Below are positions 1-64,000 of a DNA stretch of 64,000 nucleotides, one piece after another (positions within the stretch are counted from its first letter, which is position 1; each line of letters starts with the position of its first letter). The notes below the pieces were generated by a model. It ran no database searches. It was not told where the DNA came from and saw only the letters and a program-made list of their open reading frames with translations. Made by a program: the position numbers and the translations under genes. The DNA comes from Erythrobasidium yunnanense (taxonomy: Eukaryota; Basidiomycota; Cystobasidiomycetes; Erythrobasidiales; Erythrobasidiaceae), in NCBI GenBank assembly GCA_001600175.1, contig BCJC01000008.1, positions 622,781-686,780 on the forward strand, in the 5' to 3' direction.

Positions 1-529
1 AGGGCTCGCTTTCAGCAATGATTATACAGTCAAACTGTATGTGCACACCTCAGGATCGTTAATGAGACCTTTCCATCCGACTGTGCCCAAACAAATCCAG
101 AATTTTCAGCTAGAAGCGTCATGATCCGTTCTTTCGCTGTCGAACGCACCGGTCGTTCGAGGCTTCTCGAAGTAGCATCTCATCAAGACGACGAGGTTGG
201 GCCACGAAGCGTAGTGCTCCTTCAGACGCTTTCCATACTGCGAATTTAGGGGTAGCCTTGGAGTCAGAAGTCGCTTCTTCTCTGGCAGGATCGTCCGAAA
301 TATGCACCTCAAGGCCTTCTTCCGCATTGTGGATGCTGCATGGTCCTACGATGACCAGAACTCTGTCGTCTTCACCCGTAATAACGTCCGCAGATGCATT
401 TCGAGCTTTGGTGATTGTCATTTTCGCATTCTGGCTCAGAGGGTACTCTTGTCGCAGCAGGCCAGGCGGTACCAAGACATCGAAGTCGATAATGGCAAGA
501 TCATCACCGTGCACTTCTGAGTGTGGCAT
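1..529 (-). CDS. DAHP synthase (3-deoxy-7-phosphoheptulonate synthase), 5' part, cut by window edge
   Basis: First enzyme of the shikimate pathway: condenses phosphoenolpyruvate with erythrose 4-phosphate, normally in the cytosol. Three exons read in frame on the minus strand: 529-308, 237-150 and 80-49. Exon 1 begins MPHSEV and contains the family motif RVLVIVGPCSIHN. Splicing to exon 2 gives GLEYGKRLKEHY and MRCYFEKPRTT, and splicing to exon 3 gives VGWKGLINDPE; these match the N-terminal third of the Aro3/Aro4 class. Introns are 238-307 and 81-149, with donors GTGCAT and GTGCGT; a third donor, GTGTGC, lies at 48. An in-frame ATG at 574 would add 15 residues; 529 is preferred as the usual length. 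The rest of the catalytic barrel lies to the left of base 1, so the feedback class (Tyr or Phe) cannot be judged. Intact as far as visible, not a pseudogene. Confidence 0.88.
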
Positions 530-754
530 CTTAGAATTTGGGTTGGTCTGGTCAGAACCAATCGAGAGCCTCAATGGTCAAGACTGGGCCTACTAAGATA
601 CCTAGCCGGAGCACGCTCAATATAAATCATATAAGTCTGATGCTTATTCTTTGACATCAAATCGATGCTCTCGAAGTCAGGTCTCAACACGTGTGCATGA
701 AATGATATGTTGTCTTTGCTCTTGTAGTACCCGACCAACCTGAAACCCGGAATC

Positions 755-2032
755 ATGTCACTCTGCGCTCAATGCGTACAAGGCGTCGTCCACGAAGGCG
801 AAGCGAAAGTCAGTCAAGTCCTTACATGCTCCTTAAGACCTGCTGCAAATCGGTCCCGAAATGGCCGAACGCTCGTGAACCTGGATTGACATACCATCTC
901 ATCTACTGTCTACAGGGAGGCATAACACAAGCTGGTGATACTAAGCTCTACATCGCTCGCGCGAAGAACGGTCCCAGCGATAAAGCCATCCTATTCTTGA
1001 CTGACATCTTTGGTGCGCCGGCGACTCTCCCGCTTGCAAGAGCACCGGCTTAGTGATTATGATATGTATAGGCTTGGATCTCATCAATAACCAGGTTGGC
1101 GACCATGCTCCATGATGCCGATGATATCGAAAGCACCCTTCTAAATATACCGTACCATGGTCCTGCAGCTCATCGCAGATGCTTACGCTGCTAATGGTCT
1201 GACTACATACATGCGTGAGTGTGCTCTATACTTATCCCCTAGCTTGCTGACTAAACTGAGACCCGCGACCCACCTTAGCCGATCTATTGTACGAACACAA
1301 TAACCCTGTCCTCTTATGCTCAGCTGATATGAGACATGTAGTCAGGGAGATGCTGTTCCCGCAGACGCTATGAGCAAAGGCACATTTGACGTAAGTGTAC
1401 TGACCTCTATTCCATCATAAGTAGGGAGCATAGACTGAAGGCTGGACTGCAGATGGCCGCTTGGCGTCCCAACCACGGTTCAGCTGCAGTTAGGCCTGCT
1501 GTCGAGGCCACTCTAGCTAAAATGAAAGAAGAAGGCATACAGAAGATCGCAGCTGTCGGCTACTGCTTTGGGTGAAGATAAAAGAATCCATTTGCGTGAT
1601 CGGACCTTTGCCATATGCTGAACCTTTCATGCAGGGCTCGGTATGTCTTCGACTATGCGTACGACAAGAAGATCGATGTTGCAGCGGTCTGCCATCCGTC
1701 AATGCTGAAAATCCCTGAAGATCTCGAAAAGATGAAGGCTACAGGCCTGCCTATTCTCTTCAACGTACGTATACTATACCTATCTACATCAGTCTGAACA
1801 GTACTTAGATGTCGCTCCCCTTCAGACATGTGAAACTGACAACCCATTCCCGAAAGAAGCACAAGAGGCCGCAGACAGTATCTTCGGCGATGCAAAGACG
1901 TACAAGCGCAACTATTATGCAGGATGCTCTCATGGCTTCGCAGTACGAGCGGACTTGAAAGATCCAGTTGCGAAAAAGGCTAAAGAGGAAGCTTTCAAGG
2001 AATGCTACGAATGGTTTGTCAAGTATCTTTAG
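755..2032 (+). CDS. dienelactone hydrolase family protein (copy A)
   Basis: Predicted alpha/beta hydrolase of the dienelactone hydrolase family; substrate unknown. Nine exons: 755-808, 916-1012, 1072-1094, 1169-1214, 1279-1288, 1342-1390, 1453-1571, 1635-1764 and 1826-2032. They total 735 nt (244 aa), the usual family length. The start MSLCAQCVQGVVHEGEAK matches the family N-terminus. The nucleophile elbow GYCFGARYV carries the catalytic cysteine, and the catalytic histidine is in GCSHGFAVR near the C-terminus. Exon 5 is only 10 nt; it is inferred because it restores the expected PDLFQGDAVP sequence. It is the tandem neighbour of copy B (2260-3262), about 230 bp away, and clearly homologous but with more introns. 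The small exons make the 1072-1390 region the least certain part of the model. Confidence 0.82.
1279..1288 (+). other. 10-nt microexon of dienelactone hydrolase copy A
   Basis: Flanked by a preceding ...CTTAG acceptor and a following GTACGA donor. Including it joins ATG-C to CC-GAT-CTA-TT to T-CAG and gives MPDLFQGD, matching the family strand after LIADAYAANGL. Reading through the next intron instead hits a stop within about 20 codons. The call is inferred from frame and homology only. Confidence 0.6.
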
Positions 2033-2259
2033 ACTATGGCATTCTTCTGCAGAAATTTTGTAAGCAGGAGGCTGCCAGCAGTCGCGTCTGTATAAAAAAA
2101 GTGGAGAAAGAAGAAGGCAATGACTAAGCGGCTTGTCGACTCCGCGCTTATGATGTCGCCGCGCTGCAGCTGCCGCTTGTCATCGATTCTTTTGCCTACA
2201 TACAAGCCTTCGCTTTGCTTTCTTCCTATCACCACAACCTTCAAACCTCTCATATCATA

Positions 2260-3262
2260 ATGTCTCAACAACCTCAGCTTTGCCAAAAGTGTGTCTCCGG
2301 TAAGAAGCTTTGCCGTGCATGATGCGTAGGAAGAGACGCTGATCTTACTGCTTTGTCTTTCAGGTGTCGAGCACGAAGGTAGAGAAGTATGCATTTCGCA
2401 TGAATAATCTCAATCTAATGCCTGCCTTCAGGCCAAGCCAAAGGCAAGATCATCAAAGTCGGTGGAGACTTTGAAGCCTACGAAGCCGTACCTTCCAAAG
2501 ACTACGACAAGACCAAAGTCCTTCTTCTCCTCACGGACGTCTTTGGAATTGAGTTGAACAACAATAAGCTCCTTGCAGACAGTTTTGCAGACAATGGTAT
2601 CAGGACCATCGTCCCTGAATACCTGCAGAAAGACCCTATCCCTAAAGATGCGCTTTCGGGAGGAAACTTTGATCTCATGGCTTGGCTTGGAAAGCACGGT
2701 GCTGAGACTGTCAACCCTGCTCTAAATGCTGCCATCGAGCATGTCAAGGGTGAAGGCGTAAAGAGCATCGGAGGTGGGTCCAAGCCAAAAAGCGATTGAG
2801 GATTCAAGCTGAGGGGACTAGCGCCGATGATCAGCTATCGGTTACTGCTTTGGTGGTCGCTACGTATTCAACTTGGCTTTCGATAAGAAGATCCAGGTCG
2901 CTGCTGTCGCACATCCGTCCCTCCTCCAGGTTCCTGAGGACCTGGAGAAGTACAAGAGCACCGGAGTACCGCTGCTGGTGATCAGTAACGGCCCAACGGA
3001 TTTCCAATTTGATTTGGAGAAGTCCAAGAAGGCCGATGAGATCTTGGGACCACTGGGATCCGACAAATACGTCCGAAAGTACTGGGAAGGTCTCGATCAC
3101 GGTTTCGCCGTGAGCAATGGATTATTTCATATATATCATATGCAGAAGAAGCTGATATATGTGTTCTACCAGGTTCGCGGCGATATGAGCGACCCCAAGC
3201 AGAAGAAGGCAAAGGAGGAAGCTTTCGAAGAGGCAGCCAACTGGTTCCTTGGGAAGCTCTAG
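2260..3262 (+). CDS. dienelactone hydrolase family protein (copy B)
   Basis: Second tandem alpha/beta hydrolase of the dienelactone hydrolase family; substrate unknown. Five exons: 2260-2299, 2364-2378, 2432-2773, 2835-3109 and 3173-3262, totalling 762 nt (253 aa). The start is MSQQPQLCQKCVSG, then GVEHEGQAKGKI. Family motifs are LLLLTDVFG, LLADSFADNGI, the nucleophile elbow GYCFGGRYV (cysteine) and GLDHGFAVR (histidine). It lacks most introns of copy A, so the two have diverged in gene structure as well as sequence. Its last codons (LGKL, stop) and 3' flank are the parent sequence of the tandem repeat at 3248-3680. The dienelactone (catechol/chlorocatechol) reaction is the family's type activity and is not shown here. 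Confidence 0.87.
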
Positions 3263-3680
3263 GTTGATGAATGACTATACTACAAGAAGAACAATGTTAT
3301 TTCATAAGAGCAAAGCTTTATTGCGATTTAGGCTTACTCTCGGTAACACGTAAACGCGTGAAGGCACATTCAATGCACGTAAACGCGTGAAGGCACATTC
3401 AATGATCATTCTTTTTTCTTGGGAAGCTTCAATCAAGGACTATACCACAAGAAAGAACAGTGGTAATTCAGAAAAGCAAAGCTTTATTGCGATTTAGGCT
3501 TACTCTCGGTAACATGTAAACGCGTGAAGGCACATTCAATGCACGTAAACGCGTGAAGGCACATTCAATGATCATTCTTTTTCTTGGGAAGCTTCAATCA
3601 AGGACTATACCACAAGAAAGAACAGTGGTATTTCAGAGAAGTAAAGCTCTGTTGCGATTTAGGCTTACTTTCGGTAACGC
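3248..3680 (+). repeat. tandem repeat seeded by the 3' end of dienelactone hydrolase copy B
   Basis: About 2.6 copies of a 165-170 bp unit beginning CTTGGGAAGCT at 3248, 3418 and 3583. The first copy contains the last codons and stop of copy B; later copies keep that start but are non-coding. Each unit carries GCAAAGCTTTATTGCGATTT or a close variant. The first two units also hold a directly doubled element of roughly 30 bp containing GTAAACGCGTGAAGGCACAT; the third lacks it. Copies are over 90% alike, which suggests recent amplification. The array fills the gap between two convergent genes. Confidence 0.9.
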
Positions 3681-3706
3681 GCGTTCGGTATGCTACACAG
3701 ATCAAT

Positions 3707-4915
3707 CTAATTGATGATCAACACACTACTTGGGACTAGACCTAGTTCTAGTAGCGTCTTGCCCATCTCTTGCTGCGTGAACGTCTTTCGAGGGAAAGGA
3801 ATGGAAATGTTGCCCTGTATCGCGACACCTGCACTATTGTTCTGGTGCACCCACTCCAACACACTCTGAAGCGTATCATCCGGCTTCTTTGTGGTAATAA
3901 GCGGATTGCCAGACGGTAATCTGATCTGAAGCCTCGTTTCTGATTTCTGGCTCGCTCCAGCTTGTAGAGTGTTGGCAGCCGGTGGTTTAGGTCCCGCTTT
4001 GTCACTCGCAGACACTCCCACAGGTCTTCCTTCTCTTATAGCCTTCTCTTTTGCGAATTTCTCTGCTCTTTCCTTCTTGTCAGCCTCGATCTGCGCTTTT
4101 ACGCGGTTTCGAGCGGCGATGTCATCTTTCTTCTCCTGTATACGCTCAGCAGCCGCTTTTTGTGCTTCTTTGATCTTGAGCTCTTCCTTGATCTGGCCCA
4201 TCTCCTTGCCGCCTTTTCGACGGATCTCTTCGTTGCGTTTGGCTTCTTCAGCATCGGTTTTGGCTTTGGCAGCTTTACGTTCAGCTGCTTTGCGCTTTAA
4301 TTCCTCGAGTCTGGAAACAACGCAGCGATACAATCAGCTTTATGTCCAAGGTAGTCTAGCGCGAGGAAATCAGACTCGCTTTTCGCTCTTCTCTTGCTCG
4401 GTCAAGGGCTTCTTCTCATCTGTAGACTCTTCAAAGTTGGAGTGTCCGGACTGAAGTTACAGTGTGAGCTTCGATGATCACGAACGGCCTGACCGGCTAT
4501 AATCACCTTGGTACCATGATACTGGGCTTCGTCTACGCTTCTGAAGATCTTGCCGCAATCAGAGCACTTGATGGACTGCGAATATAGGAAATGGAGAGGG
4601 TTGAGTGAATGATTAGCGTACAACGCGATCCAGCGTCATCGTCGAGCAGCACCTTCGCTTCGCCAGCTGGCTCAGGGATGGAAGGACCACCAGCAGCATC
4701 GTCGTCGTTACCATCGTCGCTGTCTTCGCCGTTACTATCCTCGTGATCTTGCAGATAGTCCAGAGCAGGCTGCAGTCCGCCGTTCTTTGTCTTGCGCAAA
4801 GCTCTGGCAATCACATCTCAGCTTGATAGTATCAATATCATACACTCTACTGCTACCTCTTTGCCTTCTTCTCGTCAAATCCAAACGAACAGAGTTGCTC
4901 CAAATCACTCGGCAT
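3707..4915 (-). CDS. UBA / zinc-finger / UBX domain protein (UBXN1/SAKS1-like p97 adaptor)
   Basis: Predicted adaptor linking ubiquitinated substrates to the p97/Cdc48 ATPase. Exons: 4915-4857, 4803-4653, 4575-4507, 4450 to about 4349, and about 4310-3707. The N-terminal UBA domain reads LEQLCSFGFDEKKAKRAL then GLQPALDYLQDHED. A small zinc finger follows (KCSDCGKIFRSVDEAQYHG, then SGHSNF), then EKKPLTEQEK as in UBXN1. A long charged coiled coil comes next, then a C-terminal UBX fold (RLQIRLPSGNPLITTKKPDD) ending LVPSSVLIIN. The order UBA-finger-coil-UBX matches UBXN1. The last intron junction is ambiguous: acceptor at 4311 or 4304, or a GC donor. The gene is divergent from APC1 with only 100 bp between start codons. 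Confidence 0.86.
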
Positions 4916-5015
4916 TTTGGATTGATTCTGAGGAGAGCAGAGCGAGGGTTGCTTCAGAACAATTGACATTACTTCAGACAGATGAAGAATCTACTTCAAT
5001 AACAATTGCGAAGCG

Positions 5016-8000
5016 ATGGCCATCAAGCTGCAAGCTCTGCCCGCTGCACCGTCGCCGGGCAGGACCTATCTCGAGCAGCTTCAACGTCGCAAAAACAAGG
5101 GGAAACAGCGTCAAGTAGAAGATCCAGCGACAGCTATACATGATGATATCGACGCGACGCTCTACGCAGAGACTGGCGTTCCAGCGGTACTTCAGGCTCT
5201 TCGAAAGGTCAAGCTTCATGCAGAGCCTGCAGCAGACTCTGGTATACAAGCAGTAATCTACGATGATGGTGATGAGCTCGCATGGAATAGCTCCACCCTG
5301 GTCTGGTCTCACGGCTCAGCCATACATCGTATCTACTCTTTCAAAGAGCACGAGCATGGCCGGATTAGACAGGCCTTGTTCGCGTACTTCGAAGTTCCAG
5401 CGACTCCGTCTACATCCTCTACCTCTTCTGCATCGTCACCAGAACCTTCGACGTCGTCAGGAACTCCTCCGCTATCAGATCCTTCTCCCGCCTCTAGCAG
5501 CTCCGACGATTCTCTCTTAGGCGCATTTGCGCCCATACCTCCTCCAGCATGGTCAGACGATACTCGATCATCACTAGCCAGCACCAGTATCGGCGCCTCG
5601 CACACTTCCACCATCCTAGCACGCGTTCTCTGCGTCTTTTTCGCCGAAACCCTCTACCTCTACTTCCCAGATGGATCTCAGCATATCATACACCTGCGCT
5701 TTGCGATACGCAAAGCATGGGCGATGGAGCGAGGACTGCTCATCGAAAGACTGCACAAGCCGACATTGCGCGACAGCTTGCCAGATTGGCTAAGACCGAC
5801 AGAACTTCGCAATAGAGGGCGTCAGAAAGAGGGCATCGCTTTGTATACCTTCCTCAAGCCTTTTGGTCACTTCTCGCCCTTCACCAAAGTGTCATCTCTT
5901 CATAATCTACCGCCCTCCCGGCATACCAATCCCGCGTTCAGCAGTGAGCAAAAGTCAGCGTCCCGGTCGGGCAAAGCAGCTCTCTACACCAATTCATCGG
6001 AGCGGACTCTGTTCGTATCTGATAGGCGGAAAGGGCAGGAGCCTGTCCTGGTCACCTATAATACCACAACTCAGAAGCTTTCTATCTGGGCATACGCAGG
6101 AATAGGAGAGGATGTGCAATCTGAGTTCGATGCATTCAGATGCAGGCAGACACAGCTTGCTGAGGAAAAAGGCTATATCAACGCTTCGCCGGGCATGAAT
6201 GAGGACCAAGCTAGTATACTCCCGGCAGCGACTTTTCCAGTGACGGGCAAGAGACGTCGAAGCCAAGACTATGCATTTAATATTGGGCCGAATCTACCCA
6301 GTGCGCCTGCTCTGCACGCTCAACCACGCAGAGTATCAGCTCTCTCGAGCGCTTCAGATAGGACGCATCAAGGCGAGAGGCGGCGAAGCAGTAATCACTT
6401 AGAAGGTTTGCATCCCCTTCCACAAGCACACCCAAATAACAGCGTGGCCAACTTCTTGCAGTTGATGGGCACTCAGCCTGCCTCACGCCAACGGTCAACA
6501 CAGCTTGCAACTGGTCAGAATCGTAGAAGCAGTACAGCCGCCTCAAATCTGTCTTTGGCGCCTCACATGGATCGCAGAACGAGTACTACGCGTAATGAGC
6601 TTTCCATCTCGTTAGATAGGATGGCTCTCTCGTCAGCAGCTGCGGCAGCTGCAGCAGCAGGGGTTAGCTCAAGCATACTCCCACCTCGAAGCAATACAGT
6701 GACCATGCAAGATACCTCGAATGGGAATCTACAGCCGCATCTACCAAGTTCGCAAGGCGGCGAAATCGGTATTGCAGAGACTTTGGCTGAAGAAGCACAT
6801 TCTCAATCAAAGGATCATCCCATGGGACATGGGGAGATGGAGCGAGAAGCTAGCGTTCTGCTCGATGAAGACGATGAAATGCAAGAACGGGCAAGCGAGA
6901 TGAATATAGCTAGGCTGGCTAGCCTAAAGCTGGATCTCCTTTCGTACGTCTTGTAATATCGAACCTATGCCTGTTTCTAGCTGAATGATGGCTGTTTGCA
7001 GGCCAGAAGATCAGTCTGCCATCCATTGTGCGATCTTCGACATCCGGCAAGACAGTTCAATACTGGCTATCTGTCTTCCGTCCCAGCAGACAGTCTATCT
7101 GTACCGTCTATCACGAGCTGCAAAAGATGCAGAAGACCCTGGAAAACTGCTGTGTACGCCAATATCGCAGATGGACGGCTTGTCAATCTCGGCTGTCTAT
7201 GCCACGCGAAAGAATGTACAAGATCTAGCCATTGTCAATTCCGATGGCGCACTCCATCTCATATCGGCGGATGCTGTCGCATTTCCCGTGTCTCTCGATG
7301 GCGCTTCAGGCTTTACCGGCATACAAGCTGCTCAGGGTAGCATCGTGTATTTGAAAACGAACAAAGCACAAGAGATAGTCTCAGTAGATCTATCCTGCTG
7401 GACATGTCATCCTGCGATACAAGAAGCCCTGAATGCCATAGCCTACATCTTGCCGAACAAGGCTTTCAGCGATATCTACCTTTGTTTCCTGCAGTATCGT
7501 CAAGACGAGGCACCAAACTCCGAAGAGGCCGAATTCCGCGCATTAAGACGGACTCTGGTTCCTGCTGTCAATAGCGAAGCGGGTCCTGTTCAAGGCGCCT
7601 TGTCAGACTGGGAGCACCTTATCAGCGGAGCAGCACCACACGCCCGAACACGACTCGAAAGCTCCAGAATTCGACTTGATGGTCAGGTCCTCCAAGCATC
7701 TCTTTTTGCGCTGCATCTGCTCAAAGAAGAATGGAGTCTTCTGTCAAGGAAACAGTATGCCGTCGATCTCATTGTCGGCTTATTGGCCGACCTGGCATCT
7801 CAATTTGGCATGTTGGACTATCTCGAAGCAAGTATACGAGACGGAGGCTTCAGTAACTTCGGTAAGTACCTAGACCACACATCACTGCAATTGCCTAATC
7901 TGATGCAAGATATAGCCTGCGGATCAGCACAAGATCGTGACATTCCTCCACCTTACGACATACGCCTTGGGCTCAAGGAACGACTTCTGCGGAAGACGGA

Positions 8001-11000
8001 TGTATCGCCCTTTAATCATTTACGTGCTGTCAAAGCGAGGCTTCACCAGGAAAGCGCAAACTTCTTCGATGCTCCAGGACCTTATCCGATTATTTCGAAA
8101 CTGCTAAAGATGTACGATTGCTGGCACGCCGATGATATAATCTCAGATGCACCACCAACTTCATCAGCCGAAAGACTGGTCCTCCTCTGTGCTTCGTTCG
8201 GATGGACAGCAGAGGACATCAATGAACTCTCCCTTGGATCAGCCCTGCCCATACGAGAGGCTATCAGACAATGTCAGCTACTATCTCCGGAGCTTTGGCC
8301 GAAGGCAGCGTACGCTCTTCTCGCTCGCGCTGATCAGATAGCTATGGTGGAAGGACCACAAGAGCCGAAGAAAGATGTGAGAGCCTCAGTTTCGGCAAGA
8401 TCAGTCACTTCTAGTTGCTTAGCCAAAATACTGATCGGTCCAAATTCACAGATTGCAATGGTCAAGAAGCGGGCTCAGTATGCTATCGAACCGGTCTGTG
8501 ATGCTATACGCAACATCAAGCCGATCTCGCATCCCCAGCATCAAGTCAAGAAGAAGGTCAAAGAGAAGGCTACCCGCTTCAGTTCCGATCTCCGCCTGGA
8601 GGATGTACAAAAGATGCTGCAGTATACGAGTCACATCGTAGTCCGCGGACCAGAGACAGCTGGAATCGCGTAAGTCCACCGCATTTGTCTGAATCTCAAG
8701 TAGCTAAGATGATCGTTCCGTCTGACTAGCGAGTCCGAAATACCGGACTACCAGCAGAAGATGCTATATCGACTTGCTATGCGTACCCTGGCTCTTCCTG
8801 TCGGGAATGCCGCTTTTGCATACCGCATGGCGCAAAGACCAAGGTCTCAGATGGTTTCCATACCGAAAGTGGAATTGTCAGCAAAGCTGCTACCACATCC
8901 TGGTCTACTGGCCCCTTCAGCAGATACCTTACCTCCCGAAGACAAGACCTGGTCGTACTTCCATAGCGGAGTAGCCATCGCGGTTCACGTGGCTTGGGGA
9001 ACGAACGATTTCGACTCGTCTGAATTCACCTTCAATCGACCGGCAGAACTCAATGCTAGACATGCAGGCTTCTTGCTTGGACTCGGTCTTACCGGTCAAA
9101 TTCGATCACTAGGCACCTATCAAGCATTCAAATACATGGATCCGAAGCACGAATACACTAGTATTGGCTTGCTCATAGGGCTGGGAGCAGCGTACGTGGG
9201 TACTGCAGACCCCAAGGTCAGCAGCGCACTGTCCGTGCATATCGCTGCGCTTCACCCTGCCAATGCCGCCCATCTCAATGTCTCAATGGGCATACAGTCA
9301 GCTGCTCTAGTCGGTATCGGCTTCCTGCATATCTCGTCTCGGAATCGCAAGATCGCAGACAGTATTCTCCGTGACATGACTCGCTTGCAGACCATGGGAA
9401 CAGAACATCCAGATGGTTGCCGAGAAGGATACGCTCTTGCATCTGGCTTCAGCTATGGACTTGTTATGCTAGGCAGAGGAAATGATGAGCTCGCCCTTGA
9501 CGACACAGAAACGCTCAAGACATTCCGCTACTTACTGGAAGCCAAAGCAAACAACCGTCTACCAGGCACACGAGCGCATGTTGAGGGAGCTCTAGATGTT
9601 ACCCTTACGTCGCCAGCTGCTGCAGTAGCTCTCGCTCTCACATTTATGCGGACAAGCAGACAAGACGTGGCGGACATGCTCGAGATACCGCAGAGCGTTG
9701 ATCGACTGGATCATGTTCGGCCTGACCTTATTCTTCTCCGCGCTACGTGCAGAAGTCTTATCATGTGGGACGACATCAAGCATACGAAAGTCTGGATGGA
9801 CAGTTTGGTACCTGCCTTCATACTAAGTAGCAGACTTGCTAGGCAGAAAACAGGAATTGCGGTCCCTTACGATCAGGAGATGACATACTGGAACATAGTA
9901 GCAGGAGCATGTCTGGCAATCGGCCTCAAGTATGCAGGTACTGCTAAAGGCGAAGCTCACGCTACGCTCATTGAGTGCTTGGACACCTTGTGTAAGACGT
10001 ACAGCAATAGTCCTGGTAAGTGCTGTTTCTGAATGCTTTGTCAATATGGGACTGAGGATTATGTACAGCTTCTGGCACACTTCGCAGCAAACTCATGCGT
10101 CACCACTACCAGACTTGCATCAGCGTCATGTGTTTGTCCTTAGCTGCGGTGATGGCGGGCACTGGCGAGTTGAACGTCCTGAGACGCTTGCGAGTCATGC
10201 ATAGTCATGTCTCAGACACTATCACCTACGGCACCCATCTAGCCTCGCATCTAGCGCTAGGTCTGCTCTTCCTCGGTAAAGGCCGCTTCACCCTAGGCAC
10301 TTCGAAGCTTGCAACTGCAGCTCTCCTACTCGCTTTCTATCCTGTGTTTCCTTCTACTCCTTCCGAAAATCGCTTTCATCTTCAGGCTTTCCGGCATCTT
10401 TGGGTGCTGGCGGTCGAGCCTCGCTGTTTAGTCGCCAGAGATGTCGACTCTGGCAAGAGCGTCTATATACCGCTCAAGCTCCGTGTCAAAGAGCAAGATG
10501 AAGCAGGACAAGAAGTCATTCGCTCTTCTCAGCTCGTTGCGCCTACTCTGATTCCGGATATCAAGACTATCGAATCTATCCGCACCGACTCGCCTCGCTA
10601 CTGGCCTGTTACACTAGCGTTCGGCACCTCAGTAGCCCATTTGAAGCACTTCTTGAGAACACAGACTATCTTTGTCAAGCGAAGAGCCGGACATTTGAGC
10701 TACGCACACGATCCTCGAGGCATACGAAGCGTCTTCACTCAGGCCAAATCCGAGATTGGTTCCATCGTTCATGACGAAGGCTTGTCTACGCAGCTGTTCA
10801 ACTCGCCTTCTAGCAGCCGCGCCGCATCAGTCCCAGCAACATCGGCCTCTTCGCCCATCGTTAAGGCATATCATCGCCTTCTGTGCGAAGTAACGGAGAC
10901 CGACAGCAACGGCGCAAAGATGCTCTCGAGCTTCTTACAAAGCGTGATGATGGAATGCCTGGTGCAGGACAAACCGGAAGCCGTTCTGCTATATCGCGCG

Positions 11001-11492
11001 CTATACGCGGCTTTTCAAGCATCGTCCACGAGTATCGCAGCTGTCAAGGATATAACCTTCGCCGCTTATTTCTATTCAGACCAAGTCTTTGGCAAGCTGC
11101 TCGGCAATGTCAATACCGGTCGAAGGCAACCACTTGCCCAGAAGAGCCTCATCGAAAGCGTGGTTGATGGCATGAGAAACCGTAATAATGCCTGCTTAGA
11201 CGATGGCAGCTTCCAAGACGCGTTAAGACAGGGCTTGCAAGGTAAATCTGGCTCGCAGGTGGACAGTTCGGTGACAGCTCGAGCGATGCTCGGCAGACTT
11301 CTTGAAGATCTAGCTACACCTTCTTTCACCATTCTGGAAAGTCTGTGGCAGTATATACAGCAAGCTAAACAGCATCAGCCGCCCATCGACCAGGCCATAC
11401 TTCGAAAAGGCATCGAAGCCGTGCTCAAGCAAGCCAATACCCTAGATGGACATGTAGATCAGCGCCTTGTAGATGTGCTTTTGTCTTTGTAG
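5016..11492 (+). CDS. APC1: anaphase-promoting complex subunit 1 (APC1/BimE/Cut4)
   Basis: Largest scaffold subunit of the nuclear APC/C ubiquitin ligase, which targets cyclins and securin at mitotic exit. Five exons: 5016-6943, 7002-7861, 7916-8669, 8730-10015 and 10069-11492. They sum to 6252 nt (2083 aa), close to Aspergillus BimE. The N-terminal half is variable, with Ser-rich and Ala-rich low-complexity stretches. The diagnostic part is the PC-repeat region: NARHAGFLLGLGLTGQIRSL, HEYTSIGLLIGLGAAYVGT, then THLASHLALGLLFLGKGRF. The intron at 7862-7915 is 54 nt, divisible by three and free of stops. It has a GTAAGT donor, a CCTAATC branch site and a TAG acceptor, so it is probably a real intron that a naive ORF call would translate. 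The upstream neighbour (UBX adaptor) is divergent. Confidence 0.9.
7862..7915 (+). other. in-frame 54-nt intron within APC1
   Basis: GTAAGT donor, CCTAATC branch-like element and a TAG acceptor; the length is a multiple of three with no in-frame stop. Splicing joins SNFG to ACGSAQD. Retention would insert 18 residues. Confidence 0.7.
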
Positions 11493-11619
11493 CTTTCTCG
11501 AACAACGCCAAACGCTCTAGCCTTCCTTCAAGGCTATCCTGACCAATCCCACGCTGTTGCCGCTGTTTGAAACGATCTACGAGAAGAAGCTGTGCTTGAG
11601 AGACTTCTCAGCTCGGTCG

Positions 11620-12720
11620 CTACGCGGTGAGACTTATCGCAACTTCCCTGTTTGACAACGAGGACATTTCGGTCATTTGCCCTCTGTCGACTCGTATAGC
11701 TAGCTGGTCTTCGGAGGAGAGGTAGGCAAAGGCGCTGAGATTCTTCATAAGGGGTGCGATCGATTTGATAGGCACTCTCTCCGTCTGAACGAGAGGCGTC
11801 GTCAGCCTCTCTCCGCTCAATCCGCTGATGTCTGGACCCACGACGGTAACGGCCTGCGCTGCCTTTCCGACTGAAGACACCGCGCCCTGGTACAGAGCTT
11901 CATCAGCCCGTTCAATCAGCAGACTTGAATCGTGTGACATACATCTATCTTCTCCGTCAACTTCAGACCTTGGTCTTCGACATCCACCTTCAAGGCTTGG
12001 ATAGCTCGATTTGCATAATCCGCGTGTTTCTGGAGGAAGGAGGTTGCTGTTATATGATCTACGGCTTTGTTCTTCATGCGCCGGTTCTCGACTTCCATGA
12101 TCTACCCAAGGAGGTAATACAGCACCTTAGCCGGCTGCTTTCGGTCAACATGAAGTGAAGACGCACCCGAACGCGCTCTTCAAGGTCCTATATTTGCACA
12201 CAAACTTGTCAAAATGTTATATAGTCCTTCAGAATTCGGGAGCGCCTATGAGAACCCGACTTACCGCGACCGCGTTTGTGACAAACTGCTACGACCAGGC
12301 AAGGACTTCGAGCTTCTCGTACTGTTGATATTATGAGGAAATAGGTGTAGATAAGTAGGGATTGAGTTTGTATCAGCTACGCGATATCTCTGGAGGCTAC
12401 ACGCTGCTTGGGCATGACATGACGGACCAGGTCTGCGTCCTCGAGCCGTGGAGCAGCTGGCGCTGCTTTTGTAGCTCGCAAAGTCTTGATCTCTTTTCTC
12501 AGCTCCTTGATGTCCTCCTTGAAGCGATTCTCTTGCTCCGAGGTGTGTTTGTTCATCTGTCGTCTGAAGGCCGTTTCGAAGCTGGCGGCCGCGCCTACAG
12601 TGCGCACCAGAGGCGTACTCCGCAGTCGCAGGGATCGCGGAGCAACCAGACGATGTCGTGACTGCTCTGAATTTGCGAGTTCCTTGCACTCGGAAATCCA
12701 AGTTTTTATTCGATAGTCCA
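11620..12720 (-). CDS. unrecognised coiled-coil protein segments (3' half of an unresolved minus-strand locus)
   Basis: Open minus-strand stretches with coding character, but no model I can close with confidence. From 12720 downward they read CKELANSEQSRHRLVAPRSL, a heptad-rich stretch RFKEDIKELRKEIKTLRATK, and LEDADLVRHVMPKQRVASRD. Then, near 12080-11950, come ATSFLQKHADYANRAIQALK and DVEDQGLKLTEK. A final exon (about 11935-11620) has SVGKAAQAVTVVGPDISGL and IAPLMKNLSAFAYLSSEDQ before a stop. A splice from ...SVLES (12740) to CKELANSEQ would join it to the KICS2-like region above, so both may be one gene. I do not recognise the family. The opposite strand offers only short, less convincing frames. 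Confidence 0.35.
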
Positions 12721-12729
12721 GAGCACGGC

Positions 12730-14180
12730 GGGGGGAAGACGCTCTCCAGCACCGATCCTAGGCATTGTTGTGCACTAGACTGAACCTGTAGACCAATCTC
12801 GTTGACCTTCGTGGGCTTTTGATCCGGCGGTGCAGTGATGATCGAGAAGCGACTTTGCTTCAAAGACCAGCAATGCGCGTAAGGTATCTGCAACGACAGA
12901 AGAAGTGATTCAAATGGGATGACTAGCATCCTTTCCAAAAGTTTAAAGAGACTTCCCTTCCAAGAAAGCGTTGGAGAACAAATTGACAGGCACCTGCAAG
13001 AAGGTAAATATAGGAAGAAGTTCGATTGTCTTGCTAGCGACTCACGTAGTCTCTATCATGGGAAAGCCTTTTTCAGAGTTGTCCGTCCTCACTTGAGCTC
13101 TTTGATTGCCGTGAGGAGCGACAATTCGAGGGCGGCAAAACAGTAGAAGCTCTTTTCGGGGCAGTACTTGGCGTCCGTGTGCTTCGTTGCATCGTAGTGC
13201 GCGCATCCTTTGCAGCTGCAGTAGGTTTAAGTCGAAGCTGTTGGCGCATGTGCCCCGCCCAGATTGAGCCCCTCCGTTGCGGCTCGGGGAGGTCTTAGGA
13301 CAGTTCACCGAAACCTCTTCCCTCTTTAGCAGCGAGTAAGTCGACGGCCTCCCAGACCTCCAGAAGTCGAAGTTTGCGCCTCTGTCCTCAAGACCTGGAC
13401 AGCGTTGCCGAAGGTCGAATAGAGTCGATTAAGCGAATCACGGAAGATGATTCCAGCTTGTTCTGCTCGCATGATGCCTAAGACCTCGTACAGCTTGATC
13501 GCGTCGGAAGCGGATTTGTATGAAGTTGGGAAAGTCCGGGTAGATTGACATGTCGACGAACTGGCAATATACCTCTTTGCCGGTTGTGGGATTGACATTC
13601 ATGGACTTGAAGAGGTAGGATAGAGCCAAGCTAGGGAGGTTGATGTTCATGATTTCAGTTAAAACGACAAGCCAAGGTAAGAGACATGGATAGGCGCCTT
13701 GACATTCGATACTACTCCACTTCGACGAGATGTGCCATCCAAGCAGTCCTTGGTTCCATGCCTCTGTCTTTCTTGTCACTTCGCGCTCTGTCTGTCCTCT
13801 GATGTAAGATAGGGTAGCGCAGGCAGCGCTCTGCAGCGCCTCGATAGCATACTCCAATTACGAGGGCGAGAGGTCGGTATACGACACTGCTCTTGATGTC
13901 ATGGTGGAGGTCAGTCTCGGCGCTGCGTAGCGGGAGATGCAGCAAGCGTCGTGCCTGTGTCGTAGACATGTGGGATAATCAGGCAGCTGGCCTTGGCCTG
14001 CTGCTTCTCGTGAGCTAGAATATCTCGACAAAAGCAGCTTGCAGGCGAGAGACAGGTAAAGCGAGATTTGTTCGAAAGCGAGGAAGAGGTGTAGCGATGA
14101 GGCGGAGTAGTCGATGTGCTGGTACTGATGCGTTGACGATGCTCCATCTCCTCGAAGAGCAGATTGCTGCCTGCGCCAGC
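12730..14180 (-). CDS. possible KICS2 (C12orf66)-like protein, many introns, model incomplete
   Basis: Fragments on the minus strand resemble the KICS2 subunit of the KICSTOR complex, which tethers GATOR1 to the lysosome in animals. The fragments are: HIDYSASSLHLFLAFEQISL (about 14060), LEYAIEALQSAACATLSYIR then TEAWNQGLLGWHIS (13857 down), and PWLVVLTEIMNINLPSLALS (about 13650). Then come LYEVLGIMRAEQAGIIFRDS (about 13470) and SRFSIITAPPDQKPTKVNEI (about 12850). Their order and spacing follow KICS2, where a helical N-part is followed by PHLFLWLMKL..., SSFIRKYDAANVSLIFDN and PEPHFTIVIIFE. This is recognition from memory across short exons and could be wrong. One likely intron is GTATATTGCC...GATCAAG (13575-13499). 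The N-terminus is not identified. Confidence 0.35.
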
Positions 14181-14186
14181 CTAGTT

Positions 14187-15025
14187 ATGAAGCACCTTTG
14201 TTGTCGCCGAGATCCGAGGGTACGCGTCCAGCTTTGATGCTACAGCGAAGAGAGATGATGCACTTGACGTTGATGATGTTGTCGCTGGCTAATCCCTACA
14301 CGTGCCAGCGGGAATTGAGTAAGGTACGGCTTTCTTTATCTTTGTTTCGGTCGGGCCTTTTACAGTCATTAGCACTTCGTTTCGCTGCCTTAGAAGCCGG
14401 GCGACTTACAGTCGCTTGCATTGACGTAGATCACGGTGGGGTTGCCATCCACCCAGGCTTTCGACACTGCCGGCATTTGCAGCAGATAACGGTCCAGCAG
14501 AAGAAGACTGCTTACCCCTGGTGGACAGTGGGCTGATAGCAGCGCAACAGTAAGATAGTGATGTAAATGGTATTGAGGAATTAGTGTTTATAAGATAGAT
14601 TGTGTGTATAAGAAAGTGAGATTAGGCAGACGAGCTTAGATGAAATGGAATGAATTGAAGAAAAGAAAGAAGCAAAAGTAAGAAACGGGAGTGTTCTTAT
14701 AGTCCAGCCGCCTGGAAGATACGCAGGTCGTCGAACTCCACTTCGATAACTAGCGCCGATTATTTCTTCCACTTCCATGACATTGGAAGAAGTGGCTGGT
14801 CGTGGAAGGCAATGACGTGTAGTGCACTGCAGTACAGCAGGAATCGTCATCTTACTTGCATGCGAGAGAAAGGAAGTGAGGCTGGCGTGAAGGATGTGGG
14901 AGGACATCAGTTAAGCTGGTCCTGCTGCCACGCGACAAGTCCGTCAGTAGCAGTGATATATGTCAGGACTACTACCATCTATCGTGAGTACAGATCAATA
15001 ACCCGTCTTTACATCATCCTCTTCC
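14187..15025 (-). other. unresolved stretch between delta-COP and the KICS2-like locus
   Basis: Several short minus-strand frames sit between plausible splice sites but I cannot assign them. One chain starts at the ATG near 14908 (MSSHILHASLTSFLSHA) and, by two small introns, reaches HYTSLPSTTSHFF and then FIEVEFDDLRIFQAAGL with a stop at 14697. Another (14510-14187) reads SSSAGPLSAANAGSVESLGG, crosses a well-formed intron (GTAAGTCGCC...GCTAATGAC...AAG), and ends near 14187. The first could be the 3' end of delta-COP or a separate small gene. About 14580-14690 is T-rich and looks like untranslated sequence. Confidence 0.3.
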
Positions 15026-16123
15026 CCTGCGACTGTAGTCCACACGCAACAAATCAGCGATTGACCCGCTGTCCGAACTCTCGGGACGTTACTCACCAAA
15101 AGACCTGACCGGACGTCATCGTCATCATCTAGACCACCACCAAGACTCTCCAGCAGGTCCGCCTGTTTCTTTGCGTTCTTTGAGCCAAGTTGCATGCCTT
15201 TCGTCTTGAAAGGTTTATTGGAAGTAGGTGCTGATGAGGAGCCAGAGTCGTATCTATCATCTGATGCGCTTGAGGTTGGAAGAGAAGGAGAGATGTAAGG
15301 TGCGTTGATTGAGCCAGATCCGCTGCCGCCGCCCATGCCACTGCAGGAGCACGCAAAGAACGTCAGTATGTGTTTGATACGAGTGCTTGAGAGTGTAAGA
15401 GCGCACGCTGGCCGGCCATAAGGATCTTGACCGCGCTTGATCATTTCCCTTCTCTGCATTTCTAACTGTTTAGCGCGTCGTTTTAGCTCTTCTTTCGCTT
15501 CATTCTCCTTGTTCCTCGCGATGATCTCTTGAATACGTTCTTCGTGCGACTCCATCTCCATTGCTGCCCTGACTTCAGTCATGCCGACCTTCTCCCTGTA
15601 TCCCAGCGAAACAACCTCATCGAAAGACGAGAGTAGCTCGAATGCGTTTCTCAGGATCTCTCCTTCTCCTACGCCTCCGCGGACACTGCCTACACTGCAC
15701 ATCTCCGTGACTATTCGGCCCAAGAGGTGTAAGGTATCGATGTCTTGGAGGATGTTCGAGACGGGAGGAGTGAGCAGAACCACGTAGAGATCATCGATAG
15801 GCGCCCAGACATAGCGGATGCTGGAATCGGGAGACAGGGCAGTGTTGTGCTGCGTCCCTACTTGGATGGCCCGTGGAAAGCTGATGAGGAGCGATTCGAG
15901 CCGCGACTTTGTGAGATTGGGCGTGTACGTGCGGGCGACAAGGGCTGCAGAATGACCATGTAACCAGCATCAGCTAGCTATTCTGGCTTCAATAGCGGCC
16001 CGCTACTCACGCCGGCCAGCTTTGACGACCACCCCGACAGCGAGAACGACCTGAAACCATCGCAAGCAGCAGTCAGCGCGCGTCCATCGTTGTATAACTC
16101 TAGAAGGAGAAGTAGCTTGCCAT
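15026..16123 (-). CDS. RET2: coatomer subunit delta (delta-COP), N-terminal longin half; 3' end unresolved
   Basis: Subunit of the COPI F-subcomplex, acting in Golgi-to-ER retrieval. Exons: ATG alone at 16123-16121, then 16050-16011, 15944-15407, 15340-15097, and a short exon from about 15026. The first splice joins M to VVLAVGVVVKAG using a GC donor (ATG|GCAAGC), which fits the family N-terminus MVVLAA..C.KAGK. The longin domain continues RPLVARTYTPNLTKSRLESL and SNILQDIDTLHLLGRIVTEM. The helical linker SHEERIQEIIARNKENEAKE and RAKQLEMQRREM is strongly conserved. A Gly/Ser-rich linker ends KKQADLLESLGGGLDDDDD. The mu-homology domain expected next (about 250 residues) was not found in any minus-strand frame down to 14187. 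Confidence 0.8.
16011..16123 (-). other. start-codon-only first exon with GC-AG intron (delta-COP)
   Basis: Exon 1 appears to be just ATG (16123-16121), followed by GCAAGC at 16120 and a TTTCAG acceptor before 16050. GC donors normally occur as GCAAG, as here. No in-frame ATG lies closer to VVLAVGVVVKAG. Confidence 0.55.
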
Positions 16124-16353
16124 GACTGCAAAAGATGAAGATAGAGTTGGAAGAGTCGATAGGTCGGCGAGCAGGAACAAGCGAAACAAAGGTTCAAAGG
16201 CGAAGTAGACATGCAAGAATGAGATTCGGTGATATACACACAACAAGACATGAATGCGGAATAACTCCTGTGCGACTGCTAAGATCCAGCATACAAAAGT
16301 CCGTACCTTCTTTAAACACGCGACTTGGCAAACTTCCGGACAGATCTACACAG

Positions 16354-18240
16354 CTAGTAATCGCCAGGCTTGCACTGTAGTGCATAAGTCCGTGAGTATG
16401 CTTCCTCTTCCGTAAACCGTAATTTCCACTCACGTCGGGTATCGTGACATCCTTGAGGTTCCGCTTATCGTCGAAGAGGCCCTACAGCGTGAGGGTCAGA
16501 CAAAATATCAGATCAGCGAGAAAAGGCGATGCCATCGTACCCAATAAGGCTCAACGCCTCCATCTGTGAACAATAGTCGCATAAGCCAATGTCTTCGTGG
16601 TCAGGGAAGAAATCAGGCAGTTAGACTTACATATTTCTTTCCACGGCTCGTCGAAAGCTTCAAAGAAGAAATACCGAGTCTGATTCGTGTTGGCTTGACA
16701 TACAAAGGTGTCGATGACTGTAGATTCCCCAAGCGAGACGACGAATCAGCCAATCTAGCCCCTAGATGACCTGTCCGCAAGGCCAGAAACAGAAGCAGAC
16801 AGGAAGGGGGCACTTACAGGTCTGTAACTCAGGCACTCCAGCCACAGCTCCTCCGAGCGTCAAGTTTCCCTTCTCCATGGCGTCCGTAGGCCAGCCCGTT
16901 TCTGCGATATACGGCACGCCATTCCCTTGCACACCTACATTATTGTCCTGGAAGAACTGCCATGTCCAATCTGCAGCGTCTTGTACGCGCAACTCGCCGA
17001 ACCATGCGTGTAGGTTGGCCATGCTAAAGTCCAGGGAGGTACCTATATTCTTATTCAGGACGCTTGCTGCATCAGCAGTACTGCACATACAAGTATGTCA
17101 GCTATACGAAAGATTGGAAGGCAGGCTGGACTCAGATTTACCCGATGGGGATATCCTTGGACAGCTTGAGTGCAGCAAGACTTGTTCTGAAATCAACGAC
17201 TTTGTCCGCTATCCATTCATAACTTGCAGCAGTCGCGTTCTTCCCCAGTATATATTCATTGCCAACTGTAATGCCCGCGACGTGGTCTGTGCCATATGTC
17301 TGTAAAGCTTGCAGAGTATCGCTCTTCTGCCGTTCATAGATCGTGTTGTCGTCGTTTACATAGACGCCGAGCCAGATTTGCATATCGACTTTCGTATCTT
17401 GGATGGCTTGTAAGAGCATGTTGGTAGCGTTACAGTCGGAGCCGTAGGATCGGATGCGCGTAGTAAGCTGGGAATAATTCACCATTGAGTCGCAGCCCGG
17501 AGATAGGATGTAACATGCACTCACCTGAGATAAAAGCTGGATATCGGCAGTCACTTGAGCTTGCGTACCTCCGCAATTAGGTAGGATCGTGCCTTCGGGC
17601 TGTTCGCAAAGCGCGTAAATTGTTACGAGATCAGTCGAACACTTTCGTGCTTCGCTCACAGTGTACGCAAAACCATAGAAGGACTGCTTCAAGCGTGGAT
17701 CCTTGTCGAATACAGACGGGTCTGCGCCTGCCGATATTTTGTCTGCATTCGACGAAGATGAAGAGGAGGAGGAGGAACCGCTTCCACCGCTTTTACTGTT
17801 CGAGTTGAGTTTCCACGCTGCGATGCCTCCAGCTATGCCCGCAACGACTAGCAGGACGAGTCCTCCTATTGTTGCCCATTTCTTCCATCCTGCTCCCTTT
17901 GCAGGTTCTTTCCCTCCTTCCATCCATGCTGAATGCTGTGCTTGTGCAGCACTGCGATCGTTGTAAGAAGTTGCTTCTTTCGCGTTGTAAGGCGTGTCTG
18001 CGAACGGGTCGCTCTGACCTTGGCCGAACGAGTCTGTCGATGCGCCGTACTGGTTGTTGTTGTTATACGACATTGATGGTGGATATGCATTGTTGTACCC
18101 GTTTCCCTGTGCGAACGCAATGCACTCCGATTCTCAGCTTTGTTTGGATGCACGCGGAGTACGCGCTAGGACAGCGTTGGACAGAGCCTACTTACGCTGT
18201 TGAAATGCTGATACGAGCCATTCTGATGACCGTACGACAT
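16354..18240 (-). CDS. type II membrane-anchored GH17 beta-1,3-glucanase
   Basis: Predicted cell-wall beta-1,3-glucan hydrolase or transglycosylase of glycoside hydrolase family 17. Eight exons: 18240-18196, 18106-17525, 17467-17142, 17080-16818, 16717-16631, 16563-16541, 16481-16434 and 16374-16354. They total 1395 nt (464 aa). The N-terminus is cytoplasmic, rich in Asn, Tyr and Gln (MSYGHQNGSYQHFNS). A single membrane helix follows (WATIGGLVLLVVAGIAGGIA), then a Ser-rich stalk and the catalytic domain. The acid/base glutamate is in GITVGNEYILG and the nucleophile in PYIAETGWPTDA. The C-terminus runs EPYWGLFDDKRNLKDVTIPD then CKPGDY. Four introns have clean GTAAG or GTGAG donors. It is divergent from the Zn2Cys6 factor across a 747 bp gap. 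Confidence 0.92.
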
Positions 18241-18987
18241 GATGCGAAGTTGTATAGATGCAGGACAAGACCAGAACAAGGCAGATGGTGAGGAAGGTGT
18301 CGCCAAGGACTCTGAGGCGCACAGCAGGCGAGGCAGGCGGTACGAGCGGTTTCCACAGGCAATGAGCAGAGGCAGAGGTGAGGGTATGCTAGACCAGCTA
18401 GCAGTAAGGTATTTTTCTTGACGCGCAGGTATTGCTAGCTCTCCTACCCTTTGTTGACGCCTTTCATATCCTGCTACATCAGGGCTAGCAGATGCGACTT
18501 AGCCGTGGGCAGCCCAAACCGACTTCAAACGGGATTCTTTAACAAGAAGTATATGCTCGGAATACATGATACATCACGTTACATAGTCTACATCGACGAG
18601 TCTCCCTGCTTTGTTTGCATTATTCAGCTTCTGTCAGGTCCGTAGAGAACCGCCGCACCGAATTGCCGGACTCTGCAAGGTTGACCAGAAACCGACTGGA
18701 AAGCCTCAGGAAAGGAGTGCTACCTTGAAGGCCACAATAACAAGCTCCAGCTTGTCCTCGGCGCTCGTTGAACGAAGAAGTCTGTCAATCTCCTGCAAAG
18801 CGAGCCCGATCCGGCCAGCGGACTTGCGAGAGGGACAGTCATCAGCCTGCATAACCTGGCTTGAAGGTACTCTCTCCTGTTACACCATCATTCAGAAGAA
18901 TTAGCACTCCAGCAAGCTCGCTTTGGGCCCCAGATCGCCCTGTCAGACCCATAATAAAGCAGCAGCACGCAAAGTCCAAACATCATA
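18241..18987. other. intergenic region between divergent GH17 and Zn2Cys6 genes
   Basis: 747 bp containing both promoters. Short open frames here lack homology or splice support. I see no RNA gene, inverted repeat or mobile element. Confidence 0.6.
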
Positions 18988-21900
18988 ATGCAGACATCCT
19001 ACTCTCCTATACTGCCGCACACCAGCATCAATGGCAACAATACATACAGTGGATCCGGCCTGCCTTCTTCGTCTTTGATGGCTGAGAAGCACCTCCCAGG
19101 ACTGCAGGACTTCCAGCCTCAGCATACTCAAAGACAGTCGCAGTCGCACCCAATGAACAGTAGCAATAATAACAATAACGACATACGACTATCTCCTACT
19201 TTCACAAATCTAGACGACGATGAAGATGCAAAAGACAGAAAGCCGAAATTGACCAGAATCCAGCAAGCGTGCGTGAGCTGCGGGACAAAGAAACAGAAAT
19301 GTTCTGGAGAGACACCGTGTCATCCATGCAAGACTGCTGGGATCCCTTGCGAGTACAAGGAAGCCAAAAAGAGGTGCGCTTGTCCTGGTCGTTCGCATCT
19401 GCATAGTATTGTCACTTACGCGTGCCTTCTGCCATTGTATACAGGGGACCACCTAAGGGAACTAAAAGAGTCCGTAAAGCCGAAGTATTTGATGAGAATG
19501 GCCAGCCTATACCCAGCCAAGCTCGGCAGAGAACAGCTTCGACTACAAAGTCGCAAAAATCGCAAGAGGAGCCTAGTTCAGATCAGGATGAGCGGCCTAG
19601 CCAGTCCAAAGCTTCGAAGACGGGCGCAGGGAGCAAGAAAGCGTCTCAACCGACAAATACGAGGAACGCCTCGAACACAGCTGCAGATGCCGGAGAAGCG
19701 CCTGCTCAGCAGTCCAGCAATTCGTTTGGAAACGAAGGGAATAGTCAGGATAGTTCAACATATCAGCCTTCACAGCTCGAATTGGCAATCGAAGCTCTGA
19801 GCCAGACGAATGCAGCTCTACCTCCGGAATTGAAACAGCTCGTACTCGACTACCAGCAGAATCAGCAGAATCAACAACAACAACAACAACAAGCACAGCA
19901 GCAGCAGCAGCAACAACAGCAACAACAACAAGTACAAGCAGCCACCTCGACAAACACGGACTCGCTATACTCCGCTTTCGCAGATGCCTTCTCGCCTACT
20001 ACTTCAGCTCCCGCGACTTTTTCTACATCCACTAATGGGCCTTCGAGCATCTTCAACTACGCTGCGCTCTTCGATCTGGCACAACGATCAAGCCAGGCGC
20101 ATCCGCAGGCTGCACCTTCTATTTCCTATAATGGTGGAGCAGACACTGGATCAGCGAACGACAATACACCTGGCTCAGTCGGAACATTCGAGACAACACC
20201 TTCTCCTCGACTGCAGGGTGGTGGGAATCTAGGTGTTCCAGCGCAGAACGACCGCAGTACTTCATATAATGGATCTTCGCTACCTCCTCGGGATGACATA
20301 GCGACTCTGAAGAGTCCACATGGCAAGACCTCGAAACTCCCTTCCGATAGCAACAGAGACGAGCGAGGCCGAGGAGACCATACGCACGGTCATCGGAGAA
20401 GAGCCACTACCTCTTCGTTCTATGAAGATGAAGATCGTCTGAATGCGATGAATGAGATCTACAGAGGTGCGACGAGCGGGATACCGAGCTTGCATGCGCG
20501 AAGAACACATTCCAGCGAAAGAGGAGAGGCGCGGGATGGGAGAGCTGGAACACCTTCGTCTGCGTCTTCCGTCCTTGGAAAAAGAGATAGAGGGACAGAC
20601 GAGGGATCTAATGGATACGAAGGAAACAATAAATACCCTGCCAGATCTGCATCGACAGTTCCCGGAGATTCGTCTTCGTACAGAGAGAACGGCAACAATG
20701 GAAGCAGTCAGCATGGTAGCAATGGATACAGCTCAACGGGCGTGCATTCTATCTACAAGCGCCCTGACTCGCAGAACCGCAATCGAAATGACAATGGTTT
20801 ACTCCCATCTTCTTCGACCAATGGCAACTCTACCACGCCAGCTCAACGAGATGTACAAGCTATGGTCGACCACATATCTCAGTTCACGCTTCCTCCCATT
20901 CGGCTTCCCGCTGCTTCCATCTCATCCTCCTCTCATCCTACTTCCGCTCGAGATGCCTATCTCGTCACATCCTCAAGTCTCGGCTTACACATCCCCAAAG
21001 GCCTCTTCGACCGCTTGATCTCCTACTACTTCGCTATTTCGCACCACTCGTGCCCGATCATCTACAAACCAGACGTGGATATTGCGGATATACAGACGCA
21101 ACTGCCGCAGTTGCTATTAGATGGAATGTGCTGTTTAGCAGCAAGATTCTTGGAGAATGAAGATTTCGCACAGTTCTTCCCGCTCTTGAGAGGCGTGGAT
21201 TCAGATAGGTTCAAGACGGCACGGGAGCAGAGTGAGTCGAGCAGCATCAGTTCCATTGTCGACTTGAACTAACACAACCGTTATCACAGTCGAGCAGCAC
21301 TACTATGACCGAGCACGACGCCAAATTCAGGAAGACGACTACCGCTCAGACGTAACGACCGTCCAAGCTCTTCTGCTCTTAGCTAAGCGAGACAACGGCG
21401 GAGGAAGGATGCTCCACTGTTGGCAGCTTGTAGGATCCGCGACAAGAATGGTCATTGATCTAGGTCTGCATCGCAAAGCTACGATCATGGGCAAGTCGGA
21501 AACTACGTATGGTCAGATAGAAACGAGGAGAAGGGTCTTTTGGCAGGCTTATATCATGGACAAGTGGGCTGCCTCTTATACGTTCCTACACCGCTGCCAG
21601 CTTACGAGATTTGTTCTCCTCAGACACGCTGCAGCTTCTTTGGGAAGACCCGTCTTCTTACGGGAAGAGGATATCGATGTGTAAGTCGGTATCTTGGATT
21701 TTCACCCTATCAGTGACTGATAAGGGGTCTATGCGCAGTCTTCTGCCTTCAGAAGTGGCACCCGACGAGTTCGAGCGGTGGGCCGGCTACTATCCTTTCT
21801 CACAGCCCAATCAACCACCCCCCGAGAATCGCGCAATCTCCACACACAACGCATTTGCGCGCCTGTCAATCATTTTACAAAGCATAATCAACGATGTCTA

Positions 21901-23381
21901 CTCTACTCGGGCACGCAAGAATCACTTTGATCTGTCGCCGAGGACTGGAGAGTATATGTGCTATGTGGTACTTAGGGAACTGTTTGGCCAGCTGTGTGCA
22001 TGGAAGAACGCTCTGCCTGCACATCTGCAGTGGGCGCCGGATATGGATCAGGCTCCTCCGCTGCCGCATCAGCTACTTCTGCATGCAGTAAGTTCCAAGT
22101 TAATTCGTTTAGACTAATTAGCTGATCTTCTTAATTAGTTCTTCAACACATGTCTACTGCTCGTCTTCAGACCGCTTGTACCGGTCAGCAACCAGGTCTC
22201 ATTTCCCAACTCCCATCAAATACCTCGTCCACACGATGTATGTACTCGAGCAGCTGATACAATGTAAGCTGCTGCTCCTTGACTATGTGTTACAGTCGAC
22301 TGACATATTCACTGCGGCAGCATGACTATCATGGATGTCTACGAGCAGAGCTACGGCTTGCAGCGAGTCCCATCCAGCACAGCCGTGTACTACATCTTCA
22401 CGGCTGCCACTATCTAGTGCGTATCTTGATCACATATCCTGCTGAGCCGTGTGCTGACTCTGCGATTCTGACAGTGTCGGCAACTCGTCGAGCGCGAACC
22501 CGAAGATAGCGGATGAGGCCAATGCGCACCTCGACAAGGTAGGTACAAGATATACTACTACAGATCACTCTTCTCATACCTTGTATCTCCAGTGCATCCG
22601 CCTACTGGACCATCTAAGTGATGCTTGCTGCGCGGCTTCCCAGCACCGACAGATTCTGCTAGACATCACTTCGCTCGGGTCGACAAAGCTCAAATCGCGC
22701 GACGACGCCGACAATCTGCTCTCTTCTCGTGTCCCCAAGATTACGTCGCCGAAGAGTCAGACCGAAAGTCCAGAGAAGTCGCCAAAGCAAGGCATGTCAG
22801 AGCAACCACACCCTATCAAGCGTCCGCCGCATCATCAACAGCAGAAGCAACAGCAACAACAACAGCAGCAGCAACAAGCTCAACAACAGTTGATGCAGCA
22901 GCAACAGCCATCTGCGATTCCGAATGTAATCGCCCAGAACCAACTCGGTTCCACCCAATCTCCAGCAACACCTCTCTCTGCTCTCTCCACCTGGTCCGAC
23001 AACTCTGCTCGTGCCGCACAACAGCCCATGCAAATATCCACGTCCGCGTTATTCGGCAATCCTCAGCAGAATCACCAGCGGTCTACAGCAGAGGCTCTAT
23101 TCCCCTCAGACCCTCAATACGATCCTGTTCCATCCTTCTTCTCTCACACATACCCCAATACCACCTTGGGCGGCTTTGATAGCACTCTTTCGACTGGCTT
23201 GAGCAATACCAGCAGCAATCCTTTAATGGCGAGTCAGGCAGATCTTGCGTTCTGGAGGGAGATGCCTATTGGCTGCGCAGATCCGGGAGATTGGAACATC
23301 TTCACGGACAGTTATGCACAGCAGCTCATGACTGCTATACCTCAGCTTGGCGGGTATAGTGGTTCTTCGGATATGTCGTAG
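18988..23381 (+). CDS. Zn2Cys6 transcription factor with fungal-specific TF domain and polyQ tracts
   Basis: Predicted nuclear DNA-binding regulator; target pathway unknown. Nine exons: 18988-19373, 19445-21231, 21290-21563, 21624-21680, 21739-22087, 22139-22263, 22321-22416, 22475-22538 and 22593-23381. They total 3927 nt (1308 aa). The zinc cluster begins QQACVSCGTKKQKCSG, then ETPCHPCKTAGIPCEYKE, with six cysteines in the C6 spacing, followed by a basic GPPKGTKRVRKAE. The long Ser/Asn-rich middle has a Gln run near 19860-19930. The fungal TF domain shows WQLVGSATRMVIDLGLHRKA, RRRVFWQAYIMDK and AASLGRPVFLREEDIDV. A second Gln run is at 22835-22910. Intron 21564-21623 is 60 nt and stop-free, so it could be mistaken for coding; removing it gives DKHAAASLGRP, matching the family. 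Confidence 0.9.
19852..19933 (+). repeat. CAG/CAA polyglutamine tract in the Zn2Cys6 factor
   Basis: Imperfect CAG/CAA triplet run coding an almost unbroken glutamine stretch of about 25 residues, with single Ala, Asn and Val interruptions. A second run is at 22835-22910. Both lie outside the zinc cluster and the fungal TF domain. Confidence 0.9.
22835..22910 (+). repeat. second polyglutamine tract in the Zn2Cys6 factor
   Basis: Mixed CAA/CAG triplets coding Gln with occasional Ala, Leu, Met and Lys, in the C-terminal low-complexity tail. Confidence 0.88.
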
Positions 23382-23575
23382 TTCATTTCAGGAGGATGGT
23401 CCACTGTCGAGCGGGTCCAGCACCTCAACTTCCCTGTATCATACTGTGTCCTGTATAGTCTGCGTATGCCGATAAAGTCTTCTGTATCCTCAGTCTGTAA
23501 CTCGGTTACTCCAACACCGACCTCATTCAAACACCTTGCTTGCACTACTGCCGGCTTGCATACAGACCTACAAGC

Positions 23576-25139
23576 ATGGCGTCTTCTCGCCCGAAGGTCT
23601 GCGTGCTAATGGGGCCTAAGAAGTGAAGCAAACCATCAGTGACGCTCCGGCCTGGCGACTGAAACTTTGGGACGCTTTCCTTACAGATCTGGAAAGACAT
23701 CCATCCTCAACGTTGTACTGGATGACATAGTACCCAACGCGACTCTGTATAACGAGCCAACTCGGGTTCCCTGGGTTAAGAGCTTCGAGTGAGCGAACGA
23801 TCTTGGACAGCAAGCGCGGTCCAGCAGGCGCATCAGGTCTTCTTAAATGTGTCTCATGATGGTATTGCTGCAGTGCCTACCTCGACTTCCAGCTATGGGA
23901 CCTGCCGGGCGGTCGATACGACATAGAGAACCTTGAGAACCTCGACTTGCAAACTGTAGGAGCTTGCATATTCGTGATAGATGCTCAGGTAGGACCTCAA
24001 GGTACTACTCTACTCTGGTCCCGACTAAATGCCTACTTGAATATAGGCCGTGCAAGGTGACAACACGGACCAAGCGAGAAAGTGGGTACATCGTTTTAGC
24101 CACTCTATCAGCAGATTGAGCACAATCTGTAACATCTACAGAATAGCCCAAGCAATCTTCAAGCTACACGACCTTAGTCCGCGTATAACCTTCGAGATCT
24201 TCATACACAAAGTCGACGGTATGAGCGATGGATATCGAGGAGGTGAGCCCGATTACCTTGCATGGGCGTATCCTTGAGGCTGACCATCAGCACAGAAATC
24301 CAGCAGCACCTACGGAACCGGGTTAACGATGAGCTGAATGATCTGGTCGACATGGACGGCTTGTCAGACTATGTCTTTCCTCCTATATCGTATCACTTCA
24401 CGTCGATATACCAGGCTTCAGTATACGAAGCGCTGTCGAAAGTGATCTCGCGCCTCATGCCGTGTCAAGGAGCGCTAGAACGGCTACTGGATATGCTATG
24501 CACGGTAAGTTCAAGCCAAACATGAAAGCACCGCATAGCTTACGAGATACTCTCAGCAATCCAATTTTGACAAAGCATACTTGTTCGATCTGGCGAGCAA
24601 GCTTTACTTTGCGACAGACTCGACGCCTGGCGATTCAGCAACGCATGAGCTATGCACAGAATATGTAGATTTGCATTGGGAGATGGATCAGATATACAGG
24701 TACAGACATTCTTCTCAAATTGGGGGGCTAAGCTGACCATCTACATCAAGCGGGGACAGGTCGACACATTCGCCAGGTGATAGCGAGATCTCCGTGCAGA
24801 GTGGTCCGCCGAATGGTGTGGTCAATGGCACCCACGTGATGAGCTCGGCTAGCGGGACAGGCAGACGGAAAGCCATCAGAGGCAACTACAGCGGTGCCGT
24901 ATCGCTTTCAAACGGCATAGCCATGGCGCACTGGGAAATGTCCGAGTCAGTCCCGCCTTCAGCTATACTTTCATGCCGTGATACTGATCTAGTGTATAAT
25001 CTGTCTGAACAGTAATATAGCTCTAGTCGCTCGGGTTGCAGCAAGCACGCTGCAGCATTCGACAGAAGGCGTAAACAGCAATATTCACCACTTCAGGGAT
25101 GCCGTGCTGCAAATAAGGGATCTGGAAGTGTCCAGATGA
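23576..25139 (+). CDS. GTR2: Gtr2 / RagC-type small GTPase
   Basis: One half of the Rag GTPase heterodimer that signals amino-acid status to TORC1 at the vacuole. Start MASSRPKVCVLMGPK; splicing at 23623-23686 completes the P-loop as KKSGKTSILN. Switch II is LDFQLWDLPGGRYD, and the region FEIFIHKVDGMSDGYRG holds the Rag-type guanine-specificity motif (HKVD). The roadblock-like C-terminal half follows: EIQQHLRNRVNDELND, FPPISYHFTSIYQASVYEAL and SNFDKAYLFDLASKLYFATD. About seven short introns. The final exon ends LQIRDLEVSR at 25139. RagC/D rather than RagA/B is chosen from the HKVDG and YHFTSIYD-like motifs. It is immediately downstream of the Zn2Cys6 gene, on the same strand. Confidence 0.88.
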
Positions 25140-25484
25140 TATAGTAGAGCCCGAAACCCGATCTCGCTTGCGATATATCACACGCTACGACTAAAGGAGA
25201 AAAGTCTTGGAGTTGTATCTCTTCCTACAACAGCCGGATATTTCAATCATCTATCTACCTCAGAGCTATATACCTAAACGATGTAGCAGTGCTGTGCGAA
25301 GTGCTCATGCATTGTGTTGAGAGTTTGTACGAAAAGAGAGTTGTTGACATATTTAGACAAGTTGTACAAAGCGGTCACACACAGAAGTAATGAATAGGCA
25401 GTGTATGCGATGGGATGCGAATCATGGCGAATGAGCTGGAGCCGGCCAGAGAGAGAGATCGAATCTAGAGAAGCCGCATGGCGC
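25140..25484. other. convergent intergenic region, nothing recognised
   Basis: 345 bp between two convergent genes, presumably holding both 3' UTRs and poly(A) sites. No repeat or RNA gene seen. Confidence 0.6.
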
Positions 25485-27670
25485 CTACCAAGCCGCGTTA
25501 CCGTAGTCGCCGTCTAGCACCAATCCACCGTTGGCTATTCCGTAAGCGTTGTAATTATACATCTGGCTGGCTTGATCAGGATGATTCGGCAGAGCGTTCT
25601 GATATTCGAAAGGCTGGGCTAGATGAGTGTAGCCAGGTTGAGCAATGAAAGGATTGCCTTCAGCTGCACCATATACCTCTTGATAAGCCTGGCGATGCTG
25701 CTGTTGCAGGTTGTCTTTGGAAGGATACGCCATAGGCTGCCCATTGCTGCCATTGTGCTGAGCTAAGCCAGCCATATCCTCGTTCGTGAAGAGCCGACGC
25801 CCTTTCATCCCAGCCATGTCGTTGCCTAGCGTTGAAGGCGGCCGCTTGCTGCTCTGCTGAGGCGATGGCGAAGCAGCCAGGAAGAGCATAAGCTCCGCCG
25901 CGGATTCTCCATTGTCACCTGTAGCTGTGACAGGACGAGTGCCGGTAGCTGAAGATGCCGATCTGGCCATGGCATTCCCGCCCGTCTGCTGCTGTGCTGG
26001 AGCGGGTATAAGCTGGGTTTGCATGTGCGCTGTCGGCATATGCGACAGTGAAAGCTCCGTATCAAGACTAGAAGAGTCCTGGCTGGAGTTGAGGGTGGCC
26101 AGCGTACCATCTTGTCCGAAAGACAAGTCCGAATTTGTTCTCGAGATGGTAGATTGAGATCGTTGCTGCGGGTCCACTTTGTAGTTGGCATTGAGAGTCT
26201 GTGATGATGTAGATGGCGGATAGGCAACATTCTGCATGGCCATATATGCGCCTTGAGCGGCAAGATTTGGATCAAAGGCTTCGCCAAAACCTGTCGGCTG
26301 TCCGTTCATCGAGTAGATGGCCGGATGTTGTTGCATATTTTGCGCATACATCTGTTGATGCGGCTGCTGCGCGTGCATATAATGGTTTTGCGGAGACAAG
26401 AAATCGTTGAATTGGGAAAGATTGGAAGATTGGTATGGAACGTAGGATTGGCCGGTGTGTGCGATGGTGTGGGGTACTTGGGTATACTGCTGATTCTGAG
26501 CCGGATGACGCGGTGTGATGTTTGTTCCACCTGACATCTGACCATTCATGAGTGGCCGACCTTGCGGCGTTGACGCGATGCCTCCAACAGTCTGCGGATA
26601 TGCATTCATCGGGTGATACCGACTATTACGGATTGGCGAAATGAGCAGCTCCGTACTCTGACTTGGCAGGCTATTGCTATCCTGCAGCGGTTGCTCCCAA
26701 ATCGTGCTAATGGTATTCGTCTTTGCAGGTGATGTCAGAGCTCCTCCTAGACTCAGACCACCATTGTCGCTCCCACTCAATATTGCTCGAGACTGTTGCC
26801 AGATTGTATTTTGACTAGGCTTCCGGCGATGTCCTTGCGCCGCATCATTGGCTTTATCCGCCGGCGTCAGAGTTCCAGCTCGCTGCAGACCACTAGAATG
26901 CTGTGTACGCGGCGTCGCGCTTTCACGCCGCTGACGCTTCTGTTTTGGCTCGACCGAGGCATTACGCGGTGTTGGAAAAGCAGTTGTAGTCGCAGGCGCG
27001 GAAGAGGGAGTAGGCGGGACACTGAAAGGAAGAGATGGATACTGAGATGGAGCGGCTTGCGACTGCTGTTGATGCGAACTTTGCGAAGCGATGGAGGTCG
27101 ACGCGCCAGAGTCGGCAAGACCAGAAGAAACACCAGTCGCGTTGAAGGATGAAGCTGAAGGAGACGCGTTGTAGATGGTGTAGGATGCCGCAGCAGAGGT
27201 AGAAGCGTCGCTTGCGACTGTCTGCATAGTCGAAGATCTCGTACGCGCAAACGCGCTGCTGGCAGGATTCGGCGCAATCTGGCGGTTTGAAGCGGTCGAG
27301 GATGTTGAAGCAGCTAAGTCCAGCGCGACAGACGGTATACCAACCACTTCGCCGGTTGTAGGATCCAAGGCGGCTTCGAGCTTCTGAAACGGGACATGGG
27401 CGTAGCCTCGCTCGACCTTGTAGAGCGACAGCGAGAGCTTGTGCTTTAGCATTCGGGATGTCTGCGAACGTGAAACAGTCAGTATCACTACTCAAATCAC
27501 TGCTTCTTCTGCCAGAAACAATCGACAAAGATGCTCGCGTCGCGTCGTCGCTGGCGGTTTTCTCTTCGCTGTTTCTTCTGGGTAGCGTAGCTGAGCTCGT
27601 CGTTACTTACCCTTGCTATCGCTGCTCGTCTGCGCGCATTCTCAGCCAACGTGTCGCCCTCGTCGCCCAT
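25485..27670 (-). CDS. Whi5/Nrm1-like G1/S transcription repressor candidate
   Basis: Two exons, 27670-27611 and 27461-25485, totalling 2037 nt (678 aa). Exon 1 is MGDEGDTLAENARRRAAIAR; after a GTAAGT intron it continues TSRMLKHKLSLSLYKVERGY then AHVPFQKLE. This resembles the short Whi5/Nrm1 box, which in yeasts binds the SBF/MBF complexes that control the G1/S wave. The remainder is low complexity, rich in Ser, Gln and Asn, and probably disordered. Near the C-terminus AAELMLFLAASPSPQQ and KGRRLF recur in fungal proteins of this type. The assignment rests on two short motifs; the overall architecture (long, disordered, nuclear) is compatible but not proof. Confidence 0.6.
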
Positions 27671-27891
27671 TTTCGACGAGCTTTTCGGTAATGTCGAGAT
27701 CCAAAAAGGCAGGAAGCAAGAAGACGAGCTCTTCGAGTTTCTGGCAACTCAAACATATCACTAAATCACTTCTGAGAAGAACCAATCATGCTGCTACATC
27801 TGCTGTAAACCCTACATGACACCGCAAGATCCGGCGCTTATGCTTCTCTGGACATCCGCGTCATAATCTGTGATAGAAGACTTTCCGTACC

Positions 27892-29312
27892 ATGTCTAAT
27901 CTGCAACTCCATACTTTACTGCCTCTACTTCTGAGTGAAGATCCGGACGCGGTTGCTGCAAAGCTGGAGACGCTTTCGAGTTCTGGCATAACCACCGCGA
28001 ATGACATCCTCTTCCCTCCCTCGAACGTCTCCCAAACTGCCGAAACTCTTATCACATCATTACATCCACGTATACTAGGCTTTTTGGCCGCAGAAGGATC
28101 CCCAGCATCGACGCTTTACCGACCAAACATACCTTTTACCGCCTCTACGGGCAACAAAGCTATCGATGCGTTATTCCCGAATCGAGACCTGGCGTTTATG
28201 CCGTCTGAGATAGTAGAGATCGTCGGAAACCATGGCTCAGGCCGCACCCATCTCATGCTGCAGACCGTGCTGCGGTCGCTACAGAAAGACAAGAAGTCGT
28301 ATGCACTCTGGCTAGACACTGAGGGAAAGTTCAAAGCTGAAGATGCTGCCAGTATCCTGCTAGCTATGGAAGGGGAAATACAGACCTTGTCGCCCATAAG
28401 CGGGCAGCCGGAAGGTGCTGGACTGGAAAGCGATGGTAACGGCGCCAAGGTGGACGACAGACCTGAAATTTCAGAACGTAGTCTGTCTGCGCTCGATCGT
28501 CTGATAGTATCGAAAGCCTTCGATCTGCAAGCAGCGATACGGGCTATACAAGAGGTTCGCAGAGATGGCTTTCCATCTGCACAGGCGGAGGCAGAGCCGA
28601 AGGTAGAGCACGATATCGAAGGAGTGCAAGATGGTCAGCCGCCTGAAGCTGGTATCGATGGCAACGACAATGCTGCAGGCGGAATAGATGGGAGCGAAGC
28701 AGAGACAACAAGGCAAGATGCGGACGTCAATAACGAGGGAGAGATCTCAGACAAAGCGGCGGCTTCGGTACAGGTTGCACCAACAGGAATTGTGCCCGCG
28801 GTGCATCAGGCTTCACAAGAAACCGATGATCAAGCTCAGTCCAGCAAGATGCATTTGCGCTTCATCGTCATCGACTCTATTACCCCACTGTTATCTAAGC
28901 TTTTCAGTCGAGAGAGTGCAGAAGGTGCGAGAATACACCTTGTATATGCAGTTTCTCAGCTAACACATTTACACCAGGACATGCCAAGATGATGACTTTC
29001 ATGAGGCTACTTCGATCTCTTGTGACTTCCTTACCGTGTATTGTTCTGCTAAGTAACGGTCTTACACCAGCTTCTGCTGCTAGCGGGAACAACCTGTCCG
29101 TCTTCGCAAGCGAGACCACGCAAACGGTAAAGCCATCTCTCGGGCCAAGCTTCACTTATCTGTGTGATATAACGCTAGCTCTGCACACTCTGCAGGACGT
29201 CTTTCCGAGAGAAGCAGAACCGGGAAGGATTGTGGAGATCTGGAGGCATAGAAACGGGCCAGCAAAGAGGTGGGCAGTAGCAAGAAGTGACGGAGTAAGA
29301 TGGTTGCAGTAG
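27892..29312 (+). CDS. RAD51 paralog, RAD51D-like
   Basis: RecA-fold ATPase paralog expected to assist RAD51 filament assembly in homologous recombination. Two exons, 27892-28924 and 28978-29312, totalling 1368 nt (455 aa). The N-terminal helical region includes SSSGITTANDILF. The Walker A segment is EIVEIVGNHGSGRTHLMLQT; it reads GNHGSGRT, lacking the usual lysine (R in its place). ALWLDTEGKF follows, and the Walker B segment is RFIVIDSITPLLSKLFSRES. The core is interrupted by an acidic insertion (about 28380-28840). Splicing at 28925-28977 gives SAEGHAKMMTFMRLLRSL and then TLGPSF-like, R-rich C-terminal motifs. RAD51D is preferred over XRCC2 because of the C-terminal pattern; this choice is moderate. 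Confidence 0.7.
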
Positions 29313-32300
29313 CGAAGACAGGAGGGTCTATATTGACGTTAGCAAACTGGACAACGCGTTGTCACGCTTTCATGCGCTTTCCTCGTCTGTTCAACCGCGA
29401 CTCGTTTTGCTCATTTCGCCAGCATGCGCACCTTCTTGGATCAAGAACACTACCGTATACGAGCATGATCCTACGCTGTTGACCAGCACACTGTTTGGCT
29501 CGAATAAACAGCAAGTCAAGCGACGAGCTGGGCAAGGATGGATAGATCACTCTCGCAGGGGGGCGACTCGCTCGGACTGCGACAGAAACATTCCATCAAT
29601 GCATTCGTTGCGCGAAACGAGTGGATTCAGGAGAAGATCCAGCTGCTCGAAAACAGCATACTGCCGGACATCCTACAACTCGATGGAACAGAGTCGCAAA
29701 GCCTGGACGAGCTGTGGAAGCAACATGATCAGATAGAGAAGGAAGTAGACGCGCTCGATTCAGGCGAATTGCGGTCTCTACGCCTTCTAGCAAAGGCTGC
29801 GACGCAAAAGCAGCTGTCAAGCGAAGATACCGACTTGCTTGAAGTGACTTTCCGTACTCTGGAAAGCCTCGACAAGCTATTACGTCTCTTGCGAACCAGA
29901 AGCAAAGCACTACAACTCCTTCGAGCTCGACTTCGATGGAATCGCCAGCGTAAAGAAGTGGAAACTGAATACCAAGCAATCGTTACAGATGGACTTTCGC
30001 GCTTCCTAAAACGCGCTCGCTGGACAGTTCCCGACGAGCAAGAGCATAGCGCACGTCTGTCCAGTGCTTCAGAACATGGGCTATCGCAGTCTTTGTTTGG
30101 TATGGCGGATGGCCCAGGTGCAGCTGGAAGGAGGAAAGGCACTGCAATGACAAGACAGATGAAGGGCGAAACTCTTTCTCTTGACTTGGCTTCCATGAAC
30201 TCTCGCTTGCACACGCTACAATACTCGACTCTTTCGGAAAGCGGGCGTATACTAGACGCGATGATCGATGCAGCAACCATACCAGACACCTTTATAGACA
30301 TTCAAGAGACGCTTGAAAACCAGGTCAAAGAAGGATTGAAGGGTTTATCGGAGTTCTGCGGCAATCTAGCGAAGCAGTGGAGAGAGGCGGATGAAATATG
30401 GTGGACTTGCAATGCTGAGATAGCAAGCCTAGAAGCCCTCAAGCGAGATGCAGAGGAAGCAAACCTCAAGTTACCGTCCGAAGAGCTGGCAAGAAACTTT
30501 GAAGATCGTTTGGCAAAATCGCAAGGAATCCTTCTTCAGCTTTCGCAAGCTGCTTTCCTTCTACTACCTACGCCAGTACATCCCATCAGAGTAGTGGACC
30601 AGGACCAATATAATACAAAACTCAAGCAATGTCTAGACTTGCGGCACAAGGACTGCATGACCAAGAAGGACGAGGTTTATGGGGTGGTACGTACATACTC
30701 GCAAGCTGTCGAAGCACTCGTTGCTGGCAACAACTACAAGAAACAAGTCCTACAGCATCTCAGTGACATGCGCAGTCTGCGTTCCACGCTCACCACGACC
30801 ACAATCAATGCTAGCATCTTCGATACTTCGGAGTCTACGTCTTCCGAAAGTGCCAGTTCTGAGCTACGGGACGGCGAACTGCTGGTATCAACGGCGGAGG
30901 AGAAGCTTCTGCCGCGAGCCTCTGGAATTATCGCACAGTTACAGCAGGCTGGCATTGATCCGAACGTCCGGCAAAGCGTGCAAGAATGTCTTCTAGCACT
31001 AGCTAGTGAGACAGCACAACTGAAGAAGCTGTTACAAAGCGAGAGGAAGAGGAGAAACTATTTCGCATCTAGTTCAGTGCTGTACCAGACTCTCGCTCAG
31101 CAGCAGAAGGAGGCAGAAGAAGCGCTCAAAGAGTTAGAGACTGCAATACCGAATGCGATGTGGCAAGAGAGACCATCGCAAAAGCCCTTGTCAATAGTAG
31201 CGAAGGTCGATCACGCCCTGAAGGAACGACTTAGCCGCCGTCAGGAAATGCAAAAGGACCTAGCCGCCTTGATGAGCCAAGAAAGCCACGATCAAGACCT
31301 CACTGGCTGCTCAGAAGCGAGTGTAATAGTCTCTCGCCAACTGGATCAAGCTATAAGCAGCGATCGCAGAACCGCCGAAACCTGCGAGCTTGTGCATCTG
31401 CTCGAAGCGCAATCTGCTGCTGTCAACAAGCATGTGGCATGGGGTGAAAAGCTCAATGAGGACTTTCATAGCTTGCTGGCGAGATTTTCTGGTGAGTCAA
31501 TCGATGTCTGTCTTTGATGTTGCTAACCCGTTCTGTATGCAGAACCTCATACGGAAGAGCTTGCAAGCCATCTCGCCGAGGAACACAATCAGCTCAATAG
31601 TCAGCTGGACAGCTATCGGACTGCGATAATCCAGGACATACCTTTCGTCTCGACGTCTTGTGCGACAGCATCGTACAAACTTCCCCAGACCGACGAAACG
31701 ATCAGGAACTACCTCAATTCCCTCTGTGTCAAGCTTTCCTCCTTATCATACGAGAGCGACAGCTCTCTGCAGCTGCTCTTGGCTACAGAGGCAGCTCAAA
31801 AGGAGCTAAGCAGGATTCGCCAAGTCTACGACGGTTTTAACGAAGTGGACTCCTCCAGAGACGTGGACCAATCCATGTTCGCTCGTAGTCAGACGTACCA
31901 AGAGAGGATGGAGGAACTTCAAGAATTGCGGAAGGTCCTTCTTCAGTCGCAGGATGCACTACAAAGTGTGCACACTGAGGGCACGCAGGACGCAATGACT
32001 AAACGCAAGTCACATGTATCTCAAGCTCTGGAAGCTTTAGCTCGAGATCTTCAGACACGGGCCACTGAGTTTCAGGTGAAAATTGCGGCATTAACGCCGG
32101 AGTCTCAAGTAGTGTCACAAGAATCAGACTCCTCGAGTACGAGTGAAGCTTTGTCCAACTCAGCCTCTGGAGCTGGCAGTGGCAGCGAAGAGCAAGATCG
32201 ATCCGATACACCCGCATCAGAAGCGGCTCTCGAAGCATCGAACGATCGCAAAGAAGTGGCACTCATTGATCCCCAACATTCAGAGGTAAGCATTTAGCGT

Positions 32301-34330
32301 GCAAGGGTGAATTCTGCTGACAGCCCTCCGATGTCAGCGGCTCGACTGCTCAGATCCTTGTACTCGAGACGGTTCTCATCACAGCTCTGCACCGACATCA
32401 ATTGCAGACCCCTCGGTAACAGCAGGGAAGGTCGATGCAAAGCGCGAACGTCAAGCTCTTGAAGCCGCCAGGCCTGTTCTCGCCGGAGAGCAAGATTTCG
32501 ACGGCAATGCAGAGTCCGCGGCGGCTGACCATGAAGCGGCTTCTTTAGATGACCCGCAGGAGCCAGATGAAGATGTCTTTGGCCCAGAGGTCTACACTTC
32601 CGATCGCTCCAGGACGACCACCAGCTCGAGCGGCGGAAAAGCCTCAGCGGATACCTCGTCAACTGGCATCAGACGTACTAGCCTAGATAGCAAGAGCGCA
32701 ATCGAGGACCTGCATCAAGCCATCGCGACCATCGCATTCCCACCAAGCTTATCAAGCCTGACTAGGTCGACTTCGCTGCGGCTACCAAGCATGACGGAAG
32801 CAGAAGCTTTGCAGCGACAAGTCTCTCTAGTACATGCGCACTTCGATGACATTCAGAACACGTATGACGTGAGCGATGATACGTTGGAAGAGACGCGGAC
32901 AAGTCTGCGGGCCTGCACCGAAGCTCTCATGCAGACCATGCACCTGGCGACCTTCGCATCGAAAGCAAATCATTGTGACGAGGCTTTCAGTGACCTCATC
33001 GATACTATTGACCAGGCGGACAGTAGGAATACGGAGGAAGCTCTGCGTTTAGCCGAGGAGTCGCTACGACAAGTACAGGAAAGCAGTGTTCCAATCTCCA
33101 CAGATAATCGAGTGGTCATAAATATGGCCAGGCTTAGTAGGACTTGGCGAGATCTGAAAGCTCATGCCGAAGGCGATGCAGATCAAGCTTCAGTCTCGGC
33201 AAGTGTGATGAGTCGCAGCAGTAGCATAGCAGACAGCCTTTCAGGTATACCGAAAGCTAAGCGTGCAACTTCTGCTCATCACAGCAAGGCAGTCAGTGAA
33301 AATGCTGCTGCTCTTACGCCGCGAGTGCGAAGCACTGGATCACTCTCTCGCATTCCTGTCGCGTCTCCTCGTCAACGGACAGCATCGACTGCATCTGAAT
33401 GTCCGTCAGCTCAATCAAGAGGTACTAGTCCTGGAGTGTTTCTGGCTCCTCAGTCTCGCAAGAGAGCAGGTTTCAATCATACTTCTCCGACAGCTTCGAG
33501 CCTTCTCCGATCGGTTTCCTCGATGTCTACGGTAGCAAGTCCGACATTGCAACGCTCCTTCAGCTCAGCATCCGCAACATCGCCAGGCGGAAGCCGACGC
33601 AGCTCAACAAGGCGTGTATCGAGTTCCTTCCAGGCCGAGCACAATGTACGCCCGAACGCGTACCGCGCTAATCCTAAGCGCAAACTGGATGTTGCAGTAG
33701 GCAGGATCGTGAATAAGATGAATGTAGGCCTTGTCAGGTTGTCTTTTTCGTTACCTTTCCCTAAGCGGCGATATTAGGTCCCGGTCAACATCACGCCAGC
33801 CGAAACATTCAAAGATGAATCTGGCAAGTACTGGATCGGCAGTCCAGAGCCAAAGCTATACTTTGCAAGAATTCTTCGCTCACGAACTGTCATGCTTCGT
33901 GTGGGAGGTAAGTTATAAGCCAATGACAGAATGTACTACAGCTGACTTTCCACATTTAGGAGGATGGCAAGAGCTCGGCAGCTTTCTTGCTACTCACTTC
34001 GATCACCTTTTCGCATCCGATATACCAGACAAACTTACTCCTCGTCGCCCTCACACGCAAAGCACATCGCCTGGCAGCGACCACAAGTGGATCTCTTCAG
34101 CTTCACTCAAAGCCAGCCTTACTCCGACCCTTTCGCCAGAGAATGGCCCTCCGGTCCCTACGTCTCGTAGCCGTTCGCAGAACCATCACTACGGCCTTTC
34201 ACGAAGCAGCGACAGCCGCATGCCTGATGATCTTACGTCTCTTCTTGTCAAATCTACTTCGAGATCTCCTCCTGTATCACAACCGAACCAGCCTAGAAGC
34301 AAGTCTCTCTCCATTCCCTGGCGCGTATGA
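29313..34330 (+). CDS. large coiled-coil microtubule-associated protein with KAR9-like N-terminus and GAS2 (GAR) domain
   Basis: Predicted cytoskeletal linker. The N-terminal frame reads VYIDVSKLDNALSRFHAL and KNTTVYEHDPTLLTSTLFGS. The intron 29512-29586 then joins it to KHSINAFVARNEWIQEKIQL. This resembles the KAR9 family, whose members guide microtubules for spindle positioning. Spectrin-like coiled coils fill most of the next 1000 residues. Later introns are 31492-31542, 32286-32337, 33724-33777 and 33908-33959. The C-terminal GAS2 domain reads AVGRIVNKMNVPVNITPAE, ESGKYWIGSPEPKLYFARIL and RSRTVMLRVGGGWQELGSF, the microtubule-binding GAR module. No ATG is found in frame after the upstream stop near 29297, so the true start, probably on a small upstream exon, is unknown. 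The gene abuts the RAD51D-like gene. Confidence 0.72.
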
Positions 34331-34468
34331 TGTCTTTTAACGACCACCATAACGATATTTACGGACTTTGTCGATGTATCATTACTTCTTCCTGCATACT
34401 TGTTGCATTATCGTTATCTAGACAGGCTATCCCCGTTGTTTCGAGCAGGGTTGTACACCAGTCACTTC

Positions 34469-35965
34469 ATGACCAATCCGCCAGATCTGGCATTCGCCGT
34501 CCCTCGCGGCTTCGAAGATGTAGCTTGCAAAGACATCTTACGCTTCGTCTCGCCGCAATCTACTCACTTCCAGCTGGACACTGGCTTTGTGCGCTTGAAG
34601 ACGGACAATGCTTCGACCTTTTCTTCGGTGCTCGAAGCATACGATACTGGCAAACTGTGGTCTGTCACAAGATGTCTTATATGTCTTCATGACGAGCTTG
34701 TCGTGATCCCGAAAGACCTCGAGCTTCGCTTGAACGAGGAGCGAAGGAGCCTACCAAGCAAGCGAAGTCGTGCTCGCGCCGCTGAGGTAGAGAAGCAAGG
34801 AGAGAGTCAGAAAGCTACTTTGGCAAAGCTAGAAAGAACCGAAAGCGAAGATGCCTACCTCGCTCTTTTACAAGATACCATTCGCTCGTCTGCAACTTGT
34901 TTCGATACGGCTTTCAAAGCATGGAGGGCGCATGCTTATCCTCAGGAGAGAGTTGAAAGTCTATCACTATCCTTCGCCGTTCGCATGGATCGCCGAGACT
35001 TCCTCTTTCCTACCCTGAAAAGCCTGGATATCGAGCGCAGTGTCGGCAGCGCTTTCTGGGAGCTGCTTGAGCAGCATATGTCTAGTGAAAACATTCGCGT
35101 ACGACTTGACAATCCGAACCTAGAGGTGACTTGCTACATTTGCGCATCAAAGATCGTTTTCTGAATGGCATTGACAGATCATGGTGGAGCATGTTCGTAA
35201 CCCAGATACATTGGCATGGTCCATTATGTATGCGTTAGCTCTCCCTCTCCCTCGCCATCCTCCATCTCACCGCTCTGGATCTCGAGTACACGGCCGGACG
35301 TCTTTGCTACCTGAACGGGCTTACTGCCTCTGCAACATGCATCCAGCTATTAACGAGCCAAAGCCAGCTTCTACTATACTCTTCGATCCATGCAGTGGAC
35401 TCGGCTCTATACCGATCGAGCTTGCAGCCATTATCAAGCGAGATATGCTTCGGCTGGCCGCTCTCAGTGCCGATAATGAGCGGCCTTCGCTGGAGGGTGC
35501 TTCGAAGAATGCATCATCTTCAGGTGTAGGTGTATCTCAGGGTACACACGGTATCGATGCAGGCATACTGTGGGATGGACGCGGTCCGCCGTTTTCGTCG
35601 GGATTTCGCGATGGAATGCTAGGCGGTGTGATTAGCGATCTGCCGTGGGGACTGAGGGAGCTCTCTGTCAATGCAGTCAGCAGACTGTACCCAGCCCTCC
35701 TAAAATGGCTAGGGGATGCTTGCAGTGATGCTGCATTCGCTGTCTTCCTTCTTCACCGGGACAGGGTCTTTCTCACAGCATTGCAGCAGAATAGTAGCAA
35801 ATGGAAGTATGTAAGCCGACGGGTAAGTCATTCATCGCCTTGATAGAGAGCATATACTCACCCTCTACCGTTCTCCAGCCAGTAGACGTGAACGGAGCAC
35901 AGGCGCATGTCTTCGTATTACAACGCGTGCCTCGATCTAGTCCAAGTCTACGCACTGTATCATAG
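34469..35965 (+). CDS. THUM P-type RNA guanine methyltransferase (THUMPD2/3, Trm14 class)
   Basis: Predicted SAM-dependent methyltransferase acting on tRNA or snRNA guanine. Exons 34469-35125, 35178-35822 and 35879-35965 total 1389 nt (462 aa). The N-terminal THUMP-like region starts NPPDLAFAVPRGFEDVACKD and includes STHFQLDTGFVRLKTDN. The methyltransferase half shows AYCLCNMHPAINEPKP and FDPCSGLGSIPIELA (the SAM-binding loop, DPxxGxG-like). The catalytic-pocket motif GVISDLPWGLRELSV follows, where this class has DLPWG. The start ATG at 34469 directly precedes the conserved block. It is tandem with its upstream neighbour, 138 bp away. Confidence 0.75.
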
Positions 35966-36078
35966 TGATTCTGAGATAGTTTGACAATGTTGCCCTCAAT
36001 ACTAAGCGCGTCAATTTGTTTGTCGCCTTTGTCTTCGCTCCAACTAGTACGGAATTCGCACGCTGATGGTTCTACAAG

Positions 36079-39000
36079 ATGAGAGTGTATGTGATGCTAC
36101 AACTACACTACGACTCTCGCGAGAAAGGCTGATTTCTGGCCCAAAAACAAGGCTATGCGTCGCCGAAAAGCCGTCGGTTGCGAAAAGCATTGCTGGCATT
36201 CTTTCTGGAGGGCAGTACCAGACTGTAACAGCCATAATAACCCACTGCTGATGGCGCCCTAGCTGAGCAAGCCGTTTTGACAGCGACCTTCGCCCGTCCG
36301 GTTCATCAAAAACATGGACTTTAGCTACCGTCTGAACGCGAATGGCGGTCCCTGGGTCGACTTTACAGTCACTGCTATAGCTGGACATCTGACTACGCAA
36401 GACTTTCCGGCAGAATTTAGGAAATGGCATAGCTGTGAACCCTTCGCGCTTTTCGATGCTCCCATCGTCACCAAGATTGCCGATGTTAGCTACACAACCT
36501 TCTACAATGATCTAAATAGATACTGAATACATGAATGCAGGGAGACGCTACCGGCATGGCTCAAAATCTCGAAAGAGAAGCAAGACACGCTCAAGAGCTC
36601 ATGATCTGGACCGATTGTGATAGAGAAGGCGAGCATATCGGATCAGAAGTAGCTGCTGTGTGCGGAAAAGTCAACAGAAACATTCGCGTTACCAGGGCCA
36701 GATTCTCTGCAATCATACCGCAGTAAGTATCGCTGGTGAGAATGTACGAACACATACTAACGCTTCTTCATCTCTATCTACAAGACAAATCCACGCAGCT
36801 GCTCGAAATACTGTCCAGCTGGACATGGCTCAAGCTCATGCAGTCGAGACGAGGATGATTCTCGATCTGCGTACTGGCGCGGCATTCACCCGTCTTCAGA
36901 CTTTGGGGCTACAACATGCCTTGCCAATCCTAGACAGCGTTATAAGCTACGGTAAGTCCGCTGATTAGCTTTTTGACCACAACTGAATTCGGACGTACAG
37001 GCTCCTGTCAATTCCCTACCCTCGGCTTCGTGGTGGAGCAGTATCACAAAGTACAGAACTTCGTATCAGAGCCTTTCTGGTACATCCACGTAATGCTGGA
37101 AAGAGACGACTTCAAAGTCGAATTCAAGTGGAAGAGAAACCGTCTCTTCGATCAACAAGCAGCAGTCGTGGTCTACGAGGTCTGCCTACAGAACCCAGAA
37201 GCGACAGTTACAGCGGTCATCAATAAGCCTACAACTAAATGGTACTGTCAAGTGTCTACCTCTTTGTAGGGTGAGCTGATGCATTCAATCAGGAAACCTT
37301 GGCCGCTCACAACGGTCGAACTGCAGAAGGCTGGCTCTCGGCTGCTGCGAATGACTCCAAAGAAAGTTCTAGAAGTATATCAGTTTATCGATAGAGCTCT
37401 GCCATTGCTGATCTCATCATACAGACCGCCGAAGCACTCTATCAGAGAGGATTCCTCAGCTATCCGCGTACCGAAACAGACCAATTCGATCCGCAATTCA
37501 ACTTCCACGAGCTCATCGAGCGCCAGCGAAACGATCCAGCCTGGGGTGCGTATGCATCGATGCTTCTGGATCAGGGCGGTTATGAGAGACCCAAGAACGG
37601 AAAGAAAAACGATAAAGCACATCCGCCCATCCATCCAGTACAACATGCTGGTAACTTAGCTGGTGATGAGAAGAAAGTATACGAGTTTGTAACAAGACGT
37701 TATCTGGCATGCTGCTCTCGGAACGCTCAAGGCGATTCAACAACCATCGAAGCCAAAATTGCAGAAGAGATCTTCACAGCAACAGGCAAGGTGTTCACTA
37801 CAGATCATGTCGAATACATAGCTTATTCTGTTGCTAGGTCTGATCGTTCGTCAGCGAAATTACCTGGACGTCTATGTGTACGACAAGTGGAATGGGAATC
37901 AACTTCCACCATTTCAGCAAAATGAGACATTCGTACCCACTGTGTTGGATCTGAACGAAGGCCATACTACAAGACCGAACCTTTTAACTGAAGCGGATCT
38001 CGTTACTCTAATGGATAAGAATGGCATTGGTAAGTTCTTAGGAGGGAGCAGAAGTCTCGCATCCTGATCCCCTTGTACAGGTACCGATGCTACTATCGCC
38101 GAGCACATCGCCAAGATTATCGAAAGACAGTATGTCATGAAACAGAGGGAAGGTCGTTTCGACTACCTCGTACCTTCCACTCTGGGTATTGGCCTCGTCG
38201 AAGGCTATAGCCGCATGAATTTCGACAAATCGCTATGCAAGCCTCACCTACGTGCCGAAACAGAAGTCCGAATGTCTGCAATCTGCGACGGAGAACGTAC
38301 TAAGAACGATGTACTGCAAGAAACGGTGGACGAATATCGAGAAGTCTTCCTTAAGTCAAAGCAGAATCTAGGACTTCTTATAAACACTGTCAGGGAATAC
38401 ATAGAAGGAAACGGTAACGCTGCACCTGCTGAGGGTGTCGTCGGTCACAATGGACCAGGCTCGGACGATGAGTTCTGGGACGATGGCGATGATGATGACG
38501 AAGGCGGCGGAGGCAACGGAGGAGCAAATGCAGGTGGTCGCGGTCGTGGTCAAGCTAGAGGCGGCCGAGGAGGTCGAGGAGCCCCTGCAGGTAGAGGGAA
38601 TGCGCCTAGGGGGAGAGGCAGCGGGCCAACAGCAGGAAGAGGAGGAGGGCCGCCCCGTAATCCGCCTCGGAATGGATTCCTTGACGACGATGATGAAGAT
38701 AATGACGAGAATCGGCCAGGTGTGTAGTGCCGATCTCACTGGACGAACAGCGCCAACTAAGTATTCTGTCTCTAGCTGGAGGACCCTCCTGTCGATGCGA
38801 TTTACCCGCAGTCGAACGCGCAAGCACGCAAGCTCGTTCGATGGGACGCAAATTCTGGGCATGTCCTAAACCTAGAGAAGAAGGCTGCGGCTTCTTCGAT
38901 TGGCAGAACGGTCAGGGCAATAATAACAATACTAACGGTCAACAGCAGCAAAGAAGAAGTGCTGCTCAGCTGGTGAGCACCTGATTCCTCGTTTGTCTTG

Positions 39001-40321
39001 GCACACAGCTAAGGGCTCAGCACATCAGGTCGGAGGTGTCAAGCTCGGCGAGGCACCGCGATGTATGTGCGATTTGGTAGCGGCAGGCAGAGTCTGTCAG
39101 AACGATGTGCGTACGCTGCCATCTTGGCGTTCCGTTCACTGAGACATCTTCGCTGAGCAGAAGAATCCGAACCGACCCTATTTCGCCTGCTCTAAACAAA
39201 GCGGCAAATGCAAATTGTAAGCAGCTCTTAGAGAATTCTCGCAATCTTCTCTTATCTTGGAGAGCAAATACAGCTTCGAATGGGCCGACGAATCAGCTGT
39301 AGCGATACAAGACCAACCTCAAAGACAGCAACGAAAGCCTCTCTCGGCAGCTTCGACCAATTGGCAAAGAGATGGTGGCCAGGATGCAGGGGCAGGTGCA
39401 GGAGCCTGTTACTCGGTGAGTCTATCAAAAACTCACCTGTCGTAAGTTACCTGACTCGCTTCGTACTGTCAGTGCGGTGAGAGCGGTCACTATTCGAATG
39501 CATGTCCGCAGAAAGGCGGAGGTGGAGGAGGTGGAGGGTACAATCCTGGCAACAATGCTGGCCCATCTCGTAATAAAGACTTAGACGAATGTTACAAGGT
39601 AAGTCAACACTTGCTTCTCCCGGGCAAAGCTGGAAAGCGAAGCTGAACCGGCTTGTAGTGTCACGAATCAGGCCACTGGAGCTCAGAATGTCCAAATAGC
39701 GGCGATGGAGGTGGTGGTAATGCAGGCGGAGGCTACAATGCTGGTGCATCCCGCAGCAAAGACACTGATGAATGTTACAAAGTAGGTCTTCCATAACAAC
39801 ATCTTCATAGCCAGAATTTTGACGCAATTGCGTTCGTAGTGCCATCAGACAGGTCACTGGAGTTCTGCGTGCCCGAACGCAGGCGATTCTGGCGGCGGCG
39901 GCGGCGGTTACAGCAAGTCGGGCCGAAGTAACTACAGTAAGAACAACAATAACAATGCAGATGGCGAGAGCGGGTACTCATGCTTCAAATGCGGTGAACC
40001 GGGTAAGGGCTCTCCCATCCACATACAGACTCGCTGGCTGATACAATAGGTTGTTTCTTAGGTCACTTTGCCAACAACTGTCCGAACGATGAAGGCGGCG
40101 GCGGAGGCGGTGGAAGCAAGCGTTCACGTAGCTATAGCAGAGGCGGGCCAAGCAAGCGCGCCAGAAGAGGAGGCTCTCGAGGAAGAGGAAGAGGACGAGG
40201 CGGCTCTAAACGCGGACGAGGAGCGAGAGGAGGATCAGCAAGACAAGCTGTCGGAATGTACGAAGCTCCTGAAGACGACTTTGGCGGGGACGATTATGGT
40301 GGATACGATGAATACGAGTGA
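36079..40321 (+). CDS. TOP3: DNA topoisomerase III with GRF and CCHC zinc-finger tail
   Basis: Type IA topoisomerase, partner of RecQ helicases and Rmi1 in dissolving recombination intermediates. Exon 1 (36079-36086) is MR plus two bases; splicing gives MRVLCVAEKPSVAKSIAGIL. The core shows FTVTAIAGHLTTQDFP and LMIWTDCDREGEHIGSE (acidic Toprim motif). The catalytic tyrosine is in ALYQRGFLSYPRTETDQF. Then come LLTEADLVTLMDKNGIGTDA and FDYLVPSTLGIGLVEGY. After an acidic, Gly/Arg-rich linker comes a GRF finger (CDLPAVERASTQ...GRKFWACP) and a second GRF-like finger (CMCDLVAAGR...NPNRPYFACS). Four CCHC knuckles follow (CGESGHYSNACP, CHESGHWSSECP, CHQTGHWSSACP, CGEPGHFANNCP), then an RG/RS-rich end. 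At least a dozen short introns; the exact tail splicing is the weakest part. Confidence 0.9.
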
Positions 40322-40642
40322 AAGTCTACACAGTGAAGCAGTGAAGTATCAGTCATTTGTTGTTGCTGCTATTAAGAGCATCTGCAACCTGCAAGGAAAG
40401 TATCACAGGTGTATCCATTAGACATCAGTAGCAAGTAGGACAGCCCTCGAATCAACGCGTACGGCTTTCACTTTCACCATTCGTAAAATGCGTAGTAGTG
40501 TCCTTCACACAGCCCACTATTACTTTGAGCCTGACCTACTGAGGTCTGCAGCTAGAATACACGAATTACGGCCTGTCTTACGACATCCAATTGCGCCTAT
40601 CTACCCTTCATCTAGAATACATTGATCTCACACAACTACTAC
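40322..40642. other. convergent intergenic region, nothing recognised
   Basis: 321 bp between TOP3 and the RGS-LOV gene, presumably both 3' UTRs. No feature seen. Confidence 0.6.
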
Positions 40643-43265
40643 CTAGCCTGGTATTTGGCTAGGACTCTGGATGAGGACGACTACCGCGCCGACTTCGTTG
40701 ATCTGATCCTTCATTGGCGTCAAGCAGACTCGTACGCCTTCTGTCCATAGACCGCCTGGATGTGTGCGTGGGCTGAAAGCAAAGTTCACATTGTCGATGT
40801 CTATCCGTTCGCCCGCTTTTATCCGATCTTTCATAGTTTTGTGATCTTTGGACCCAACTAGCTTGCTGAAGTCTGTGCCAATGTGGATGTCGCTTGGTAG
40901 GTTCGGAGAATGGAAAAGGACTGTCGTAGCTAAGCTGTCGAGAATAACGTAGTGCGAGGCAGACTGGTAGAACAAAAAAAATCAGCTTCTGAAACTGCAG
41001 TGAAGATTGCTCTTGAGAAGTCGCTGGCTTACGTCGTTGAACTCTTTCGTCTGTTCTGCAAGCGACATCTGTGCTCGCGCTTTTCCCTCAGTGTCCATAT
41101 ACGAAGCGGACGTTCCAGGCCGTTGAAACAAGCTTCCAGTAGTGGTAGGTCTTGCACTCGCACCAGTCCACTGCGAAGGTTTCGAGAAAGAACCTGCTGA
41201 GCCATCGAAAGCCAATGCAGCCGCTGCATGTCCATGTATGTCTCTGCTCGCCGAGCGCGGGCGATGTATGTCTGTTGACGATCTGCCTTCAGGACATTTT
41301 AATACGACAGCACCCATCGCTGGAGATGCCGTATTCGAAGACATAGACCCCAGCGATGCTTTCTTGGCAATCTCCTTTCGCGCTTCTTGGCTTTTCTGAT
41401 GCGGATCGACTTCTGCGTTTTGCTTATCTAGCGAATTAAGGTATGCGCGCATCGCTTCTGTCGCATTTTGTTTCTGATCTTCTGCGATGTCGTGTTCGAA
41501 GGAAGAAGGGCGTGGAGGCATATATGCGGGATCGAGGTCGTCTGCCAACAGGTGCGCAAGCCGTGTACCTGCCGCTAGAGCAGTTGTGACGTTCACTTGT
41601 GCGCCAAGCAGATACTTCAACTTCCCATTTGCATTCCGTAGAGGCTACAGCAGTGATCAGTAACTAGGACAGAACGCGAAAGACCAGGAGATTGGGGCTT
41701 ACGATGATACTGAGCAGACTCCAGAACGGCACGCCATCTTTGCGGTAGTTGAGAAGCATCTCAGTCGAGTGCTTACCCTCTTTACACGCTTCTCGTATCC
41801 GAGCTATCACCGCTGGTGCCGTCCCTGGGCCTGCGAATTACAGGTCAGCGCGATGTCTCGTCTAACGCTTCCTGACATTACCTTGCAAGAAGCGACAATT
41901 CCGCTTCAGAACGTCGTCTCGACTATATCCTGTCAGGTCTAGAAAGCCATCGCTGATACATGCTGAATGTCAGCGTGAATCGGCAAACCATTATCATAAC
42001 AGCTTTACCTGATCAACAGCAGCGGCTGATCCCTTTCTTCGTTTGGATCTGCTAATGTGAAGGAGGTTTGTGGCTGTAGGCAAGATTCCCTTCAGCATTC
42101 TGATAATGCAAGTGATACAGGACAGACGCACCGGCGGCAATCTCCCTTCCTGCATCTTAGCCTGCAGCAACTCAAGGCGCCATTGCAAGAATCTGGGCCA
42201 CGGATCATCATATAGCGCTTGGAACGCCATATCTCTCGCGACTTTGAATGGGTCATCTGCGCGCGTGAAAGATTTGATCGCCCGCTCGATGTTATAGCGC
42301 TCTGCGCTTGTTATATTCAATGCCATAGGAGCGTTCGAAGGAATATGTAATGAGTGGACTTTTTGGGTGAGGGCGTGTAGGCGTTTTAGATCGTTGCGAT
42401 GTTGTTCGGCCTGAACATGCGATTCAGCTTTGTCAGAATAATAGGATTGGAATAAGATGCGACGCACGTTAAGCCAGAAGACGAGCGTTTCTGCATTCAT
42501 TTCTGAAGCGAGAAACTGGCCAAACTTCCATAGCCCAACGGGATCGTCCAGCATTGACCGCAGGGCTTTTCTGTTTGACAGTCCGAGCAGTAGCTGCTCG
42601 TAATCTTGCTGTCCTGCCGGTAGTGTAGGAGTGTGTGTTTGGCTTGAACTTGGGATGGGAGATGATCGGAAAGCGCTGCTGCTTGGCAGCATGGGTGTTT
42701 TCGAATTGTCTTCATTGGGATCTGTCGTTGAAGAAGAAGGGGGTCTGAGAGAATGCTGGGAAGAAGAGGTATATTGTGAAGATGGGGATGGGAGACCGGA
42801 TGAAGCTGAGAAGGGAGAAGTAGTAGTGGATGATGAGTTGGCAACTTTGAGGCTCCCAAAGCCTAGATGTAAGTTCCGAGCAGGATCAGAAGCTGATGAA
42901 GTGCTAAAGTCTGGTGTTCTTGGACTCGAAGACGCAGGTGGGGAAGGTAGACAGCCGTCGTCGTTATCCGAGTTTGGCGAAGTCTCCAAGCTGGGTGAGC
43001 CAGGTATGCTGAGGAGGGTAGATTCCGATACGTATGATCCATGCGACCGTGCATGTCGCTGTTGTGCTACTGCTGCAGACAACGACGAAGAAGAAGTCGC
43101 GCCACTTGGCAGTCCTCGGTCGGACGAGCTGCTGTTATTGCTCGACAAGGATGAAGTCGACGTGTTCTTGCGCTTGAAGCCTTTACTCAACCAGTCCAAT
43201 GACTTCTTCTGCTTCAATGGCGGCATACTGCTCGCTGCTGCTGGCCCAGCGCTGCTCGAGGCCAT
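40643..43265 (-). CDS. RGS-LOV photoreceptor (RGS domain, flavin-binding LOV domain, C-terminal PAS-like domain)
   Basis: Predicted blue-light sensor coupled to an RGS module. Start MASSSAGPAAASSMPP, then a Ser-rich basic N-terminus. The RGS domain spans LSNRKALRSMLDDPVGLWKF, SEMNAETLVFWLNVRRILF and ALYDDPWPRFLQWRLELLQ. The LOV domain follows after two introns: ADPNEERDQPLLLISDGF, LDLTGYSRDDVLKRNCRFLQ, GPGTAPAVIARIREACKEG, LLNYRKDGVPFWSLLSIIPL and YLLGAQVNVT. The photoactive cysteine of the NCRFLQ motif is encoded at 41897-41895, and the flavin-contacting Asn and Gln positions (LLNYRKDG, AQVNVT) are present. After a disordered linker the last exon encodes SASHYVILDSLATTVLF and then SPSQIPG. 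The domain order matches fungal RGS-LOV proteins such as Botrytis BcLOV4, known to bind membranes in light; that behaviour is inferred here. Confidence 0.9.
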
Positions 43266-44008
43266 GACTGTTTACCTTTACTTGGCCGTCTGCCCGGCCA
43301 AACACTCCTCCTCACACTTTATGTTTGCTTTCTTCCTTGGATCAATGATGTTGTATTCTCTGTGTTGTCTACTTTCTTGTTCTTCTCCTGTGTCCTGTCT
43401 CTCTCCTAAGTGTCTCTGATTGCGAGCTGTCAAAAAGACGGAACAGCCTAACGACGCTAGCGGCTCGTGCGCTTCCCGAGGTCCAATACCAATACAGAAG
43501 AAGAAAGCAGCCAAGGCGAAGAGATGTGTACTGCTCTTCGTCTTGTGGCTTTTCAGATCCTCGTCGAGAGCGCAGTAACTTGGCTTGCGGACGGACGCAG
43601 CTTTTTATGTGGTATTTAATTGCAGATCTTTGCTCCTTCTCTGTTACTAACTTCCTTCCCTTCCCTTGCTCCTTCCTGCGGAGTGCATATGGTGTAGCTT
43701 CTTCTCCGACTCGCTTGTTCGCTTCGGTGGGTGACTGCTGTGCCAGTGAGAGAGTTAGAGTTGCTTGAGCCCGTCGGCGAGGTACGATAGCTAATGTCAC
43801 TGCAATCTTCGGAGAAGGACACGAAATGGTACGCCTTGAAGGGCTATTGATGTCCTTGCAGCCAGAGTACTGTCGCTGCAGAATTCTATCATGGTCGTTC
43901 GACCATCGCAGTCTGAACTCCAGCTGGGTGGGTGCGGTGCCGTGCCTCCTTGCGGCTCGCTCCTCGTTTCAGCCCAAACCTTATTCTACAGGCCTAGCCT
44001 TGCGAAAG

Positions 44009-44016
44009 CACGTGAC
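44009..44016 (+). promoter_or_regulatory. CACGTGAC E-box-like element
   Basis: An octamer with a palindromic CACGTG core, 270 bp upstream of the IDO start. Such cores bind bHLH factors of the Cbf1/Pho4/SREBP types in fungi. A second copy is at 44199-44206. Confidence 0.45.
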
Positions 44017-44198
44017 TTTGACAGGTGGCACTTAGAAGCATATAATTGCTTGACAGGTTGATGCTTGATGGCCTGCTAGGTACATGAGCAAGCTTTCTAC
44101 GTACACGGTACGCAATACCGCAATAGACGCGTCTAACTACTGACTCTGCTTGGTGCTCCTTGTGCCTGTCCGGGCCTCACGGCCGCCGACAAAAGCGA

Positions 44199-44206
44199 CA
44201 CGTGAC
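44199..44206 (+). promoter_or_regulatory. CACGTGAC E-box-like element, second copy
   Basis: Identical octamer in the same orientation, 80 bp upstream of the IDO start and 190 bp from the first copy. Two identical octamers within 200 bp are unlikely by chance but remain only suggestive. Confidence 0.45.
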
Positions 44207-44285
44207 CTCAAGTTGCTTGGCTGATTTCCAGTATCCTCAGTATGCGACTTGACAGCTGTCTGACACATCTTTACACCGCACCCAC

Positions 44286-45591
44286 ATGGACCTCTCATCC
44301 TACAGCGTCTCGCTCAAGACTGGTTTCCTGCCTGAAGAGCCTCCTACTCGCTTGGAAGGCCAAAGCTTTGCAGCTTACGAAGATCTTATCCAGCAATTAC
44401 CGGATCTAATCAAGAGCAGACAGCTTCTTTCAAGAGTCAATGAACTACCACCATTCAGATTGGAAGACTTGCGGACGGAGAATGAATGGAGAAGAGCGTA
44501 CTCTGTGCTGGGATTTCTCGTAAACGGCGTCATCTGGGGAAGCGCATCGACGCCTACTGAAGTATGTCGTGACTTGGCACAGCTCATAAGTATGGCTAAG
44601 ATGTGAGATACAGCACATCCCTCCTGTCCTTGCCATCCCGTACCTCCAAGTCTGCGAACACCACGACCTCCTTCCGACTATCACATATGCCAACTCTGCT
44701 CTATGGAACTGGACAGCACCACCTGATTCAGACTGGTCTGATGCGGACCAGCTGCACACATTGACAAGTTTCACCGGTACACGGGACGAAGAATGGTTCT
44801 ACTTGTCGAGCGTGACAGTCGAAGCAGCGGGAATTGAGCCTTTCCGAATCCTGATGGGTACAATGGACGCTGTCGACTCTAATGATCACAGCAAAGCCGC
44901 AACTCTACTCAACACTCTACCGGAGAAGCTAGAAAGACTAGGCGTGGTGCTCGATAGGGTGTGGGAGAAATGCGATCCTGCCATATTCTACCATGTCCTG
45001 AGACCCTTCTTGGCAGGTGGAAAAGGAATGGAAGACGTTGGGCTGCCGAAGGGTGTCTTCTTTGATCAGGGTGAGAAGGGAGATGGGAAATGGATGAAAA
45101 TTGCTGGAGGATCAGCGGCGCAGAGCTCGCTGTTCGCGTTCTTCGATGTAGCGCTGGGTGTCAAGCACCTCAAGACTACAAAGGTGGATACTAAGGCAGC
45201 TTTATCAGAGGTGAGCCCGCTCTCTCGCATTCAAACGGGTTCTGCTTGCTGAAGTACCATGTTTCAGATCCGGCTGTACATGCCAGGCCCTCATCGGCGT
45301 TTCCTAGAAGCCATCGAGTCCCGTTCTCGTATCCGAGAATTCTGCACGTCCCCCTCCGCGTCTTCAGAAGTGATACAAGCGTACAACGCAGCTTTACGTG
45401 CTATCGCAGATTTCCGACAGCGGCATATACGTATTGCGCAAAGGTATATTATACGAGAAGCGAGGGGAGGGAAGCCGCAGAGCTCGACTGATGGGAATGG
45501 ACAGGCCCAAGGGACGGGTGGGACGGACTTGAATGACTTCTTGGGACAGAATAGGGAAGAAACATTGGCGGGAATCGTTAGGAAGCCTTGA
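44286..45591 (+). CDS. BNA2: indoleamine 2,3-dioxygenase
   Basis: Heme dioxygenase converting tryptophan to N-formylkynurenine, the first step of kynurenine/NAD synthesis. Exons 44286-44561, 44614-45210 and 45268-45591 total 1197 nt (398 aa), the usual IDO length. Family motifs are AYSVLGFLVNGVIWGSAST, IPPVLAIPYLQVCEHHDLLP and AGGSAAQSSLFAFFDVALG (the substrate-site GGSA...SS region). Then comes IRLYMPGPHRRFLEAIESR, where the MPxxHRxFL histidine is the proximal heme ligand. Introns are 52 and 57 nt with GTATGT and GTGAGC donors. Two CACGTGAC boxes lie upstream. It is divergent from the RGS-LOV gene. Confidence 0.92.
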
Positions 45592-45854
45592 TCTGGACAG
45601 GAAGTTAGCAGTGTAAGTGCAGGGTGCAGTAGTGTCTCAAGAAGTCGCAATTCCCAGCATAGCTCATCGTTCGTATTCAATCAAGTTCTGAGACGCACCA
45701 AGCGCGCTCTTGGGAATGACCAAGTGGACTTTGCATATGCTACATTTGTCACTCAGCACTTCAAAAATCTACCTGTTAACGTCATCCTGTACGAAGATTT
45801 GCTACCTATCTGCTAACATACGATTACTTTCCTTAGACTGCCCTTTCAGCTGTT

Positions 45855-47692
45855 TTACTTCCTACACAATTGCCCACATAGAACTGGCTCATTCAATCTC
45901 TTGCACATCTCGATGCCCCGTACTTCACTTATGTTTTTCTCACTATTAGACTGCAGCATTCCAGCTTCCCAATTCGTAAGCGTGACGACCAGCTTATCTT
46001 CGAAATCCGATTCTAGTAATCTATCCTGCAGCTCTTGAAGACTGCGATATGCTACCATATTGAATTCGTTCTTGTTCAGGAGATCTAACGCGAGTGAGGC
46101 TGAACCTTCGAGGGTAGATCGAGAGGAAGAGGAAGGAGAGTCAAGATGGTATTGGAGAGCGTGGGTGATGTATTTCGGTTCTAGGACAGGTAGTTTCTGG
46201 ACGATGTTGAGCAGATATAGATCGAAGACCTGTAGAAGAAAGTAACTACAATCAGTTCTCTCTTTCTCCGCATAGAGTAGAAAATAAGAAGCCTTACCGA
46301 TGCAAATTGACGTATTACGAGAGTATTGTCCTCTAGCTTGATTGTAACGGTCGCAGGAGGGACCAGACTTCTCCCAGCTGTCATTTATCCCGTATCAGCT
46401 GGCGTTGCGCGGAATTGTATACTCGAAGACGACCAGCTGCTCCAAGTGCGACGAATTGTGAAAACTGCTCAAAGATCTGTGCCTCCGTTCCATATAGCGA
46501 GGGTAGGACAAGTAGATTTGGCGGCTCGCTATAGTAGCCATCTATATCTTGCCAGAAACCAAAGTCGCGCGCTATGAGGTATTTGTATGCGCTGTCAGGA
46601 CACACTGATACTTCAGCGATGATCTTTGAGACACAGCTTTGTAAATGTGAGTGAACGCACGCGTTGTCCAAGCATGTCCCGTGAAAAGCGACTGCATCCA
46701 TGCTTGCGACCTCCTTCCTCTCAGGTGCCAATTCCAGGTGGTATGCATAAACGATTTGCGGGCGTATGACAGCTACTTCTAATCCGTTTAGAGAATGGAA
46801 AGTACTCGTGTTCAATGACTCCCGGAACCCTAAGAGCCGATTTGTATTGGCTTGATCCCGAGAAACTTCGTGTAAGTCGAGGTCGAGAACACCTTGGAAG
46901 TGCGCTATTGTTAGTGGAGTAGAGGAGATGTGCATAAAGCCTGTGTTGACGGTGTTGCGCCTGGTAAAAGGTATCTTAGCGGTGCTTTCGAAGAGGGGAG
47001 CAATGGGAGGCAGCTCACAGCCCTTCATCCTGGATCTGCAAGTCATATGAGCCCAGAGGGTGCATGTATTGGAAGGGATCCCTGCCATACACAAATCCGA
47101 AAGATCAGCTCTTGCTCCAGCACGTAACAGTACTAAGAAGCGCGCCCCACCCCTTCAGAAAGACATCCGAGTCTACAAACATGAGGTCTCTTCCACTTTC
47201 CAGCGTCTGTATGATTCCCGCGAGTTTCGGCCAAGTAGCTTCCAGCATGATCTCGGGTTTGTTGAATCTGAAGCCATCGTAGCATGTCCATTTCCTCTTT
47301 TTACAGCTTTCCATGCATCCTTCGTCCAAGCATAGTATCACCAGTCGATGTTTGCGATAGCTGTTGTATATCACGCCTGGTGTAGTGTAGGGTCTCAAGT
47401 TCTCCTCGATTGAACGGTGTAAGTGCCGTGTGGACGTTTGTGAATAGAAGGTATCTGCTAGTGTAAGCCATACGAGATTATCGCGATTGTCCCCGACTGT
47501 CCTGTCTAGAAATTCGGCGAGGTCCTCCCCTGGTCGGTGGACCTGATAAGCTGATCTTGCAGTGTATATGGATGATCCGGGGCCAGTCTGTAGCAGGTAG
47601 AGATACAGAAAGAGACATGCGACGGCGATTGCGCTGATGGTGATTGTGTTGCGGTGTCTTGTCGGCGGAGAAGAGCTTTCATGGAGGAGCAT
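45855..47692 (-). CDS. type II membrane glycosyltransferase (nucleotide-diphospho-sugar transferase fold)
   Basis: Predicted Golgi sugar transferase; donor and acceptor unknown. Start MLLHESSSPPTRHRN, then one membrane anchor (ISAIAVACLFLYLYLLQTG). The lumenal catalytic part shows DNLVWLTLADTFYSQT, YNSYRKHRLVILCLDEGC, EATWPKLAGIIQTL and the metal-binding DxD segment DLMFVDSDVFLKG. Splicing at about 47151-47093 gives DPFQYMHPLGSYDLQIQDEG. A second intron ending near 46960 gives LRNTVNTGFMHISSTP, the NTGF motif of this fold. C-terminal exons include YKYLIARDFGFWQDIDGY, VPPATVTIKLEDNTLVIRQF and FDLYLLNIVQKLPVLEPKYI. An upstream in-frame TTG is not used; the ATG at 47692 is preferred. The last exons are less certain. 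Confidence 0.72.
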
Positions 47693-48018
47693 GTCGCAGA
47701 GAAGGATAAAGGGAGTCAATCAGAAGCAGAGCCATCAAGATCAGAATCAGCAATCAGCCAAGGTTAAGGAGCTTTTCCTCCATTCATTTGAGTTTGTGGA
47801 AGTCCGCCCAAGACATGGGGGGAGTCGGTCGGCATTCATGGTTTCGGCAAATACTTGGCGCAATAAAGAGTATGTCAAAGGTCTGCTATTTGCAAGATGA
47901 GGATGATGATGTTGTTGTTGCAGTATGGATTGCTATCTGATCCAAGTTGCGAACGAGTCAACACAAAGTCGAGAGCGCTCCCTTGGCTTGACCTCATCCG
48001 AATTCTAGTATTTTTACG
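47693..48018. other. short divergent promoter region
   Basis: 326 bp between the glycosyltransferase and SERC start codons. No recognised motif. Confidence 0.5.
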
Positions 48019-49306
48019 ATGGACGGTCTTCAGCTTCCTGATATTCCTGCACTTCTTGCACACCGCCAGCAAGTCATCAACTTGGCAGCAGGACCCAGCA
48101 GCTTGCCCACCCCCGTTCTCGTCGAAGCAGCCTCTGGTTTATTGGACTACAAGGGGACAGGGATAGGCCTGACCGAGCTCTCACACCGTTCCTCCCATTT
48201 CCAAGACTGTGTATCTACAACTGAAGCAGATCTGCGGCAACTGCTCGAGATTCCAGATGATTTCAAGGTGCTTTTCCTACAAGGTGGAGGACTCACTCAG
48301 TTCGCTATGGTCCCTATGAACCTCGTACAAGCGTGGAAATGGAATAATCAATCTAGTGAAGAGCCAGTTTGCGAATATATAGTCAGTGGGAGCTGGTCCC
48401 AGAAAGCTGCTGGAGAAGCAAAGAGAATGGGATGTAATGTCAACGTGGTAGTGGATGCACGACATAACTCCTTCAATAACAAGTTTGGAGATACACTACT
48501 TCCTCCGTCAAGCGAATGGAACTGGACACCTGACTCGACGACAAAACCCGCCTTTATCTACTACTGCTCCAACGAGACTGTCAATGGAGTAGAGATTCCT
48601 CCACCCGACGTACCCTCCCATCTCAAAGACGTCCCCATCGTCTCCGACATGTCTAGCAATATCCTCTCTCGCCCGATCCCTTGGACATCGCACAACTTCG
48701 GGTTGATCTACGCTGGAGCGCAGAAGAATATCGGGCCTGCAGGGTTGACGATTGTTATAGTGCGGAAAGACCTGATTGTGGATCCGGACGAGGTGGTAGC
48801 GCGGTACAATGGCATGCGCATACCCGCCATGCTGTCATACAAAGCGCACGCCGATAATGACTCGCTATACAACACTCCGCCCATGTTCCCTATCTACGTC
48901 GCTGGTCTAGTCTTCAAGCATCTGAAAGAAATCGGAGGAGTGAGCAAGATTGAGGAGATCAATCGCATGAAGGCGGACTCGGTGTGGAAGTTGGTGGACG
49001 AGAGTGAGGGATTCTATATCTCGAGAGTCAAAGATGGGTACAGGAGTAGGATGAATGTATGCTTTGGAATAAAGGGAGAAGGGAAAGAAGCTGCGTTCAT
49101 CAAGGAAGCAGAAGCGAAAGGCATCAAGCAGATCAAGGGGCATAGGTGGGTTCGCTGTTCCCTCTACCGATGTACGAATGCTGATTGAATGCGGTACCAG
49201 ATCCGTGGGAGGGATACGGACGTCGCTGTACAATGCCGTGACGCTGGATCAGGTGCAAGTGCTCGTTGGGTTTATGCGCGAGTTTATGCAGCGGGAGCGT
49301 GCATAA
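48019..49306 (+). CDS. SER1: phosphoserine aminotransferase
   Basis: PLP enzyme of serine biosynthesis, converting 3-phosphohydroxypyruvate and glutamate to phosphoserine and 2-oxoglutarate. Exons 48019-49145 and 49201-49306 total 1233 nt (410 aa). The N-terminus INLAAGPSSLPTPVLVEA matches the family's NFxAGPAxLP. Others are FLQGGGLTQFAMVPMNL and IVSDMSSNILSRPI. The PLP lysine lies in LIYAGAQKNIGPAGLTIVI. After the single intron the C-terminus reads RSVGGIRTSLYNAVTLDQV, with the substrate-binding RASxYNA-like motif, here RTSLYNA. Confidence 0.95.
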
Positions 49307-49529
49307 CATAATGTGTACTACAATATCAATAGAATAGAAGCTCTTTTACTGCCATGTTTGCATTGTTATTGCGCCGAAACTTGCCCTCTACGCGTCGCAG
49401 TTCACGCGTTTTCGCAAACATCGACTGGAGACTTTAGCAAGCGAGCGAGAGAGCAGCAGCCACAGAGCACAGTCAAGAACACAGACGAAGCAGAACGGTC
49501 TCTGCTCTGCTCTGATTCGTGCCAACTCG

Positions 49530-52500
49530 ATGCCAGCTAGCCCGTCTGCAGCAAGCAGCAGCGCGAGTGTGATGAGCGAAAAAAGCAGCAGCGAGATCAT
49601 CGACGTCGGTGAGTGGTAGCAGCAGACGTTTGCCATTATTCAGAATGCGTTGACGCTGTCTGCCCAGATTCCATGGAGCTCGATGAGAACGACAAGGAAA
49701 ACAACGCGTCGAAGCAGCAGCAGGCTAAATCATCAAATAAAGCCAGCAGCAAGACGACAGCAACGAAAGTGAACAGCAAGAGAAAGGCAAAGGGTGCGCT
49801 GAATGCACTAAGGATCTCGAATCGAAGCTGAGGTGGTTATCTTGCAGCTTCCAAAGCTGAGAACAACGATGATGAAGGCGAAGAGAGCGATTCAGTCGAA
49901 GTCGCACCGTCTAAACAAGTACCTAGCAAGAAGAAGCAGAAGCTAGGTGCGTACTGTCTCTCGCTTCCAAGCTGCGGAATCTGGCTAAAGCGTATTGACT
50001 TGGACAGACCCATCTTCGAAATCAGCAAACAATAACAAGGAGAAAGCAACTGCTTCTTCATCTTCAGCTGTCAAGAATATAGAAGCCGTATCGCACCTCG
50101 TACAATTCAAGAATGGTAAACTACTCTTAAAGCAGAAGAAGGTCGATTGGGGGCAGCAGAATATCGCGTTACAGAGTGAGTATTCACTGTATGTCAATTA
50201 TATGTGCAGTGCTGATAGTTTGTGCTAGGACGTATTGCGTGGAATGCATTCTTGGAGGAGCAGGAAGAGGCCCTCGAAGCGGTTCCGGAAGAACACCTCC
50301 CCTTGATCCTCCTGCTAGCCATCGAGTCGTATGTCCTCTTCCTACTATCATACCACATCGATCTAACGCTTATTCCGCACAATAGCGAGAAAACTCCCAC
50401 CGAGCTAACTAAACAAATCAAAGCCTCGCTATGCCCTGCAAATGCTGTCGATGAGGACAGCCAAGGCTCCACCTCTTCCACTTCTTCAATCGACAAGCTC
50501 CCTCTTCCCGTCTTGCAGAAAGCCATCACGTCCGTCGCTGAACGCGTCAACCATGGCTTCCGCGACAATGCTTTCTTCGACAAAGACGATGACGAAGACG
50601 ATGAGGATATGAATGAGAAAGAAGAACGTGATCTACCTGAAGGATATGAAGTTGTGCCTAACGGACTCAGAGTCTGGAGATGGGAGATCAAAGATGATTA
50701 CCGAACATCTTCGGAAGTATATAGAGAGACACTCTCGGAGGAGATCAGGAAGAAGATTGAGTCCAGGATGGAGGAGAGGCAGAATACAAGAGAGGAAGCT
50801 AAGAAGGTTCTGGGCAGCCTGAGCGAGAAAGAGATCAAGGAAATCTTCACTAAGGGCACAAGCGGTAAAACAGAACCGAAAGCGGCTGCTGGTGCTAAGG
50901 AGGGGAAGAAAACTACCTCGACAAATGCTGAGGACAGTGCTAAACCTTCGAGTAAAGCGAAGGGGAAGAAGAAGGCTGTTAAGCAAGAAGAGGGAGAAGA
51001 AGAAGCTGGAGAATGCGATAGCAAGCAAGAGGAAGGAAGTGATAGTGCAAAGCCTAAAAGCAAGGGAGGAAAGGTACATCCCGCGTCTGTTTCCCTACCG
51101 TTCTTGTGCGAGAAAGACTAACTGGTCTCCGCGATTTGTGATGAATAGAAAAAGAAGGAGCTGACGGCAGAAGAACAAGCAGCGAAAGAAGCTGAAGCCG
51201 AAGCCAAAGAGCTCAAAAAAGCAGAAGCTGCTGAAAAGAAGCGTATCCGAGAAGAGAAGAAAGCCGTCAAAGACGCTGAGAAGGCAGCTAAAGATGCTGT
51301 AAAAGCGAAGAAGGAGGAGGTGCGTTCAATCCATTTTACATAGTTGTGTAGGTTTGGTTTGATGATAATGTGGGAATGACAGGTCATCAAGAAACAGCAG
51401 AACTTCTTTGGTAAATTTGTCGTCAAGACGGGCACGAGTCCCGCTGCAGAAGATGCCCCTCTGCCCTCATCTTCAACAGCCCTAGGTACTCCAGGCCCTT
51501 CTTCCGCTGTGCAAATCCCTTCGTCCTCCGCTGCTCCCTCTCCGGCGCCTGTCAGCAACAAGGATCGAGAAAGCTCAGCTGGTGTCAATGCTACTCCGGC
51601 TCCGGCTGTCAATCAGCTCAAGAGTAAGAAGAGTGGAAAATCGGATTATGAGAATGCTTTCAGGCACTATCAACCGAGGAATGGAGTAGAACTTGCTCCT
51701 GCTCATTCGTGGACGACCACCAAACGAAAGACTGCTGTTGAAGAGGCTCAAGAGGGAATCTCTGCTGAGGGTGGGCATCCTCAAATGCTGTCTTGTTGTG
51801 GAGGATCGTCAGCTAACATGTCTTTCCTTGTCAGACTCCCTCAAGCAGTTTATCGCTATGGCCTCTCCTTCTCGCTTACCTAGCAGAGTCCCCTTCTCTG
51901 AGCGGGAGAACCTCACTATCGACTACTTAATGTCTTCTTTACAAGAAGCCGAGATCGCGTCCGACAAGGCCGAAGCTTCTCGTCTCCGTTCTATCCTACG
52001 CAACACTACCAAAGTACCCTTCAAGCTTCTCAAATTCGCTACGGACGTCCGACCTGGTTATTTCGGTACCTGGACGAAGAAGTCGACATCCATCAATGGG
52101 AGAAATCCATTCAAGCAGGATACGGGAATATTGGAATATGAATATGATTCAGAGGCGGAGTGGGAGGAAGATGATCCCGAGGCGGAGGACCTGGTGGAGG
52201 ATGGACCGGTAGATCCGGAGGACGTCGAGGAGCCGGAGTCTGATCTCGATGGATGGTTGGGTGAGTCGCAGCTGCTGCTCTCTCGCTGTCAGCGGTAAGC
52301 CAGGTCGCTAATACCTCTCTCCATTACTAGCCGGCGATGATGAGGATATCGAAATGGAAGACGGCTGGACAGCCCTGGATGGCTCTGAAGAGCCCGAAGA
52401 CGCTTCCGGCGCAGGGATTCAAGACGCAGAGAAGACCAAGCTCAAAGTCACGAAAACAAGTATTAAGAAGAAATTGACTGGACCGCTAGTGCCTGTCATC

Positions 52501-53045
52501 AAGGGACCTTGCTTTACTGTTGATGGGAATGAAAGTAGTGGGGATGCTAAATGGTTGGCTCAGTTCAGTATGCAGTGGTTGGGCGGAAATGGTGATTGCA
52601 GCAATCCTGGCCTTTTTGCGATCCCGAGAGAATGCACATTTACTCATGCCCTTGCTCTACAGAAGCTGGATCCCTAGACCCCTTCGTCTTTGTCGAGAAG
52701 CCTGCTCGTCTGACGCCAAAGGCTGCAGAAGCCATGTCCAAAGACGGTGAAACGACTCTCAAAGCCAAAAAGTCACTCGTTCCGTCCGCCGATCTTCCAC
52801 TCTTCAATACTACCGTCCTCGCTTCTTCATCCACTGCCAAGCCGAAGCTATTAGAAGAGCTCGTTGCGGCTTTCGAGAGTCAGAAGATCAAAATCTCGAA
52901 GGCTTGTCTGCAGAGACAGATGGAGGAGAGTGTTAGTAAGAAGAAGAAGGATGAGTTGAAAGAGGGTGGCTGTGTCTGGACTATCGTGGATCAGAAGAAG
53001 GCGACTATGCCTCAGCAGAAGCCGGAGGATTGGCCCGTACGTTAG
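49530..53045 (+). CDS. chromatin assembly factor 1 large subunit (CAF-1 p150/Rlf2-like)
   Basis: Histone H3-H4 chaperone that assembles nucleosomes behind the replication fork. Exon 1 (49530-49610) starts MPASPSAASSSAS. After several short introns comes a Ser/Lys-rich region and LLLKQKKVDWGQQNIALQ. A KER-type charged coiled coil follows (KELTAEEQAAKEAEAEAKEL, EKAAKDAVKAKKEE). A PCNA-binding PIP-like stretch, VIKKQQNFFGKFV, opens the next exon. The diagnostic block is VPFKLLKFATDVRPGYFGTW, matching the MKLLQFxxNxRPPYxGT motif of the family. It is followed by the acidic ILEYEYDSEAEWEEDDPEAE and GWLAGDDEDIEMEDGW. The C-terminal helix region (LPLFNTTVLASSS, LEELVAAFESQKIKISK) ends at 53045. Intron 50333-50389 is stop-free and easily mistaken for coding. 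Confidence 0.88.
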
Positions 53046-53160
53046 GCTCGATATTGAGACGCGATACATCGAAGTCCAAGCAGTGCTTTCTTCTGTCTTT
53101 CATCTTGTTGTATGAGGTAGTTCTGCCCTAAGTTGCTAGACAAACTGCAGTAATATCCAA

Positions 53161-55639
53161 ATGACATGCTCTTCTCCTCGTCCAATTGACCTCTTTCGTT
53201 CTCCTTCTGTCGTGGCTTTCCTTCTTTCCAAATCTTCTATACTTTCTGCTCGTTTCTGCACGCGCTGGCTGGCTGCTCGTCGTTCTCTATCCTTATGCAT
53301 CGCGATGGCTCGTCCAAAAGCATCGACGTCGAAAGCCGTCACTTCTGAGAACGGACAGGCTTCAAGCTCCCAGACTGTCACAAAGAAGACGAAGACATCT
53401 GCAGCTGCAAAGGGCAATGGAAAGCTTGCGAACGACGAGGAAGATGACGAGACGGTGTCATCAGGTACAACAAAGCAGAGAAACAGCAGAGCCAAAACAA
53501 ACGGAAGCATTAATGCAGCATCTACATCAGACAATAGCATGAAAGAAGAAGAAGAAGAAGAAGAGGACGTCAAACCTACGAGAAAACGCAAAGCGAAAGC
53601 ATCCTCGAGCGAGGACTTGACAGATCTGGAAGAGCTCGAGAAGGATGTTGAAACAACCACAAAGAAGAATAAAGGGAAAGGAAAAGCTAAAGCACCTAGA
53701 AAGCCCAAGAAGTACAAAGGTCTAGCACTGGAACCGTTTGCCTACCCGGACAGACACCTCGCAAGCAGGTATGTTCATCCACATATCATCTACTCTGATC
53801 AAAACTGAGTCGCCTCATTCCATCACTAGGAAGTTCATCGGAGCTCACGTATCGATAGCCGGTCGGTCTTGCCCGATCTCAGGAAAGATCGCATAAAGCT
53901 GATAAGTGATATAGAATCGGTCGCGTACGCACCTCACAGAGCTCTGGTACTCGGAGGAAAAGCTTTCGGTCTTTTCCTTAGTACGCCTCAATCGCTCAGA
54001 AATGCTTTCACTCCAGATTAATTTGTCTGATCATGCAGAAAATCAGAAGACTTGGACTGGCAAACCGCTCGATGAAGAATCTATACGACTGTTCAAGCTA
54101 CGTTGTACTGGGCAGACGGAGACGATACCTGATCCAGAAGGCAATTCTAACACTATTGAACATGGCGATGGAAAAGGCTTTGATCCGCTCAAACATCTTG
54201 TGCCTCAGTGAGTCGTTTCTTGCTAGGTAAGGGGTGATAGAGCTGAATTTTTCGGTATCTTACAGTGGCTCATATCTGACGAACCTCTGTAACCCGGACA
54301 AGGATAAGCGACAAAAGAGCTATGACAACTTTCTAGACGAGCTGAAGGTGAGTATACCTGACTTTCTAACCGCAGTCCTGCTAGTTTACTAATCTGTTTA
54401 TCTAAATTAGCGAGCCGAAGCGCTCGGTATTGGTCTCTTCAACTTTCAGTGCGTACCGTTTCGTATGGAATGATTCAGTACGGGTGTGCTGACAGCTTTT
54501 ACAGTCCAGGATCTACCGTCGGAGGATGTACGCGAGAGTAAGTCTAAAGATATTCTATGCATTGACAGCTGGTTGACATTCGTTGCAGAGAGAGTTATGC
54601 TCATATCGCAGACTGCATCAACAGAGCTCATCGAGAAACGAAGAGTGTGGTCGTTCTGCTTGAGAATATGGTGAGTCTAGCTTCGTTACCCCAAGTATCC
54701 CTCTGACAGTCCATTGTAGGCCGGGAAGAACAACATCATAGGCTATCAATTCGAAGATCTAGCAGCCATCATCGCGCTCGTAAATAATAAGAGTCGTATC
54801 GGCGTCTGTTTCGATACGTGTCACGCCTTCGCAGCTGGCTATGATTTACGAACTCCAGAAGCCTATGCTGCCACTTTCCAGAAATTCGACGAGGTCGTCG
54901 GCTTGAAATACCTAAAAGCGTTTCATGCGAATGACTCGAAAGCTGATTTCGAGTCGCATCGAGATCTACATGAAAACATCGGTGAGCTGGCACGCATCCA
55001 CTCTCCTTACCGGCGGGAAGACTGAGTCGAGACCTTGACATAGGCGCGGGAAAACTGGGCCTTAATGCTTTCCACAACTTTGTGCGAGATCCTCGATTCG
55101 ATGATATACCTTTCATCCTCGAGACGCCTATGCTATCGGGCTCGCTCTCGGTCACCGTCAAGAAGCCTCGCACTAGCGCGTCCACCCCCAGTGGCAGCAC
55201 TCCAAGCAAAAGCGCAGTGAAAGTCGAGACTGAAGACGTCGAGCTTCTCGATGAAGAGAAGGCAGACAATGACACGCCTGAAGGCAACCTCACCATCGGA
55301 GCATCGACCTGGAAAAGGGAGATCCAGCTTTTGCATGCATTGGAAAAGGTGCCGGTAGGAGAGACAAGCGAGGAGATAGAAACATTACAAGCGGAGATCA
55401 TGGCTATCGTCATGCAGTATCGCAAGAGAGAAGAAGCTGCTGCAGAAGCGAAGAAGAAAGCGAAAGAAGCTGCTAAAGCCGAGAAAGCCGAACAGGATGC
55501 TAAAGCGGGGAAGAAAAGTAAGAGTAGGAAGAAGGCGAAAATAGAGCCGAAGGAGGAGGAAGTTGAGGAGGAGGGAATGCCAGATCAAGAGAATAATGAA
55601 GATGAAGGATGCGCGAGTCATGGCGAGACTGACGAATAA
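53161..55639 (+). CDS. APN1: AP endonuclease, endonuclease IV family (Apn1-like)
   Basis: Metal-dependent abasic-site endonuclease of base excision repair. The catalytic part starts FIGAHVSIA after the intron at 53769-53830. Then come LVLGGKAFGLFLKNQKTWTG, PHGSYLTNLCNPDKDKRQKS and ALGIGLFNFHPGSTVGG. The remaining motifs are TKSVVVLLENMAGKNNIIGY, SRIGVCFDTCHAFAAGYDL, FKAFHANDSKADF-type KYLKAFHANDSKADFE, HRDLHENIGAGKLGLNAF and DIPFILETPM. These hold the zinc-binding His, Glu and Asp residues. The C-terminal tail is Lys-rich, probably nuclear localising. About nine introns. The junction at 53863-53920 is ambiguous: a 53-nt GT-AG intron gives HVSIAESVAYA, while another choice gives HVSIAGRDIESVA. 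The first ATG (53161) adds a 48-residue basic, Ser-rich leader before MARPKAS at 53305, resembling a mitochondrial presequence. Confidence 0.87.
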
Positions 55640-55876
55640 ATGTCTCTGAAAACCTCACATGAGGGAAGGAAAATTCGGATTGTTGTTGCTACATGCCTAG
55701 TTGCTGAATCAGGAAGTCTGGAAATTTGCATTGCTTTATCGAAATCAATGTCCGTTCTACTTCGCTTCATTTGTGACTATATTCCTATTCGCTACACGCC
55801 GACATTGCTACTGCTATATGAAATTCCTCTCTGGAGGCTGAGTCTGTCGAATGAGAAAGTAAATTCCTCAGGATGT

Positions 55877-56696
55877 CTAGTCCAGATTCAGCATAGTAGC
55901 ATTTGCAGTTCCGTTGCTGGTTGAGTTTGCAGTAGTGATTGTGGAGGGTAAATTGACACCTCCGAAGTCAGGGAAATCCGGACAAGCCTTTTGAGCTGCG
56001 CTTCTAATACCATCTGCTGCCGACGACGATAGGTTGAAGCTTTCGGCTACGTTGAGGACTGACACGATGTGCGGGCTTTAGCTTCGTATACTATCGCCAT
56101 CTGTAGAACAGAACCTACCCTCTGTTACTAAAGCGCTACCACAATCTGAACAGTATATTTCCGATGGAATGGACGAGAACGTGCTAGCGAGGCCTGTGAT
56201 GCCTCCACTTGCTAGAGACTCGATGGTAGAGGCATTGAGCTGGATGCCAGTCGCGTCTTCAATCCCAGTAAGAAGTTCCGGAATGCAGTAGGACATGTTG
56301 CTTGTGCGCTCAATGCATACTGCTGCTTTGATCTCTCCGAAGTTGTTGAGAATAGCTGGAAGCAGTGCTCCGATGTCGAGACCTCCTGTAGCTCCGCTTG
56401 TGGCATTAACAGGGCAGGCGTTGGTGATGACCGATGTTGCATTGGAGAGAGTTGCCTCGCTGCACCCCTGAGCAGGGCAGAAGCCAACGAGGTACTCGTT
56501 CAAAGGCTGTACGATTGAGGCATTCGCGGTCGCGCTATGTTATACATATCAGTCTGGAAACTTTTCAGGCCGAGCTTGTTCGCGCATACATATTGTTCAG
56601 GGCTGTCAGGTTAGCACACTCTTGGAACGGGCCAGATCCAAGTCCCTGCTGGACAGCTTGTAGACAGGTAGGAGTTAGACCAGATGTGATGCTCAT
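55877..56696 (-). CDS. DUF7729-like cysteine-rich protein, paralog 1
   Basis: Function unknown. Start MSITSGLTPTCLQAVQQGLG at 56696, then GPFQECANLTALNN. After an intron it reads NASIVQPLNEYLVGFCPAQG and CSEATLSNATSVITNACP. Then come CIERTSNMSYCIPELLTGIE, ATGIQLNASTIESLASGGIT and YCSDCGSALVTE. A last intron leads to AESFNLSSSAADGIRSAAQK and CPDFPDFGGVNLP, ending at 55877. The spaced cysteines and the C-x-E-A-T-L-x-N pattern resemble basidiomycete DUF7729 proteins, many of which are surface or secreted. No clear hydrophobic signal peptide is seen from this start. An upstream in-frame M-rich stretch exists, so the true N-terminus is uncertain. Paralogs are at 57211-58109 and 61237-61648. Confidence 0.7.
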
Positions 56697-57210
56697 TGTG
56701 AATGCTTTGAGGGAGATGGAAGTTGTTGGAGCAGAAGAAAGAAGCATCTCCTCATTGTTGCATTTCATTCGCATGAAACCATAAGGAAGACTGATGTCAT
56801 CGCATTGCCGAATTTCAAGTTGCCGGCTTGATCAGGCACAGCACGTGCACTTTCGGCTATTTCTCAGCGTGTAAATGAGAGAAGATGAGCTTGAGGGAGT
56901 GACGGCAGTCTATTATGAACAGAGTAAGTAGGAGATTGATCAGAAGAGGGTCAGTAGCCTGAGGAAAGGGTAAGCGCAAGCGAGAAGGGCTGATGTGAAG
57001 AAGCTGAAGATCAAGGAATAGCTTCCAGTTGTCGTGGTATGTAATGCGTAGATAGTGCCCGAAGACGTCTCGACGCCATATGTCTAAAAACCCAGTACAT
57101 TGCCATTGTCCGTTTCACTCGGAAGTGATCTTGCGCAATGCTTCGGTATTGCTACAAAATGAAAGAATGTCGTGTATATCTATACTTGGGCTATTCCACG
57201 ATGTGTTGTC
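56697..57210. other. intergenic region between paralogs 1 and 2
   Basis: 514 bp with no recognisable gene; probably the promoter of paralog 1 and the 3' flank of paralog 2. Confidence 0.5.
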
Positions 57211-58109
57211 TTAGTCTAGGAAAAGGGCACGAGCATGCGATCTTTTGCTGCTTGTGGAGTTGGATGCAGTAGCAATGCCGGAGGGAAGCGAGCTGCCGCC
57301 AAAGTTCTTCAAGTCTGGGCATGCATTGGTAACGACGCTTCGGATGGTGCTTAGCTCGGAGGAAGATACGTTGAATCGCTCGGCCGCGGCGAAGACTGGC
57401 AGACAACCGTCAGGGTTTCGGATGATTCTCAGGGAAGATTTTGGGAGGCTTACCCTCAGTCACGACTCCACTGCCGCAGTCGTTGCAGTATACGGATTTT
57501 GGTACACCTGCTAGCTTCGTAAGGAGGCCAGTGACACCGCCGGAGGCCAGGGATTCGATAGTAGAGATGTTGAGCTGGATTCCGGTCGAATTTTCGAGAT
57601 CGGTGAGAAGCTCTGGAACGCAGTATGACATGTTGCTCTTGTGCTCGACGCATGCAGCTGCCTTAATGTCGTTGAAGTTCTCGATGACCTTGGGCAGGAA
57701 AGCACCGAAGTTGATACCGTCGGCTGAGCCGCCGCCAGACTGGCAGTCTTTGCTGATGATTGATGACGCATTTTGGAGGGTCTCGCTACTGCATGCTTGT
57801 CTTGGGCAGAAATCTAGAAGAAGCGAAGAAAAGAAGAACAAGGAGGTACAGGTGGCTCGATGAGTTGGCCTCTTAGGTCGAGAAAAGCTGCAACACATAC
57901 CAATCAGGTAGCTATTCAAAGGTTCTACAATTGAGCCATTCGTCTTGACACTGTCGGCCAAGTAGATCAGCGCTTGCTCCGTCGCCCAAAGTCTCGATAG
58001 ACTTACATGCTCTCAATGCCAGTAACGTTGGCGCACTGAGCGAAGGGACCAGAAGCGAGTCCACTTTGGACGCCCGAAAGGCACATAGGCGAGATGCTGA
58101 CGGAGTTCA
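57211..58109 (-). CDS. DUF7729-like cysteine-rich protein, paralog 2
   Basis: Function unknown; clear homolog of paralog 1. Start MNSVSISPMCLSGVQSGLAS, then GPFAQCANVTGIES. After an intron (GTAAGTC donor) it reads VKTNGSIVEPLNSYLIG. A second intron leads to CPRQACSSETLQNASSIISK. Then come CVEHKSNMSYCVPELLTDLE, STGIQLNISTIESLASGGVT and VYCNDCGSGVVTEG. The last exon runs FAAAERFNVSSSELSTIRS and KNFGGSSLPSGIATAS, ending ALFLD at 57211. Cysteine positions and intron positions match paralog 1, showing tandem duplication. No obvious signal peptide or GPI tail. Confidence 0.72.
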
Positions 58110-58646
58110 TGTTTGAAGAAACGTGAAAGCTTGGAAGAAGGGTAGGCAGAGGAAGCTTATGGAACGGACTGATGAAAGAAAGAGAGATTTGTCTTCATTG
58201 CAAATCGTTTTATGAAGTCTTCCTCGAGACATAGCCTTGACGTTGTTGCCACCCCGCAGTTTGACAGGCGGTGCCTCGACGACCCTTTTCTGGCGTAAAG
58301 CACCTCTGTACGCGCAGTATGCAAGTGCGCGGATTTTTCAAAGATGGAAGAGCAGGTAGGAAAAGGCTGGCTGCGAGTTGGCCTCAAACTGCGGTGAGAG
58401 AAATCTGAGTGACCCGAAGACCTAAAGGAGCTGTGTAGACGGAAGGGATCAAGGTGAAACAGCTGCGTAAGTGTATGGAAGAAGCTGTACATCAGCCGTT
58501 AGCCACCAATTAGCAGATTATGTATCGAGCTTGAAGTCGCCGGGAGGCAGAATGACAGAAAGTGACATGCATGTACAGGCGCCCAGGTTCCAAGCGAAGT
58601 CTATGCTGTGCTGCCGTCAATGCTCCGAGGTATACCTGGCCTTGTC
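58110..58646. other. intergenic region
   Basis: 537 bp between paralog 2 and the first unknown-family gene; nothing recognised. Confidence 0.5.
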
Positions 58647-59471
58647 TTACCAATCGAGAGGTGCAAGTGAAAGAAGCTGAGCTTTGCCAGTTTCGACATC
58701 GACGTAGATTTTATCTCCGGGTTGGTAGGGCAGCCAGCCGTAACTCGAGATACATAGCTCCTGCGGCGTGTACTCTTCGATCTTGCCAAAGAGAGGTCTG
58801 ACTTCGATCATGGCCGAAGGATTGTTGAATCTCCATTCACTTAAGATAGTCCCCAAGTATCTATAATTGCTGTTTTCGTCAATGATGTGCTTCTGTTGTC
58901 TGATTCTCTTCTCCAAGCGCAAAAGCAAGTGTCGACTATTGTTTACCACTCCTTCGCTGTACAACTGCTTTTCGCGGGTCTTCTTGTTCTTGGCGATATA
59001 CATGTATTGTCCAACTTTGGTTGCTCCAACATAAGGCTGATGCTTACCAAATATGAAGCGTTCGTGGTGGATCTTTGATTGTTTGCTCGCTGAGGACGCC
59101 GCTTTGTGTCTGGCGAGCGTGAACACGGTCTGATAGTCTTCTAGTTCTATCTTGCTGATTCTACCGTATCGCTCAAAGCGAAACTTGCGTGGTGGTATTT
59201 GCTGGCAATCTGTATCCATCGTAGGCTCGAGCCCGTACTCTACTCTTCCGAGATCAAAAGCGCCTTCGGATGTCAGAGCGCTGGACGAGCTACTGGATAA
59301 GGAGGGACTGGTCCCTAGGGGTATCGTGGTGACCGATCTACATGGATAAGTAGGTCCGGCCCATGCAAGCGAAGAAGAGGACGAAGCTTCGGACTTGATT
59401 GTAGAGGCCCTCGATGCTCGACGAGAGGTAAGTGCTGATGCAGTACGATGATCGTGAGCTGAAGAATGCAT
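58647..59471 (-). CDS. intronless protein of unknown family, tandem paralog P1
   Basis: Unrecognised; about 274 aa if started at MHSSAHDHRTASALTSRRAS (59471), chosen because it aligns with the start of P2. An in-frame ATG at 59579 would add a hydrophobic leader MSLFLSSPSLLAGVNLGM. The N-terminal third is Ser/Arg-rich with a SLAWAGPTYP motif shared with P2 (ALEWAGSTYE). The folded part is shared along its length: FRFERYGRISKIELEDYQTV, ERFIFGKHQPYVGATKVGQY, LYSEGVVNNSRHLLLRLEKR, NYRYLGTILSEW and GDKIYVDVETGKAQLL. No transmembrane span, zinc ligands or catalytic motif recognised. It lies between DUF7729-like paralogs. Confidence 0.65.
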   Translation of the reverse strand: MHSSAHDHRTASALTSRRASRASTIKSEASSSSSLAWAGPTYPCRSVTTIPLGTSPSLSSSSSSALTSEGAFDLGRVEYGLEPTMDTDCQQIPPRKFRFERYGRISKIELEDYQTVFTLARHKAASSASKQSKIHHERFIFGKHQPYVGATKVGQYMYIAKNKKTREKQLYSEGVVNNSRHLLLRLEKRIRQQKHIIDENSNYRYLGTILSEWRFNNPSAMIEVRPLFGKIEEYTPQELCISSYGWLPYQPGDKIYVDVETGKAQLLSLAPLDW

Positions 59472-59962
59472 TGCTTTGGTCTGCTCTGTCGATTCCGTGC
59501 GATTGAATAGAGGACAGCGGGTTACCATGCCTAGATTCACACCAGCGAGTAACGAGGGCGATGAAAGGAAGAGGGACATGAAAAGGGACCCTTCCAAAGG
59601 GATGGCATTAGAGGTGATTCAACAGGTACATCAGCTGGAATGGCAGGGTTAAGTATCAAAGCTGAACACTGGAGAACGTCACAGTAGTGCAAGAGTGGTC
59701 TAAGTTCCATGTCTCTCGGTCTATTCAACAGGCAGAGGCGAGAGGAGCCTGTACTTACCTGCCTTCTCACAGAGTCGGTCACCAAATTCTGCTCGAAGGC
59801 TCGGCGGTACGCGATATAGCTGAACCTCCTCACCTGAGAGTAAACGGAGTGCTACGCCTAAGTCACCCCAGCAGAGCGTATCGGGAAGAGGTACGAGAAA
59901 GGCTTACAAAGTATCCAAAGCATCAAATCTAAAAGGAAGAGCAGAGAACAGCACCTGCATAT
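59472..59962. other. intergenic region between P1 and P2
   Basis: 491 bp; may contain an upstream exon or signal-like leader of P1, not demonstrable. Confidence 0.45.
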
Positions 59963-60802
59963 CTATTCCGTAATCACGGTCGGAAGCACTTCGATCTTGC
60001 CTGTCTTCAGGTTTTTGTATATCTTGTCAGTTTCTTTGACGTCTAGATCGTATAACAACATCGGTTCAACGCCCCAGTCGTCGTCGTTTGGTCGTAGTTT
60101 CTTGCCAGAAGGGTTTACGATCCCGGTCGTGAGTACACCGAGCCAGTCAAACAGCTGAGGAACGGTTCCTAACAATGTATAATTCGGATTGTCGAGCACC
60201 CTCTTTTTCTTCTTGTCGATTTTTACTTGTAATTCTTGAAGGAGTCGTCGGCTTTCCCGTACTACTGCCTCGTTGTAAAGCCTTTTGCTACCAGTCTTGA
60301 CATCTTTTGTGACGTACATATGCTGTCCGACCTTGACCATTCCGAAAGCATGAGACTGAGTTGCACCAAACGAGAAACGTTTGTAATTGGGTTGCTGCGT
60401 CCCGTGTTTTGTTGATCCATTTCGGAGGATCGTGTATATAGGCTTGCCGGAATCTATTGCTATATCGATGATTTTGCCGTATACCTGGAAGCAAACCTTG
60501 CGACGTGAGGTCTTCAGTCGCGCATTCAGATTGGCGGGCACTTTGGAGTCGTCTAATGGTTCTAGGCCGTATTCGAAGCTTGCTAGAGCGGATGAAGGAG
60601 AAGAGGTGGATGAGATTGAGTTGGCACGCGAGCGACTTGCCTCCTCTTCGTAGGTGGATCCTGCCCACTCGAGGGCAGAGGTCGAAGAGCAGACTGATCC
60701 TGATCTGCCTGAACCAGCTGTGGTTTGCCGATGTGATCTAGGTCTCGATGCCTGTTCGCTGGCTCTGGACGAACGGCGACTAGCTGTATTTGTGAAGCTC
60801 AT
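59963..60802 (-). CDS. intronless protein of unknown family, tandem paralog P2
   Basis: Unrecognised; 279 aa from MSFTNTASRRSSRASEQAS at 60802. It shares with P1 the Ser/Arg-rich start, the WAG-STY motif, and the core segments VCFQVYGKIIDIAIDSGKPI, YKRFSFGATQSHAFGMVKVG, LYNEAVVRESRRLLQELQVK, NPNYTLLGTVPQLFDWLG and DKIYKNLKTGKIEVLPTV. The conserved order suggests one globular domain of about 190 residues. The frame stays open upstream of 60802 with a hydrophobic stretch (VGFRLLLLTALTPAQREY) preceded by an AG acceptor-like site. A short 5' exon adding a secretion leader is therefore possible but unproven. Confidence 0.65.
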   Translation of the reverse strand: MSFTNTASRRSSRASEQASRPRSHRQTTAGSGRSGSVCSSTSALEWAGSTYEEEASRSRANSISSTSSPSSALASFEYGLEPLDDSKVPANLNARLKTSRRKVCFQVYGKIIDIAIDSGKPIYTILRNGSTKHGTQQPNYKRFSFGATQSHAFGMVKVGQHMYVTKDVKTGSKRLYNEAVVRESRRLLQELQVKIDKKKKRVLDNPNYTLLGTVPQLFDWLGVLTTGIVNPSGKKLRPNDDDWGVEPMLLYDLDVKETDKIYKNLKTGKIEVLPTVITE

Positions 60803-61236
60803 ATTGCTAGAGTGCGTTGTGATGACTTCGATACGAGTGTATTCGCGTTGTGCTGGAGTCAGCGCTGTGAGTAAGAGCAGACGAAAGCCCACACACACTG
60901 CGAGAGAGCCTTTAAGGCATATGAAAAGTGTGAAAGGTCAGCTCGGACAAAAGGGCAGGAAAGGGACCATGACAGAGCGGGACTGAGTAGAGAGGTATGC
61001 TGTCAGGGCTTGGAGTTAGCAGTGAAACCAGAGCAGCGACGCGAGTAACAGTCTTGCGACTAGGTATTACAGCTGGAGACAAGAGGAAGGAGACGCGCAG
61101 AATACGCGGAGCGTGAAGAGGAAGCTCCACAGAGAGTGCATTCGTAGAAATCTCACTGAACGTTGTCTGCTTTGTCGTCAGAAATAATGTTTTGAACTAC
61201 ATGGAGCGGATCGCATACTTTTGCAGCCTTCTTAGT
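60803..61236. other. intergenic region
   Basis: 434 bp; may include a 5' exon of P2 (see that entry). Otherwise nothing recognised. Confidence 0.45.
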
Positions 61237-61648
61237 CTAGGTCACGAGCGGACACGGCAGCAGCACTACGCCGTATATTCCGCTGGCATCGTCGGCGGAA
61301 CAGGCATTCGTGATGACTGCACTTGCGTTGGCCAAGGTCTCCTGACTACAAGCTGGAGAGGGGCAGAAGCCTGTAGACATACAATATAGTCAGGGCTGAA
61401 AAACAGTATATTGTGCGAAAGCTGTCTTACCTGTCAAGTAGTCGTTGAACGGTGCGACTATTGAGCCTGTGACGGTGGTCCTGAAAGAGGGGTCAAATCA
61501 AATTAGAAAGGCTATCAAGGACCAACGAGCGAGCCTGTCAATGGTCTTACAGGCTTGCGAGACCAGTAATGTTATCGCATTGCTCGAAGGGTCCTGTCGT
61601 AAGACCTGATCCGATAGCGGAGAGACAAGTTTGGGAGATAGAATCCAT
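61237..61648 (-). pseudogene. DUF7729-like paralog 3, truncated
   Basis: Start MDSISQTCLSAIGSGLTTG (61648), then FEQCDNITGLAS. An intron leads to TTVTGSIVAPFNDYLTG, and a second to FCPSPACSQETLANASAVIT and NACSADDASG. It then departs from the paralogs and stops at 61237, about 100 residues in. The missing part covers the CxxxxSNxSYC and SLASGG blocks. Around the stop the DNA (CCTAGACTAAG) matches the 3' end of paralog 2, suggesting an internal deletion that fused the 5' half to the tail out of frame. It could still be expressed as a short protein. Confidence 0.6.
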
Positions 61649-62003
61649 AGTGACAGCTTTTTCAGTACGAATGATCAGGAAGGAAGGAAAGAGATGAAAG
61701 AGAGACGTGGAGATGAAGTAGGCTGTGGAAGATAAGGCGATGTCGGAAATACGACCACCTGGCTATGTCAGACGATAGACGGTCGAACGCTGTTCACGAA
61801 AAGAAGACCGAGCTTTGGGCTCAGAACGCCACGAATATGCAGCTGGAGGAAGGACGTCATCGCATAAGCTTCAAGCTAAGCCCTTGGGCCCCCTATCCTC
61901 GTTGGTCGCCTCAGGCCTGTTCTAGAGGTCAGCTTTTCCGCCGGAGATTGATGTTACTGGACAGACTGTATATATACATGCATTCAAGGAAGATGGAGAG
62001 AAT
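61649..62003. other. intergenic region
   Basis: 355 bp between paralog 3 and the PRP4 kinase; nothing recognised. Confidence 0.5.

Positions 62004-64000
<1,997 letters not shown>

Follow-up and report, generated by a model that had tools for sequence, protein, structure and literature searches.

A predicted fungal RGS-LOV photoreceptor with a noncanonical flavin pocket, and its paralog in the same genome

The 64,000 bp stretch of DNA analyzed here (the window) carries on its minus strand, at 40643-43265, an intact gene model for an RGS-LOV photoreceptor of 776 amino acids that, judging by its sequence, is probably functional. A single gene model encodes an RGS domain, a LOV domain, and a C-terminal domain, and the LOV domain retains the adduct cysteine together with most of its flavin pocket. 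As a protein it is an ordinary addition to a known class; the novelty lies mainly in the prediction that one genome carries two RGS-LOV genes, each encoding a changed light-sensing pocket. Its domains and residues are best explained, with reasonable though far from complete confidence, by a fungal RGS-LOV blue-light receptor whose RGS domain would damp G-alpha signaling in the light.

Structure of the RGS-LOV gene

The spliced model runs from an ATG at 43265 to a stop codon at 40645-40643, and its six exons (43265-42132, 42073-42009, 41952-41882, 41830-41703, 41644-41033, and 40963-40643) predict 776 residues. Both ends of the gene, and the cysteine codon of its NCRFLQ motif at 41897-41895, lie exactly where an earlier note on this DNA had placed them. 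All five introns are of the GT-AG type, with lengths of 58 (42074-42131, GTGCGT...CTACAG), 56 (41953-42008), 51 (41831-41881), 58 (41645-41702), and 69 bases (40964-41032); the last contains an in-frame TGA. The predicted order is a serine-rich N-terminal region (residues 1-221, bp 42603-43265), the RGS domain with its flanks (residues 222-378, bp 42132-42602), the LOV domain, a long linker, and the C-terminal domain. The LOV part is divided among four short exons. Its start (SFTLADPNEERDQPLLLI, which aligns with SFCLVDLREGPEQIIGMAS of the paralog described below) is in exon 2 (42009-42073), the adduct cysteine Cys419 in exon 3 (41882-41952), the flavin-contacting Asn451 and the variant Ser461 in exon 4 (41703-41830), and its end, with Leu478 and Gln482, in exon 5 (41033-41644), which continues as linker up to residue 670. 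Exon 6 (40643-40963) encodes residues 671-776, the putative PAS-like C-terminal domain, and the stop codon.

Codon preference, trained on eight long ORFs of the window, is a weak test of this model. In each of the seven coding stretches tested, the modeled frame outscores both other sense frames; in the N-terminal stretch, for example, it scores 0.15, versus -0.04 and -0.06 for the other sense frames and 0.11 for one antisense frame. In exon 3 one antisense frame reaches 0.26, versus 0.05 for the modeled frame, and two introns score 0.23 and 0.16 in one frame each. These last values, the spreading of LOV over four exons, and the TGA that lies in frame ahead of the last exon would fit a mis-joined model, in which RGS and LOV come from separate genes, or a dead gene. 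That is very improbable, given the uniform GT-AG introns of 51-69 bases, the consistent advantage of the modeled frame over the other sense frames, and the retention of the whole domain order in a paralog that is only 31% identical. The fusion of RGS and LOV in one gene model is well supported by the small GT-AG introns, by the restoration of the LOV core on splicing, and by the paralog of the same architecture; the common order of RGS, LOV, and C-terminal domain in both argues that the combination is not due to chance, and the predicted architecture is nearly certain. Two separate genes for RGS and LOV were considered and rejected, since splicing restores the LOV domain and the paralog shares the order.

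A second RGS-LOV gene

A search of the whole genome with the PAS_9 family gives five matches, two of them in a WC-1 gene and one each in a GATA-bearing frame on contig C4 that resembles WC-2, in the window gene, and at C6:1629787-1630074. The paralog (L022:2444-4630; G000:C6, about 1628.9-1631.1 kb) lies on a different contig from the window gene. When the window protein's domains were compared by tblastn with six fetched loci, the paralog matched its RGS, LOV, and C-terminal domains in that order (E values of 2e-26, 3e-23, and 9e-8, respectively). Its spliced model has eight exons and 601 residues, with a short N-terminus, and includes a 10-base micro-exon, a 37-base intron, and one GTTCGT donor, all of which need proof. 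The two proteins are 31% identical over 563 alignment columns and have a common domain order that includes the linker and the C-terminal domain, and Pfam finds both RGS (30.0 bits) and PAS_9 (39.3 bits) above cut-off in the paralog. Its LOV domain reads NCRVLQ at the adduct motif, and has Val at the second flavin-contacting Asn and Ile at the position of AsLOV2 Phe509.

A whole-genome RGS family search gave four matches, including the window gene, and the C6 paralog was not among them, probably because its RGS domain is interrupted by introns; RGS counts for this genome are therefore lower bounds. A search of the openly licensed literature turned up no genome reported to carry two RGS-LOV genes.

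LOV domain and flavin pocket

In the spliced protein, RGS and PAS_9 are the only Pfam families over cut-off, so the full-length profile search that the earlier note had proposed finds both of the domains it had named. The PAS_9 match covers residues 395-486 with 65.3 bits (cut-off 27). A sequence search of the PDB gave 161 distinct sequences at E<=0.1; the best 60 of the 161 all align to the LOV region, and the best is a phototropin LOV domain (8qi8_A, E 1e-27). When the window protein is aligned with the paralog, with this genome's WC-1, and with the phototropin LOV of 8qi8, it keeps pocket residues N418, C419, R420, F421, Q423, N451, G480, and Q482. The photo-adduct cysteine predicted within NCRFLQ is Cys419.

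The same note had claimed that all key LOV residues are present, and here its finding, essentially right as a whole, needs correction. Ser461 occupies the position of the second flavin-contacting Asn (AsLOV2 N492, YtvA N104), Leu478 replaces the pocket Phe equivalent to AsLOV2 F509, and Lys416 replaces the Gly of the GXNCRFLQ motif; the WC-1 of this genome retains Asn and Phe at the N492 and F509 positions. At the three positions of a fully canonical flavin pocket (N482, N492, and Q513 in the AsLOV2 numbering of PMC10949197) the window protein has Asn451, Ser461, and Gln482, and because of Ser461 it is classed here as an RGS-LOV protein with a variant pocket.

Substitutions at this Asn are known from YtvA. 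In a YtvA-based fluorescent protein with no adduct cysteine, flavin fluorescence is described as persisting in N104S and N104I, though clearly lower in N104S (PMC4041573), data that bear on flavin binding and not on the photocycle. Substitutions of N104 are described as having a moderate effect on the YtvA photocycle, with recovery in wet E. coli cells taking 620 s for N104A, 1100 s for N104D, and 2100 s for the wild type (PMC4161478). By analogy with these YtvA data, photoactivity of the window LOV domain is likely retained with quicker dark recovery; they suggest that Ser461 may be tolerated with a faster photocycle, and with Ser at the second flavin Asn the lit state would be expected to decay faster than that of a canonical LOV domain.

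Ser461 and Leu478 nevertheless count against the photoreceptor reading. The pocket could have drifted, leaving a light-insensitive RGS protein or a sensor of redox state or of flavin itself: the Asn492 and Phe509 equivalents are missing from both paralogs (Ser and Val, and Leu and Ile, respectively), the Phe452 equivalent is Val in the second gene, and WC-1 shows that the same genome retains both Asn492 and Phe509 equivalents elsewhere. We consider such drift rather improbable, since the adduct Cys, the other flavin Asn, the Gln, and the Arg are present in both paralogs and since YtvA tolerates changes at the variant Asn (PMC4041573, PMC4161478).

RGS domain and possible G-alpha coupling

The Pfam RGS family (PF00615) matches residues 235-361 with 31.2 bits (cut-off 23.9). 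When the RGS region alone was compared with the PDB by phmmer, 31 sequences matched at E<=1, the best being RGS7 (E 2.2e-07); 28 of them are named RGS proteins and the others are GAIP and CG5036, which are RGS proteins as well, and one valine-tRNA ligase. The intact RGS fold that had been claimed for this protein has support at the level of sequence, from Pfam and from these PDB matches. The RGS model predicted from the window exon and one contiguous paralog exon has a pLDDT of 44.3, which is unusable and weighs neither way, and no RGS structure is among the best 50 structural matches listed for it.

Assuming that the G-alpha contacts of RGS4 are E83, E87, N88, N128, L159, D163, and R167, five of these seven positions are kept in the window protein (E83, E87, N128, D163, and R167 as E255, E259, N317, D354, and R358, respectively). 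The N88 equivalent is Thr260 and, in an alignment judged by eye at this point, the L159 equivalent is Ala350. The paralog has E, E, Q, N, D, and R at E83, E87, N88, N128, D163, and R167 and, again by eye, Ser at L159. Seven loci of the genome are over cut-off in a G-alpha family search and three others are weaker, compared with three G-alpha subunits in T. reesei; the seven are possible targets. Two of the seven, with equal scores (C6:1957262-1958580 and C9:5206-6524), each lie less than 7 kb from a contig end and are perhaps a recent subtelomeric duplication. The five kept contacts and the seven G-alpha loci make coupling of light to G-alpha by the window protein plausible, and Thr260 and Ala350 count against its regulating G-alpha.

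Information on the Magnaporthe oryzae relative points both ways. Rgs5, an RGS-PAS protein, is described as interacting with two of the three G-alpha subunits, and its deletion as raising cAMP (PMC10056346). The rgs5 deletion is also described as having no visible phenotype and no observable change in conidiation, and the authors of that study considered that MoRgs4 and MoRgs5 may have roles independent of G-protein signaling (PMC3248559); the null phenotype and this view count against the favored explanation. They would be in keeping with a photoreceptor that is recruited to the membrane but uses its RGS domain chiefly for autoinhibition or scaffolding instead of as a working GAP, as would the BcLOV4 RGS domain, which apparently holds back lipid binding in darkness (PMC8993538), and the two changed contacts (Thr here and Gln in the paralog for Asn88; Ala and Ser, by eye, for Leu159). 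Such a non-GAP role is unlikely, though it is the alternative to which we give most weight, because both paralogs keep five of the seven contacts and because, in M. oryzae, the related protein binds G-alpha and cAMP rises when it is deleted (PMC10056346).

C-terminal domain

The C-terminal domain (residues 671-776) follows the long linker and has a homologous domain in the paralog. The description of this domain as PAS-like is tentative: a structure model of low confidence (pLDDT 57.9) has mostly PAS structures among its matches, but sequence searches do not find PAS there. A Pfam search of the spliced protein finds no PAS in this domain, its profile compared with LOV sequences gives a probability of 0.2%, and its profile compared with PDB sequences gives 0 matches. 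In a tblastn search of the genome at E<=10, the two RGS-LOV genes are the only loci found (paralog E 0.0055). The earlier note regarded the Ser-rich N-terminus and the C-terminal domain as this protein's own; the N-terminal region is indeed 30% Ser, but a C-terminal domain is also present in the paralog and in BcLOV4 as described in PMC8993538.

Possible membrane binding

In Botrytis cinerea BcLOV4, a helical linker that is polybasic and amphipathic connects J-alpha with the C-terminal domain and is speculated to bind lipid (PMC8993538), and the protein is reported to reach the membrane in about one second (PMC12941744). By analogy the window protein may also move to membranes. The linker helix, which the earlier note had singled out for comparison with BcLOV4, was sought by scoring basic amphipathic segments (D) and comparing them with 500 shuffles. 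No such helix stands above shuffles in the linker of the window protein, where the best segment (547-564, D 1.18) is matched by 369 of 500 linker shuffles, and this counts against the favored explanation. The strongest basic amphipathic segment lies instead at the N-terminus, where residues 18-35 (KQKKSLDWLSKGFKRKNT), within the Ser-rich region, have a D of 2.30. Shuffling the N-terminal region gives this value or more in 2 of 500 cases, and shuffling the whole protein does so in 51 of 500. In the C-terminal domain, the segment 702-719 has a D of 1.50.

In the paralog the best linker segment (D 1.46) is reached by 222 of 500 shuffles, and a basic aromatic N-terminal segment (NKPRKWYRLPKVLSPSPK) has a D of 2.39 with prolines within it. 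Among proline-free segments of the paralog, the best at the N-terminus does not exceed shuffles, 310 of 500 of which reach its score, and the best overall, at 226-243 between RGS and LOV, has a D of 2.16 that 84 of 500 shuffles attain. Should the window protein bind membranes, its N-terminus would be the first place to look; the corresponding place in the paralog is less clear.

Relationship to known RGS-LOV proteins

LOV proteins with an RGS domain are reported from Magnaporthe, Botrytis, and Fusarium and as absent from Aspergillus and Neurospora, and these fungal proteins are said to have had very little attention (PMC10056346). Compared by description, BcLOV4 likewise has an N-terminal RGS domain, LOV, a linker, and a C-terminal domain (PMC8993538); the function of its C-terminal domain, a part that the window protein also has, is given there as unidentified. 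BcLOV4 differs in the amphipathic polybasic linker proposed in that paper, since the window linker is not above shuffles. MoRgs5 of M. oryzae similarly has an N-terminal RGS domain and C-terminal PAS/PAC by description, and the main text of PMC3248559, which describes it as RGS plus PAS/PAC, does not use the word LOV. LovB of Fusarium fujikuroi is described as having LOV and RGS likewise, but is 663 amino acids long versus 776 here (PMC10056346), and rgs-lov of Verticillium dahliae is also described as a LOV protein with RGS (PMC7493669). None of the ten photoreceptor candidates listed for Ustilago maydis in PMC4831468 is an RGS-LOV protein, and the main text of that paper does not use the term RGS.

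Genome context

Family searches of the genome find three opsin-type loci and four photolyase/cryptochrome loci over cut-off and one phytochrome match. Together with WC-1 and the two RGS-LOV genes this is a rich light-sensing set, which fits a working photoreceptor.

The WC-1 homolog (L020; G000:C6:1822000-1830000) has LOV, PAS, and, across an apparent intron, a C-terminal GATA zinc finger. A GATA zinc finger in WC-1 is described as not typical of Basidiomycetes (PMC4831468), and it is present here despite STE3 and the number of G-alpha loci, which suggest a basidiomycete.

Within the window, an indoleamine 2,3-dioxygenase gene begins on the plus strand (44286-44603), divergent from the RGS-LOV gene and about 1 kb from it, with no evident link between the two. 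Two adjoining minus-strand ORFs (58647-59597 and 59963-60898) are alike by eye and match no Pfam family at E<=0.01; they may be tandem members of a family not yet described. Elsewhere in the genome an STE3-type pheromone receptor is present twice, in opposite orientation and with identical scores, at 9-10 kb and 48-49 kb of a 57.9 kb contig (G000:C10), which could be either an inverted duplication or an assembly artifact. A strict scan for CAAX pheromone ORFs beside one of the two copies found none, and a looser scan there found five short ORFs with a Cys fourth from the end, none of them a usual CAAX ORF. The genome search gave no match for STE2 or FRQ, a miss that does not show absence. A trehalose-phosphate synthase fragment scores almost equally against four PDB chains, with 384 bits for 8fhw (Cryptococcus), 383 for 6jbi (Magnaporthe), 380 for 5hvm (Aspergillus), and 372 for 5hut (Candida).

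Proposed mechanism and significance

From these domains we infer the photochemistry, GAP activity, and membrane movement of a light-driven brake on G-alpha. FMN (or FAD) in the LOV domain would form an adduct with Cys419 under blue light, and Gln482 would then rearrange, giving looser contacts among LOV, the C-terminal linker, and RGS. A basic membrane-binding segment would be exposed and the protein recruited to the inner surface of the plasma membrane, where RGS would meet GTP-bound G-alpha and speed GTP hydrolysis, so that the signal would be damped in the light. With Ser461 at the second flavin Asn, this lit state would be shorter-lived than that of a canonical LOV domain. BcLOV4 provides a precedent, both for light-driven membrane binding (PMC12941744) and for autoinhibition involving RGS (PMC8993538).

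A bolder and rather doubtful extension is that the Ser and Val pockets tune the two proteins to different, fast photocycles and that docking has moved to an N-terminal basic segment in both, so that they would form two light-driven brakes with different kinetics serving an enlarged G-alpha set.

BcLOV4, itself an RGS-LOV protein, serves as an optogenetic light switch (PMC8993538). The natural Ser and Val pocket variants found here predict fast, measurable photocycles, and a genome with two RGS-LOV genes and seven strong G-alpha loci would allow a direct test of light-controlled G-protein signaling.
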